Shown here: positions 1 through 45,575 of the stretch, one piece after another
Numbering within the stretch: position 1 is the first letter of the stretch
Layout: each line of letters begins with the position of its first letter
Assembly: GCA_009379915.1 (NCBI GenBank)
Contig: WHSV01000021.1
Coordinates: 1-45,575 of the forward strand
Reading direction: 5' to 3'
Source of the DNA: Actinomycetota bacterium
Lineage (GTDB): Bacteria > Actinomycetota > CADDZG01 > WHSQ01
DNA length: 45,575 nucleotides
The notes under the pieces: generated by a model
Seen by the model: the letters and a program-made list of their open reading frames with translations, nothing else
What the model was told of the DNA's origin: nothing
Databases searched by the model: none
Translations under genes and position numbers: made by a program

Positions 1-11
1 AGGCTCGGAAT

Positions 12-28
12 CCCGCCCTCCGGGCGGG
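12..28. other. GC-rich hairpin at window start
   Basis: CCCGCCC (12-18) and GGGCGGG (22-28) form a perfect 7-bp stem with a 3-nt loop. No T-run follows on either side, so it is not a classical intrinsic terminator. It may end transcription of a gene lying before the window, but nothing upstream is visible. Confidence 0.35.
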
Positions 29-80
29 CAAGGTCTCCAGGGTTCGAGAGTCCCGCCGACGTACTAGGATTGGTCGGCTC

Positions 81-94
81 GTGAAAGTTTTCAC
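81..94. promoter_or_regulatory. 14-bp inverted repeat, candidate operator upstream of the first nuo operon
   Basis: GTGAAAGTTTTCAC is a perfect inverted repeat (6-bp arms, 2-bp centre), 52 bp before the GTG of the reductase gene. Size and position suit a dimeric transcription factor site. A related sequence, GTGATAGTTTTCGG (11 of 14 identical), lies at 25147-25160 upstream of the second nuo operon. Operator function is inference; no regulator is identified. Confidence 0.35.
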
Positions 95-146
95 AAGCGC
101 TACAAACGTCACCGTCCGAGCACAGAATGAGGAGGAGTAGCCTCCC

Positions 147-1394
147 GTGCCCACCGAGGTCGACGTCGCCATCGTCGGCGGCGGGCCGTCCGGAGCGGCG
201 GCCGCGCACTATCTGTCTTCACGCGGCCATTCCGTGCTCGTGTGCGAGAAGAAGACCTTCCCGCGCGAGAAGACCTGTGGAGACGGCCTAACGCCACGTG
301 CCGTCAAGGCGCTTCAGGAGATGGGTCTTCAGAAGGAACTGGACACATGGGAGCGCGTGCGCGGTCTGCGGGCCCACGCGGCGGGAAAAACCATGGAGCT
401 CGATTTCCCCGCGCTCGACGACTGGGGCAACTACGGACTGGTGAAGCCGCGCAAAGATCTTGACAGCATCGTTCTCAGCCACGCCGAGGCGCAGGGGGCG
501 AAGGTTCTGTTCGGGACGCAGGTTACCGAGCCGGTGTTCGACAAGGGTGTTCTAAGCGGCTTGAAGGCGAAGCGTGACGGCGACATCGAAGAGGTCCGCG
601 CACACTTCGTCATCTCGGCCGAGGGTTCCGCGACGAAGTTCACCCGCACCCTGGCGCGCGATCGTGACCCGAGCTATCCGATGGGCCTCGCGATCCGCCA
701 GTACTTCACCTCGCCGATGCAAAGCTCGGGCTGGTTCGAGGCATATCTCGACGTGCGCGTCGGTGCGGACTCACTTCCGGCTTACGGATGGGTCTTTCCC
801 GTTGGCGACGGGACGGTCAACGCCGGCGTGGGGCTGCTGTCGACTTACGGTCAGTGGAAGTCCGTGAACCTCAACGAATTGCAGAGAGACTTCGTCGCGC
901 AGCTACCGGCCGAGTGGGACATCAACCAGCGAACGGTATGCAGCAAGCCCCGAGCGGGACGGCTGTTCATGGGCGGCAGCGTTCGTCCTCCGCACGGACC
1001 GGGCTTCCTGCTGACGGGGGACGCGGCAGGCTTCATCAACCCCTGCAACGGCGAGGGCATTGCGTACGCGTACGAGACGGGTCGCATCGCCGCACAACAC
1101 ATCGACGACGCGCTGAGCCACGGAGGTTCTCCGACCCTGGCCGGCTACGCGGACGAACTGAAGGGGATCTACGGGCCTTACTATCGTCTGGGCCGGCGCT
1201 TCGTGAAGCTGATCGGGTACCCGTGGCTCATGGAGAAGCTGGTATCCATTGGAATGAACAGCAAGAGTGTTATGAGTTTTGCATTCACAATGCTCGCAAA
1301 CCTCGAGGACTCGAAGGCAACCACGTACGAGCAAAGGGGCCTGAAGGCCCTCAAGCTACTCGCGGAGCTGAAACCGCAAAGGGGAAGCAAGTGA
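147..1394 (+). CDS. Geranylgeranyl reductase family flavoprotein, probable menaquinone reductase
   Basis: A 415-residue FAD-dependent oxidoreductase that probably saturates an isoprenoid chain. The N-terminus carries the dinucleotide-binding motif [10 protein letters not shown] (residues 7-16), then GDGLTP, and a later FAD motif [14 protein letters not shown], all typical of the geranylgeranyl reductase/ChlP/MenJ family. The GTG start at 147 follows a strong GGAGGAG site (131-137). Its stop overlaps the nuoA start by 4 bp (GTGA), so it is translationally coupled to complex I. That placement suggests hydrogenation of the menaquinone side chain, as known for mycobacterial MenJ. A role in archaeal-type or photosynthetic lipids is unlikely given the absence of such genes. 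Family assignment is firm; substrate is inference. Confidence 0.88.
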
Positions 1395-1759
1395 GCTTGC
1401 CGGCCTATCTTCCGATCCTCTTCCTGCTCGTGCTCTCGACGCTCTTCGCGGTCGCGTCCATCTGGGTCAGCTCGAAGCTGGGTCCTCGAAAGTGGACCGT
1501 GGCCAAGCTGCAGCCCTACGAGAGCGGAATCGTTCCCGAGGAGGGTGTCGCGGAGAACGAGCGGTTCCCGGTCAAGTTCTATCTAGTAGCGATGCTGTTC
1601 ATTATCTTCGACATCGAAACGGTCTTTCTCTACCCATGGGCCGTCGCCTACGAGGAGCTTGCCCTCTTCGGGCTGATCGAGATGGGCGTCTTCGTCGGCC
1701 TGCTCGTCGCGGTTTACGTCTACGTGTGGAAGAGAGGTGGACTCGAGTGGGCGGAATGA
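1391..1759 (+). CDS. nuoA: NADH-quinone oxidoreductase subunit A (first operon)
   Basis: A 122-residue membrane subunit of complex I near the quinone site. It has three transmembrane segments: N-terminal (about 5-25), and two after the conserved YESGI loop. Motifs PYESGI and [15 protein letters not shown] are diagnostic of NuoA/ND3. The GTG start at 1391 overlaps the preceding stop by 4 bp, and the stop overlaps nuoB ATG by 4 bp, so translation is coupled. Length matches the family. Confidence 0.96.
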
Positions 1760-2241
1760 GCGACTACTACGGCGCCAACTTCGTCACCACGAAGCTCGAC
1801 AAGCTCGTCAACTGGGCCCGCAAGTCGTCGTTGTGGCCGGCGACCTTTGGGCTCGCTTGTTGCGCGATCGAGATGATGGCGGCGACGATGCCGCGTCACG
1901 ACCTCGCTCGCTTCGGGATGGAGCGTTTCAGTGCCTCTCCGCGCCAGGCCGATCTCATGATCGTCGCCGGACGCGTGTCGCAGAAGATGGCTCCCGTCCT
2001 GCGGCAGGTCTACGACCAGATGTCGGAACCGAAGTGGGTCATCTCGATGGGCGCGTGCGCATCGACGGGTGGTGTCTTCAACAACTACGGACTCGTACAG
2101 GGTGTCGATCAGATCGTGCCCGTCGACGTCTACGTGCCGGGATGTCCTCCTCGCCCCGAGATGTTGATCGACGGGATCATGTTGCTGCACGATCGCATCA
2201 GTAAGGGCGAGTACACGACCACCAGGGCCGCCGTCTCGTGA
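1756..2241 (+). CDS. nuoB: NADH-quinone oxidoreductase subunit B (first operon)
   Basis: The 161-residue subunit holding the terminal [4Fe-4S] cluster N2, which passes electrons to quinone. Cluster ligands are visible as the tandem pair in GLACCAIEM (C35, C36), C101 in MGACAS and C130 in VPGCPPRPE. The ATG at 1756 overlaps the nuoA stop and the stop overlaps the GTG of nuoC. Full family length, no abnormalities. It would sit with NuoD and NuoH at the base of the peripheral arm. Confidence 0.97.
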
Positions 2242-2753
2242 CAACGATCACACACGAGACGTTGTCCTCCGCCGAGTGGGCCGCGCGCGCTCCGGTGCTC
2301 CGCGACGAAGGCTGGATTCTTCTCGACCTCCACGGCGTTGATCGGCTCGGGCTCACCGAGGAGGATGAGCGAGGACGGTTCGAGATCGTTTGTCAACTCC
2401 TAAAGCGAGCCGACAAGAGCCGCATGACCGTTCACGTGGCAGCGGAGGGAAACCCACCGGCGATCGCGAGCGTCACGAGAGTCTGGGGCACCGCCGGCTT
2501 CGCCGAGCGAGAGACGTACGACATGTACGGCATCGTGTTCGAGGGACACGATGACCTCTCGCGCATCCTCATGCCGGATGAATGGGAGGGCTATCCCCTT
2601 CGTAAGGACTACGACGTCGGCAAGATCGCCATCGATTTCAAGCCGCAGCCCTTCCTTCAGATCGAAACCCCCGGACAGGCGCCGACCATCGGCGAGTCCG
2701 AGGTCGGGACCGACGAGCTCGGACAGATAAAGCAGGATGACGCCGATGAGTAA
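2238..2753 (+). CDS. nuoC: NADH-quinone oxidoreductase subunit C (first operon)
   Basis: A 171-residue hydrophilic 30-kDa-type subunit that packs against NuoD and NuoB. The family signature appears as [19 protein letters not shown] followed by the [15 protein letters not shown] block near residues 95-128. GTG start at 2238 overlaps the nuoB stop. It is a separate gene rather than the NuoCD fusion of enterobacteria. The 3' end overlaps the nuoD start by a few bases. Confidence 0.95.
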
Positions 2754-4005
2754 GACCGAGAGAACCCTCGAGGAGCACGAGCTCATCCAGCGCATAGAGG
2801 GCGACGGTCAGGGTGCGTTCGTCGAGTCCTACGATGCCGAAGCCGAGGTCATGACGATCAACATGGGGCCGGTGCACCCGGCGACCCACGGAGTGCTCCG
2901 CCTCTTCCTCGAGCTCGACGGTGAGACCGTCATGGATTGCAAGCCCATGATCGGCTATCTCCACACGGGCATGGAGAAGGAGTGCGAGGACCAGAACTGG
3001 CGGGGCGCCGTGACCATCGTCACGCGCATGGATTATCTGGCACCGTTTCACAATGAGCACGCGTATTCGCGCGCGGTCGAGAAGCTGCTGGGCATCGAGG
3101 TTCCGCCGCGCGGCGTGTACATCCGGATGCTCATGTCCGAGCTCAACCGGCTTACCTCCCACCTGGTGCAGTTCGGCACCCAGGGCCTCGACATGGGCGC
3201 CATGTCTGCGATGTTCTACGGATTCCGTGAGCGCGAGATCATCACCGACTTCTTCGAGATGGTCACCGGGCTCCGAATGAACCACGGCTACATCGTTCCC
3301 GGGGGCGTGTGGGAGGACCTGCCCGATGGGTGGCAGGAACAGGTGGCGAACATCCTCGATGTCATGCCGGGACGCCTGAACGAGTACCAGGATCTCTTGA
3401 GCGAGAATCCCATCTTCATCGAGCGCACGCGTGGAGTCGGCACGATCACCGCCGAGGAGTGCGACACCCTCGGTGTGACGGGTCCGATCGCTCGAGCTTC
3501 CGGTATCGACTGGGACCTTCGTCGGGACATGCCGTACGAGGCCTACGACGAGCTCAGCTTCGAAGTGCCGACTCAGGAGCAGGGCGACGTCTACGCGCGC
3601 TATCAGATTCGGATGGCCGAGATGGTGCAGTCCGTCGCTCTCCTCGAACAGATCGTCGACCAGATGCCCGACGGCGACTACAAGAACATGGACCCTAAAC
3701 TGACTCCGCCACCTCGCAGCGAGCTCAATCGCTCGATGGAGGCCGTCATTCACCACTTCAAGCTGGTCACTCAGGGTTACGCGGTCCCCAAAGGCGAGTC
3801 ATACTTCGCGGTCGAATCGCCGCGCGGTGAGCTCGGCGCGTTCGTCGTATCCGACGGAGGGACCTCGCCGTACCGGTGTCATGTCCGCGACCCGAGCTTC
3901 TACAACCTCCAGTCGCTCCCCGTTATGGCGAAGGGCGGTTTGATCGCGGACCTCATCGCCTGCATCGCGTCGCTGGATCCGATCATGGGAGGAGTCGACC
4001 GCTGA
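2746..4005 (+). CDS. nuoD: NADH-quinone oxidoreductase subunit D (first operon)
   Basis: The 49-kDa-type subunit lining the quinone pocket, 419 residues from ATG 2746. I prefer this start over ATG 2737 because a GCAGG element lies at suitable spacing; both are in frame. The quinone-site histidine is in HPATHGVLRL (about H48) and the tyrosine equivalent to Thermus Nqo4 Tyr87 is in TRMDYLAPF (about Y97). The C-terminus ends in DPIMGGVDR as usual. It overlaps the nuoC end and its TGA overlaps the nuoE ATG by one base. Compare NuoD2 at 26758, where that Tyr is Trp. Confidence 0.96.
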   Translation: MSKTERTLEEHELIQRIEGDGQGAFVESYDAEAEVMTINMGPVHPATHGVLRLFLELDGETVMDCKPMIGYLHTGMEKECEDQNWRGAVTIVTRMDYLAPFHNEHAYSRAVEKLLGIEVPPRGVYIRMLMSELNRLTSHLVQFGTQGLDMGAMSAMFYGFREREIITDFFEMVTGLRMNHGYIVPGGVWEDLPDGWQEQVANILDVMPGRLNEYQDLLSENPIFIERTRGVGTITAEECDTLGVTGPIARASGIDWDLRRDMPYEAYDELSFEVPTQEQGDVYARYQIRMAEMVQSVALLEQIVDQMPDGDYKNMDPKLTPPPRSELNRSMEAVIHHFKLVTQGYAVPKGESYFAVESPRGELGAFVVSDGGTSPYRCHVRDPSFYNLQSLPVMAKGGLIADLIACIASLDPIMGGVDR

Positions 4006-4706
4006 TGGCCGACATCTCCTCGAACGGAACCACCAAGGTCCTCGTGGGCGGGCACTACCAGGTCGCGAAGTCCATCGTGTCGAAGTACCCGAATTCCCGC
4101 TCGGCGGTGCTCCCGCTTCTTTTCCTCGTTCAGGGAATCGAGGGTCACGTGACCGATCAGGGAATGCGTGATGTCGCGGGAATCCTCGGGCTCACACCGG
4201 CAGAGGTGCTTGCATCAGGAAGCTTCTACACGATGCTCAAGAAGAAGCCCACGGGTGAGTACCTGATCTCGGTCTGCCGCAATGTGTCCTGCGCTCACCG
4301 CGGGGCCCACAAGGTCATCAACGCGCTCAGCGAGCGACTCGACATCGATCCAGGCGCCGTGACGGCCGACGGAAGGTTCGAGCTCGAGACCGCCGAGTGT
4401 CTCGCTACCTGCGACGGCGCTCCGAGTATGCAGATCAATTACGAGGACTTCTATAACCTCACGCCCGAGAGCGCGGTCGACTTGGTCGATAGGATCGAGC
4501 GCGGCGAGACCGTGGCGGGCGAACGCGGCGAAACCGTCAGGACTCAGCGCGAGGTGAGCTACGAAACCGCGGTGGCGGGGGCCCGTCTGCCGGGCACGGC
4601 GGGCGACATCGAGGCCCGGACCGTAGGCGGCGAGTCGCCGCCCGAGGACATGAAAGCAGGCGACCGCCCCAAGCTCCGTGACGACGAGGGCACTCATGGC
4701 GGTTAG
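4005..4706 (+). CDS. nuoE: NADH-quinone oxidoreductase subunit E (first operon)
   Basis: The 24-kDa-type NADH-module subunit, 233 residues, carrying the [2Fe-2S] cluster N1a. Ligands are in SVCRNVSC (C91, C96) and ECLATCDGAP (C132, C136). ATG 4005 overlaps the nuoD stop as TGATG. After the thioredoxin-like core (to about residue 165) there is a hydrophilic, charged tail of roughly 65 residues rich in Glu, Arg and Gly, with no recognisable domain. The gene end overlaps the nuoF start. Core assignment is firm; the tail's role is unknown. Confidence 0.95.
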   Translation: MADISSNGTTKVLVGGHYQVAKSIVSKYPNSRSAVLPLLFLVQGIEGHVTDQGMRDVAGILGLTPAEVLASGSFYTMLKKKPTGEYLISVCRNVSCAHRGAHKVINALSERLDIDPGAVTADGRFELETAECLATCDGAPSMQINYEDFYNLTPESAVDLVDRIERGETVAGERGETVRTQREVSYETAVAGARLPGTAGDIEARTVGGESPPEDMKAGDRPKLRDDEGTHGG

Positions 4707-6066
4707 CCAAGCTCTGGTCGTGCGCAAGCGACTCGTCGAGGTCGATGAGCCTTGGAAGCTCGACATCTACGAGAACACCGGAGGATACGCGGCCGCTCGG
4801 GAAGTTGTGACTACGTCGAGCCCCGAGGACACGCTCGAAGAGGTCAAGGCCTCCGGTTTGCGCGGGCGGGGCGGAGCGGGGTTCCCGACCGGCATGAAGT
4901 GGTCGTTCGTTCCGAAGGACATCTTTCCGAAATACCTCGTCATCAACCACGACGAGGGTGAGCCCGGGACGTTCAAAGACCGCGAGATGTTCGAACTGGA
5001 TCCGCACCAATTGCTCGAGGGCATGATCATCGCCGCCTTCGCCGTCGGTGCATCGAAGGCTTTCATCTACTGTCGCGGCGAGTTCGCGCTCGGCTCCCGG
5101 CGTATGGACCAGGCGATCCGGTCGGCCTACGAGAAGGGCTATCTCGGTAGCGGGATCTTCGGTTCCTCTTTCGATTTCGACGTCGTGCTCCATCGGGGGG
5201 CAGGCGCGTACATCTGTGGCGAGGAGTCGGCGCTGCTCGATTCGCTCGAGGGGCACCGCGGGCAACCGCGACTCAAGCCGCCGTTCCCTGCGGTGAAGGG
5301 CCTCTACGGGCAGCCCACCGTGGTGAACAACACGGAGACGCTGTCGACGCTCCCTCACATCTTCAACCACGGAATCGATTGGTTTCGTAAGTGGGGCAGC
5401 GAGAAGTCTCCGGGCGTGAAGGTCTTCTCGGTGTCGGGGCACGTCAACAACCCGGGAAACTACGAGGTCCCGCTCGGCACGAAGTTGAGCGATGTGCTGG
5501 AGCTGGCCGGCGGGATGCTGGACGGCAACGCCCCCAAGGCCGTCATTCCCGGCGGAATCAGTGCACCGCTTCTAACCATCACGGACATCGCGATGGACTT
5601 CGAGACGCTCCAGGCCGCGGGCACGATGCTCGGGTCGGGCGGGATCGTCTTCATGGACCACACGACCTGCATGGTGCGGAACGCACTGATTGCGGCCGAG
5701 TTCTACGAGCACGAGTCGTGCGGCAAGTGCACGCCCTGCCGTGAGGGCACGTGGTGGCAGGTGAAGGTGCTCGAGCGCATCGAGCACGGCGAGGGCCGCC
5801 AGGAGGACCTCGACCTGCTCCTCGACATGTGCGAGCGGATGGACGGACGCTGCTTCTGCCCGCTTGGAGACACGGCCGCGTGGGCCGTGCGAAGCAACCT
5901 GCAGCTCTTCCGCGAGGACTTCCAGGCGCACATCGACGAGGGCCGCTGCACCTACGAGACGGATCATCGAACGTTGGTGGGTGCGCGCGCGATCGGGCCC
6001 GGAGATGCGGGGGTCACGCCACAACCGTCGGAGGGCATCGGCTCCGACTCGGAGGCGAGCTCTTGA
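4696..6066 (+). CDS. nuoF: NADH-quinone oxidoreductase subunit F (first operon)
   Basis: The 51-kDa-type subunit that binds NADH and FMN and holds cluster N3, 456 residues from ATG 4696 (an in-frame GTG at 4678 is an alternative). The NADH/FMN fold shows as GRGGAGFPTG (57-66) and GAGAYICGEESALLDSLEG. The [4Fe-4S] ligands are C342, C345 and C348 in ESCGKCTPCREG plus C388 in FCPLGD. It begins inside the end of nuoE and its TGA overlaps the TTG of nuoG. The second nuo operon has no counterpart. Confidence 0.97.
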   Translation: MAVSQALVVRKRLVEVDEPWKLDIYENTGGYAAAREVVTTSSPEDTLEEVKASGLRGRGGAGFPTGMKWSFVPKDIFPKYLVINHDEGEPGTFKDREMFELDPHQLLEGMIIAAFAVGASKAFIYCRGEFALGSRRMDQAIRSAYEKGYLGSGIFGSSFDFDVVLHRGAGAYICGEESALLDSLEGHRGQPRLKPPFPAVKGLYGQPTVVNNTETLSTLPHIFNHGIDWFRKWGSEKSPGVKVFSVSGHVNNPGNYEVPLGTKLSDVLELAGGMLDGNAPKAVIPGGISAPLLTITDIAMDFETLQAAGTMLGSGGIVFMDHTTCMVRNALIAAEFYEHESCGKCTPCREGTWWQVKVLERIEHGEGRQEDLDLLLDMCERMDGRCFCPLGDTAAWAVRSNLQLFREDFQAHIDEGRCTYETDHRTLVGARAIGPGDAGVTPQPSEGIGSDSEASS

Positions 6067-8621
6067 GCGACAACGACTCCGTGACGCTGACCATCAACGG
6101 TCGGGAGGTCGCCGCCGAGCCGGGACGTCTCCTGATCGACGTGGCCGAGGAACTGGGCGTCTTCGTGCCGCGCTTCTGCTACCACCCTGGGATGAAGCCG
6201 GTGGCGGTGTGCCGGATGTGTCTGGTGCAGATCGAGGGCCAGCGCAAGCTTCAGCCGGCATGCTCGACTCCCGTCGCCGACGGCATGGTCGTCAACACGC
6301 AAGAGGCCGGCGCGGTCGACGCGCAGGAGGGGATGCTCGAGTTTCTCCTGATCAACCACCCCCTCGATTGCCCCATCTGCGACCGGGGCGGCGAGTGCCC
6401 GCTGCAGGACCAGACCTACAAGCACGGGCCCGGATCCTCTCGTTACGTCGAACCAAAGCGCACCTACGAGAAGGCGCTCGAGATCTCGGACCTCGTCGTG
6501 CTCGACCGCGAGCGGTGCGTGTTGTGTTGGCGCTGCGTACGGTTCAGCGACGAGATCGCCGGTGACGCGTTCATCCAACTCGTCGACCGGGGGCCGGGCA
6601 CCCAGATCCTCACGTTCAACGACGAACCGTTCGACAGCTACTTCTCCGGCAACACCATTCAGATCTGTCCGGTCGGAGCCCTGACGAGCAAGCCCTATCG
6701 ATTCGTGGCGCGCCCCTGGGACCTCAAGAGCGCCCCGAGTGTGTGCTCTTACTGCTCGGTCGGTTGTCCCATCACGAACGAATCGCGCGACGAGAAGCTG
6801 GTTCGTTGCCAGGCACTCCCCAACGAGAACGTCAACGATTTCTGGATCTGCGACAAGGGCCGGTTCGGCTACCACTACGTCGACTCCGACGAGCGGCTGA
6901 CGGCACCCCTCGAACGCGGCGCGAACGACGAGTTCCAGGACGTGTCGTGGGACCACGCGCTCGAGCGAGTTGCGGCGAAGCTAAGGGACGGAGCGCGCGT
7001 CGGCGTGATCGCGGGAGGACATCTCACCACCGAGGACGCATGGGCGATCGGCAAGTTGGCGAAGAACGTGATCGGGACGCGCGACGTCGATTCGCGCGTG
7101 GCGGACGCCGGGGCGCCCTACGCGGACGTGATGATCAGCGGACTGTCGCCGGCGGCGGGCTCGAGCGCGACCATCAACGACCTCGCGACGGCCCGGACGA
7201 TCGTGTGGATGGGACCGGATCCAAAGGAGGCCCTGCCCGTTCTCTACCTGAAGCTGCGCGGGGCCGTGCTCGATCACAACGCCAAGCTGATCGTGGTTTC
7301 GCCCCGCCGGCTGTCGCTCGACGGCTTCGCCACCCACGTCGTCAGAAGCGAGGCCGGGGGTGAGGCCCGAGCAGTGGACGAGCTCATGTCGTCTCCTGCC
7401 GCAGACGACATAGGCGATCCGATGGTGATCTGTTGGGGACCGTCGTCGCCGGGCAGGGACGACGCGGGAGTGGTGGCGGCGTTGGGCAGGCTCGGAGCCG
7501 CTCGCGACGCAAAGGTGCTGATGTGCCCGCCGCACTCCGGCTCTCAGGGACTGCTGGATATGGGCGTTCATCCGAGTCTCGACGCGGGGCACGAGACCGC
7601 GGCGGAACCGGGACGGGACACACGGGCCATTCTCCAAGCTGCGGCCGACGGCCGGCTCGACGTGCTCTTGTTGTTTGGCGCCGACGTGATTGCCGACTTC
7701 CCCGACGCGGATCTCGCCGGGAGAGCGCTCGGGGGCGGGGCTCATGTCGTGACGGTCGAGCTCTTCCCCACCGAGACCGCAACCCGGTCCGACGTCCTGC
7801 TGCCGAGCGCCGCCTTCGCAGAGCGAGAGGGGACGTTCACCAACCTCGAGCGCCGCATCCAGAAGCTCGAACCACTCTTGGAGGCCCCCGGAGTGGCGCG
7901 GGAGCCATGGCGGATCTGCGTTGCTCTCGCCCGGCTGCTCGGCGACGACTGGGGATGGCACAGCTTCGTCGACGTCTGGAACGACATCAGAAGCAACGTG
8001 CGCACTCACACAGAGGTCGACATCGACGCGCTGTCGGCGCGGGGTCCCACCCCCGCTCCCCAGTACGAGAGCGGGTACGAGAAGGATCCCTCGCATTCGG
8101 GAGGCGTGGTCGCCGGACCGGGAGGACAGTACCCGAAGGGATACCGGTCGGGGACGCCCTTCCAGACCGGTCAGAACTGGCCCCTGTCCTGGGAGCTGCG
8201 AGGTTTCGAGGCGAGACAGCGTCCTGGAATCGTGGCCGGCACGCCCAACGGCGCCCGTCCCTCGCCGAGCGGTTCGACGACCTCGACCGGCTCGGCCGCC
8301 CCCGACGGCGAGAGCGCGGATGGTTTCGTCCTCTATGCCGGACGAATGATCTACGACGAGGGCACGATGATCAGCAAGTCGACGGCCCTGCGCCACATTG
8401 CGCGCCGCCCCTTCGTCGAGCTGAACGAGGAAGACGCCAAGGAGCTCGAGCTCTCCGAAGGTGACGAGGCGGTCGTGCGAGCGAACGGAACCGAGGCTCG
8501 CCTCGAGGTGCGTCTCGCGGACATCGCACGCGGCGCGGTGTTCATTCCCTACGATCAGAAGGGCTTCCGGGCCAACACCTTGACGTCGGCACCGCGCGTC
8601 ACTCTGGCAAGGGACCTCTAG
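6063..8621 (+). CDS. nuoG: NADH-quinone oxidoreductase subunit G (first operon)
   Basis: The 75-kDa-type subunit, 852 residues from TTG 6063 (TTGA overlap with nuoF). The N-terminal ferredoxin domain has C39, C50, C53 and C67; then HPLDCPICDRGGEC supplies the His/Cys cluster and CVLCWRC with QICPVGAL the next. An extra N7-type cluster is present as C228, C231, C235 and C263 (C-x2-C-x3-C-x27-C), at the start of the molybdopterin-oxidoreductase-like domain. A Gly/Ser/Thr/Pro-rich linker lies near residues 720-750 before the C-terminal barrel. Its stop is immediately followed by the nuoH GTG. Confidence 0.95.
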   Translation: MSDNDSVTLTINGREVAAEPGRLLIDVAEELGVFVPRFCYHPGMKPVAVCRMCLVQIEGQRKLQPACSTPVADGMVVNTQEAGAVDAQEGMLEFLLINHPLDCPICDRGGECPLQDQTYKHGPGSSRYVEPKRTYEKALEISDLVVLDRERCVLCWRCVRFSDEIAGDAFIQLVDRGPGTQILTFNDEPFDSYFSGNTIQICPVGALTSKPYRFVARPWDLKSAPSVCSYCSVGCPITNESRDEKLVRCQALPNENVNDFWICDKGRFGYHYVDSDERLTAPLERGANDEFQDVSWDHALERVAAKLRDGARVGVIAGGHLTTEDAWAIGKLAKNVIGTRDVDSRVADAGAPYADVMISGLSPAAGSSATINDLATARTIVWMGPDPKEALPVLYLKLRGAVLDHNAKLIVVSPRRLSLDGFATHVVRSEAGGEARAVDELMSSPAADDIGDPMVICWGPSSPGRDDAGVVAALGRLGAARDAKVLMCPPHSGSQGLLDMGVHPSLDAGHETAAEPGRDTRAILQAAADGRLDVLLLFGADVIADFPDADLAGRALGGGAHVVTVELFPTETATRSDVLLPSAAFAEREGTFTNLERRIQKLEPLLEAPGVAREPWRICVALARLLGDDWGWHSFVDVWNDIRSNVRTHTEVDIDALSARGPTPAPQYESGYEKDPSHSGGVVAGPGGQYPKGYRSGTPFQTGQNWPLSWELRGFEARQRPGIVAGTPNGARPSPSGSTTSTGSAAPDGESADGFVLYAGRMIYDEGTMISKSTALRHIARRPFVELNEEDAKELELSEGDEAVVRANGTEARLEVRLADIARGAVFIPYDQKGFRANTLTSAPRVTLARDL

Positions 8622-9893
8622 GTGGGCGCGATCGCGGACTTCCTCGGAGGTCCCGACGTCGTCATCGCGATCGTCAAGGTCGTCGTTGCGTTCGCGGCTC
8701 TTCTCGTGGCGACGCTGTTGACCATTTGGTTCGAGCGGAAGGTCATCGCGGACATGCAAGCGCGCATCGGGCCGAACCGCTGGGGGCCCTTCGGGGTCCT
8801 TCAGACTGTGGCCGACGGTATCAAGCTGTTCTTCAAGGAGGACGTACGGCCGCGCTACGCAGACCGGTGGACCTACGGACTGGCCCCCGTGATGGCCGCG
8901 GTTCCCTCGTTCCTCGCCTTCGCGGTGATCCCGTTCGGCGATCACGTCACCGTCGGGGGCGAGCGGGTCGATTTCATCGTCAGCGACCTGAATATCGGCG
9001 TGCTTTTCTTTCTCGCGGCCGGATCGATCGGCGTCTACGGAGTGGTCCTTGCCGGTTGGGCCTCGGGTTCGAAGTACCCACTGTTGGGCGGAATCCGATC
9101 GAGCGCGCAGCTCATCTCCTACGAGATCGCGCTGGGCCTCTCGCTCGTTCCAATCGTCCTCGTGACGAACAGCCTCTCGACGGTGGACATCGTCGCGGCC
9201 CAGGCCGGCTCGGTCGGAAACGTGGACCTCTTCGACGGGACCTTCCTGCAGGGCGTGTCCGAACTCTTCGAGGTCATACCCAACTGGTATATCTGGTCTC
9301 AGTGGCCCGCGTTCCTGCTGTTCATGATCGCGGGTATCGCCGAGACCAACCGGGCGCCGTTCGACCTGCCGGAGGCCGAGACCGAGCTCATCGCCGGATT
9401 CCACACCGAGTACTCGGGCATTCGGTTTGCACTGTTCTTTCTCGGTGAGTACATCCATGTCGTCGTCATCTCTGCCATGGCGGTGACTCTCTTCTTCGGT
9501 GGCTGGAACGGACCGATCGTGGACGAGTTCCTGCCCTGGATCTGGCCCGTCGGTTGGTTCCTGGTGAAGACGATCGCCTTCGTGTACCTGTTCATCTGGC
9601 TGCGGGCGACGCTGCCCCGGTTGCGCTACGACCGTCTGATGTGGCTCGGTTGGAAGCGGCTCATCCCGGCCTCGCTTCTGTGGATCATGGTCACGGCGGT
9701 GGTCAACGTGAACCCCGAGGGGGTGGACGAGCAGACACTCCGGAGCATCCGTCTGGCCGTCTTCGGAGCGTTGTTCTTGCTCGTGCTGTTCGTCGTCGCG
9801 AAGGGCGACCCCAGACTGAAGCAGGTCGTCACCCCAGAGCGTCCCCGGTCGCGCCGGGCCCAGAAGCAGGGGGTGAAGAGTGGCTCTTCCTGA
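8622..9893 (+). CDS. nuoH: NADH-quinone oxidoreductase subunit H (first operon)
   Basis: The 423-residue membrane subunit that joins the two arms and forms part of the quinone chamber. About eight transmembrane helices are visible. The canonical chamber loop is intact: [16 protein letters not shown] followed by [16 protein letters not shown]. Early motifs [12 protein letters not shown] and [15 protein letters not shown] are also standard. The GTG start abuts the nuoG stop with no gap. The last 35 residues are a basic hydrophilic tail. NuoH2 at 27993 differs in the same loop. Confidence 0.96.
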
Positions 9894-10389
9894 GATCTTG
9901 ACCGGGATGAGAGTCGTCATCCGCAACGTCTTCAAGGGCAAGGAGACGATGTCCTACCCCGAGGTGCGACGTCAGCCATGGCCCCGCTTCAAGGGCCGGC
10001 ACGTTCTCGAGAGGCACCCGGATGGGCTCGAGAAGTGCATCGGCTGCGAACTGTGCGCGGGAGCCTGCCCCGCGGACGCCATCTACGTCGTGGGGGCCGA
10101 GAACAAGCCCGGCGCGCGCTTCTCACCGGGCGAGCGGTACGCGCAGATCTATCAGATCAACTACCTGCGTTGCATCTTCTGCGGTCTGTGCGTCGAGGCC
10201 TGCCCGACCGAAGCCCTGTTGATGACTACCGAGTACGAGATATCGGGGACATCGCGCGACGACCTCGTTTACACGAAGGAACAGTTGATCGTCGATGCAC
10301 CGATCCAACGTCACTGGGACACCAAGATCGAGTACAGCCCCGACCGCACAACCAAGCAGAAGGCCGGACGGGATGGAGCGAGTTCGTGA
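9880..10389 (+). CDS. nuoI: NADH-quinone oxidoreductase subunit I (first operon)
   Basis: The 169-residue 23-kDa ferredoxin-like subunit carrying clusters N6a and N6b. Two [4Fe-4S] motifs are [12 protein letters not shown] (C53, C56, C59, C63) and [12 protein letters not shown] (C98, C101, C104, C108). The GTG start at 9880 lies inside the nuoH end (14-bp overlap) and the stop overlaps the nuoJ GTG. Length is normal for the family, in contrast to the 475-residue NuoI2 of the second operon. Confidence 0.97.
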
Positions 10390-10970
10390 GCCTCGACGTC
10401 ATCGTCTTCGGTGCGATGTTCGTGATGACGCTGGGCGCCGGGCTTGCAATGCTCTTTGCGCGCAACGCAGTACACGTCGCGCTGCTCTTAGTGCTCAGCC
10501 AGATCGGGCTCGCGGTTGCATTCTTGCTACAGGGGGCGTTCTTCGTCGCGGCTATTCAGATCATCATCTACGCGGGCGCGATCATGGTTCTCTTCCTGTT
10601 CGTCATCATGCTTCTGGGAGTCGATCGCCGAGAGGTCCTGGACGAGCCTCTCCGGGGGCAGCGCCCGCTGGCTCTTGGATTGGGGGTGCTGTTGACGGCC
10701 CAGGTGCTCTACATTGCATGGCGGGGAGTGGACCTCGCGTTCGCAGGTACCGGAGAGGCCGCAATTCAGGAGGTTAACTCCGACCCCGGCAACGTTCTCG
10801 GTATCGCTCGTGTGCTCTTTGGTCGCTACCTTCTGCCGTTCGAGGTCACGTCGGTGCTGCTCATCGTGGCCGTCGTCGGCGTGATGGTGCTGACTAGGCG
10901 CATGTATCCGGCGGCGCCCAACGTGGACACCGACATCCCGGGTACCGAGGCCGAGGAGGTGGCCGTATGA
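10386..10970 (+). CDS. nuoJ: NADH-quinone oxidoreductase subunit J (first operon)
   Basis: A 194-residue membrane subunit (ND6 type) with five predicted transmembrane helices. The diagnostic helix 3 sequence is [21 protein letters not shown], which contains the pi-bulge region. The GTG at 10386 overlaps the nuoI stop (GTGA) and the stop overlaps the nuoK ATG. A short charged C-terminal tail (about 20 residues) follows the last helix. Confidence 0.94.
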
Positions 10971-11275
10971 CGGAGGTATCTCCGGGCTACTTCCTCGCCT
11001 TGGCCGGACTCCTGTTCACCATCGGGGTTGTCGGCGTGCTGGTTCGTCGCAACGCAATCGTCATCTTCATGTTCATCGAGCTGATGCTAAATGCCGTCAA
11101 CCTGTTCTTCGTCACGTTCGCGCGCATGCAAGGGAACCTCCAGGGTCAGGTGCTGGTGTTCTTCGTGCTGGTTGTCGCCGCGGCCGAGGTTGTCGTCGGG
11201 CTCGCTCTCATCCTGCTCATCGCTCGCCGAAGGGCTTCTCTCGACGTCGACAAGGTCAGGCTTCTGAAGTGGTGA
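10967..11275 (+). CDS. nuoK: NADH-quinone oxidoreductase subunit K (first operon)
   Basis: A 102-residue three-helix membrane subunit (ND4L type). Conserved acidic residues sit in [11 protein letters not shown] and [12 protein letters not shown], as expected for the proton path. ATG 10967 overlaps the nuoJ stop. The C-terminus is LLKW; the TGA is 4 bp before the TTG of nuoL. Confidence 0.96.
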
Positions 11276-11279
11276 TCCG

Positions 11280-13184
11280 TTGAGCGCCCCCTCTGGTTTC
11301 GCTTTCTTGGCCGCGGCCGTCATCGCGCTGCCCCTTGCGGGGGCGGCGTTCCTACTCTTCTTCGGGAAGAGGATGAGCAAGGCGTCCGCCTACATCGCCT
11401 CGGGAGCGATCGCCCTGTCGTTTCTGAGCGGGTTGATTCTGTTCTTCCGCATGCTCGGCGAGCCGGGCGAGGAGCGCTCGTTCGTGATGAAGGTGTACGA
11501 CTGGGTGAATGTCGGCGGCATCCACGGAAACGGCGAGTTGCTGCTCGATCCGCTGAGTATCGTGATGGTGCTCGTGGTGACGGGGGTAGGCACGCTCATC
11601 CACGTCTACTCCATCGGGTACATGGAGGGTGATCCGAGGTACTCGCGCTTCTTTGCCTACCTGAACCTGTTCTGCGCGGCCATGCTCATACTCGTCCTGG
11701 CCGACAACCTCCTCCTGCTGTTCGTTGGATGGGAGGGCGTGGGGCTCTGCTCGTATCTATTGATCGGGTTTTGGTTCGAGCGCGAGGTGGCCGCGGGCGC
11801 CGCGAAGAAGGCGTTCATCGTCAACCGAATCGGTGACTTCTCCTTCCTGCTCGGCATCTTCCTGATCGCCGACGAGATCGGAAGCCTCAGCGTCACCGAG
11901 ATAAACGCGGGCGCCGCCACCATGGGGACCACGCTTGCAACCGTAGGGGCTCTGTTGTTGTTCGGAGGCGCAACCGGAAAGAGCGCTCAGATTCCTCTGT
12001 ACGTGTGGTTGCCGGACGCTATGGAGGGGCCGACTCCCGTCTCCGCTCTGATTCACGCGGCGACGATGGTCACGGCCGGTGTCTACGTCGTCGTCCGCTT
12101 CAGCCCTCTCTTCGTGGCCGGGGGTACGACCGCGCTCACCGTCGTGGCCTGGATCGGAGCGCTGACGGCGCTGTGGGCGGCGCTCATGGCCGCCTTCGAG
12201 TACGACATCAAACGCGTTCTCGCTTACTCGACCATCAGTCAGCTCGGCTACATGTTCATCGCCAGCGGAGTCGCGGGTTATTCGATCGGTATCTTCCACC
12301 TCGTGACGCACGCGTTCTTCAAGGCGTTGCTGTTCCTGGGGGCGGGAGCGGTGATGCACGCTCTTGCGGGCGAGACGGACATGCGGAAGATGGGCGGTCT
12401 TCGAAGAGCAATGCCCGTCGTCGGACTGACGTTTGCCGCAGGCTGGCTGGCGATCTCGGGGATCTTCCCGTTCGCGGGCTTCTGGTCGAAGGACGCCATA
12501 CTGGCCGTCGCGTGGGAGCAGGGTGAATACGCGCTGTGGGCGCTCGGGTTGCTGACCGCCGCCCTCACCGCGTTCTACATGTCCCGTATGTACTTCCGGG
12601 TGTTCGAGGGCGACCTCGAGGTGCCCGAGGGGATCCATGTCCACGACGCGCCCAGGACCATGGCCGTGGCGCTCGTTTCACTCGGTGCATTGTCGGTCGT
12701 CGGAGGTTTCTTCAATCTTCCGGGCGTGTTGACGCTCGAGCACTTCCTCGCCCCGGTGCTCGGCGAGCCCGAGGTGCCCCACGGAGTAATCGCCTGGGCA
12801 CTGGCGGGCGCGGCCCTGGTGGTCGCCTTCGCCGGCATCTTCGTGGCCAGAGCGCTGTATCTCCAGCCCGAGGGGGACGCGCGTCGCGAACGCCTTGAGA
12901 AGACCGCTCCCTGGTTCGTCGGTGCGGCGCGCAGCAAGTTCTACGTGGATGAGTTCTACGGCCGAGCGATCGTTGCCCCCGGCAAGGCCTTCGCTGGTTT
13001 CTGTGCCGACATCTTCGACAAGCGCGTCCTCGACGGACTCGTAAACGGCGTCGCATGGGTGGTGAACGGCGTGTCGAGTAAGGGCCGGCACGTGCAGACG
13101 GGATACGTGCGCAACTACGCGGTCATCTTCTTGCTCGGGGTCGTCGTCATCGCATCCTTCATGTTCCTGAGGGTGGGTGTCTGA
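11280..13184 (+). CDS. nuoL: NADH-quinone oxidoreductase subunit L (first operon)
   Basis: The distal antiporter-like proton pump subunit (ND5 type), 634 residues, with the long C-terminal lateral-helix region. Key pump residues are in place: Glu in LLFVGWEGVGLCSYLLIG, Lys in GGATGKSAQIPLYVWLPDAM, then EYDIKRVLAYSTISQLGYM. The start is TTG 11280, 4 bp after nuoK. The stop shares one base with the nuoM ATG (TGATG). Confidence 0.95.
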   Translation: MSAPSGFAFLAAAVIALPLAGAAFLLFFGKRMSKASAYIASGAIALSFLSGLILFFRMLGEPGEERSFVMKVYDWVNVGGIHGNGELLLDPLSIVMVLVVTGVGTLIHVYSIGYMEGDPRYSRFFAYLNLFCAAMLILVLADNLLLLFVGWEGVGLCSYLLIGFWFEREVAAGAAKKAFIVNRIGDFSFLLGIFLIADEIGSLSVTEINAGAATMGTTLATVGALLLFGGATGKSAQIPLYVWLPDAMEGPTPVSALIHAATMVTAGVYVVVRFSPLFVAGGTTALTVVAWIGALTALWAALMAAFEYDIKRVLAYSTISQLGYMFIASGVAGYSIGIFHLVTHAFFKALLFLGAGAVMHALAGETDMRKMGGLRRAMPVVGLTFAAGWLAISGIFPFAGFWSKDAILAVAWEQGEYALWALGLLTAALTAFYMSRMYFRVFEGDLEVPEGIHVHDAPRTMAVALVSLGALSVVGGFFNLPGVLTLEHFLAPVLGEPEVPHGVIAWALAGAALVVAFAGIFVARALYLQPEGDARRERLEKTAPWFVGAARSKFYVDEFYGRAIVAPGKAFAGFCADIFDKRVLDGLVNGVAWVVNGVSSKGRHVQTGYVRNYAVIFLLGVVVIASFMFLRVGV

Positions 13185-14698
13185 TGTCGGACTTCCCGTT
13201 CCTCGACATCGTCGTCTTCCTGCCGCTGGCGGGCGCGCTCTTGATGGGTTTCCTCCCCAAAGGAAAGGTCGCCCTTCTGCGCTACGCGGCGCTGGCGGTG
13301 ACCGCGGCGACGTTCCTGGTATCGCTCGGGGTTTTCGCGAACTTCGACACCAGCGACTCGGGCTTTCAGCTCGGGAGCAGCGCGGAGTGGATCCCGGAAT
13401 GGGGCGTGGGCTACATCACGGGTGTCGACGGCATCAGCCTGTGGCTGGTGCTGCTGACGAGCTTCCTGACTCCACTCGCGGTGCTCGCATCGTGGTCGGT
13501 GACCGAGCGGGTGAAGCCGTTCTTCATCTTCCTTCTCGCTCTCGAGACGGGGATGCTCGGCGTCTTCTCCTCGCTCGACATGTTCCTGTTCTATGTGTTC
13601 TGGGAGGTCACGCTCGTCCCGATGTACCTGCTCATCGGAATGTGGGGATATGCAAACCGCATCTACGCGGCGATGAAGTTCTTCCTGTTCACGCTGGCGG
13701 GGTCGTTGCTGATGCTCGTGGCGATCCTCTACCTGTACTTTGCGGTCGGCGGCGAGCCGACGTTCAACTACCAAGAGCTCCTCGGTACGCCGCTCACGCT
13801 CGACGTCCAGCGTCTTCTGTTCCTCGGATTCTTCGCCTCCTTCGCCGTGAAGGTTCCGCTCGTTCCACTGCATACATGGCTTCCCGACGCGCATACGGAG
13901 GCTCCGACCGCCGGTTCCGTTCTGCTGGCTGCCGTGTTGCTGAAGATGGGTACCTACGGGCTTCTCAGGTTCGCGATTCCGCTGTTTCCTGACGCGGCGC
14001 GTGAGATGGTCCCGATCGTCATGACTCTTGCGATCATCGGGATCGTGTACGGCGCGCTGGTCGCGATCATGCAGAAGGATCTGAAACGACTGGTCGCCTA
14101 TTCGTCGATCGCCCACCTCGGCTTCGTCGTGCTCGGAATGTTCGTGGGCACGATCCAGGGGATGAGCGGCGGGATCCTCCAGATGGTCAACCACGGTCTC
14201 TCGACGGGTGCGCTCTTCATGCTCGTCGGCGCACTCTACGACCGACGCCATACTCGTTTGATCGCGGACTACGGAGGCCTCGCCAAAACGGTGCCCGTGC
14301 TGGCGGGGGTGTTCCTGTTCGTGACGATGTCCTCGATCGGACTGCCGGGCCTCAACGGCTTCGTCGGCGAGTTTCTGATCTTGCTCGGCACGTTCTTCGG
14401 TTATCAGTGGTGGGTAGTGCCCGCGACCTTCGGCGTCGTGCTGGCCGCGATCTACCTGTTATGGGCCTACCGCCGTGTCTTTCATGGTCCCGTAACCAAC
14501 CAGGCCAACGCCGCGCTTCCCGATATGGAGGTGCGCGAGTGGCTGATGCTGGCCCCCGTGATGGCGCTGATCCTGCTGATCGGTGTCTACCCCAAGCCGT
14601 TTCTCGACCGCATCGAGCCGTCGGCGGAGAAGGTCGTTTCGCAGCTCCAGGATTCTTCGATGATCCCCGGACAAGTGGAGGAAGCCGGTGGGCCTTAA
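13184..14698 (+). CDS. nuoM: NADH-quinone oxidoreductase subunit M (first operon)
   Basis: Antiporter-like proton pump subunit (ND4 type), 504 residues, about 14 transmembrane helices. Glu in YVFWEVTLVPMYLL and Lys in FAVKVPLVPLHTWLPDAH are the conserved pump pair; QKDLKRLVAYSSIAHLGF follows. ATG 13184 shares a base with the nuoL stop. The end overlaps the nuoN GTG by 11 bp. Confidence 0.96.
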   Translation: MSDFPFLDIVVFLPLAGALLMGFLPKGKVALLRYAALAVTAATFLVSLGVFANFDTSDSGFQLGSSAEWIPEWGVGYITGVDGISLWLVLLTSFLTPLAVLASWSVTERVKPFFIFLLALETGMLGVFSSLDMFLFYVFWEVTLVPMYLLIGMWGYANRIYAAMKFFLFTLAGSLLMLVAILYLYFAVGGEPTFNYQELLGTPLTLDVQRLLFLGFFASFAVKVPLVPLHTWLPDAHTEAPTAGSVLLAAVLLKMGTYGLLRFAIPLFPDAAREMVPIVMTLAIIGIVYGALVAIMQKDLKRLVAYSSIAHLGFVVLGMFVGTIQGMSGGILQMVNHGLSTGALFMLVGALYDRRHTRLIADYGGLAKTVPVLAGVFLFVTMSSIGLPGLNGFVGEFLILLGTFFGYQWWVVPATFGVVLAAIYLLWAYRRVFHGPVTNQANAALPDMEVREWLMLAPVMALILLIGVYPKPFLDRIEPSAEKVVSQLQDSSMIPGQVEEAGGP

Positions 14699-16190
14699 CA
14701 CTCCGGAGATCGAGCTCCTCGGAATAGCGCCCGAGATCGCACTCGTGGTGGGCGCGCTCTTCATTCTCATCGTCGACGCCATCATCGGAGAAGGCGGAAA
14801 CAAGTGGCACCTCTGGATTCTCTCGACGATCGCGCTTGGGGTATCGATCTTCTTGGCCGTGCAGGCCTGGGGGAGCAACGAGCTGCAGATGGGCGACATG
14901 ATCGCAGTCGATGGCTTCGCCGCCTTCGTCAAGATCACACTCGCCGTCTTCGCTCTCCTTACGGTCTGGTTGTCGCGCAGCTACCTTCACCGCGACGGCA
15001 TCGAGGAGTCGGAGTTCTACGGTCTTCTTCTGTTCGCGGTGGCCGGGATGATGCTGATGGCATCGGCGGCCGACCTGATCATGGTCTTCCTCGCGCTCGA
15101 GACGTTCTCGCTCGCGCTCTACGTGCTCGTGGGGTTCCGACGCACCTCGCTCACGGGACAGGAATCGGCGATGAAGTACTTCCTGCTCGGAGCGTTCTCG
15201 TCGACGTTCTTGCTGCTTGGAATCGCCTTCGTTTACGGAGCAATCGGGTCGACCCAGATGTACGGGAGCTCGGCTGCGGGGGCCGGCGCCCAGGGCATCG
15301 CCACCGCTCTCGTCAGTCTTCCCGCCGGGGAATTCACGCTGCTCGTCATCGCGACGGGTCTTCTCGTCGTCGGCCTGGGCTTCAAGGTCGCCGCGGTTCC
15401 TTTCCACATGTGGACGCCCGACGCGTATCAGGGGGCCCCGTCCCCGGTCACGGGATTCATGGCCGCGGCCACGAAGCTCGCCGGATTCGCTGCGCTCATC
15501 CGCTTGCTCGACGCGATTCTCTTCCCCCTTCGGGGCGATTGGCGCCCACTGGTCATCGGAATCGCGGTTCTCACCATGGTCGTCGGCTCGGTCTTGGCGG
15601 TCGTGCAGGAGGATCTCAAACGTCTGCTCGCGTACTCGTCCATCGCACATGCAGGCTTCGTCTTCACCGGCATCATCGCCAGCAACGACAGGGGAGTGTC
15701 GGGATCGTTGTTCTATCTGGCGACCTACGGCATAACCGTCCTCGGAGCCTTCGCGGTCATCGCCGTTCTCGGGGGCCGCGACGAGAGGCGCACCACGGTC
15801 GACGATTTCCGCGGGCTGTTCTACGAGAGCCCGTTGCTCGCCGGCGCACTGACCTTGTTCCTGTTGTCGCTCGCCGGAGTGCCCGCGACCGTGGGTTTCG
15901 TCGGCAAGCTCGTCGTCTTCGGGGCGGCCGTCGAGGCCGGCTACTCCTGGTTGGTCGTCGTCGGTGTGCTCGCAAGCGCCGTCGCGGCGTTCTTCTACTT
16001 GAAGGTCCTCGTTGTCATGTACATGCAGGAGAGACAAGAGGGGGCCGAGCCCGCGACGTCCGGGTACGGCGGCCTGGCAACGGGCGTGATCGGTCTTGCG
16101 GCTCTGGCGACCGTCGCCCTCGGCCTCTACTGGAGTCCCCTCATCGACTTCGCCGAGCGAGCGACCTTCTTCTTCTCAGCCGGAGGCTAG
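14688..16190 (+). CDS. nuoN: NADH-quinone oxidoreductase subunit N (first operon)
   Basis: Antiporter-like proton pump subunit (ND2 type), 500 residues and last gene of the 14-gene operon. Glu in VFLALETFSLALYVLVGF and Lys in LGFKVAAVPFHMWTPDAY are conserved; QEDLKRLLAYSSIAHAGF is canonical. GTG 14688 is inside the nuoM end. The next 120 bp hold hairpins but no gene on the plus strand. Confidence 0.95.
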   Translation: MGLNTPEIELLGIAPEIALVVGALFILIVDAIIGEGGNKWHLWILSTIALGVSIFLAVQAWGSNELQMGDMIAVDGFAAFVKITLAVFALLTVWLSRSYLHRDGIEESEFYGLLLFAVAGMMLMASAADLIMVFLALETFSLALYVLVGFRRTSLTGQESAMKYFLLGAFSSTFLLLGIAFVYGAIGSTQMYGSSAAGAGAQGIATALVSLPAGEFTLLVIATGLLVVGLGFKVAAVPFHMWTPDAYQGAPSPVTGFMAAATKLAGFAALIRLLDAILFPLRGDWRPLVIGIAVLTMVVGSVLAVVQEDLKRLLAYSSIAHAGFVFTGIIASNDRGVSGSLFYLATYGITVLGAFAVIAVLGGRDERRTTVDDFRGLFYESPLLAGALTLFLLSLAGVPATVGFVGKLVVFGAAVEAGYSWLVVVGVLASAVAAFFYLKVLVVMYMQERQEGAEPATSGYGGLATGVIGLAALATVALGLYWSPLIDFAERATFFFSAGG

Positions 16191-16277
16191 CGGAACCCCG
16201 CATTTCGGTGGATGCTGACGCCGTGCCTGGAGGAGGGAGCCTCCCTTCGAGTTCATCGGGGGCATTTTTCCCCAGTG

Positions 16278-16296
16278 AGGGCTCTGAGAGAGCCCT
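16278..16296. terminator. Hairpin after nuoN, possible bidirectional terminator
   Basis: AGGGCTCT (16278-16285) and AGAGCCCT (16289-16296) make a perfect 8-bp stem with a 3-nt loop, 87 bp after nuoN and 14 bp before the end of the convergent minus-strand gene. A smaller stem (GGAGG/CCTCC, 16232-16244) and a T-run (16265-16269) lie just upstream. No T-run follows the main stem, so it is not a textbook Rho-independent terminator. Confidence 0.4.
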
Positions 16297-16310
16297 GAAT
16301 GTAGAGAAAG

Positions 16311-17024
16311 TCAGCCCTCGTTCGACGAGCGCAGCGGTGGCGCCGCCGGGGTGATCTCAGTCGGTCGGCCGCCGAGGGCCACGTAGGCGCGCGCCAGCGC
16401 GACCACTCCCACGAGGGTCAGGATGGTTGCGATCGCGCCCAGCGCGTCCCAGGCAAGGCCCAGCTCTCGTTCCCACCGCAGTTGGGCGCCCGCCTGCAGC
16501 AGCGCATTGGGCAGGATGAACGTGATCGCGAAGATCGAGCCGATCGGCATCCGGTGTCCCTTGCTCAGAGCAATGCTCCTCCTGATCGCGGGACTCGGCC
16601 ACACGCGCTCCTGGATCGCCACCGTTAGAGCCAGTCCCAGCATGGCCCCGAGTATCAGTCCGCCGATGACGAGAGCCAGAAGGCCGACAAAGACCGCCAC
16701 CATCGTCACGATGCCCGTGAGGATGAAGCGCCAGAACACGCCGCGCTTGAAGGCCAGCTTCACCCACTCGTCGGCGGAGCGTCGTTCCTCGCTCGCCGCG
16801 GCCAGGGTCAGGGCGATCTGCACGAAGGCGGACACGACGGTGAGCAGAATGGCTCCGAACAAGGAAGCGCCATCAACCTGGTCGGAGAGGCTCGCCAGAG
16901 CTCCGAAGATCAGCAGATCGATGAGCAACAAGAGTCCGAGAGGAGGCCTGAAGAGGTCTCTGAGCCCGTTCGCGATGAGACTCCCGGGACGCAACTGGAT
17001 GGGGGCCTCTGATGGGTGCTCCAT
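16311..17024 (-). CDS. Integral membrane protein of unknown function
   Basis: A 237-residue hydrophobic protein I do not recognise. ATG 17024 is preferred over the adjacent TTG 17027 because AGGA lies 7 bp upstream. Roughly five to six hydrophobic segments are visible (LLLLIDLLIFGALASL; GAILLTVVSAFVQIALTLAA; FILTGIVTMVAVFVGLLALVIGG and others), with a short disordered C-terminus. The layout resembles regulator-like or permease-like membrane proteins, but no catalytic motif is seen. It is the last gene of the minus-strand block, 41 bp after the 4-TM gene at 17066, and may be cotranscribed. Confidence 0.7.
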   Translation of the reverse strand: MEHPSEAPIQLRPGSLIANGLRDLFRPPLGLLLLIDLLIFGALASLSDQVDGASLFGAILLTVVSAFVQIALTLAAASEERRSADEWVKLAFKRGVFWRFILTGIVTMVAVFVGLLALVIGGLILGAMLGLALTVAIQERVWPSPAIRRSIALSKGHRMPIGSIFAITFILPNALLQAGAQLRWERELGLAWDALGAIATILTLVGVVALARAYVALGGRPTEITPAAPPLRSSNEG

Positions 17025-17065
17025 CAAGCGATCCTACGCGGCGTCGCGTAGAGCGGATGTGTTTC

Positions 17066-17491
17066 CTAAGGACGGCGCCTCCAGCTTCGGATCGCGACGA
17101 CGGCAACGACGGCCCATACCGCCGAAAGCACTATGTTCAGGCCGGCGAGGTAGTCGTTCGGCAGGGCGCTGGGGTTGTCCGGTCTCAAGCCGTAGCCGCG
17201 CAACAGCGGCCAGGTGGTGAGGACGACGATCGCGCTCGCGATCAGGCCGCCCTGGGACGGAGTTCGAAGATGACGGGGAATGCGACCGACCAGGAACACG
17301 CCGACGGCGAAGGTCAGCGGCGCAACGACGAAGTCGTGAACCACCAGGGAGCCCATGAACCAACGGATCCACTGTTCGGGATTCGTACGGGTGGCGTTGT
17401 CGAACAGACCCCAGACGCCATAAGCAATGACGAGCCACCCAAATGCTACGCAGGTCCAGAAGACCCGCCGGCTCGAACGGGGGCGGTTCAC
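17066..17491 (-). CDS. Small 4-TM membrane protein, unknown
   Basis: A 141-residue protein from GTG 17491, chosen because it forms the same GTGA 4-bp overlap with the upstream oxidoreductase as the other junctions of this operon; an in-frame ATG at 17515 would add eight residues. Four hydrophobic segments (about 10-28, 45-68, 80-98, 115-133) are separated by short loops, with a basic C-terminus. Position directly after the cytochrome b/Moco fusion suggests a membrane accessory or anchor for that enzyme. That is inference; no motif identifies a function. Confidence 0.65.
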   Translation of the reverse strand: MNRPRSSRRVFWTCVAFGWLVIAYGVWGLFDNATRTNPEQWIRWFMGSLVVHDFVVAPLTFAVGVFLVGRIPRHLRTPSQGGLIASAIVVLTTWPLLRGYGLRPDNPSALPNDYLAGLNIVLSAVWAVVAVVAIRSWRRRP

Positions 17492-18645
17492 AGAACGACC
17501 AACTCGCTCACCCATTTGGTTTGCATCACGCCCGGCCGGTTGGGGCCGATGAGGCGCAGCGGATAGCCATGGTCTATATGCAGAACTTGTCCGTTGCAGC
17601 GGAGCGCAAGCAGGGTGTCGGGGTCGTCCGCATGAACGGAATTGAGCACCGAGGTCCGATACAAACCATTCGGTTGGAGAGACTCAACTCGAACGGAGTG
17701 ACCACGCGCGACGCCCGCGAGCTCGAGGAGCCGGCGCACCCTGACTCCCTCCCAGTCCACCGTTGCACTCCAGCCCTCGACGCAAGAAATCGGAAGGGTC
17801 GCCCGATGTCGGGGAAGGGTCCGAAGGTCATCGAGCGAAAGAATGAGCGGTCGTTCGACCCGACCGGTGACTCTCAATCTGTAGCGGGGGTCGAGCGCGC
17901 TCCCAAGAACCTTCGCGGACACGGCCGACTTGTTGACGGGGAATCCCTGTGGCCCGACGTCCGGCCGCCTCGGAGCCAGTGCCGCCAGTCCCTTCAGTGG
18001 TGAAAAGGTTTGCCCGATGGTCGTGAGCGTAAGTACTCCGGCGCTGCCCGCGAGGACGCCGAGGAAGCCGCGCCGGCTGAGCCCGCCGTTCAGTGTCACT
18101 TGAAGTCCGGCGGGATCGCGTCCCCGGAGTTCTCTTCGGACGATCGCGCCCTTTGCCCCCACGTGGACGATCAGGGCTCCCATCGTGATCCACGACGCCC
18201 AGTAGTGACCCGCGGGAAAGAAGAAGCGCCACGGATACCAGAGGCTGATGTTCGCGATTCCTGTGAAGAGAAGGAACACGCTTCCGGCTACAAGGGGAAC
18301 CAACGAGATGCGTTCGACGAGGTGCGTCGGGTTCTCGATCGGCGGCCATTGCCAGAGTCGCGGATAGACGGTCCAGAGTTTGCCGAGCAACAGCGGGATC
18401 GCGATGATCCCCGTCGCAACGTGGAGTCCCTGCGTCACGCGGTAGAGACCGGCGGGCCGAGAGGGCCACGTGAACCACGCGGGGGGTTGCTGGATGAAGT
18501 GACTCAGAACTCCGGTCAGGAAGCAAACCGTGAAGGTGATTCCCAACGCGATGCCGAGGAGCGCGGCGGTTCGGGGCGAATGCAGCGGACTGGTGAAAGC
18601 TCCATCTTTGAGGGGGCCTTTCCGGGGCCTCGGCCGCGACTTCAT
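17488..18645 (-). CDS. Membrane molybdopterin oxidoreductase: cytochrome b-like domain fused to sulfite-oxidase-type domain
   Basis: A 385-residue two-part protein from ATG 18645, which overlaps the methyltransferase stop as ATGA. Residues 27-167 hold four transmembrane segments with histidines at 75, 147 and 161, suggesting b-type heme ligation. Residues 190-210 contain a twin-arginine-like motif (SRRGFLGVLAG) and a hydrophobic stretch, pointing to export of the rest. Residues 225-385 resemble the sulfite oxidase Moco domain, with the likely Mo-ligand Cys288 in PISCVEGWS and the ending GPNRPGVMQTKWV. It probably reduces or oxidises a periplasmic/extracytoplasmic substrate using quinone-pool electrons. 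The substrate is unknown. It sits last but one in a coupled minus-strand set with glycosyltransferases. Confidence 0.85.
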   Translation of the reverse strand: MKSRPRPRKGPLKDGAFTSPLHSPRTAALLGIALGITFTVCFLTGVLSHFIQQPPAWFTWPSRPAGLYRVTQGLHVATGIIAIPLLLGKLWTVYPRLWQWPPIENPTHLVERISLVPLVAGSVFLLFTGIANISLWYPWRFFFPAGHYWASWITMGALIVHVGAKGAIVRRELRGRDPAGLQVTLNGGLSRRGFLGVLAGSAGVLTLTTIGQTFSPLKGLAALAPRRPDVGPQGFPVNKSAVSAKVLGSALDPRYRLRVTGRVERPLILSLDDLRTLPRHRATLPISCVEGWSATVDWEGVRVRRLLELAGVARGHSVRVESLQPNGLYRTSVLNSVHADDPDTLLALRCNGQVLHIDHGYPLRLIGPNRPGVMQTKWVSELVVL

Positions 18646-19226
18646 CGGAGCTTCAAGTGAGCGAACCACCGATGCTCGGCCGACCAAATCTCTTCGAGCT
18701 GATATCCCCCGCGCGAGGCAACGTTCCCTATGTCGTCCACGCCCACGCGCGCCCACGGAAAAGCCGGTGAGATGCGATCGCTCCACTCGATCCTGACGCT
18801 GAGCGCGCGCGTGGGGGTTCCCGGTGCCTCGACCTCCGCCAAGACCCGGCCGTCGGAACGCAACAACTCGGTCAGCCGAACCAACAGCGCGTGGGGATTA
18901 CCTCCAATCCCGATGTTTCCGTCGAGCAGGAGTGCCGACGCCCAGCGACCCGCGGCCGGGATCCGCTCGAAAACCGAGCGGAGCAGGACGGGAGCCCCCC
19001 GCTTGGTGGCGATGTCCACCGCGCTCGGAGCGACATCGACTCCCATCGCGAGCCGTCCACTCTCCACCAGGGCCATGACATGACGGCCCGGACCGCACCC
19101 GACGTCCAGCACGGGGGCCGGTGCGCGTATCAGAAGCTCCCGCTCCGCGGGCGACGGCGCGGACATGTAGCGGTCGACCTCGAAGTTCATCACGATCTCG
19201 TCGTCCGTTACCAGCCGGGCGGTCAT
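18642..19226 (-). CDS. Class I SAM-dependent methyltransferase
   Basis: A 194-residue Rossmann methyltransferase. The SAM motif I is APVLDVGCGPGRHVMAL (about residues 36-52), followed by VDVAPSAVDIA (motif II) and an acidic LLDGNIGIGGNP region in place of the usual motif IV. ATG 19226 overlaps the upstream stop (ATGA), and its own stop overlaps the fusion oxidoreductase start. Coupling to glycosyltransferases suggests methylation of a sugar or lipid intermediate; the substrate is not identifiable from sequence. Confidence 0.85.
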   Translation of the reverse strand: MTARLVTDDEIVMNFEVDRYMSAPSPAERELLIRAPAPVLDVGCGPGRHVMALVESGRLAMGVDVAPSAVDIATKRGAPVLLRSVFERIPAAGRWASALLLDGNIGIGGNPHALLVRLTELLRSDGRVLAEVEAPGTPTRALSVRIEWSDRISPAFPWARVGVDDIGNVASRGGYQLEEIWSAEHRWFAHLKLR

Positions 19227-19867
19227 GCTCTGCTGGTCTCTGAGTCGAGGCCGAGTGCTCTGAGGGTTGCTGCGAAGTGACTGTTGGCCGCCTTCGCCGC
19301 CACCTTCGCCGCGTCGGAGATGTAGTCGACGTCTCTCATCACGGGCAGCGTCGCCACCTGTAGTCCGAGACGTTCGAGTCGCCGCCGCTGAGCCGACCCG
19401 GTCTCGGCTGTGCTCATCGCGACGCCGACGAAAGCCGCCGCGAGCGGTTTCTTGAGCCCGACGGCCCAGAATCCGCCGTCGCAGGCGGGACCGAGCACCG
19501 CGTCCGCATCCCCGAGGGCCGCCAGAGCGTCGTTCAGGATCACCGCCGTCAGTTGCGGAGTGTCCATTCCGACCAGAAGAGCGGGCTCGGCGACGTCCAC
19601 GAACGCGGCCGCGAGGCGCACATCCAGGCCCCGGCCCCGCTGTTCGATGACCTCGAAACCCGGAGGAAGCCAATCGCCGGCCCCGCCGTCGAGGGCGACC
19701 ACCCTGCGAAGGGCGCGGCTCGCGGCGACTGCCTCGAGAGTGTCTCGCAGCGCGGCCGCGGCGAGATCCGCGGCCTCCTCGGGGGTGCAGGGCGGCGAGA
19801 GGCGTGTCTTGCACCGCCCGGGCGCGGGCTCCTTCGCAATGACGATGATGGTGTCCACGTAGTTCAC
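19223..19867 (-). CDS. DUF2064 / TIGR04282-type transferase (CofC-like fold)
   Basis: A 214-residue protein of the nucleotidyltransferase-like family often labelled arsenosugar biosynthesis glycosyltransferase. The nucleotide-binding N-terminus is IIVIAKEPAPGRCKTRLSPP (about residues 6-25); later motifs are VGMDTPQL and LGPACDGGFWAVGL, both typical. GTG 19867 gives the GTGA overlap with the family 2 glycosyltransferase. No arsenic genes are nearby, so the arsenosugar label is not supported here. It more likely activates or transfers a sugar in this pathway. Confidence 0.85.
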   Translation of the reverse strand: MNYVDTIIVIAKEPAPGRCKTRLSPPCTPEEAADLAAAALRDTLEAVAASRALRRVVALDGGAGDWLPPGFEVIEQRGRGLDVRLAAAFVDVAEPALLVGMDTPQLTAVILNDALAALGDADAVLGPACDGGFWAVGLKKPLAAAFVGVAMSTAETGSAQRRRLERLGLQVATLPVMRDVDYISDAAKVAAKAANSHFAATLRALGLDSETSRA

Positions 19868-20511
19868 GACTGCTGAAGGACCCTCGTCATGTCCGCGATG
19901 GTTTTCAGCGTTCCGCGCACCGTGCCCGTGACTTTGGAACGGCCATCGCGTTTCGCGTAGGTGACAGGGGTCGACGCGATCCGCCAGCCCGCTGCGTACG
20001 CCATGAGCACCATCTCGAGTGGCCAACCGAAGCGCCTATCCCGCAGATCGAGAGCGAGAAGCTCGTCGCGGCGCGCCGAACGCATCGGCCCCAGATCGCG
20101 CAGCGTCAGTCCAGTCCTCCTTTTGACCACCCGAGCAAGAACAAGGCTTGCTAGACGCGCGTGAGGGGGCCAGGCGCCGGCCTCTGCGCGACGGCAACCG
20201 ATCATCAGATCGACCGCGCCGCTGATGACCGGATCGGTCACCCGAGGAAGCTGCGCTCCATCGAGCGACCCGTCGCAGTCCATGAAGGCAACGACCTCGG
20301 TCTTGGCGGCCATGACACCGGCCCAGCAGGCTGCCCCGAACCCCGGTTCCGGTTGAAACACGACGCGCGCACCAAGTCGCTTTGCTACGCGACCGGAATC
20401 ATCGGTGGAGCCGTTGTCGACGACCAAGGGTTCGAACCCCTCTGGCAGACGAGCAAGAACTCTGGGAATAACGTTCGCCTCGTTGAGCACCGGGAGGATG
20501 ACGTCGGGCAT
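19864..20511 (-). CDS. Family 2 glycosyltransferase
   Basis: A 215-residue GT-A glycosyltransferase resembling dolichol-phosphate-mannose/glucosyl-3-phosphoglycerate-type enzymes. N-terminal DVILPVLNEANVIP, nucleotide-binding VVDNGSTDDS and metal-binding FMDCDGSLD are present, with RRFGWPLEM and a basic KRDGRSKVTGT near the C-terminus. There is no membrane segment. It is the first gene of the minus-strand operon, with ATG 20511 preceded by AGGT. It probably makes a lipid-linked sugar donor used by the divergent GT-C-like membrane protein at 20623; that link is inference. Confidence 0.87.
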   Translation of the reverse strand: MPDVILPVLNEANVIPRVLARLPEGFEPLVVDNGSTDDSGRVAKRLGARVVFQPEPGFGAACWAGVMAAKTEVVAFMDCDGSLDGAQLPRVTDPVISGAVDLMIGCRRAEAGAWPPHARLASLVLARVVKRRTGLTLRDLGPMRSARRDELLALDLRDRRFGWPLEMVLMAYAAGWRIASTPVTYAKRDGRSKVTGTVRGTLKTIADMTRVLQQS

Positions 20512-20622
20512 GACTGCAACCTACCGATGGCGGTCTCTCTCGAACCTGAAAAGTCATTACAAGGTGCGGAACTTTGGCGCGTATGGCTTCTCGTGGGGCC
20601 GCGCATTCGTACCCTGAGCACT
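20512..20622. promoter_or_regulatory. Divergent promoter region
   Basis: The 111 bp between the divergent starts of the glycosyltransferase (minus) and the GT-C-like gene (plus) must hold promoters for both. I see no convincing -35/-10 pair or clean operator. The response regulator encoded at 21936 is a candidate to bind here, which is inference from position. Confidence 0.4.
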
Positions 20623-21939
20623 ATGAGCCTTCGATTGGAGAACCCGCGCGACGAGATCGCCGTTGATCCCGCGCAGAGGGAGGTAACGCGTCGAGACGTC
20701 GTGGCGTTGCTTGGGTGGTTCGCTCTGATCTCTGGCGTTGCGATAGGTGGTCAGGTCGTCAACGAGAGTTTCGCCACCAACGTTCTGGCACCGCCGTTGT
20801 TCGGCAGGTTCGACGTACGGGTTGGACCGGCAACTCTTCTCGTCTTGACGATGGGATGGGCGATTGTCTGGTTCGGTCCGCGAGTCGTCTCGACCATCCC
20901 ATGGCGAATATTGCTCCTGGTGACTGCTCTTGCGGCGGGGTCATGGGCGCTGTCCTTGGCGATGGTGGATGGGGTCGACGCGCTGAGCGCGCCTCTGAGT
21001 GGACCTCACGACTATCTGGTTAACGTGGAACGGATCGACTCGCCCGGGACCTTTCTCGAGACCTTTGTCGATCGCTTGGAGACTTACTCCCTGCACGTGC
21101 AGGGGCATCCGCCGGGGATGGTCCTGGTTTTCTGGGGACTGGCATGGCTGGGTCTCGTCGGGGCCGCGTGGGCGGCGGTCCTGGTGATTGCCGTCGGAGT
21201 CTCTGCGACCGCCGCGGCGTTGCTCACCGTGAAGGCGATGTCCGGCGAAACGAACGCGCGCAGGCTGGCCCCCTTCCTCGCACTCTCGCCCGCGGCCATT
21301 TGGATAGCGACCTCTGCCGACGCGTTCTTCATGGGAGTGGGAGCATGGGGGATCGCGCTCCTCGCTCTCGGCGCGGAGCGCAGGTCGGACTACCTGTCTC
21401 TGGCGGGCGGACTCGTGCTCGGACTGGCCCTCTTCCTCTCCTACGGCGCGGTGGCTCTGGCCCCCGTTGCCGTAGTCGCGGCCGCTGCGCATCGAGGTCT
21501 TCGCCCTCTACTGGTCGCGACGGGAGGAGTATTCGCAATCGTGGCTCTCTTCGGCGTGGCCGGATTCTGGTGGTTCGATGGGTTGTCCGACACCGTCGCC
21601 GCATACGAGGCAGGTGTTGCATCCCAACGACCGTTTGCCTGGTTCGTCGTCGCGAATCTGGCCGCTTTTGCTCTCGCTCTGGGTCCGGCGGCGGCCGTTG
21701 GTCTCGGACGACTCCATCGAGCTCCAACCGCGGCGCTCACCTGCGCCGCCCTGATCGGTGTGGTGGCTGCGGACCTGAGCGGCCTGTCGAAGGGCGAGGT
21801 CGAGCGCATCTGGCTGATATTGGTGCCCTGGGTGCTGGCGATCTGCGTCACCTTCGACTTGCGGCGTTGCCGTGGAATGCTTGCCCTGCAAGGGCTTGCG
21901 GCGCTTGCGATTCAAACCGGAGTGAGGACACCGTGGTGA
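20623..21939 (+). CDS. Polytopic membrane protein, GT-C glycosyltransferase-like
   Basis: A 438-residue membrane protein from ATG 20623 with about ten hydrophobic segments. After the second segment lies a large extracytoplasmic loop with GPHDYLVNVERI and SLHVQGHPPGMVL; the HxxxHPPG element is typical of bacterial GT-C (mannosyltransferase/ArnT-like) membrane enzymes of actinobacteria. It likely transfers a sugar from a polyprenyl carrier outside the membrane. It begins the plus-strand operon, and its TGA overlaps the response regulator start. The GT-C assignment is moderate because no single catalytic motif proves it. Confidence 0.72.
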   Translation: MSLRLENPRDEIAVDPAQREVTRRDVVALLGWFALISGVAIGGQVVNESFATNVLAPPLFGRFDVRVGPATLLVLTMGWAIVWFGPRVVSTIPWRILLLVTALAAGSWALSLAMVDGVDALSAPLSGPHDYLVNVERIDSPGTFLETFVDRLETYSLHVQGHPPGMVLVFWGLAWLGLVGAAWAAVLVIAVGVSATAAALLTVKAMSGETNARRLAPFLALSPAAIWIATSADAFFMGVGAWGIALLALGAERRSDYLSLAGGLVLGLALFLSYGAVALAPVAVVAAAAHRGLRPLLVATGGVFAIVALFGVAGFWWFDGLSDTVAAYEAGVASQRPFAWFVVANLAAFALALGPAAAVGLGRLHRAPTAALTCAALIGVVAADLSGLSKGEVERIWLILVPWVLAICVTFDLRRCRGMLALQGLAALAIQTGVRTPW

Positions 21940-22646
21940 ACGTGGGTTCGACCGAGGTAAGTGACAGACCGCTGGTCTTGTTGGTCGAGGATGACGAGAC
22001 TGTGTCGGAGGTGGTCGAGCGCTACCTGGAGCGCGAGGGCTTCCGCGTGGAGGTCGTATCCGATGGAGCCGACGCCGTCAGCCGGTTTGACGAGAAAGTC
22101 GACGTGATCGTGCTCGACATCATGCTTCCGAGCATGGATGGGCTCGAGGTGTGCCGTCGCCTCCGCTCAACAAGCGCCGTCCCGATCATCATGCTGACCG
22201 CGCTCGGCGAGGAGAGCGATCGCATCATGGGTCTCGAGCTCGGCGCGGACGACTATCTCGCCAAGCCGTTCTCACCGCGCGAGCTGACCGCTCGTGTCAA
22301 GTCCGTGTTGCGACGAGCCGCCGGAACGCTGGCTCCGCAGGTCGCGCAGGGTGAGTTGAAAGCGGGCGCCATCACGCTGAATCTCGACGCCCACGAGGTA
22401 GCCGTAGCGGGCGATCCCATCGTGCTGACCTCCCGGGAGTTCGAGCTGCTGGCTTGGCTCATGACACATCCAAAGCGTGTCTTCACGCGCGAGGAGCTCC
22501 TCGAACGAGTCTGGGGCTACTCGTACGGCGACAAGTCGACCGTTACCGTCCACGTACGGCGGCTGCGAGAGAAGATCGAGGCCGACCCGGCCCAGCCCAG
22601 ACATGTGGCGACCGTCTGGGGATTGGGATACAGGTTCGACCCATGA
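21936..22646 (+). CDS. OmpR/PhoB-family response regulator
   Basis: A 236-residue two-domain regulator from GTG 21936 (GTGA overlap; GTG 21933 also possible). The receiver domain has the acidic pair VEDDE (about 18-21), phosphoacceptor Asp61 in VLDIMLPSMDG, and Lys in LAKPFSPREL. The C-terminal winged-helix domain shows LTSREFELLAWL, REELLERVWGY and TVHVRRLREKIE, ending TVWGLGYRF. It is coupled by ATGA to the histidine kinase downstream, forming a cognate pair. The probable target is this divergent sugar/redox locus. Confidence 0.95.
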   Translation: MNVGSTEVSDRPLVLLVEDDETVSEVVERYLEREGFRVEVVSDGADAVSRFDEKVDVIVLDIMLPSMDGLEVCRRLRSTSAVPIIMLTALGEESDRIMGLELGADDYLAKPFSPRELTARVKSVLRRAAGTLAPQVAQGELKAGAITLNLDAHEVAVAGDPIVLTSREFELLAWLMTHPKRVFTREELLERVWGYSYGDKSTVTVHVRRLREKIEADPAQPRHVATVWGLGYRFDP

Positions 22647-23854
22647 GGCGCACTCTGCTGATCGTTTTCGCGGGTGGCGCCCTCGCGGCGGTACTTACGG
22701 GGGGAGCGCTCGACCTACCGCTGCGCGACTCCCTTCTCCTTGCCGCTTACGCCGGACTTGGAGCTCTCGCCGCCGGGCTTCTCGGCGGAGCCGTCACCCA
22801 TCGAGTTCGTCACCGGTCCATCGCGTTACTCGCTTCCATCGCCTCGATCACGGCCGTCGCGGCGGTGGCGCTCGGAGCCGTGGTCGCCTCTCGGGCGATG
22901 TTCATCTCACAGCACGACCTGAGCGCGCTGGCCGTCGTGCTGGTAGCCTCGGGAACCATCGGTGTCGTTTTCGCGCTCGTCCTCGGCCGTCGGATCTCCG
23001 ACGCCCGCCGTTCGCTCTCGGCGGCAACGAGAAGAATCGGCGAAGGTGATTTCTCGACTTCGATGAAGCATCCCGCTCCCGCCGAGTTCGCCGCGCTCGC
23101 CGACGAGCTCGAGCAGATGTCCGAGCGCTTGCAAACGGCCCGGTTGCGCGAACGCGCGCTCGAGGCATCCCGCCGCGAGCTCGTGGCCTGGGTGAGCCAT
23201 GATCTGAGAACTCCGCTGGCGGGAATCAGAGCCATGGCGGAAGCGCTCGAGGACGGCGTCGTCGATGACGAGGACACGATCGTTCGATACCACGCCGCCA
23301 TTCGAACGGAGGTGGATCGACTTTCGGGGCTCGTAGACGATCTCTTCGAGCTCAGTCGCATCACGTCCGGCAGCCTGAATCTCGAGCTCGAACGAGTTTC
23401 TCTGGGCGACCTTGTTTCCGACGCGCTGTCGTCGGCGTCGAGCCTCGCTTCGGCCAAAGGGGTGCGACTAAGGGGTCAGCTCGACGGCCAATCGCCGCAG
23501 CTCGAGCTGTCCGCCAGGGAGATGGGGCGCGTATTGCGGAACCTGCTCGAGAACGCGATCAGACACACTCCCAGCGAGGGCCTCGTGCACGTGGAGGCCG
23601 GGGTCGATCAAAGTCATGCATACGTGAGGGTGGCGGATGAATGCGGCGGCATTCCCGAGTCTGATGTCGAGCGCGTCTTCGAAACGGCGTTTCGCGGTCA
23701 GACGGCTCGCACTCCTAACGATGGCAGGGGAGGGCTCGGACTAGCGATCGCACGTGGGATCGTCGAGGCGCATCACGGGCAGATCACCGTGCGCAACGAC
23801 AACGGCGGATGTGCGTTCACCGTTCGCCTGCCGATGAGGGTTCAAGGCGCATGA
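22643..23854 (+). CDS. Membrane sensor histidine kinase
   Basis: A 403-residue kinase with N-terminal hydrophobic segments (about 5-22, 30-50, 60-82, 95-115), a HAMP-like region (117-165), a dimerisation domain with His186 in WVSHDLRTPLAG, and an ATPase domain with NLLENAIRH, DECGGIP and GRGGLGLAIARG. The first Gly of the usual DxGxG box is Cys, a variant I believe occurs in other actinobacterial kinases. There is only a short extracytoplasmic loop, so it may sense the membrane itself. It is coupled to the regulator upstream and the epimerase downstream. Confidence 0.94.
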   Translation: MRRTLLIVFAGGALAAVLTGGALDLPLRDSLLLAAYAGLGALAAGLLGGAVTHRVRHRSIALLASIASITAVAAVALGAVVASRAMFISQHDLSALAVVLVASGTIGVVFALVLGRRISDARRSLSAATRRIGEGDFSTSMKHPAPAEFAALADELEQMSERLQTARLRERALEASRRELVAWVSHDLRTPLAGIRAMAEALEDGVVDDEDTIVRYHAAIRTEVDRLSGLVDDLFELSRITSGSLNLELERVSLGDLVSDALSSASSLASAKGVRLRGQLDGQSPQLELSAREMGRVLRNLLENAIRHTPSEGLVHVEAGVDQSHAYVRVADECGGIPESDVERVFETAFRGQTARTPNDGRGGLGLAIARGIVEAHHGQITVRNDNGGCAFTVRLPMRVQGA

Positions 23855-24906
23855 AGGTCCTTGTAACCGGGGGGGCCGGGTTCATCGGCTCCCACGTGGT
23901 CGACGCGCTGGTCGCCGACGGCCACGAGGTGGTCGTTGCGGACTCCTTGCTTCCGAAGGCTCATGCACGCCGGCCCACCTACCTAAACCGAGCCGCAACC
24001 TTTGTCCGGGTCGATGTACGCGACTCAACGGCGCTGATGCGCCTCGTGGATGGCTGCGACGCCGTCTCACATCAGGCGGCCATGGTTGGGCTTGGGCGGG
24101 TCTTCGCCGATGTAACCGACTACGTGAGCCACAACGACCTCGGCACCGCCGAACTGCTCAAGGTGTTGTACGCCACAGGGTTCACGGGACGGCTGGTCAT
24201 TGCAAGCAGCATGGCCGTCTACGGCGAGGGCTCGTATGTCTGCGACGAGCACGGCGAGCAGAGACCGGGCCCCCGTTCGCGCGGTGACCTCGAGGCGGGG
24301 CGGTGGGACCCCCTTTGTTCGGGTTGCGGGCGAGCGTTGACCGCAACGCCCACAACCGAGGAGCAGACGGTCGACCCGAGGAACGTGTACGCCGCGACCA
24401 AGCTGCATCAGGAGCACCTCGCTCTGTTGTTCGGGCGCGAAACGGATGTGTCGGTCGCTGCTCTGCGCTATCACAACGTGTACGGATCCCGAATGCCGCG
24501 CGACACGCCCTATGCGGGCGTCGCGAGCATCTTCCGCTCGTCGCTCGAGCACGGTCGCGCTCCCAAGGTCTTCGAAGATGGACGGCAGCTGCGCGACTTC
24601 GTCCACGTGGAGGACGTGGCTCGAGCCAACCTGGTCGCCCTGAGCAACCCCGATGCACGGGGCTATTTCAACATCGCGTCGGGTGAGCCCCACACAATCG
24701 GCGACATGGCGGATGTTCTCACCGGCGCGTTCGACACAGCGCTCGTGCCTGAGATAACCGGCGATTATCGGCTCGGCGACGTGCGCCACGTGACCGGCTC
24801 TCCGGACAAGGCTAGAAGGGAGCTCGGCTGGACTCCGACCATCGCTTTCGAAGAGGGGGTGGTACGAACGTTCGCCCGTCAATCGCTGCGCGTCGGATCC
24901 ACATAG
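23851..24906 (+). CDS. NAD-dependent sugar epimerase, dTDP-L-rhamnose 4-epimerase-like
   Basis: A 351-residue extended SDR enzyme. The NAD-binding VLVTGGAGFIGSHV starts the protein, with catalytic Tyr180 and Lys184 (YAATK) and Ser in IASSMAVYGEG. Between residues 130 and 165 is an insert with C131, H134, C156 and C159 that looks like a small zinc ribbon; I recall similar inserts in actinobacterial dTDP-rhamnose-4-epimerase-like proteins. It would supply a nucleotide sugar to the glycosyltransferases of the divergent locus. ATG 23851 overlaps the kinase stop. Substrate is inference. Confidence 0.85.
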   Translation: MKVLVTGGAGFIGSHVVDALVADGHEVVVADSLLPKAHARRPTYLNRAATFVRVDVRDSTALMRLVDGCDAVSHQAAMVGLGRVFADVTDYVSHNDLGTAELLKVLYATGFTGRLVIASSMAVYGEGSYVCDEHGEQRPGPRSRGDLEAGRWDPLCSGCGRALTATPTTEEQTVDPRNVYAATKLHQEHLALLFGRETDVSVAALRYHNVYGSRMPRDTPYAGVASIFRSSLEHGRAPKVFEDGRQLRDFVHVEDVARANLVALSNPDARGYFNIASGEPHTIGDMADVLTGAFDTALVPEITGDYRLGDVRHVTGSPDKARRELGWTPTIAFEEGVVRTFARQSLRVGST

Positions 24907-24927
24907 AAAGTTGAGCGTAGAGAAATA

Positions 24928-24947
24928 GGCCGTGAGCGGGGACGGCC
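24928..24947. terminator. Hairpin downstream of the epimerase
   Basis: GGCCGT (24928-24933) and ACGGCC (24942-24947) form a 6-bp stem with an 8-nt loop, 21 bp after the epimerase stop. There is no T-run, so termination is only possible, not shown. Confidence 0.3.
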
Positions 24948-25322
24948 CCCGAGGAGCGCTCTGGAGTCGAATGCACCGCACCCGCCTGAGTGACACGCGG
25001 AGACCAAGTCGTGCCGCAGCGGAAGGGCCGGTCGGGGCACCCACCCAGGTTCGGCCAACCCGTCCATCCCCTTCCCATGAATGCCCGTCAACCGCCGCTT
25101 GGCGTTCACGAACGAACGAACCATCCACCTGGCGGACGCCCCGTGCGTGATAGTTTTCGGCAGGTGAACAGGGGTTTTCCTGCGTGTCCGTGGGCTTTGA
25201 GAACCCATTTGCGAGAGCCGGGGAGGCCACAGGATTCCACCACTCAGTGCCGTACGGTCGAGCGTTTCGACCGGCGCGCACGGAGATGACGGTATCGATG
25301 CGAACGGAAGCGAGACGGGCAA
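24948..25322. promoter_or_regulatory. Intergenic leader of the second nuo operon
   Basis: No convincing gene is seen in this 375-bp stretch. It holds GTGATAGTTTTCGG (25147-25160), resembling the inverted repeat before the first nuo operon, and a GGTCGA/TCGACC hairpin (25256-25272, 5-nt loop) about 50 bp before the nuoA2 GTG. A short GAAC-type microrepeat lies near 25107. It most likely carries the promoter and a long 5' leader of the operon. Confidence 0.5.
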
Positions 25323-25691
25323 GTGCCTGAGGGTTATTTCGGGAGCTACGTGACTATCGGCGTATTCGCCGTAGTCGGGCTCGTGCTCGTATTCGGGACC
25401 CTCGCACTCACCCGCCTGCTGAGGCCCAATGTGCCGACCCGGGCCAAGACCCTCACCTACGAATCCGGCATCGACCCGATCGGTACGGGCTGGGCGCAGG
25501 CGAACGTCCGCTATTACGTCTTCGCACTGCTCTTCGTGATCTTCGACGTCGAGGCGGTCTTCCTCTTCCCGTGGGCGACCGTCTTCGAGGATCTGGGGAC
25601 CCAGGCGTTCGTCGAGATGGTCATCTTCATCGGGGTCCTGGCCCTCGCCCTTCTGTACGCGATCAAGAAAAGGGTGCTCGAGTGGCTGTAA
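25323..25691 (+). CDS. nuoA2: Complex I-like subunit A (second operon)
   Basis: A 122-residue NuoA/ND3 paralogue with three transmembrane segments, [13 protein letters not shown] and [15 protein letters not shown]. It opens the second, 11-gene operon with GTG 25323. There is only a weak ribosome site (GACGGG). The loop after YESGI is different from the first NuoA ([15 protein letters not shown] against [14 protein letters not shown]). The end overlaps the nuoB2 start by 10 bp. Confidence 0.95.
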
Positions 25692-26212
25692 TCGAAAAGG
25701 TCAAGCTCCCCAAGCCCGTCTCCTGGGCCCTCAACTGGAGTCGCCAGTACTCGCTCTGGATGCTGCAGTTCGGACTCGCCTGTTGCGCCATCGAGATGGG
25801 TGCGGCGATCGCAACGAAGTTCGACGTCATTCGTTTCGGAGTCATCCCCTTCCCGGCCTCGCCTCGCCAGGCGGACCTAATGGTCGTCGCAGGGACGGTA
25901 ACGGACAAGATGGCGGCACCGATCAGGCGTGTCTACGACCAGATGCCCGAGCCCAAGTACGTGATCTCGATGGGAGCGTGCGCGAATTGCGGGGGCCCCT
26001 ACTGGGACAGCTACTCGGTCACCAAGGGTGTCGACCAGATCGTTCCCGTCGACGTCTACGTCCCCGGTTGCCCGCCCAGGCCCGAGGCACTTCTGCAGGG
26101 GATCATCAGGCTCCAGCAGAAGATCGCAACCGAGGACGTCAGCACGCGGTGGGCCGGGCACGACACCGAGATTCCGCACATCCCCGAGCCGGGTCTGGCC
26201 GGAGGGGTCTAG
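25682..26212 (+). CDS. nuoB2: Complex I-like subunit B (second operon)
   Basis: A 176-residue NuoB paralogue with the N2 cluster ligands: C34 and C35 in [10 protein letters not shown]100 in MGACANCGG and C130 in VPGCPPRPE. The additional Cys103 is absent in the first NuoB. GTG 25682 lies inside the nuoA2 end. A 25-residue tail after [10 protein letters not shown] is specific to this copy. It should be the electron exit to quinone in the second complex. Confidence 0.95.
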
Positions 26213-26757
26213 TGAGGCTGGAGGCAGACGACGCGCTCGACCGCGTCAAGGGGGCATTGGGCGAGCGCGTCACGGACGCGCACCTGAACCACGGGCAGGT
26301 GGACGTGACCGTCGAGCCGGCCAATCTCGTGGAGGTCCTGACCATCCTGCGCGACGACATCGCGCTCGGCTGTCGCTTCTTCACCTTTCTCTCCGCGGTC
26401 GATCGCTCGACGTTCAACTTCGACGACGATAACGAGCAGGGTGGTCTCGAGGTTCTCGTGCATCTCTACAGCCCGGAGAAGATCTGGCACGTGAACCTTC
26501 ACGTCCCCCTCGACTTCGATACTCCGGTCTGCCCCTCGATCACCGGCGTGTTCAAGGGGGCCGAGTGGCACGAGCGCGAGACGGCCGAGATGTTCGGCAT
26601 CCACTTCACCGATCACCCGAACCTCGTGACCCTCTACCTCTCGGAGGACTTCGAGGGTCACCCGATGCTCAAGTCCTTCAAGCTTCCGGCGCGCAGCTAC
26701 GTCAAGGACTGGCCGGGAGCGAAGGACCCGGACGAAGCGGCGGCGGGGGGCCGGTAG
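26212..26757 (+). CDS. nuoC2: Complex I-like subunit C (second operon)
   Basis: A 181-residue 30-kDa-type subunit. The signature is AEWHERETAEMFGIHFTDHP followed by LYLSEDFEGHPMLKSFKLP. GTG 26212 overlaps the nuoB2 stop by one base (TAGTG). It is separate from nuoD2, whose ATG directly follows the stop. It is divergent from the first NuoC in both ends, consistent with an old duplication or separate acquisition. Confidence 0.94.
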   Translation: MRLEADDALDRVKGALGERVTDAHLNHGQVDVTVEPANLVEVLTILRDDIALGCRFFTFLSAVDRSTFNFDDDNEQGGLEVLVHLYSPEKIWHVNLHVPLDFDTPVCPSITGVFKGAEWHERETAEMFGIHFTDHPNLVTLYLSEDFEGHPMLKSFKLPARSYVKDWPGAKDPDEAAAGGR

Positions 26758-27996
26758 ATGGGGGCCATCCGCGGGGCGGGCTCGGCCGGACCGCCAGAGA
26801 CACGCGGGGCGGGCTCGGCCGGACCGCAGAGAGTAATGGATCCCGAGCTCCAGAACCTCCAGGACTCGAGCGCGTTCGCCTCCGAGGTGTCGGAGGGCAG
26901 GCTCGTGACCGAGGAGATGCTACTCAACGTAGGGCCCCAGCACCCCGCGACCCACGGAGTCTTCCGGTTGCTTGCGACCATCGACGGCGAGCGCATCGTG
27001 CGGGCCGAGCCGGTCGTCGGCTACATGCATCGTGGCTACGAGAAGCTCGTCGAGCAGCGCGATTACCGGCAGATCACGAACCTCATCAGTCGCATGGACT
27101 GGCTCTCGGGGATCAACAACGAACTACCTCTGGCCCTCGCGCTCGAGGAGCTCATGGAGATCGAGGTGCCGCCGCGCGCCCAGTATCTCCGAGTCGCTCT
27201 TGCGGAGATGAACCGCATCCTCAACCACCTGATGTTCTTCCAGTCGTTCTCCGCGGAGCTCGGAGCCATCACCCCCACCTTCTATGCGTTCAGGGAGCGC
27301 GAGGACATCCAGTACGCGATGGAGTCTGTTACCGGCGGACGCATGCATTTCGGCTACTTCCGGCCCGGCGGATTGAAGGAGGACGTGCCCAAGGGATTCA
27401 TCGCGATGGCCCTCGCCGCGGTTCGCAAGGTCATCCAGCGGCTTCCCGACTACGAGGACCTGCTGACGGGAAACGAGATCTTCAAGCAGCGAACCATCAA
27501 CGTCGGAGTGCTCGACAAGGAGGTCGCGTACTCGTACGGAGTCTCCGGGCCCATCGGCCGGGGGTCGTCGATCGACATGGATGTGCGCCGGGACGAGCCC
27601 TATCTCGTGTACGACCAATTCGATTTCGAGGTTTGCAATGGGACTCACGGCGACTGCTTCGACCGCTTCTGGGTATTGCTTCACGAGGTCGTCGAGTCGG
27701 CCAAGATCGTCGAGCAGGCTCTCGCCGGACTGCCTCCCGGTCCGATCATGGGCAAGGTTCCGCGCGTCGTCGAGGCGCCGAAGGGTGAGGTCTACGTTCG
27801 CACCGAGAACCCTCTGGGTGAGCTCGGCTTCTACCTCGTCTCCGATGGTGGCCGGAGGCCGTACCGGATCAAGATTCGAACCCCATCCTTCTCGAACGTG
27901 TCGGCGTTGCCCCACGCCCTCCAGAACACGCTCGTTGCGGACATGATCGCGATCCTCGGCTCCTTCTTCTTCGTGCTGGGGGACGTCGACCGTTGA
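26758..27996 (+). CDS. nuoD2: Complex I-like subunit D (second operon)
   Basis: A 412-residue 49-kDa-type subunit from ATG 26758, which abuts the nuoC2 stop; an in-frame ATG at 26836 would remove a 26-residue leader made mostly of two RGAGSAGP repeats. The core begins TEEMLLNVGPQHPATHGVF with the conserved His66. At the position of the quinone-site Tyr (Thermus Nqo4 Tyr87) it has Trp115 in SRMDWLSGI, while NuoD1 keeps Tyr. The end FVLGDVDR is canonical and overlaps the TTG of nuoH2. The substitution may alter quinone binding. Confidence 0.94.
   Translation: MGAIRGAGSAGPPETRGAGSAGPQRVMDPELQNLQDSSAFASEVSEGRLVTEEMLLNVGPQHPATHGVFRLLATIDGERIVRAEPVVGYMHRGYEKLVEQRDYRQITNLISRMDWLSGINNELPLALALEELMEIEVPPRAQYLRVALAEMNRILNHLMFFQSFSAELGAITPTFYAFREREDIQYAMESVTGGRMHFGYFRPGGLKEDVPKGFIAMALAAVRKVIQRLPDYEDLLTGNEIFKQRTINVGVLDKEVAYSYGVSGPIGRGSSIDMDVRRDEPYLVYDQFDFEVCNGTHGDCFDRFWVLLHEVVESAKIVEQALAGLPPGPIMGKVPRVVEAPKGEVYVRTENPLGELGFYLVSDGGRRPYRIKIRTPSFSNVSALPHALQNTLVADMIAILGSFFFVLGDVDR
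26770..26794 (+). repeat. 25-bp repeat, copy 1 (nuoC2/nuoD2 junction)
   Basis: A 25-bp GC-rich sequence starting CGCGGGGCGGGCTCGG and ending CCGGACCGC, identical to copies at 26803 and 30379. The interior GGCTCGGCCGGACC is a near-palindrome. Read in the nuoD2 frame it encodes RGAGSAGP. Confidence 0.9.
26803..26827 (+). repeat. 25-bp repeat, copy 2 (nuoC2/nuoD2 junction)
   Basis: Identical to copy 1, 33 bp downstream and in the same reading frame (RGAGSAGP). It lies just before the alternative nuoD2 start at 26836. Flanks A on the left and AG on the right are shared with copy 3, making those two identical over 28 bp. Confidence 0.9.
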
Positions 27997-28997
27997 TCGA
28001 AATCACTCTGACGGACTGGCAGATCCTCTTGGTCAAGCTTCTGATCATCCTGATCGTCGTGCCCGTCGGAGCGCTGGTCGGTGGCTATGTCCTGCACAAA
28101 GAGATGGCCCACATGCAGCACCGTCTCGGCCCGATGTACGCCGGTGGATGGCACGGCTGGGCGCAGACTCTCGCCGACGGAATCAAGTTCGCCTACAAGG
28201 AAGACATCATTCCGGCGAGCGCGGACAAGCGTGTGTTCTCGCTTGCTCCGGCCGTCATCTTCGTCCCGGTTCTCCTGCTCTATCTGGTGATCCCGATCGA
28301 TCAAAATCTCATCGTCGAGGACCTCGACGTCGGTCTGTTCTTCCTGCTGGCGATCGGCTCGGTGGGCTCGATCGGCGTGCTCATGGCCGGGTGGTCCAGT
28401 GCAAACAAGTACGCGTTGATCGGAGCGTTGCGCTCCGCCGGACAGCTCATCGCCTACGAGCTGCCGATCGTGCTCAGCGCCGCCGCCATTGCCATGCTCG
28501 CCGGAACGCTTTCGCTGGTCGGCATCGTCGAGGCCCAGGATTGGCCCTACATTGTGTGGCCGCCGGGAATCGGCCTCGCGCTGTTCCTCTTGTTCCTGGC
28601 GGGGGCGATGGCGGAGATGGCGCTCCCGCCGTTCGACATGCCCGTGGCCGAGTCCGAGCTCATCACCGGGCCCTTCACCGAGTACACCGGCATGCGCTTC
28701 ATCTTCGGGTTCTTCTTCGCCGAGACGGCGCACATGATCGCGTTCGCGGCGATCGGCACGACGCTGTTCCTCGGCGGGTACAAACCGATCGTTCCATGGG
28801 AGCCGCTCGAGGTAATCCCCGGCGTGCTGTGGTTCTTCGTCAAGACCTCGTTCATGGTCTTTCTGTTGTTGTGGGTCCGGTTCTCGTTCCCGCGCCTGCG
28901 CGAAGACCAGCTCCAGAAGTTCGCGTGGAAGGCCCTCATTCCACTGTCCCTCGTGCTGATCCTGGCGACCGGCGCGTGGATTCTCTACGGCCCGTGA
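27993..28997 (+). CDS. nuoH2: Complex I-like subunit H (second operon)
   Basis: A 334-residue quinone-chamber membrane subunit from TTG 27993 (TTGA overlap). About eight helices. The loop that reads [13 protein letters not shown] in NuoH1 is [13 protein letters not shown] here, so Asn-Arg is Ala-Leu (210-211) and the first Glu of PEAE is Val218; Glu220 and TEYTGMRF remain. Near the N-terminus [18 protein letters not shown] replaces the usual RIGPNxxGP form. It directly follows nuoD2: nuoE, F and G are absent from between them. Confidence 0.94.
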
Positions 28998-29010
28998 TGC
29001 GAGGAATCGA

Positions 29011-30438
29011 ATGGCTTTAGACGTCGACCAGAGACTCGAGAGGGCGCGCAGACCCGGCTTCGGGATCGGGTTGCTCAAGGGAATGCGCGTGTTGCTCAAG
29101 CACCTCTTCAAGCGCAACTCCGTCATCCAATACCCCGACGTCAAGCAGGATCTCTCTCCGCGTACGCGCGGCGTGATCGCTCTCAAAGAAGAGAACTGCA
29201 CCGTGTGCATGCTCTGCGCGCGCGAGTGTCCCGACTGGTGTATCTACATCGATTCGCACAAGGAGACGTTGCCTCCGAAGCGCGAGGGCGGGCGTCCGCG
29301 CAAGCGCAACGTGCTGGATCGCTTCGCCATCGATTATGCGCTGTGCATGTACTGCGGGATCTGCGTCGAGGTCTGCCCTTACGACGCCCTGTTCTGGAGC
29401 CGTGAGTTCGAGTACGCCGAGTACGACATCCGGCAGCTGACCCACGAGAAGGAGAAGCTGTCGGACTGGATGGCGACGGTCCTGCCTCCGACCGAGCTCG
29501 AGGAGGGCGCCGACATCCCGGGTCAGCCGAGCAAGGCCGCTCCCGCGGCGGCCGCTGCGACCCAGACCGCGACTCCGACGGCCGCGGCCACGGCCGCCAC
29601 CCCGGCGAGCGTCACCTCGTCCGCGACCGAAGCCCGTCCCGGGCAGGCACAGACCGCACCCAGGGAGGGAACGGCCGCCACGGAGGCCGCTCGCCCCGCC
29701 GCCAGTGCGCCGGATGCGGCGACGACCCCGGCCCCCGAAACCGCGAAGCCGGCTCCCGGACTTGCCGAGGAGGTCAAGGACCAGCAGATGGACTCGACTG
29801 CCGAGGCTCGGGCCGAACCCGAGGTGAAACGGGACGCGGGGGGAGCCGTCGAAGCGGAGGGGAGCCAGGCCGAGGTAGAGGACAAAGCCGAGGCCGAAAC
29901 GCCCAGCACACCGGAGTCGACGGCCGTGACCCAGACTCCGCCGCCGGCCGCGGCCGCTCCCTCTCGCCCGGCCCCCCGAATCGAGGACCTCGAACAGCCC
30001 GAGGACGCGTACGCGCGTGTGCTCGATGAGCAATCAAAGGCGGGTTCATCTCCGCAGGTCGCCGAGGCGCGCGCCAAGGTCGCGCGCGTGAAAGCCGAAC
30101 GAGCGATGACGCAGGCGAGAGCCGCCGCTCCGCAAGAGGTCGCTCCGACACCCGAACCCTCGGGGGCGCCGGGGGCTGCCGAGCCCGAGCCCGAACAGGG
30201 CCCGGTTGCCCCCACGCCGGAGGAGAAGCCGGATTCCTCCGCCCCTCAGGCAGAGGCGTCGTCCCCCGGGGAAGATCCGGAAGCGGTCTTCGAGCGAGTG
30301 CTCGAGGAGGAGCGCGCCAAGGGATCGAGTGACGCGGTCGCGACGGCGCGCGCCAAAGCCGCTCGTATGCGAGCGGGACGCGGGGCGGGCTCGGCCGGAC
30401 CGCAGGAACAAGAAGGCACGAAGGGACCGAACGACTGA
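29011..30438 (+). CDS. nuoI2: Complex I-like subunit I with a long C-terminal extension (second operon)
   Basis: A 475-residue protein, nearly three times normal NuoI length. Residues 1-165 are NuoI: C63, C66, C69, C73 and C112, C115, C118, C122 bind two [4Fe-4S] clusters, with an extra Cys77. Residues 170-475 are rich in Ala, Pro, Glu and Thr and look disordered, except for two related charged modules at about 330-364 and 421-457, each of the form RVLxEExxxGSSxxVAxARAK. Near the end a 25-bp repeat encodes [11 protein letters not shown] 29011 has GAGGA upstream. The tail is cytoplasmic by topology; binding a soluble electron donor is an attractive but unproven role. Confidence 0.93.
30379..30403 (+). 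repeat. 25-bp repeat, copy 3 (end of nuoI2)
   Basis: Identical to the copies at 26770 and 26803, 3.6 kb downstream. It is in frame in nuoI2 (residues 457-464, RGAGSAGP), 35 bp before the nuoJ2 start, so again close to a gene junction. Confidence 0.9.
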
Positions 30439-30956
30439 TGGCCGATACCTATCTGCAGGTCATCTTCTGGGCCTTCTTCGCGTTGATGGCGATCGCCGGA
30501 ATTCGAGTTGTCACAACTCGCAACGTCATCCACGCAGCCCTCTATCTGGTCGCAACGCTCCTCGGCGCAGCGTCGATGTACGTTCTGCTCTACGCCGAGT
30601 TCGTCGCTTGGGTTCAGGTTCTCGTCTACGTGGGCGCGGTGGTCGTCCTGATGCTGTTCGGGCTCATGCTCACGAGAGCTCCCATCGGCAGCGCGAACTT
30701 CGACAACAACCAGCGTCTGGTCGGGGCCGTCTGCGCGGGGCTGCTGTTCGCCGTGACGAGTTTCATCATGGTGGGGGCGTTCGAGGGTCAGGAGATCGAC
30801 TTCACCGGCACCGAGGGGACGAAGGTTCAGAGCATCGGGGAGGCGATTTTCTCGATCTACGTGCTCCCCTTCGAGATCGTCTCGGTGTTGCTCCTCGCAG
30901 CGCTGGTCGGCGCGGTAGTGATATCCCGCAGAGATGAAGGGCGGGTGGATAGCTGA
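30438..30956 (+). CDS. nuoJ2: Complex I-like subunit J (second operon)
   Basis: A 172-residue ND6-type subunit with five predicted helices. Helix 3 reads [21 protein letters not shown], the family hallmark. ATG 30438 shares a base with the nuoI2 stop (TGATG), and its stop shares one with nuoK2 ATG. The loop between helices 4 and 5 contains [16 protein letters not shown]. Confidence 0.94.
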
Positions 30957-31261
30957 TGCCGGTGGCCTACTTCCTCGTGTTGTCTGCTCTCCTCTTCAGC
31001 ATCGGCGTCTACGGAGTACTCGCCCGCCAGCATGCCGTTTTGGTGCTGCTAAGCGTCGAGCTGATGCTGAACGCGGCGAACATCAACCTGGTCGCCTTCT
31101 CTGCGATGCTCGGCGAGGCCGGCGTTCCGGGACAGGTCTTTGCGCTGTTCGTGATCGCGGTCGCCGCCGCCGAAGTCGGCGTCGGGCTCGCGATCGTGAT
31201 CTTGATCTATCGGAACCGTCGGAGCGTGGATATCGATGAGATGTCATTGATGAAGTGGTAG
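30956..31261 (+). CDS. nuoK2: Complex I-like subunit K (second operon)
   Basis: A 101-residue ND4L-type three-helix subunit. Glu residues are in [14 protein letters not shown] and [15 protein letters not shown] 30956 overlaps the nuoJ2 stop. The C-terminus is LMKW like NuoK1, but the spacer to nuoL2 is 48 bp rather than 4 bp and holds a hairpin and an 8-bp direct repeat. Confidence 0.95.
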
Positions 31262-31274
31262 CAAGCACCTTGCT
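31260..31274. other. Hairpin in the nuoK2-nuoL2 spacer
   Basis: AGCAAG (31260-31265) and CTTGCT (31269-31274) form a 6-bp stem with a 3-nt loop, starting inside the nuoK2 stop codon. No T-run follows. It could tune expression of nuoL2 or mark an insertion (see the flanking repeat GAAGTGGT at 31252 and 31296). Confidence 0.4.
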
Positions 31275-31309
31275 CGAACATCGAGGCGAAGTGAAGAAGT
31301 GGTGATTGC

Positions 31310-33331
31310 TTGAACGCGCTGATGCTTGCAGCCGAGCAGATAGAGGGAGTCGAGGCCACCCGCACGGGTCTGTTCCCGGACCTCATGTGGCTCGTGCCTC
31401 TGCTGCCGGCGCTGTCCTTCCTCGTGATCCTCTTCTTCGGCAAGAGGTTTCCCGACAAAGGCCACGGTGTCGGGATCCTCGCCATCGGGATTGCCTTCTT
31501 CCTCTCGCTCGCGGGCTTCATCGACCTCATAACGGGGGCCGAGACGGTCGAGAAACACTGGGTCTGGTTCGAGCTCGAGACGCTCGAGTTGACCTTCGGG
31601 ATGAACTACGACTTCCTCACGGGACTGATGTTCGTCGTTGTGACGTTCATCTCGCTGCTGGTGCAGATCTACTCAACCGGTTACATGCTCGACGATGAGC
31701 GTTACACCTGGTTCTACGCGGCGCTGTCGTTGTTCACCGCCTCGATGCTGCTTCTCGTCACGGCCGACAACCTCATCATGATGCTGGTGGGCTGGGAGGG
31801 CGTCGGGCTCTGCTCCTACTTCCTCATCGGCCACTACTGGGAGGAGAAGCCCAACTCGTCGGCCGCAATCAAGGCCTTCATCACGACTCGCGTCGGTGAC
31901 GTCGGATTCATGTTCGGCATCTTCGCCCTGTTCATCCTCGCCGGCACCTTCAACATCACCGAGATCAACCACCTCGCGGAGGAGGGCGAGATCGCCGGAG
32001 CCGGCCTGACCATCGCGGCTCTGCTGTTGTTCTGCGGGGCGATCGGAAAGTCGGCGCAGTTCCCACTCCACGTCTGGCTCCCGGACGCGATGGCGGGCCC
32101 CACTCCCGTCAGCGCATTGATACACGCAGCCACCATGGTCGTGGCGGGGATCTACCTCGTGGCTCGGTTGTTCCCCGTCTTTGAGTTCGCCAGCGGAGGC
32201 GTCCCCCTCGAGGTGGTTGGAGTGATCGCGGCGATCACGATGCTAATCGCGGCTTTCCTCGCGCTCATTCAGGACGACATCAAGAGAGTGCTCGCGTACT
32301 CGACCATCAGCCAGCTGGCATACATGTTCGCCGGGCTGGCCGTCGGCGTGTTCACGGCCGGCATGTTCCATCTCCTTACCCACGCGGTCTTCAAGGCGCT
32401 GCTGTTCCTCGGAGCGGGATCGGTGATCCACGCAGTTCATTCCAACAACATGAGCGATATGGGCGGACTGCGAAAGTACATGCCGGCCACGTTCAGGACG
32501 TACATCATCGGGTCCCTCGCCCTGGCCGGCATCTTCCCCCTCGCCGGTTTCTTCTCGAAGGACGAGATCATCGGTGGAGCGTTGCGAGCCGGGATCGACG
32601 GGACGCGTGCGACGGCCTGGATCGTTTTCGGATCCGCGCTGATAACCGCATTCATCACCGCGCTCTATTCGGCCCGCATGTGCATCAAGACGTTCTGGGG
32701 CGAGTACCGCGGCCACGGTCATCCTCACGAAAGCCCCGGCTCCATGACGAGTCCTCTGTGGGTGCTGGGAGGCCTCACCTTGGTGGTGGGATTCCTCGGC
32801 TTCCCGGTGATCGGGGTATTCAAGTACTGGATCTTCGCCGAGGGCGAGGTTGCTCACGGATTCGAGCCGCTCTACAACGTCGTGCTCCCCGTAATCACCG
32901 TGGGAGGCGCGCTGATCGCCTTCTTCCTCGCCTACAAGTGGTTCTATCGCAACGAGTGGAGGTTCGACTTCCGCAAGACATCGTTCGGATGGATGTACGG
33001 ATTCGCCGAGCGCAAGTACTACCTCGACGATCTCTACCTCGGCGGCATCGTGAAGCCGATTCAGTATCCTCTCGCCGCCGCGGCGTACTGGGCGAACCAG
33101 CACGTCATCGACGGAATCGTCGACGGCACCGCGCGAGGCACGGTTGGAGCCGCCTCGGGTACATACAGGGCCGACCAGGGTGTCGTCGACTTCGGAGTCA
33201 ACGGCGCGGCCGGCCTCACCAACTTCTCAGGCGGTTTGCTCCGCTACATCCAGTCGGGAAACGTCCAGCGCTATGCGGCCGTCTTGTTCGCCTCCGTAGC
33301 GGTCTTCGTAGCTGTTTTCGCATTCGCCTAG
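31310..33331 (+). CDS. nuoL2: Complex I-like subunit L (second operon)
   Basis: The 673-residue ND5-type pump, from TTG 31310 (ATG 31322 is an in-frame alternative). Glu in MLVGWEGVGLCSYFLIG, Lys in GAIGKSAQFPLHVWLPDAM and QDDIKRVLAYSTISQLAYM are intact, so proton pumping is expected. A His-rich loop GHGHPHESPG lies near residues 465-475. The C-terminal region includes FAERKYYLDDLYLGG, typical of NuoL. Confidence 0.95.
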   Translation: MNALMLAAEQIEGVEATRTGLFPDLMWLVPLLPALSFLVILFFGKRFPDKGHGVGILAIGIAFFLSLAGFIDLITGAETVEKHWVWFELETLELTFGMNYDFLTGLMFVVVTFISLLVQIYSTGYMLDDERYTWFYAALSLFTASMLLLVTADNLIMMLVGWEGVGLCSYFLIGHYWEEKPNSSAAIKAFITTRVGDVGFMFGIFALFILAGTFNITEINHLAEEGEIAGAGLTIAALLLFCGAIGKSAQFPLHVWLPDAMAGPTPVSALIHAATMVVAGIYLVARLFPVFEFASGGVPLEVVGVIAAITMLIAAFLALIQDDIKRVLAYSTISQLAYMFAGLAVGVFTAGMFHLLTHAVFKALLFLGAGSVIHAVHSNNMSDMGGLRKYMPATFRTYIIGSLALAGIFPLAGFFSKDEIIGGALRAGIDGTRATAWIVFGSALITAFITALYSARMCIKTFWGEYRGHGHPHESPGSMTSPLWVLGGLTLVVGFLGFPVIGVFKYWIFAEGEVAHGFEPLYNVVLPVITVGGALIAFFLAYKWFYRNEWRFDFRKTSFGWMYGFAERKYYLDDLYLGGIVKPIQYPLAAAAYWANQHVIDGIVDGTARGTVGAASGTYRADQGVVDFGVNGAAGLTNFSGGLLRYIQSGNVQRYAAVLFASVAVFVAVFAFA

Positions 33332-33347
33332 AAAGGGGTTCGAGAGA

Positions 33348-34868
33348 ATGTCATGGGTTGACGACTGGGGGCTGAGCCTCGCGACGTTCCTGCCCGCACT
33401 GGGTGTGGTCATCCTGATGTTCCTTCCCAACCGGGAATCCCTCGTCAAGATCACGGGGACGGCCTTCGCCGGCCTTGCGCTGATCGCCGGCATCCTGTGT
33501 GCGGTCCGTTTCGATTACTCGAGGGGCGATCAGATACAGCTCGAGGTCGACTCCACGTGGATCGAAACAATCGGCGCTCGTTACCACGTGGGGGCAGACG
33601 GCATGTCGCTGCCCCTGCTTCTGTTGAGCGTCCTCGTGTGTTTCCTCTGCATGGTCTACATGTGGTGGCACATTCCCGAGCCGGGTAAGCCGAAGGCGTT
33701 CTTTGCCCTCGTTCTCCTGCTCGAGACCGGAATGAACGGCACTTTCGTCGCACTCGACCTCATTCTGTTCTTCATCTTCTTCGAGCTCGTGCTCGTGCCG
33801 ATGTATTTCATGATCGGAATCTGGGGCGGTCCCGACCGCGACTACGCGAGCGTCAAGTTCTTCCTCTACACGTTGTTCGGTTCGATCTTCATGCTGCTTG
33901 GTTTCCTTGCGCTGTGGATCCACTCGGGGGCCGAGACCTTCGACATCATCGCCCTGCGTGAGAGCACCGCGGGAGCGAGCGAGCTGTTCCAGAACCTCGT
34001 GTTCCTCGGCCTGTTCCTCGGTTTCGCGATCAAAGTGCCGATGTGGCCGTTCCACACCTGGTTGCCCGACGCTCATACCGAGGCTCCGACCGTGGGCTCG
34101 GTGCTCCTGGCCGCAGTGCTCCTGAAGATGGGGACCTACGGCTTCATTCGAATCGCGCTGCCGATCCTCCCCGACGCTGCAGTGACTTTCGCGCCGGTCA
34201 TCGGCATCCTTGCCGTGATCGGCATCATCTGGGGTTCGCTGTGCTGCTTCGCGCAGACCGACCTCAAACGTCTCATCGCCTTCTCGTCGGTCGGCCACAT
34301 GGGCTTCGTGATGCTCGGCATCGCGACGCTCACCGATACCGGGATCAACGGAGCCATCTTCGGGATGGTGGCCCACGGCCTCATCACCGGGATGCTCTTC
34401 TTCCTCGCCGGATCGATACACGAGCGCTACCACACGCGCGAGATCGCCGCCCTCGGGGGAGTGCTCAAGCAGATTCCGCGCTTCGGGTCGGTCTTCTCGT
34501 TCGCGGCGATTGCATCGCTGGGCCTTCCGGGGCTGGCCGGGTTCTGGGGCGAGATGCTGGCTCTGCTCGGCGCCTACCAACCGGCTCCGGGACTCAACGT
34601 CGAGCTGTTCCGTGTCCTCATGGTCATCGGCGGTATCGGAACCGTTCTCACGGCCGGGTACCTTCTGTGGACGGTTCAGCGAGTAAATCTCGGCACCGTG
34701 CCCGACAAGTTCGCGTCCGGTAAGGGGATCTTCGACGTCGAGCGACTCGAGTGGACCGCCTGGGTTCCTCTTCTTCTCCTCATCGTCGTGGCCGGTTTCT
34801 ATCCCGCCCTGCTGACCAACGTGACGGCCGACGCCGTCGGCGGTCTGGCGGGGATTTTCGGAGCGTAG
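33348..34868 (+). CDS. nuoM2: Complex I-like subunit M (second operon)
   Basis: A 506-residue ND4-type pump. Glu in FIFFELVLVPMYFMIG and Lys in LGFAIKVPMWPFHTWLPDAH are conserved, as is QTDLKRLIAFSSVGHMGF. ATG 33348 has GAAAGGGG about 10 bp upstream. The stop directly abuts the nuoN2 GTG. Confidence 0.96.
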   Translation: MSWVDDWGLSLATFLPALGVVILMFLPNRESLVKITGTAFAGLALIAGILCAVRFDYSRGDQIQLEVDSTWIETIGARYHVGADGMSLPLLLLSVLVCFLCMVYMWWHIPEPGKPKAFFALVLLLETGMNGTFVALDLILFFIFFELVLVPMYFMIGIWGGPDRDYASVKFFLYTLFGSIFMLLGFLALWIHSGAETFDIIALRESTAGASELFQNLVFLGLFLGFAIKVPMWPFHTWLPDAHTEAPTVGSVLLAAVLLKMGTYGFIRIALPILPDAAVTFAPVIGILAVIGIIWGSLCCFAQTDLKRLIAFSSVGHMGFVMLGIATLTDTGINGAIFGMVAHGLITGMLFFLAGSIHERYHTREIAALGGVLKQIPRFGSVFSFAAIASLGLPGLAGFWGEMLALLGAYQPAPGLNVELFRVLMVIGGIGTVLTAGYLLWTVQRVNLGTVPDKFASGKGIFDVERLEWTAWVPLLLLIVVAGFYPALLTNVTADAVGGLAGIFGA

Positions 34869-36338
34869 GTGAACCCTCTTCTCGCCCAGTCCGTGACCCA
34901 GCCGAGCGTCGATTGGCACGCGCTCGCCCCCGAGCTCGTCATGGCGGGCACGGCCTGTCTCGTGCTGGTCGCGGATCTGTTCCTACCGCGGAACGCGAAG
35001 TGGATTGCGATGCCGCTGTCGGCGGCCGGGATCATCGGCACGCTCGCTGCGGTCGTGTCGCTGATCAATACCGAGACGACGACTCTGGCGGGAACTTTCG
35101 AGGTCGACGCCTTCTCGCTGCTGTTCAAGGGTTTGTTTTGCGTCCTCGGCTTGATCATCCTCGCAATCAGCTTCCATTACTTCCGGGCGGGTTCGTATTA
35201 CCAGGGCGAGTACTATTTCTTGCTGCTGTGCTCGCTCTTCGGAGGATTGGTTATTGCGAGCGCGCGCGATCTGATCTCGTTGTTCATCGCACTCGAGCTC
35301 ATCAGCATCCCCGGCATCGTCATGGTCGCCCTCAGGAAGGGGGACGCCAGAGCGAATGAGGGCGCGCTGAAGTTCTTCCTGTTCAGTGTGCTGTCCTCGG
35401 CCGTGATGCTCTACGGCATGTCGCTCGTCTACGGAGTGACCGGCTCGACGATTCTCTCCGAGATCCGCACGTCGATCGGGTCGGGCGACGAGCCCCTCGT
35501 CGTGCTGAGTGTGTTCTTCGTCGTGGTCGGGTTCGCCTTCAAGATCTCGGCGGTCCCGTTTCACTTCTGGGCCCCCGACACGTACGAGGGTGCACCGTCG
35601 CCGGTCGCAGCCTTTCTGTCGACCGCCTCCAAGATCGGGGGCTTCGTCGGGTTGCTCGTGCTCATGTTCAAGGCGTTCCCCGAGGTCGCCGACACATGGG
35701 CCCCCGTATTCGCCGTTCTCGCCGCTTTGACGATGACGGTCGGAAACCTGATCGCGCTGAGACAGCAGCACGTCATCCGACTTCTCGCTTACTCGGGGAT
35801 CGCGCAGTCGGGGTACATCCTCGTGTGCCTGGCGCTGATCAACCCCGGGAACCCGGACGCGAACGAGCAGGCTTTCGCTGCGGCCGTCATCTACCTGGCC
35901 ATCTACGGAATCATGGATCTCGGTGCCTTCGCTGCCGCGGTCGCGTTCGCCCGGCGAGGCGGCACCTACTTCATCAGCGACTACGCGGGTCTGTGGCAAC
36001 GGAGCCCGGTCCTAGCTCTTCTCTTCGGCGGTTTTCTCATCTCGCTTGCCGGCGCGCCGCCGATGGCCGGCCTCATCGCAAAGCTGTTTGTCTTCGCCGC
36101 GACCATCGAAGCTGAGGTTTACTGGCTGGCGATCGTCATGGGCGTCAACACCGTGATCGCCGCGTGGTACTACCTGGCGCTCATCAAGAAGATGTTCTTC
36201 GAGACCCCCGAGTTGGACGAACCAGTCGAGGTGCCGTACCTGCTGTCGGCCGCCATGGGCATAGCGGCCGCGTTGCTGGTGGCGCTGCTCGTGTACCCGC
36301 CGCTGCTGACGAACCTGGCGGACCGCTCGATCTTCTGA
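34869..36338 (+). CDS. nuoN2: Complex I-like subunit N (second operon)
   Basis: A 489-residue ND2-type pump and last gene of the operon, GTG 34869. Glu in LFIALELISIPGIVMV and Lys in VGFAFKISAVPFHFWAPD are present. The cytoplasmic motif normally DLKRLLAYS reads QQHVIRLLAYSGIAQSGY, so the usual Lys is Ile; NuoN1, NuoM1 and NuoM2 all keep DLKR. The functional effect is not known. Confidence 0.94.
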   Translation: MNPLLAQSVTQPSVDWHALAPELVMAGTACLVLVADLFLPRNAKWIAMPLSAAGIIGTLAAVVSLINTETTTLAGTFEVDAFSLLFKGLFCVLGLIILAISFHYFRAGSYYQGEYYFLLLCSLFGGLVIASARDLISLFIALELISIPGIVMVALRKGDARANEGALKFFLFSVLSSAVMLYGMSLVYGVTGSTILSEIRTSIGSGDEPLVVLSVFFVVVGFAFKISAVPFHFWAPDTYEGAPSPVAAFLSTASKIGGFVGLLVLMFKAFPEVADTWAPVFAVLAALTMTVGNLIALRQQHVIRLLAYSGIAQSGYILVCLALINPGNPDANEQAFAAAVIYLAIYGIMDLGAFAAAVAFARRGGTYFISDYAGLWQRSPVLALLFGGFLISLAGAPPMAGLIAKLFVFAATIEAEVYWLAIVMGVNTVIAAWYYLALIKKMFFETPELDEPVEVPYLLSAAMGIAAALLVALLVYPPLLTNLADRSIF

Positions 36339-36548
36339 GGGCCGGCCAAAAGGCAAAACCTGGCACCGACGTGCCGGAATCGCACGGATGCGGATTCTCG
36401 AGGCAGGATTTGCGTACAGATTCGCTATCTCAGTGCCGCCAGGCGGGACTAATAGCAAACCCACCCCCGAGAGATGAATAGAACGGTTCGCTCAGAGCGG
36501 GGAACAACCGACGGTCCCTGATGGTGGGGGCGGTGGGATGATAGCGGC
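36339..36548. other. Intergenic region with hairpins after nuoN2
   Basis: No gene seen in 210 bp. A GGCAC/GTGCC stem lies at 36362-36375. A larger nested hairpin lies at 36424-36456: GCTAT pairs with ATAGC, AGT with ACT, and CCGC with GCGG around a CAG loop. It could terminate the nuo operon or be processed; there is no T-run. A GTG-initiated acetyltransferase follows. Confidence 0.45.
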
Positions 36549-37067
36549 GTGCTTGTCGAGCGGACAGTTACCTTCCTGGAGATGACGTCGTCCGACCAGC
36601 TTGTCCCGGGTCGCCCTTCTCCAGCGTCGATAGAGATGGAAAGGGTCGGCCCAACCTCGGCGTCGTTACTGGCTTCGACCTACGCCAAGATCGGGACGCC
36701 GCACAACTGGACATCACTGACAGAGGCGCAATGGGAGGAGGGTCTGGCGCACCCGGAGGCGCAGGCGTGGGTTGCACGGGTGCGAGGAGAGGTCGCCGGG
36801 ATGGTGGCCATGAAAGCACAGGGAGGCGACGTCGAGATCGTGGTGGCGGGTTTGATCCCAGAGTTCGTGGGGAGCGGCTTCGGCGGTCACCTCGTGACGC
36901 TCGCTACTCGATTGGCATGGAAGGCCGAGCATCCCGACGGCGGGCTTACCAGACGCGTGTGGTTGCACACATCGTCGCTCGACCACCCCCACGCCCTGCC
37001 CAACTACCAACGACGCGGCTTCAGGGTGCTTGCAACGGAGACCGAACAGAAGGAGGTTCCCGAGTAG
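36549..37067 (+). CDS. GNAT family N-acetyltransferase
   Basis: A 172-residue protein with a GNAT fold. The acetyl-CoA pocket motif appears as LIPEFVGSGFGGHLVTLAT (about residues 102-120), and a typical C-terminal LPNYQRRGFRV follows. The GTG at 36549 is the best start I see, though the ribosome site is weak; ATG 36582 is an alternative. The substrate cannot be inferred. It is convergent with the nucleotidyltransferase gene across a strong hairpin. Confidence 0.8.
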   Translation: MLVERTVTFLEMTSSDQLVPGRPSPASIEMERVGPTSASLLASTYAKIGTPHNWTSLTEAQWEEGLAHPEAQAWVARVRGEVAGMVAMKAQGGDVEIVVAGLIPEFVGSGFGGHLVTLATRLAWKAEHPDGGLTRRVWLHTSSLDHPHALPNYQRRGFRVLATETEQKEVPE

Positions 37068-37097
37068 CGGCCGGCCAGCCGGAGTTGCTCGAGGGGC

Positions 37098-37133
37098 GAC
37101 CCGAAAACGACGTGATTCACGTGCTTTTGGGTC
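37098..37133. terminator. Bidirectional terminator between convergent genes
   Basis: GACCCGAAAA (37098-37107) pairs with CTTTTGGGTC (37124-37133), and inside it ACGTG pairs with CACGT around an ATT loop. The stem carries A-runs on one side and T-runs on the other, so each strand presents a U-tract. It sits between the convergent GNAT and nucleotidyltransferase stops. Confidence 0.65.
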
Positions 37134-38079
37134 AGACCTCGCCGACCACTTCGCCCTGGGACACGAACTGGCCCCGCGCCCACACCCCGTTGACGACCCG
37201 CGTCCCGGCGGGAACCTCTTCGTCGGGCCAGACGATCGCGTTCGAGACGTATGAGCTCTCGTGCAGGCGGGCTCCCGAGAGGACCATCGCGCCCGGACCG
37301 ATCGATTCCTCGTCGCTCGCGACGTCGAGGCCGAGATAGGCGCGCCCACCCTCGACCTCGACGAGCTCGCCGGGAGGCGGACGCGGGCCGACGGGGCCTA
37401 GGGCCTCCAGAAGATCGATTGACGCTTCGAGGTAGCGCGCCACCGTCCCGACATCGAGCGCGTATCCGTCGCTGAAGTAGGTGGCGACTTCGCCGCCGTC
37501 CGCGAGAGGGCGAAGCAACGATTCGGCGAGCCCCAACGGACGGGTGTCCGGCAGCAACTCGAGGGACGGTGCCTCGAAGGCCGCCATCCCCAGGTACCTT
37601 GCCCCCGACGCGTCCGGATCCGATCGCCGATCTACGAATCCCGTCACTCTGCCGGAGTCGAGCGACAGGTCCGCCCCGGTGTCCACGAGGCTCACCGCGA
37701 CGGTCGCGGCGGCACCGCCTCGGCGGTGCTCGGCCAGCAAGCGCGCGGCGGACACATCGGTCAAGACGTCGCCGTTGCAGATGAGCGCGCTGCCCGAGAT
37801 TCGTTCTCGCAGGGCCGCAAGGGTTCCGCCCGTGCCCCACGGAGCGGCCCCCTCATCGAGCGTCTCGAACTCGCCATAGGGCGCCAGCGCGCCGAATACG
37901 ACGTCGCTCGAATAACTGGCGTTGACGACGACGTCACTCGTTGCATCCAACAGATTGCAGAGCCCCCAGGCCCCCAGAGGGATGTCGAGCAGAGGGAGCG
38001 CGGGTTTGGGGATCGACTCGGTCAGAGGGCGCAGCCGCTCGCCCAGGCCGGCAGCGAGCAGAACCCCGGTCGCGGACAC
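37132..38079 (-). CDS. Sugar-1-phosphate nucleotidyltransferase
   Basis: A 315-residue NDP-sugar pyrophosphorylase-type protein. The signature GVLLAAGLGERLRPLTESIP with PKPALPLLDIPL starts about residue 5, and CNGDVL supplies the metal-binding Asp. The C-terminus (about 240-315) has a hexapeptide-like region with GPGAMVLSGARLHESSYVSNAIVWPD. I chose GTG 38079; the open frame runs up to 38160 but the extra residues do not fit the family. It probably activates mannose-1-P or glucose-1-P for cell-surface sugars; the substrate is unknown. Confidence 0.86.
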   Translation of the reverse strand: MSATGVLLAAGLGERLRPLTESIPKPALPLLDIPLGAWGLCNLLDATSDVVVNASYSSDVVFGALAPYGEFETLDEGAAPWGTGGTLAALRERISGSALICNGDVLTDVSAARLLAEHRRGGAAATVAVSLVDTGADLSLDSGRVTGFVDRRSDPDASGARYLGMAAFEAPSLELLPDTRPLGLAESLLRPLADGGEVATYFSDGYALDVGTVARYLEASIDLLEALGPVGPRPPPGELVEVEGGRAYLGLDVASDEESIGPGAMVLSGARLHESSYVSNAIVWPDEEVPAGTRVVNGVWARGQFVSQGEVVGEV

Positions 38080-38159
38080 GGGCGCGACGCTAGCGCATCC
38101 CACTTCAGGGCGACCGTCCGCCAAGGGAATCTCTCGCGAGTTACCGCTCCGGGCACCCA

Positions 38160-38312
38160 CCTCCGCCCGGCGGTGCGTCAGAAGAAAGGGAAGGGTTTTC
38201 GCATCGCAGGGAGAAACTTGGGGAAGGATGCGCCGTAGGGTGGATCAAAGGCCGCCAGGGCAGCCCCGGGCGATGTCCAACGCAAACAGCTACAAATGGG
38301 GTTAATGGGGCA
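38160..38312 (+). promoter_or_regulatory. Structured leader of the M23 peptidase gene, candidate c-di-AMP riboswitch
   Basis: The leader contains, in order, GGGAGAAACTTGGGGAAGG (38200-38218), AGGGTGGATCAAA (38237-38249) and CCAACGCAAACAGCTAC (38277-38293). This recalls the order of conserved blocks in the ydaO/yuaA c-di-AMP riboswitch (GGGGAACC, GGGGTGAATC, CCGAACCCGACAGCTAACC), which actinobacteria commonly place before cell-wall hydrolase genes. The matches are degenerate, so this is a weak candidate based on order and context. Confidence 0.28.
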
Positions 38313-39605
38313 GTGAAGGCAAGCGCACGAATAGCTGTCGGCATCGTCATCGCCCTCGTGATGTTCGGCTCGGTACTCCTACCGCGACCGGCATCGCGGA
38401 TCGTCGCGCGGGACGCGCAGGCCGGCCAGATCGAGCTCGGGCAGATCGAGCTTGAGCTCGGCCAAATCGAGCTCCCCCTTCCCACTCCGACGATTCCACC
38501 GATTCTGCCGAAGTCACCCAAGCCCGACCCCTCGCCCGACCCCGATCCAGACCCGGATCCAGGCGGTGGTGATGGCAGTGGCGATAGTGGCGGAACCGAT
38601 CCAGGCGGCGGCGGAGCCGGCGGCGGACCCACGCCTCCGGCGACCAAGCCCGCAAAACCGGGCGAGGGAGACGGAGCCGGACAAGAAGGATCCAACACTC
38701 CCGTTCCGCCCCCGACCGAGGGCACCTACGTCCCGGCCGACGGGTCCTACACCACCGACAATCTCGTTCGCGTGGCGAACGAGCTTCGAGCGCTCGGCGT
38801 GCCTCTCGAAAGAATCGTCCGAGAGGTCTACGCGCCTTTCATAATCGGGGGCAAGGCCGCGTGGACCGACACGTGGGGTGCGCCCCGCTACGGCCCCGGC
38901 CCCATCGTTAGAACACACGAGGGCCAGGACGTCTTCTGCAGCTACGGTGACCCGGTACTTGCAACCGAGACGGGCACGGTCAGCTACGGGAATGGCGGGC
39001 TCGGCGGGAAGGTCGCTCGACTCTTCCGTTCGGACGGCAGCTACTGGTATTTCGCCCACCTGAGTGACTTCAACAACAAGGAGTTCCCCTCGGGCAGCAC
39101 CGTGCAGGCCGGCGACGTCATCGGCTACTGCGGAAACACGGGAAACGCAATCATCACGCCGAGCCATGTGCACTTCGGTTTCTACGACACGAATGGCAAC
39201 GCACGTAACCCACACCGGACCCTCATCGGGTGGCTGAATCAGGCCGAGCGACGAGCCGGAAGCTCCATCACCAAGGTGCAGGACGAGCGCGTCAGGGAGA
39301 TCGAAAGCCTGACTCTCGCCCGACGCTTCGGAGACTCGTTCATGCCCGATCTCTCGACTCTCGAGGATGGTTCGGGGGCGTTGCTCGGGTCGACCGGATC
39401 GCCGTCGACCGGTGCGTTCGGTGTCGCACAAAGTGCTCTCATGGCGGCTCTGTCGAGCAACCTCTACGAGAGAGGCTTCGATCCGTACGCGGCGGACCTC
39501 GCCTCGAGCGATGAGGAGTTCGACGATCCCGCGGATGCGAGCGACCAGCTCGACGCCATCCTCGAGGAAGCCGGCAGGGGTAAGGACACCCAAGCGAAAA
39601 AATAG
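38313..39605 (+). CDS. Secreted M23 (LytM) family metallopeptidase
   Basis: A 430-residue exported cell-wall hydrolase. N-terminal basic-hydrophobic signal/anchor (about 5-25), then three GQIEL repeats (38-54), then a long Pro/Asp/Gly linker (55-135) for crossing the wall. The catalytic domain has zinc ligands H202 and D206 in HEGQD, H249 in FAHLSDF, and H285/H287 in SHVHFGF, the LytM arrangement. GTG 38313 is preceded by GGGG. A Ser/Asp-rich C-terminus follows. It probably cleaves peptidoglycan peptides. An intrinsic terminator follows 34 bp after the stop. Confidence 0.9.
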   Translation: MKASARIAVGIVIALVMFGSVLLPRPASRIVARDAQAGQIELGQIELELGQIELPLPTPTIPPILPKSPKPDPSPDPDPDPDPGGGDGSGDSGGTDPGGGGAGGGPTPPATKPAKPGEGDGAGQEGSNTPVPPPTEGTYVPADGSYTTDNLVRVANELRALGVPLERIVREVYAPFIIGGKAAWTDTWGAPRYGPGPIVRTHEGQDVFCSYGDPVLATETGTVSYGNGGLGGKVARLFRSDGSYWYFAHLSDFNNKEFPSGSTVQAGDVIGYCGNTGNAIITPSHVHFGFYDTNGNARNPHRTLIGWLNQAERRAGSSITKVQDERVREIESLTLARRFGDSFMPDLSTLEDGSGALLGSTGSPSTGAFGVAQSALMAALSSNLYERGFDPYAADLASSDEEFDDPADASDQLDAILEEAGRGKDTQAKK

Positions 39606-39639
39606 GGAACTCCCTACCGATCAGTCCGTTATTCTCACT

Positions 39640-39669
39640 GGGCGCAGCGCGATGACGCTGCGCCCTTTT
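39640..39669 (+). terminator. Rho-independent terminator
   Basis: GGGCGCAGCG (39640-39649) and CGCTGCGCCC (39656-39665) form a perfect 10-bp stem with a 6-nt loop, followed by TTTT. It ends the M23 gene and lies 4 bp before the tRNA, so the tRNA needs its own promoter or read-through. Confidence 0.9.
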
Positions 39670-39673
39670 CATC

Positions 39674-39755
39674 GGCGGGATGCCCGAGTGGCCAAAGGGA
39701 GCGGCCTGTAAAGTCGTCGGCTCAGCCTACGGAGGTTCGAATCCTCCTCCCGCCA
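39674..39755 (+). tRNA. tRNA-Tyr (anticodon GTA)
   Basis: An 82-nt class II tRNA. Acceptor GGCGGGA (39674-39680) pairs with TCCCGCC (39748-39754); the anticodon stem GCGGC/GTCGT (two G-U pairs) holds CTGTAAA with GTA at 39708-39710; the long variable arm is at about 39718-39730; the T-arm is GGAGG TTCGAAT CCTCC. CCA is not encoded. The long arm resembles tRNA-Ser or Leu, but the anticodon is Tyr, which is also long-armed in bacteria. Confidence 0.95.
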
Positions 39756-39791
39756 CAACAGCGAGACCCGGAGGAGTCCCAGGTCTTTCTC

Positions 39792-39819
39792 TCCTCACGT
39801 CCCACCGGTGACGTGGGGG
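39792..39819. terminator. Hairpin between tRNA-Tyr and the convergent sirtuin
   Basis: CACGTC (39796-39801) and GACGTG (39810-39815) form a 6-bp stem that extends with wobbles to about 39792-39819. It lies between the tRNA end and the minus-strand sirtuin stop. No T-run, so only a possible terminator. Confidence 0.35.
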
Positions 39820-39854
39820 AAGCTCGCTCCCGGACGCGGACAGAGGACCGCCGC

Positions 39855-40616
39855 CTAGACAAGGCGAACGAGCTCCGGCAGCACCTCCGACAGGGGAGCG
39901 TTGATGACGGCCGCGGCCTGCCGGTCGAAGGGAGTGGGCTCCGCGTTGATGATTACCAGACGGCCCCCGTTCTCCAGGGTTCGATTCGGTAGGTAAGCGA
40001 CGGGATACACCCCGAGCGTCGTACCGAGCGCGAGGAACAGGTCGCTTCGCCTCGCTTCGTCGGAGGCTCGTTCGAGGTCGAACGGATCGAGGCTCTGACC
40101 GAACGAGATGGTCGCGGACTTGAGGATTCCGCCGCACGTGCGACAACATGGATCGACTTCTCCGGCGCGTACTCGGTCCAGCGCCAGCTTCATGGGGGCC
40201 CGATCGTCGCACTCCATGCAAATGACTTCCCTGATGGTGCCGTGGATCTCGATGAGGATGTCCTCGGAGGTGCCGGCGAGCTGATGAAGCCCGTCGATGT
40301 TCTGCGTTACGAGGGTGTGAAGGCAACCTTTCCGCTCGAGATCCGTCAGCGCCCGATGTGCGCGATTCGGTTCGGCTTGCCACGCGGGATGGTTGAGACG
40401 ACCCTGCCAGGCGTGCGCTCGCACCTCGGAATCGTGCATGTAATGGCGGATATGCGACAGACGTTCGGCCTTCGGATCCTTCGTCCACAGGCCGTCTGGG
40501 CCCCGAAAGTCGGGGATCCCGGAGTCGGTCGAGATGCCCGCTCCGGTCAGAGCGGTCACGCGTCGTGCCCGCCTGAGCCAGAGGGCCACGTCGGCCAATT
40601 CGACGGTTGTCTTCAT
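39855..40616 (-). CDS. SIR2 family NAD-dependent protein deacylase
   Basis: A 253-residue sirtuin. The NAD-binding motifs are TGAGISTDSGIPDFRG (24-39) and TQNIDGLH (104-111), the catalytic His125 is in IEIHGTI, and the zinc site is C133, C136, C158, C161. I chose ATG 40616 because AAGG precedes it; frame extensions to 40628 and 40697 are possible. It removes acyl groups from lysines using NAD. It is divergent from the ATP-grasp gene, with 90 bp between them; a functional link is not shown. Confidence 0.92.
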   Translation of the reverse strand: MKTTVELADVALWLRRARRVTALTGAGISTDSGIPDFRGPDGLWTKDPKAERLSHIRHYMHDSEVRAHAWQGRLNHPAWQAEPNRAHRALTDLERKGCLHTLVTQNIDGLHQLAGTSEDILIEIHGTIREVICMECDDRAPMKLALDRVRAGEVDPCCRTCGGILKSATISFGQSLDPFDLERASDEARRSDLFLALGTTLGVYPVAYLPNRTLENGGRLVIINAEPTPFDRQAAAVINAPLSEVLPELVRLV

Positions 40617-40706
40617 GCGTGCCTTCATGTGCCTGTCGCCATGCCCCCTCTCTACCTTAAAAACGGCTCCTATGACGTGATCCGTGAGAAGGGGCAAGAT
40701 GAGAGC

Positions 40707-42191
40707 ATGCCACCGACCGTGCGGAGTGCCGAATTCGATCAGAGACAGCGCGCGTTCGTAGAGCGAATGCGGGGGCGAGGGCTGGAGGCCCTCGAGAGCG
40801 GAACCATCGTCGTGATCCCGTCGATCAGCTTCGACGAATCGGAGTTACGAAAGATCGTAGGGATCACCTACTACGAGGAACGCATGCTTTTTGCCCTCCT
40901 CTGGTTGCGCAATCCGGATCTGCGCATCGTCTTCGTGACCTCGAAACCCGTCGATGAAACGATCGTGAACTACTACCTCTCCTGGCTCGACGATTCTGGA
41001 TCGGCTCGAGAGCGACTGCAACTGATACACCTTGATGACCCGCGACCGTGTGCGCTGTCGGTGAAACTCTTGGAACACGACAGCATGCTGGAGACGCTCA
41101 AGGACACCGTCGAGGACCGCGACGATGCTTACATTCTGACGTTCAACGTCAGTCCCTGGGAGCGCGCGATCGCGGAGCGCCTCCAGATGCCGCTCTACGG
41201 CCCTTCGCCCGAAGCGGTCGCGCTCGGATCGAAGAGCGGATCGAGACGCGTCGCGCGAGAGGCGGGAGTCCCGGTGCTGCCGGGGCGGGAGGATCTGTTC
41301 TCCGTGACCGAGCTCGAGGAGGCAATCAATCAGCTGCGTGCCGAGACGCCCGGGCTCGAGACCGTCGTGTTGAAACTGAACAATGGCTTTTCGGGGCAGG
41401 GGAACGCGGTGATCGAGCTGTGGGAGCTCCGCTCTCCGCTGGCGGACTCGACCACGGTGTTCTGCGCCTCCGATGAAACCTGGCCGACGTACTCGAGCAA
41501 GATCGCTGCCGAGGGAGCCATCGTCGAGCAACTCGCTCGGCACACCCAACTCATCTCACCGAGCGTGCAGCTTCGCGTAGTTCCCGGAGGTGATGTCGAG
41601 GTCGTTTCAACACACGATCAGATTCTTGGAGGTCCAGACGACCAGGTTTATCTTGGATGCCGCTTCCCGGCGCTGCCCGAGTATCGCAAGGCGATCATGG
41701 AGCATGGGCGGTCTGTGGCCAAGGTGCTGGCGTCGGTTGGCGTCATCGGGTCGTTCGGGATCGACTTCGTGGGTCTCCCGACTGACGATGGCTACGTTCT
41801 CAACCTCGGCGAGATCAATCTTCGAATGGGGGGCACCACGCATCCCTTTCTCATGGCGCGCATGGTCACGGGGGGCCGACTCGACGATGTCACCGGAGAG
41901 CTGATAGCGGGGGGGCGGCCGAAGTACTACGTGGCGTCCGACAATCTAAAGTCAGAGAGCTACCGCTCACTCTCTCCGGAGCGCGCGATCAAGACTCTCG
42001 AGCGAAACGGGCTCGCCTTCAACCGCCGGCGGGGCACCGGATCCACCTTGCACCTTCTCGGAGCACTCCAACCCTTCGGGAAACTCGGTACCGTTTGCAT
42101 CGCAAACTCACCAGAGGACGCGGCCGCTCTTTACGAAGATGTGACGGCCACGCTGGACGAGGAGGCGGGTCAGCCTTTCGGACGGAACTGA
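40707..42191 (+). CDS. ATP-grasp ligase, PGM1-type (pheganomycin peptide ligase-like)
   Basis: A 494-residue protein with an N-terminal pre-ATP-grasp domain and an ATP-grasp core. The nucleotide-binding strand shows VVLKLNNGFSGQGNAVIEL (about 219-237), and the metal-binding region is LNLGEINLRMGGTTHPFLM (about 366-384). The family I recognise contains PGM1, a ligase that joins amino-acid-like acids to peptides in pheganomycin biosynthesis. No precursor peptide or other biosynthetic gene is nearby, so its substrate is unknown. ATG 40707 is a clear start of the family region. Confidence 0.82.
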   Translation: MPPTVRSAEFDQRQRAFVERMRGRGLEALESGTIVVIPSISFDESELRKIVGITYYEERMLFALLWLRNPDLRIVFVTSKPVDETIVNYYLSWLDDSGSARERLQLIHLDDPRPCALSVKLLEHDSMLETLKDTVEDRDDAYILTFNVSPWERAIAERLQMPLYGPSPEAVALGSKSGSRRVAREAGVPVLPGREDLFSVTELEEAINQLRAETPGLETVVLKLNNGFSGQGNAVIELWELRSPLADSTTVFCASDETWPTYSSKIAAEGAIVEQLARHTQLISPSVQLRVVPGGDVEVVSTHDQILGGPDDQVYLGCRFPALPEYRKAIMEHGRSVAKVLASVGVIGSFGIDFVGLPTDDGYVLNLGEINLRMGGTTHPFLMARMVTGGRLDDVTGELIAGGRPKYYVASDNLKSESYRSLSPERAIKTLERNGLAFNRRRGTGSTLHLLGALQPFGKLGTVCIANSPEDAAALYEDVTATLDEEAGQPFGRN

Positions 42192-42451
42192 TGTTCGATT
42201 CGTGCGATCTCATGCTCCACGAACTTCTGGTCGATCGCCTGCTGGGTTCCCTGCGTCAGACCCCGGCCGTTCGTCCAATTTCGGCCATCGCATGAGTTCG
42301 CACCCCACTTGAGGGCGGACACGTCGAGGATGAGCACGCCCGTGATGAGCAAGGCGAACCCGGCCCACCCCCCGGCGTCCGTGATCGCCCAGATGAACAA
42401 CAGGCCCAACGTCAATACGGCGAAGAAGCGGGATCGGGAGAGCTCGGTCAC
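42170..42451 (-). CDS. Small two-TM membrane protein, unknown
   Basis: A 93-residue protein with two hydrophobic segments (FFAVLTLGLLFIWAITDAGG and AGFALLITGVLILDVSAL) and a hydrophilic C-terminus. GTG 42451 is preceded by a strong GGAGGT at 8-bp spacing, which supports it as a real gene. Its 3' end overlaps the ATP-grasp stop by 22 bp on the opposite strand. I do not recognise the family. Confidence 0.6.
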   Translation of the reverse strand: MTELSRSRFFAVLTLGLLFIWAITDAGGWAGFALLITGVLILDVSALKWGANSCDGRNWTNGRGLTQGTQQAIDQKFVEHEIARIEHQFRPKG

Positions 42452-42584
42452 ACCTACCTCCAGACGCGGCCACGTCGTGTGTCAAGTCTGCTCCCACCCC
42501 CGCATTTCGGCAACCCCGGGCCCCTTCGGATCGATCCGTGGTTCGACTCCCGTGGCCTGAGGCGGTTTTGGTTCTGACCGCGTT

Positions 42585-43778
42585 CTAGAAGCGCAGGATC
42601 GCGCCCGCATGGCCCTCGATCATGGTGTCCGGATCGAGTATCAGAACCGTCCCGTGATTCGCCAGCGTTCGTCGCGCCGCAAGATCCATCAGGTCGTTCA
42701 ACTCTGAATTGGCGCCGGCGGGTTTCGCCAGCGTCACCTCGCGTGATGACAAGTCGAAGCGCCCCCAGATCGATGCGCCTTTCTTCACCAACAGAGTGTC
42801 TACGCGGCCGGCATCGGCCGCATCGATGATCTCGGGAAGCTTCGATGTCGCGAGTCCATGGGCGGCGCGTTCGTGGAACCGAGACCGGGCTTCGGCGACC
42901 TTGGCCCTCCATCGAGATTCGAGGATTGGTCCGGCTCGCCGGTGAAGTTCCTCGGCGCGCATGACATCGGGATTCCCTTCAATTGTCTCGGTCGTCAACG
43001 CGCGGTACTTACTGACCCCTCGATAGATGGCCGAGACGTAGTCGACGGCGGCAAGTATCAGCGGTGGCGATCCGAGGTGGTGGAGGCGCGTATGCAAGGC
43101 CGCGTCGACCTGGTGCAAATAAGCGGCGACGTAGATCTTCTCTTGGACTTCGCTCTCGCCATGTCCGTGAAATCCGTGCCGGCGATCGCCTCGGCCTCCG
43201 GGGCCCGTCCCGGAGGACGCTCGTCCCGGGCCCGTGGTCGGATGGTTCAACGACTCCGGTTTCTGGAGATCGTCGTAACGCATTGAGTCGGACAGACTGC
43301 GAGGCATCCTCAGGTCGCCGGTGTCGATCTCTTCGATGGCGTCCCTCGTGCATGTGAACAACCGAACCGCATTCCGGCTCACGGCCAGCAGCGCGTGGCG
43401 TTCGCCGGTTTCGAGCCCTTCCAGAAGCGGGACCACGTAGGGGGCGTCGGCCACCCGAACGCTCTCGGCGGGCGCGAAGGGCAACCTGACCGTCTCGAGC
43501 GTGGAATCCGAACAAAAAAGAGCAAGGCCGTGCTCCTGATGGAGCCAGAACTGCTCATCATCGAGCAGGTCACGCAAGGGCGAGACCAGGGAACAAATGT
43601 CCGGACGACGAAATCCGAGTTTCTCCAGTTGCTTCGTCGTGTCAACGAGGGCCGAGCGAAATCGGAGCGAGTTTCGTTCTGATTGATAGGCCTTGGGCTC
43701 GGTCGAGATGTAGATGGAAACGACCGTACTGTGGTCCTCGTTGAGGAACGCTCGCACATCCTCGCGAGTCATGTGCAT
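42585..43778 (-). CDS. baeRF3 domain protein (bacterial eRF1-like)
   Basis: A 397-residue protein resembling the bacterial archaeo-eukaryotic release factor family 3. N-terminal VSIYISTEPKAYQSERNSLR and the block SPLRDLLDDEQFWLHQEHGLALF are characteristic. The middle has GRASSGTGPGGRGDRRH (about residues 194-210), a Gly/Arg-rich linker where related proteins hold a variable loop, and the C-terminal domain includes LLVKKGASIWGRFD. Members are predicted to act on stalled ribosomes or in stress responses; this is not tested. ATG 43778 has GGAGG 11 bp upstream. Confidence 0.85.
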   Translation of the reverse strand: MHMTREDVRAFLNEDHSTVVSIYISTEPKAYQSERNSLRFRSALVDTTKQLEKLGFRRPDICSLVSPLRDLLDDEQFWLHQEHGLALFCSDSTLETVRLPFAPAESVRVADAPYVVPLLEGLETGERHALLAVSRNAVRLFTCTRDAIEEIDTGDLRMPRSLSDSMRYDDLQKPESLNHPTTGPGRASSGTGPGGRGDRRHGFHGHGESEVQEKIYVAAYLHQVDAALHTRLHHLGSPPLILAAVDYVSAIYRGVSKYRALTTETIEGNPDVMRAEELHRRAGPILESRWRAKVAEARSRFHERAAHGLATSKLPEIIDAADAGRVDTLLVKKGASIWGRFDLSSREVTLAKPAGANSELNDLMDLAARRTLANHGTVLILDPDTMIEGHAGAILRF

Positions 43779-43941
43779 GAGTCTCGACGCCTCCTTCTAT
43801 CAGTCGGCTTGCGTCTCGCTCGGTGGTTCCAATTCTCGTGTGCGCTCGTCTACCCAGGCTATGCGCGTGGAGACCGCACGTCACGGGAGCCTCGGCGGAC
43901 CCGGCACTAGCGGTCGGCCTAAGGCAGCGGGAAGTGAGCGA

Positions 43942-43958
43942 GCTCATCGTGGATGAGC
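43942..43958. other. Hairpin between the kelch-like and baeRF3 genes
   Basis: GCTCATC (43942-43948) and GATGAGC (43952-43958) form a perfect 7-bp stem with GTG as loop. It lies 86 bp after the minus-strand kelch-like gene. No T-run, so it may be a Rho-type or processing signal. The rest of 43779-44043 shows no gene. Confidence 0.4.
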
Positions 43959-44043
43959 GCCTGGTGAGATCCAGATCGAAGGTCGTAAGGCCAAGCTGAT
44001 CAGGACAAACAGACTATTCGGAACCCCGGCGCGCCTGGCGTCA

Positions 44044-45213
44044 TCACGGCATCGACCAGCGCCACCCGTCACCGAGCAACTCGCCCTCATTGCGAGCGAA
44101 GCGGACGCCGCCCCAAACAAACAGCTCGTCGCCAACCCACGCGGCTGCCGCTTCACTCTCCGGAGCTCCGTCCGGTCGAGACAACTCCAGCCACCCGCCC
44201 GAGGCGGCGTCGAAAGTCCAACCGCTTCCCACTAGAGCCCGGCTACCACCAAACGCGTAGATCCCGGTGAAGTCGCCGGCACGGGCGGGGACACTCGGGA
44301 GTGGAGCCCACTCCTTTGTAATCGGATCCAACATCCCGCCTGCAGGATAGGAGCGACCCCAGCCGTTCACCTCGCCGCCGTCGGCGCTCTCGATGGAGGC
44401 ATTCACCACCTGTCCGGCACTCCACGACCATTGGGGGTTCCATCCGATCACCTCCGAGTCCGGCAACCGAACCCATCGACCCGACCCATCCAGGATCGCC
44501 GCCCGATAAAACGAAGGCTCTTTCGACCCGGGATTCGGTACCACCTCGATGCCAAGCAACACCAATCCGGCATCGGTCCACACGATCGATCGGTCAAACG
44601 AAGGGCGCAGGGGATCTCGTGGTAGCTCGGACCACGACTGGTCGTCTGGGTTGTAGATGAGGTCGGCGGTGACGCCGTTTTCCTGTGTCGACTGATAGGC
44701 GATGATGTCGTCCCCGGCCGGCGCAAGCATGAGGGTCGGATCATCGGGCGGCGCCTCTAGCTCCGCCCACACATCACGTCCAGGGTCGTAAGACACAAAA
44801 GCACGCCGCACCTCCGGGTGCGTCGATCCGCCGTCGGTGATCAAGAGATAAAGGCGGCCGTCTGCGACGGCGCCCGTTCCGTACCCGATCGGGAGGGGCG
44901 CGTCGGCAATTTCCGTCCATCTGGCCTGATCCGGGTCGTACACCGCCCCATCAGAGAATGGCGCCTCAGAGGGCTCGCCACAATCGGCACCTACGGGACA
45001 CGGCTCCGCTGCCGTTCCCCCAACGATCATTAGCTTGTGGTCGATGGCGAACGCATGCGCGGAGCGCCTTGCGGCGAGAGGCGAATCCGGGAGGATCTCC
45101 CACGAGCCGGCCGAAAGGTCTCGCGATCCAGAGTTCGCCCGCTCGCCACATGAAGCGAACAAGAGGATCAGTAAAAAGGCCGTTGCTCCTGCTCGGCGTG
45201 GGCTCAATTCCAT
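44044..45213 (-). CDS. Putative kelch-like beta-propeller lipoprotein
   Basis: A 389-residue secreted protein. The N-terminus has a basic start, a hydrophobic stretch and a lipobox-like FASC (Cys22), so it is probably a lipoprotein. Kelch-type blades repeat as VYDPDQARWTEIADAPLP, SYDPGRDVWAELEAPP, IYNPDDQSWSELPRD, MLDPITKEWAPLPS and FDAASGGWLELS, with GG pairs ending strands (MIVGGT, FVWGGV). No enzymatic site is seen. It may be a surface binding protein. The start codon lacks a good ribosome site, so a different start is possible. Confidence 0.75.
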   Translation of the reverse strand: MELSPRRAGATAFLLILLFASCGERANSGSRDLSAGSWEILPDSPLAARRSAHAFAIDHKLMIVGGTAAEPCPVGADCGEPSEAPFSDGAVYDPDQARWTEIADAPLPIGYGTGAVADGRLYLLITDGGSTHPEVRRAFVSYDPGRDVWAELEAPPDDPTLMLAPAGDDIIAYQSTQENGVTADLIYNPDDQSWSELPRDPLRPSFDRSIVWTDAGLVLLGIEVVPNPGSKEPSFYRAAILDGSGRWVRLPDSEVIGWNPQWSWSAGQVVNASIESADGGEVNGWGRSYPAGGMLDPITKEWAPLPSVPARAGDFTGIYAFGGSRALVGSGWTFDAASGGWLELSRPDGAPESEAAAAWVGDELFVWGGVRFARNEGELLGDGWRWSMP

Positions 45214-45473
45214 GAGCGTATGACGTTAGTCACGTGCCGGAAGGTTCCCGGCGCCTGTGGGGGCGGTCTTCGAATCGCTCGACGCACTGGAGAGGAATCT
45301 CGACAAGTCTCCACTCGGCCGCTGGGGAACGGACCTCGTATTCTGGGTGCTCGCATAGCCGCATTGCGCTCTCGCCACATCGTCTTAGGAGCGACGTTGA
45401 CCTGGTCCCTATGCTGCCGTTGTCCGGCCGATTCGTCTGGCGTCATGGACGCTCGATGACACGCGCTTCGAAG
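45214..45473. other. No gene recognised
   Basis: This 260-bp stretch shows no open frame with family resemblance or a good ribosome site. A short TGAC/GTCA inverted repeat (45221-45232) lies just upstream of the kelch-like gene and might be part of its promoter. Confidence 0.4.
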
Positions 45474-45575
45474 CTACTTCCTCCTCGGCGTCCGGCGACG
45501 TTTCTTCCGCGTCCCTTGCTGGCTCAACGTCTCGATAGGGCCAGGGACTATCGGCTGACGACCGTCGTGGCCGGC
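45474..45575 (-). CDS. Partial gene, C-terminal end of an unknown protein
   Basis: Reading the minus strand from the window edge gives an open frame of 33 residues ending GTRKKRRRTPRRK and a TAG. The highly basic end looks like a real C-terminal tail, for example of a nucleic-acid-binding protein. Only the tail is visible, so the identity cannot be set and the frame could be chance. Confidence 0.35.
   Translation of the reverse strand, partial: AGHDGRQPIVPGPIETLSQQGTRKKRRRTPRRK

Follow-up and report, generated by a model that had tools for sequence, protein, structure and literature searches.

In models of the complex I mechanism, the tyrosine of the quinone site is central, both as a ligand and as a donor of protons, and laboratory substitutions of this residue (Tyr144 of the Yarrowia 49-kDa subunit) were reportedly made by Tocilescu et al. 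in 2010. The tyrosine has been called strictly conserved (PMC8119997). In Thermus, the quinone ring is in contact with Tyr87, Met51 and His38 (PMC7434922), and Yarrowia Tyr144 lies close to one of the Cys ligands of cluster N2 (PMC8042128). Enzymes in which this Tyr was changed to Phe still turn over and pump, protons being available from the Asp/His pair, which leaves an anionic quinol (PMC12890310).

The closest described genes are those of Streptomyces, where nuo2 and a dispersed nuoD2 are already known. The nuo2 cluster has been listed without C, D and L and its function called unclear (PMC9239103); nuoD2 is not contiguous with the cluster, which is expressed as one operon (PMC3765725), and S. 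coelicolor has the Nuo2 proteins (SCO4599-4608) in much greater abundance than S. lividans (PMC9739823).

Two complex I gene sets in one window

The window (the whole stretch of 45,575 nucleotides analysed here, from an Actinomycetota genome) encodes complex I twice, in a nuoA1-N1 set of 14 subunits and in a nuo2 set of 11:

about 1.4-16.2 kb: nuoA1-N1, the 14-subunit set
2737..4005, forward strand: NuoD1 of the 14-subunit set, used as internal control, with Tyr100 (3034-3036) and with Thr in place of Arg92
25323-36338, forward strand: nuoA2-B2-C2-D2-H2-I2-J2-K2-L2-M2-N2, without E, F and G
25323..25691, forward strand: NuoA2
25688..26212, forward strand: NuoB2, N2 cysteines kept
26212..26757, forward strand: NuoC2 (PF00329)
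26758..27996, forward strand: NuoD2 of the 49-kDa/NuoD family, Trp type (PF00346, NCBIfam NuoD models, AlphaFold model)
27993..28997, forward strand: NuoH2
29011..30438, forward strand: NuoI2, with two 4Fe-4S motifs and a long Pro/Ala-rich C-terminal tail (TIGR01971 over residues 24-150)
30438..36338, forward strand: NuoJ2, K2, L2, M2 and N2, closing the EFG-less operon

No NuoE, F or G is encoded with nuo2, nuoH2 following nuoD2 directly, and EFG genes were found at none of the Trp-type operon loci. NuoD2 scores 291 bits against PF00346 (gathering score 24), and its AlphaFold model (pLDDT 83, pTM 0.86) superposes on many solved complex I 49-kDa chains with TM-scores of 0.87-0.90 at about 36-42% identity.

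Several other features of the window were observed. The NuoI2 protein has 475 amino acids, of which the NuoI match stops near residue 150, and its C-terminal tail (29480-30438) is rich in Ala, Pro and Glu. A 24-base repeat encoding RGAGSAGP is present in three exact copies, two at the nuoC2/nuoD2 junction (26770-26793 and 26803-26826) and one at the 3' end of nuoI2 (30379-30402), and a related pair is found on another contig (L276:594-644). Directly before the 14-subunit operon, positions 147-1394 encode a geranylgeranyl reductase family protein which scores above the cut-off of TIGR02032 and below that of MenJ, and which may saturate the menaquinone side chain.

Trp at the quinone-site Tyr position of NuoD2

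Bases 27091-27105 read CGC ATG GAC TGG CTC (R-M-D-W-L), so that the motif of NuoD2 is SRMDWLSGI, versus TRMDYLAPF with Tyr100 in NuoD1. Residues of NuoD2 are counted here from the ATG at 26758, although the true start may lie at about 26836. The following codons are central to the comparison:

27100..27102, forward strand: TGG, encoding Trp115 and aligned with Thermus Nqo4 Tyr87 (the quinone head-group Tyr), in frame in the NuoD2 ORF
26953..26955, forward strand: His66, equivalent to Nqo4 His38, the quinone-site His, kept as His in 183/183 sequences of the Trp clade

The initial annotation, which had described a Trp in place of the quinone-site Tyr, a retained partner His and hence a change at the reaction site itself, proved correct to the base. 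Trp115 falls on Tyr87 in an ungapped alignment to Thermus Nqo4 (2fug_4), and both His residues of HPATHG are kept (His62 and His66, corresponding to Nqo4 His34 and His38). A misalignment with the Tyr equivalent lying elsewhere is ruled out, as the RMDW region is free of gaps and Arg84-Asp86 are invariant; a sequencing error or chance is likewise ruled out by the fixation of Trp across the clade, and the expected number of chance matches of the motif pattern in the window is 0.

Distribution of the Trp

Orthologues were collected by homology alone, whichever residue they carried, and a 396-genome sample of the phylum added further loci. Within the same family and class as the window's genome, all NuoD2 fetched in this way have Trp and all NuoD1-type proteins have Tyr, and the homology-fetched loci together gave 76 distinct NuoD2-type sequences with Trp and 25 other distinct NuoDs with Tyr. 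Over the whole collection, Trp is found in 184/184 sequences of the clade versus Tyr in 28/28 outside it, a count that takes in pattern-selected loci, the unbiased figure for Trp itself being 76/25. This fixation makes NuoD2 a variant of the 49-kDa family rather than a typical member. When the alignment was masked at the Trp column and at two neighbouring diagnostic columns, the Trp-bearing NuoDs still grouped into a single clade, its branch having an SH-aLRT of 100, and the tree required one change of the residue. Since the lowest-scoring Trp and the highest-scoring Tyr sequences are at a similar distance from the window (about 48-51% identity), the residue tracks lineage and not overall similarity.

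A motif scan of 84,980 bacterial and archaeal species, whose pattern required the GY-x-H context and thus covers Trp in that context, returned at least 120 Trp loci; among the matches listed, 119 are labelled Actinomycetota (Actinomycetes, Acidimicrobiia and unclassified). The candidate from outside the phylum (L173, labelled Acidobacteriota) is nearly identical to L086 of the window's phylum, and its label is probably wrong. No Trp was found in the 14-subunit NuoDs examined. The initial annotation had also raised the idea that Trp might be general to actinobacterial 11-subunit sets, which is ruled out by the Tyr kept in other EFG-less sets of the phylum (L266, L267, L268, L271, L272, L274 and L275). 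Judged from sequence, the Trp marks one lineage, which we name Nuo2 after Streptomyces usage. Further Tyr-type EFG-less complex I sets of the phylum (L028, L029, L103-L120) occupy separate branches of the NuoD tree.

Linked changes around the quinone and N2 pocket

Pocket columns of NuoD were compared over the 184 Trp and 28 Tyr sequences, and changes were found there as well as in NuoB2 and NuoH2:

27256..27258, forward strand: Glu167 at Nqo4 Asp139, the partner of His38 (in the clade, E 145, Q 39, D 0)
27967..27972, forward strand: Phe404-Phe405 at Nqo4 Asp401-Pro402 (position 404, F 126, Y 41, D 15; position 405, F 181/182)
27814..27816, forward strand: Leu353 at Nqo4 Arg350 (L in 169/184 of the clade; R/K in 27/28 of the Tyr class)
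25799-25801, forward strand: Gly38 of NuoB2 at Nqo6 Met51 (G 38, I 22 and Met 5/69 in NuoB2)
28644-28646, forward strand: Val218 of NuoH2 in the TM5-6 loop (P-[VI]-A-E instead of P-E-A-E)

The first Glu of the NuoH2 PEAE loop is replaced by V/I/L in 69/69 sequences and is Glu in NuoH1, Nad1 and NdhA; variation at D139 is not confined to the Trp clade, the Tyr sequences having D 15, E 8 and N 5 there. His34, His38, Arg84, Asp86 and the N2 tandem Cys are unchanged in Nuo2, the tandem Cys 32-33 being kept in 69/69 and 68/69 NuoB2 sequences, and the remaining two N2 Cys are present in the NuoB2 sequence of the window. With clade-wide fixation and at least six other pocket changes in NuoD, NuoB and NuoH, the case for an altered reaction site is stronger than the initial annotation could know. 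The contacts of the NuoD2 pocket residues would be those described in the Thermus papers, from which we infer them by analogy. Because the linked changes have a single ancestral origin, mutual dependence among them is not demonstrable.

Within the Trp clade, the D139 and D401 equivalents (27256-27258 and 27967-27969) covary, Glu occurring with Phe or Asp and Gln with Tyr (38/39). In the Gln139-Tyr401 pairing, a phenol perhaps returns from the opposite side of the pocket.

Nuo2 in sole-copy genomes and in Streptomyces

A Trp-type NuoD is the sole NuoD of three near-complete genomes (G017, G018 and G020, 94-97% complete), and in G018 and G020, whose regions were read, it is part of a full A-N set without EFG. 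No NuoF was detected above noise in any of the three, and menB is present in all of them, a combination which makes it unlikely that Nuo2 is a relic.

In a complete Streptomyces-type genome (G044), the second nuo cluster consists of A2, B2, C2 and H2-N2 with no D, and besides the NuoD of the 14-subunit operon there is only one other NuoD, which is of the Trp type and lies about 200 kb off the cluster, an arrangement in agreement with the non-contiguous nuoD2 of PMC3765725. The D-less nuo2 cluster and the distant Trp-type nuoD2 are thus the only matching parts in Streptomyces. By tblastn, nuoC2 and nuoL2 are recognisable in the Streptomyces-type nuo2 (L242, G044:C1:5172000-5191000, and L243), D alone being missing. 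In another complete genome (G080), a decayed nuo2 cluster with A2, B2, C2, a truncated H2 and I2 was observed (L259, G080:C1:446000-465000); no J2-N2 were found adjoining it, and this genome still has a Trp-type nuoD2 and a PF02636 gene.

Arg92 and a PF02636 methyltransferase

Another residue of NuoD2 distinguishes it from NuoD1 and Thermus:

27031..27033, forward strand: Arg92, equivalent to human NDUFS2 Arg85 and Yarrowia Arg121 (Arg in 184/184 Trp sequences; Thr in NuoD1 and Thermus)

A gene of the PF02636 methyltransferase family, to which both MidA and NDUFAF7 belong, was found near orphan nuoD2 in 62/87 loci (examples are L124:2095-3096, L027:3059-4132, L256 and L257); first-pass gene calls had given 77 nuoD2-only loci, and a second search upheld genuine orphans beside PF02636. 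Among 60 genomes, PF02636 is present in 32/37 with a Trp-type NuoD vs 1/23 without (Fisher p about 1e-10, uncorrected for kinship). The window's genome carries it on another contig (G000:C116:12-674). It is absent from five Trp genomes of two families, and methylation is therefore not obligatory. Human NDUFS2 Arg85 is dimethylated by NDUFAF7 (PMC3829151), and the equivalent Arg of Yarrowia, next to N2, is required for a stable N2 (PMC8042128). By analogy, this MidA/NDUFAF7-family enzyme probably has Arg92 of NuoD2 as its methylation target.

Quinone, electron donor and alternative explanations

The initial annotation had suggested a different quinone, orientation or mechanism. That Nuo2 uses another quinone or a non-quinone acceptor, with Trp as the adaptation, would fit the joint alteration of several head-group contacts (Tyr87, Met51, D401-P402). 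However, menB is found above its curated cut-off in the window's genome and no futalosine gene (MqnA/MqnD family) was found there or in the Trp-only genomes, so that a single menaquinone route was detected for both complexes, one of which, with the Tyr-bearing NuoD1, works in the same cell; menB likewise exceeds that cut-off in the Trp-only genomes, and Streptomyces-type genomes have futalosine genes, yet the same Trp. The menaquinone genes examined thus offer no support for a special quinone of Nuo2, and we regard this explanation as decidedly unlikely; a different orientation or mechanism is the likelier part of the proposal. Thermus uses menaquinone, and Trp as an adaptation to menaquinone is ruled out by the Tyr of Thermus Nqo4 and of NuoD1 in the same cell. 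As for the electron donor, F420H2 has been proposed for Actinomarinales (PMC7771536), and an F420H2:menaquinone oxidoreductase like archaeal Fpo, in which Trp would be incidental, is consistent with the EFG-less set and with the enrichment of F420 ligase (33/37 Trp genomes vs 12/23 non-Trp genomes). Nevertheless, this enrichment derives partly from common ancestry, no match to F420 ligase was found in the Trp-bearing G306 (scored 100% complete), no FpoF-type F420 input subunit occurs among the window ORFs read, and NuoD2 stays far below the cut-off of the NCBIfam FpoD model (356.8 bits versus 600), which together make an Fpo-like Nuo2 rather improbable, albeit not negligible.

The same F420 ligase counts, the missing NADH module and a pocket that, having lost the acidic Tyr and D401, is a poorer proton donor might also suit an enzyme that runs mainly backwards, the proton-motive force lifting menaquinol electrons to F420 or ferredoxin and Trp tuning quinol oxidation. 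Considering that no donor or acceptor gene is linked to the nuo2 operon among the window ORFs read, that F420 ligase also occurs in genomes without the Trp and that direction is not readable from sequence, we consider this unlikely. A hybrid, with NuoD2 swapping as alternative D subunit into the 14-subunit complex, would fit the unlinked nuoD2 of Streptomyces and the hybrids suggested in PMC9239103; it is very improbable given that nuoD2 lies within the nuo2 operon in Acidimicrobiia and in the window, that NuoB2 and NuoH2 have matching pocket changes and that three genomes lack NuoF and any Tyr-type NuoD. Relaxed selection on a decaying, quinone-inactive site, of which the decayed cluster of G080 might be taken as a sign, appears hardly credible, since Trp, Phe405, His38, Arg84, Arg92 and the N2 Cys are (nearly) invariant down to about 48% identity.

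A remodelled pocket as the preferred explanation

The explanation that we favour, and think probable, is that Nuo2 is an EFG-less lineage whose quinone pocket was remodelled once and is still active with menaquinone, the His38/Glu-Gln side and not a Tyr giving the protons. In the ancestor of this lineage, Trp, which is bulky and not acidic, would have taken the place of the acid Tyr, with a repacking of the pocket wall around it (Met51 to Gly/Ile, D401-P402 to aromatic-Phe and R350 to Leu, together with D139 to Glu/Gln and the NuoH loop Glu to Val/Ile). Electrons would still be exchanged between N2 and menaquinone. The Trp may hold or stack the quinone head group, or else block its approach to the old hydrogen-bond position; the first proton would come from His38, its Glu/Gln partner and water instead of Tyr, an anionic quinol or semiquinone intermediate would be favoured, and the midpoint potential, inhibitor sensitivity or preferred pump direction might be shifted. 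Methylation of Arg92 would serve to hold N2 in the high-potential form. Building on the simulations and mutant data of PMC12890310, we regard as likeliest a Nuo2 in which the His/Glu side is the proton source and Trp serves for packing or stacking; the sequence changes themselves are shown, whereas how protons are delivered and whether the direction has changed are inferred.

A broader view, which we put forward tentatively, is that Nuo2 could be a Tyr-less, proton-pumping menaquinone complex I with another proton route, possibly in reverse, and a phylum-wide second solution to the quinone site with a dedicated NDUFAF7-type methyltransferase.

Comparison with known systems

In the non-subscription literature searched, no report was found of the Trp, of the linked pocket changes or of the methyltransferase association. 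NuoD2 shares its fold, His38, Arg84 and the N2 site with canonical 14-subunit NuoD/Nqo4/NDUFS2, but differs from canonical complex I by Trp for Tyr87, by six other changed pocket positions and by a set without NuoEFG. The NADH module is absent, as in Nuo2, from the 11-subunit enzymes of Desulfitobacterium, cyanobacterial NDH-1 and archaeal Fpo, and in such enzymes, Nuo2 included, electrons presumably enter at NuoI. In contrast to Nuo2, the Tyr-type EFG-less sets checked within this phylum keep the Tyr, and the signature of Trp at Tyr87 and Phe at Pro402 could serve to tell Nuo2 apart from other EFG-less sets.

The Streptomyces nuo2 (SCO4599-SCO4608 plus the dispersed nuoD2) belongs to the same lineage, and orphan nuoD2-type genes of Streptomyces have the Trp. 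Its nuoD2 lies about 200 kb off, beside a MidA-family gene, whereas that of the window is inside the operon, and C2 and L2 were found in G044, while C and L were given as missing in PMC9239103. With the Trp-type nuoD2, the Streptomyces cluster makes up a full 11-subunit set whose parts match and which has a quinone site of its own. The Yarrowia 49-kDa Tyr144 mutants concern the same residue as Trp115, but the change in Nuo2 is natural, fixed and accompanied by linked changes. Nuo2 is thus a natural run of a mutation long studied in laboratories, and a large natural Tyr-less clade that includes the genetically tractable Streptomyces makes the role of the Tyr directly testable.

Follow-up and report, generated by a model that had tools for sequence, protein, structure and literature searches.

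The window, the whole stretch of 45,575 nucleotides analysed here, is a contig (G000:C144) of a 3.39 Mb genome of the Actinomycetota and carries two nuo operons for complex I. The question it raises is what kind of enzyme the second operon encodes, given that its NuoH differs from the NuoH of the first in a loop at the quinone chamber. The first operon, nuo1, is complete, includes nuoEFG and occupies about 1.4–16.2 kb of the window, with nuoD1 at 2737-4005 and nuoH1 at 8622-9893, both on the forward strand. The second, nuo2 (25323..36338, forward strand), consists of eleven genes in the order nuoA2 B2 C2 D2 H2 I2 J2 K2 L2 M2 N2 and is without nuoEFG; nuoD2 lies at 26758..27996 and nuoH2, which starts with TTG and encodes 334 residues, at 27993..28997, again on the forward strand. 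The single match to NuoF (PF01512) in the genome falls inside operon 1, and nuoEFG are present in operon 1 only. The gene content of nuo2 is that of an 11-subunit complex I (nuoABCDHIJKLMN in one operon, no nuoEFG); NuoE, NuoF and NuoG, which define the 14-subunit NADH:quinone oxidoreductase, are lacking from it.

The two key subunits could be placed in their families. NuoH2 passes PF00146 (NADHdh) with 2.4e-95 and 319.5 bits (cut-off 27) and aligns with solved ND1/NuoH chains of the PDB. Against the NCBIfam NuoH equivalogs (PRK06076 models), its best score of 294.5 bits stays below the cut-off of 305, while NuoH1 passes NF004741 with 340.8 bits. NuoD2, assigned by family models and a NuoD alignment, passes NCBIfam PRK06075 (427.1 bits, cut-off 360) and stays below TIGR01962 (432.9 bits, cut-off 459.35).

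It was pointed out in the first-pass annotation that an Asn-Arg pair and the first Glu of a PEAE motif are gone from NuoH2. This was confirmed: the stretch 28617-28664 lies in the NuoH2 frame and translates to 16 residues, in which, compared with NuoH1, Asn-Arg has become Ala-Leu and Glu has become Val. The TM5-6 (quinone-chamber) loop comprises residues 210-220 of NuoH2 (28620..28652) and residues 243-253 of NuoH1 (9348..9380), both on the forward strand. Val218 (28644..28646, forward strand) replaces Glu216 of E. coli, which is Glu202 of ND1, and a hydrophobic residue stands at this position in all NuoH2 read. In the best 80 of 293 NuoH2 relatives, picked by similarity to NuoH2 only, position 216 was found to be V in 55, I in 20, L in three, M in one and F in one, with no Glu, and D213 and E220 are kept in all 80. 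The change is neither chance nor the product of a bad frame, since both frames are open, PF00146 and the PDB chains are matched and the position is hydrophobic in 80 of 80 relatives. The missing Asn means little, because E. coli has His there and the residue is thus not fixed in complex I.

The acids of the E. coli loop are D213, E216, E218 and E220. According to the abstract of PMC8209014, D213 is the counterpart of ND1 D199, and by the same offset E216 corresponds to ND1 E202. The part of PMC12529768 that was available places ND1 D199, E202, E204 and E206 in this loop and describes, from simulations, a relay D199-E202-E192. The earlier location of the loop at the quinone chamber and the mouth of the E-channel is therefore borne out by what these sources and an excerpt of PMC9120487 say of D199 (PMC8209014) and E202 (PMC9120487, PMC12529768). 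A single acid of the loop can be dispensed with, as the E. coli NuoH variant D213G, according to PMC8209014, still pumps and has 46% of the decyl-Q activity. An AlphaFold model of NuoH2 gave a pLDDT below 50 for the loop, which is too weak for geometry or distances.

In NuoH proteins of the ordinary type, the loop residues are not free to vary. Glu216 and Arg209 are present in 62 of 62 readable NuoH1-type copies, a count in which E. coli, two EFG-less operons and repeated copies are included. The unbiased counts at position 216 are those of the 80 relatives and of the family searches, two sets that share some genomes; the latter gave Glu216 in all 41 NuoH1 among the best loci listed. Searches of the order and the class gave Glu216 in 17/17 NuoH1, again among the best loci listed, and 18 H2-like sequences, of which 16 have V or I and one (L109) is truncated and unreadable; the last, the distant paralogue L110, has Asp. 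All 24 further top-scoring NuoH from a search of the phylum have both Glu216 and Arg209. A wider survey of the loop motif, centred on a record labelled Acidobacteria, led back to the same phylum and added no new case. The sample outside the phylum comprised five organisms and the PDB alignments; Glu216 is kept in E. coli, Komagataeibacter, Phocaeicola, Sinorhizobium and one haloarchaeon, as well as in the Thermus, mycobacterial, plant and cyanobacterial chains.

The second change concerns NuoD2, where Trp115 (27100..27102, forward strand) replaces the quinone-ligating Tyr (E. coli CD Tyr273/277, Thermus Nqo4 Tyr87); the counterpart in NuoD1 is Tyr100 (3034..3036, forward strand). The Trp aligns with E. 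coli CD Tyr273, which a passage in PMC8138167 names, together with H224, as a ligand of the quinone. All 18 readable D1-like NuoD, that of E. coli among them, have Tyr; the readable D2-like copies number 101, counting duplicates, and 99 of them have Trp. The two without Trp are one gene of genome G216 read twice, which belongs to an EFG-less operon whose adjoining NuoH has Glu216; a further 21 D2-like copies are truncated ahead of the site. Every NuoD read from a nuo2 operon carries the Trp. At some loci, among them those of Streptomyces, Microbispora and Frankiales, the gene lies outside the operon. A loss of nuoD from Streptomyces-type operons was considered and rejected, as the genomes with such operons that were searched carry a second NuoD-like gene at another place. 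Eighteen regions with such an unlinked nuoD2 were fetched from genomes that could be searched whole, and Trp was found in 17 of 17 readable ones, the remaining one being truncated. Among distinct NuoD2 sequences, Y273 has become W in 94/94 and H224 is kept in 94/94; unlinked NuoD2 entered this set only if they matched a Trp-containing pattern, a condition from which the 17/17 count is free. The Trp and the loop change are thus inherited together even where the genes are apart.

In a NuoH tree of 69 rows, the 39 NuoH2, the window included, form one group (SH-aLRT 99, stem 0.83), into which the named Streptomyces NuoH2 also fall. The replacements of Glu216 and of the NuoD Tyr fall on the same clade stem, so that their coordination amounts to one event. 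The expectation that the loop would co-vary with the NuoD2 Trp is accordingly upheld in part: the Trp accompanies the change in every operon in which both are readable, and a single stem allows no statistical test. Contrary to the first description, the change is shared by a clade and not confined to this gene pair. At the DNA level, a pattern encoding PFDxP[hydrophobic]A[DE] was matched in 78 of 246 sampled Actinomycetota genomes (the reversed pattern gave one match). The regions fetched from 42 pattern-positive genomes contained NuoH2 in 40 and no nuo gene in two (G121, G172); subtracting these two and adding G014, which is Nuo2-positive by a fragment, gives 77 of 246 genomes, or about 31%. 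In the order of the window genome, 13 of 16 genomes have an H2-type NuoH, full or as a fragment; the three without one include two assemblies of 68 and 83% completeness. Nuo1 is retained as well by most genomes of this order, and the nuo1 and nuo2 operons adjoin each other at many loci.

Two causes of the loop change could be set aside. Between D and H, nuoEFG are missing from three operons, L216 and L227 from Actinomycetota and L282 from Bacteroidota, all of which keep both the Tyr and Glu216, and the loss of the NADH arm therefore does not explain the change and was rejected as its cause. An adaptation to menaquinone is not favoured, as mycobacterial complex I and Nuo1 of the window genome, both of which we take to work with menaquinone, have the usual residues.

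Further differences emerged from a comparison of 47 type-1 with 127 type-2 NuoH. The two types were partly defined by residue 216 (hydrophobic in type 2, Glu in type 1), so the comparison is informative on other positions only; short and duplicate sequences were dropped, and type 1 excludes L123, L216, L227 and L233. The read-outs behind the 62 NuoH1-type and the 101 D2-like copies, in turn, draw on overlapping loci of the same genomes, some picked by the hydrophobic-216 DNA pattern. In type 2, R37 has become H, L, F or M, R51 is mostly Y, E, D or F, Y294 is E in 124/127 (Glu304 of the window NuoH2; 28902..28904, forward strand) and M298 is Q in 127/127. By analogy with ND1, R37, Y294 and M298 would line the quinone chamber. 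NuoB differs between the types in this manner at 13 positions. The proton-pumping residues present another picture. In 70 type-2 complexes, E71, E157, E228, E241, R148 and R291 of NuoH, E36 and E72 of NuoK and Y59 of NuoJ are kept, as are nearly all key Lys, Glu and His tested in NuoL, M and N; the loop itself keeps Asp213, Glu218 (or Asp) and Glu220, alongside Glu157. NuoA D79 is kept in 60/70 and is Ala in 10/70, and NuoN Lys295 is Val or Ile in 70/70 (Ile in nuoN2 of the window, 34869-36338) versus Lys in 38/38 type-1 sequences. Lys295 is named as part of the E. coli NuoN proton input path in an excerpt of PMC13324432. The Nuo2 pump is thus not wholly unchanged. Judged from the residues, it nevertheless appears largely intact, with the change concentrated near the quinone chamber.

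The Arg of the Asn-Arg pair follows a course of its own. Its loss was at first counted as part of the shared change, which does not hold, given that position 209 is Arg in 56, Gln in 23 and Leu in one of the best 80 of 293 relatives. Leu211 of the window (28623..28625, forward strand), in place of E. coli Arg209, is private to this genome and one sibling (L005/L098), and elsewhere among the NuoH2 read the position is Arg or Gln, and Trp in two. The window NuoH2 also has Leu34-His35 (28092..28097, forward strand) in place of E. coli Glu36-Arg37, a position that, from what is said of ND1 Glu24/Arg25 in PMC9120487, probably lies at the entrance of the quinone tunnel. Among 174 sequences (127 NuoH2, 47 NuoH1), 132 have both Arg209 and Glu36, 42 have neither and none has one without the other. 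The tree requires four changes for each, that is, about four joint losses, one of which is the window lineage. Supported branches provide three independent pairs, all in agreement, a number too small for significance at 0.05 in a sign test. The recurrent co-variation is that of NuoH Arg209 with NuoH Glu36, not with the NuoD Trp. The two residues may form a salt bridge, in which case the window has lost a further charge pair as a unit. Their human counterparts, ND1 R195 and E24, are presumably sites of disease mutations. In the group with Gln209, NuoD position 325 is also Gln in 28 of 31 loci (among 75 loci with a linked NuoD2), and Acidimicrobiia-type loci (e.g., L019, L023) have Gln for Arg209 and Leu for Glu36, mostly together with Gln at NuoD 325. 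Having been lost jointly about four times, Arg209 and Glu36 provide a double mutant of natural origin in which a charge pair can be studied.

In ordinary complex I, a His and a Tyr of NuoD hold and protonate the quinone head, and in current models the proton steps from NuoH Asp213 to Glu216 and on to the next Glu of the E-channel. Taken together, the observations argue for Nuo2 as a working complex I without an NADH module, belonging to one old actinobacterial clade and rebuilt at its quinone end, a reading to which we assign a probability of roughly 60%. Such a complex would still pump protons, and its electron donor would be not NADH but a carrier of low potential, for instance ferredoxin. 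Menaquinone would be reduced with protons that arrive by a different route, perhaps by way of the new Glu294; they could reach it through the His and water, or through a shifted carboxylate. We know of no activity of any Nuo2. A more specific version, in which quinone reduction is coupled to pumping without the NuoD Tyr or the Glu216 relay, with the relocated Glu294 taking part and the ferredoxin of KorAB as one donor, is put forward tentatively.

A different explanation would be that quinone chemistry has been lost, with the membrane arm and the clusters of NuoB and NuoI serving another acceptor or ion transport and the chamber residues free to change. The disappearance of the ligating Tyr, the relay Glu and Arg37, joined in some lineages by that of Glu36, Arg209 and the acid at NuoD 325, would fit. 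However, the replacements are themselves fixed (Trp in all 94 distinct NuoD2, Gln298 in all 127 NuoH2), the quinone-ligating His is kept throughout the 94 NuoD2 and one genus appears to live with Nuo2 only, which makes such a loss unlikely. The genus is represented by three genomes (G017, G018 and G019; 94, 97 and 96% complete), each with one NuoH and one NuoD gene, both of the Nuo2 type. Of 14 genomes searched for NuoF (PF01512), 11 gave a match and these three gave none. No complex I other than Nuo2 was found in the three, and the absence of Nuo1 is strongly indicated rather than proven, since the assemblies are incomplete. Two loci of this type that were checked (L194, L195) hold a complete nuo2 operon after a gene for a FAD-binding protein, with no nuo1 gene upstream.

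Hints as to the electron donor came from the surroundings of the operon. Among 94 nuo2 loci with 3 kb or more of sequence ahead of nuoA2 (some genomes being counted twice), genes for KorA and KorB (2-oxoacid:ferredoxin oxidoreductase) lie divergently near nuoA2 in 16, namely in Microbispora, Frankiaceae (Frankiales), Actinospica, Streptomyces and Actinacidiphila, and are not there in the other 78. KorA above the TIGR03710 cut-off was found in 66/77 Nuo2 genomes versus 57/169 others. The association holds between families (20/23 versus 13/40) and not within them, where shuffling gave a mean of 65.7 against the 66 observed. KorA above the cut-off was not found in the genus with Nuo2 alone, and KorAB therefore cannot be the general donor; in the window genome, KorA lies on another contig (G000:C86). 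PF12367 was also tried as a marker of such enzymes, with 0/77 genomes showing a PF12367 2-oxoacid oxidoreductase together with Nuo2, and was rejected because it misses the KorB that adjoins nuo2. Ferredoxin as the donor of Nuo2 is thus a lead.

The adjacency of KorAB, a ferredoxin enzyme, in one branch and the retention of Nuo1 in most genomes of the order would also suit a Nuo2 that runs mainly backwards, using the proton motive force and menaquinol to reduce ferredoxin, with the Tyr and Glu changes tuning quinol oxidation. This is improbable, as the genomes where no complex I besides Nuo2 was found speak for a forward role as well. Nor do we give much credence to the proposal, made for Streptomyces in the portion of PMC9239103 available, that Nuo2 subunits mix with those of Nuo1 into hybrids and so tune Nuo1. 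The two operons are neighbours at many loci; however, the three genomes without a Nuo1-type NuoH or NuoD and without a NuoF match imply a Nuo2 that must stand alone there, and hybrids are accordingly very unlikely.

The working complex is further supported by its constraint. NuoH2 differs from its orthologues in ten genomes of the family by a dN of 0.166-0.246 and a dS of 0.84-1.22, and NuoH1 from those in fourteen genomes by 0.172-0.265 and 0.92-1.32; by these estimates NuoH2 is as constrained as NuoH1. That a duplicated operon is drifting neutrally or decaying, for which the lineage-specific loss of Arg209 and Glu36 in the window might speak, is very unlikely in the face of this constraint, the eleven open genes in order, the H2-type NuoH in 13/16 genomes of the order and the loop pattern across the phylum. 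The initial preference for divergence over drift has thus held up, with the equal constraint, the mostly kept pump residues and the genus with Nuo2 alone behind it.

Several known systems resemble Nuo2. The 11-subunit complex I of D. hafniense has the same set, ABCDHIJKLMN without EFG, and a donor that is not settled, with ferredoxin among the proposals. NuoH2 forms a separate clade, and the EFG-less control operons from other organisms (L216, L227, L282) keep the Tyr and the Glu, unlike nuo2. The 14-subunit complex I (Nuo1 of the window; mycobacterial 8e9g) shares the fold and most pump residues with Nuo2 and has EFG, the NuoD Tyr, Glu216, Arg209, Glu36 and Arg37, all of which the window Nuo2 lacks. 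The F420H2 dehydrogenase Fpo is also without EFG; NuoH2 scores 226.8 against the FpoH cut-off of 475 and NuoD2 356.8 against the FpoD cut-off of 600, both falling short. The nuo2 cluster of Streptomyces (SCO4599-SCO4608) has a NuoH2 of the same clade and its nuoD2 apart from the operon; an excerpt of PMC8388888 describes the same separation in S. ambofaciens. In the part of PMC9239103 at hand, the function of Streptomyces nuo2 is called unclear and NuoCDEFG and L are said to be lacking, unlike in the Streptomyces loci read here, in which C2- and L2-like genes were found. The available portions of these two papers make no mention of the Tyr and Glu changes. Among titles and the openings of abstracts, no paper was found that reports this Tyr replaced by Trp, or Glu216 replaced, in a naturally occurring complex I, which is a weak negative.

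How quinone reduction drives pumping is an old open question that has mostly been probed with point mutants and simulations. Nuo2 replaces two residues that are modelled as the proton donor to the quinone and the first relay, and thereby offers a natural comparison beside damaged mutants. If Nuo2 pumps, models that require the NuoD Tyr and Glu216 must change; if the path is rerouted as suggested, Nuo2 would reveal what the accepted coupling path can do without.

Some minor observations concern the window and related loci. The NuoI model covers residues 24-150 of the 475 of NuoI2 (29011-30438), the remainder being an Ala/Pro/Glu-rich tail, and a tRNA-Tyr (gta) lies at 39674-39756. In several lineages (L048, L189, L024, L212), a gene for an M48/HtpX-type zinc metalloprotease is located downstream of nuoN2. 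The FAD-binding protein genes ahead of nuo2 in L194 (3845-5203) and L195 (2784-4244) match geranylgeranyl reductase below the cut-off, and the first gene of the window, ahead of nuo1, resembles them by eye. The distant paralogue L110 (G007:C178) is a third NuoH, 35% identical to NuoH2, with NuoJ, K and L as neighbours and the loop AATFSLPLDFPDA. It may represent the same kind of module as two plasmid operons, L288 of Rubrobacter marinus and L287 of Paracoccus aerodenitrificans (p1), in which nuoA is followed by a large gene and nuoH J K L M N. The large gene is described as a 'heavy metal-binding domain' and bears a weak likeness to NuoD. Neither NuoB nor NuoI was matched in these plasmid operons, their NuoH loops are also without Glu216, and that of Rubrobacter adjoins multicopper oxidase genes.
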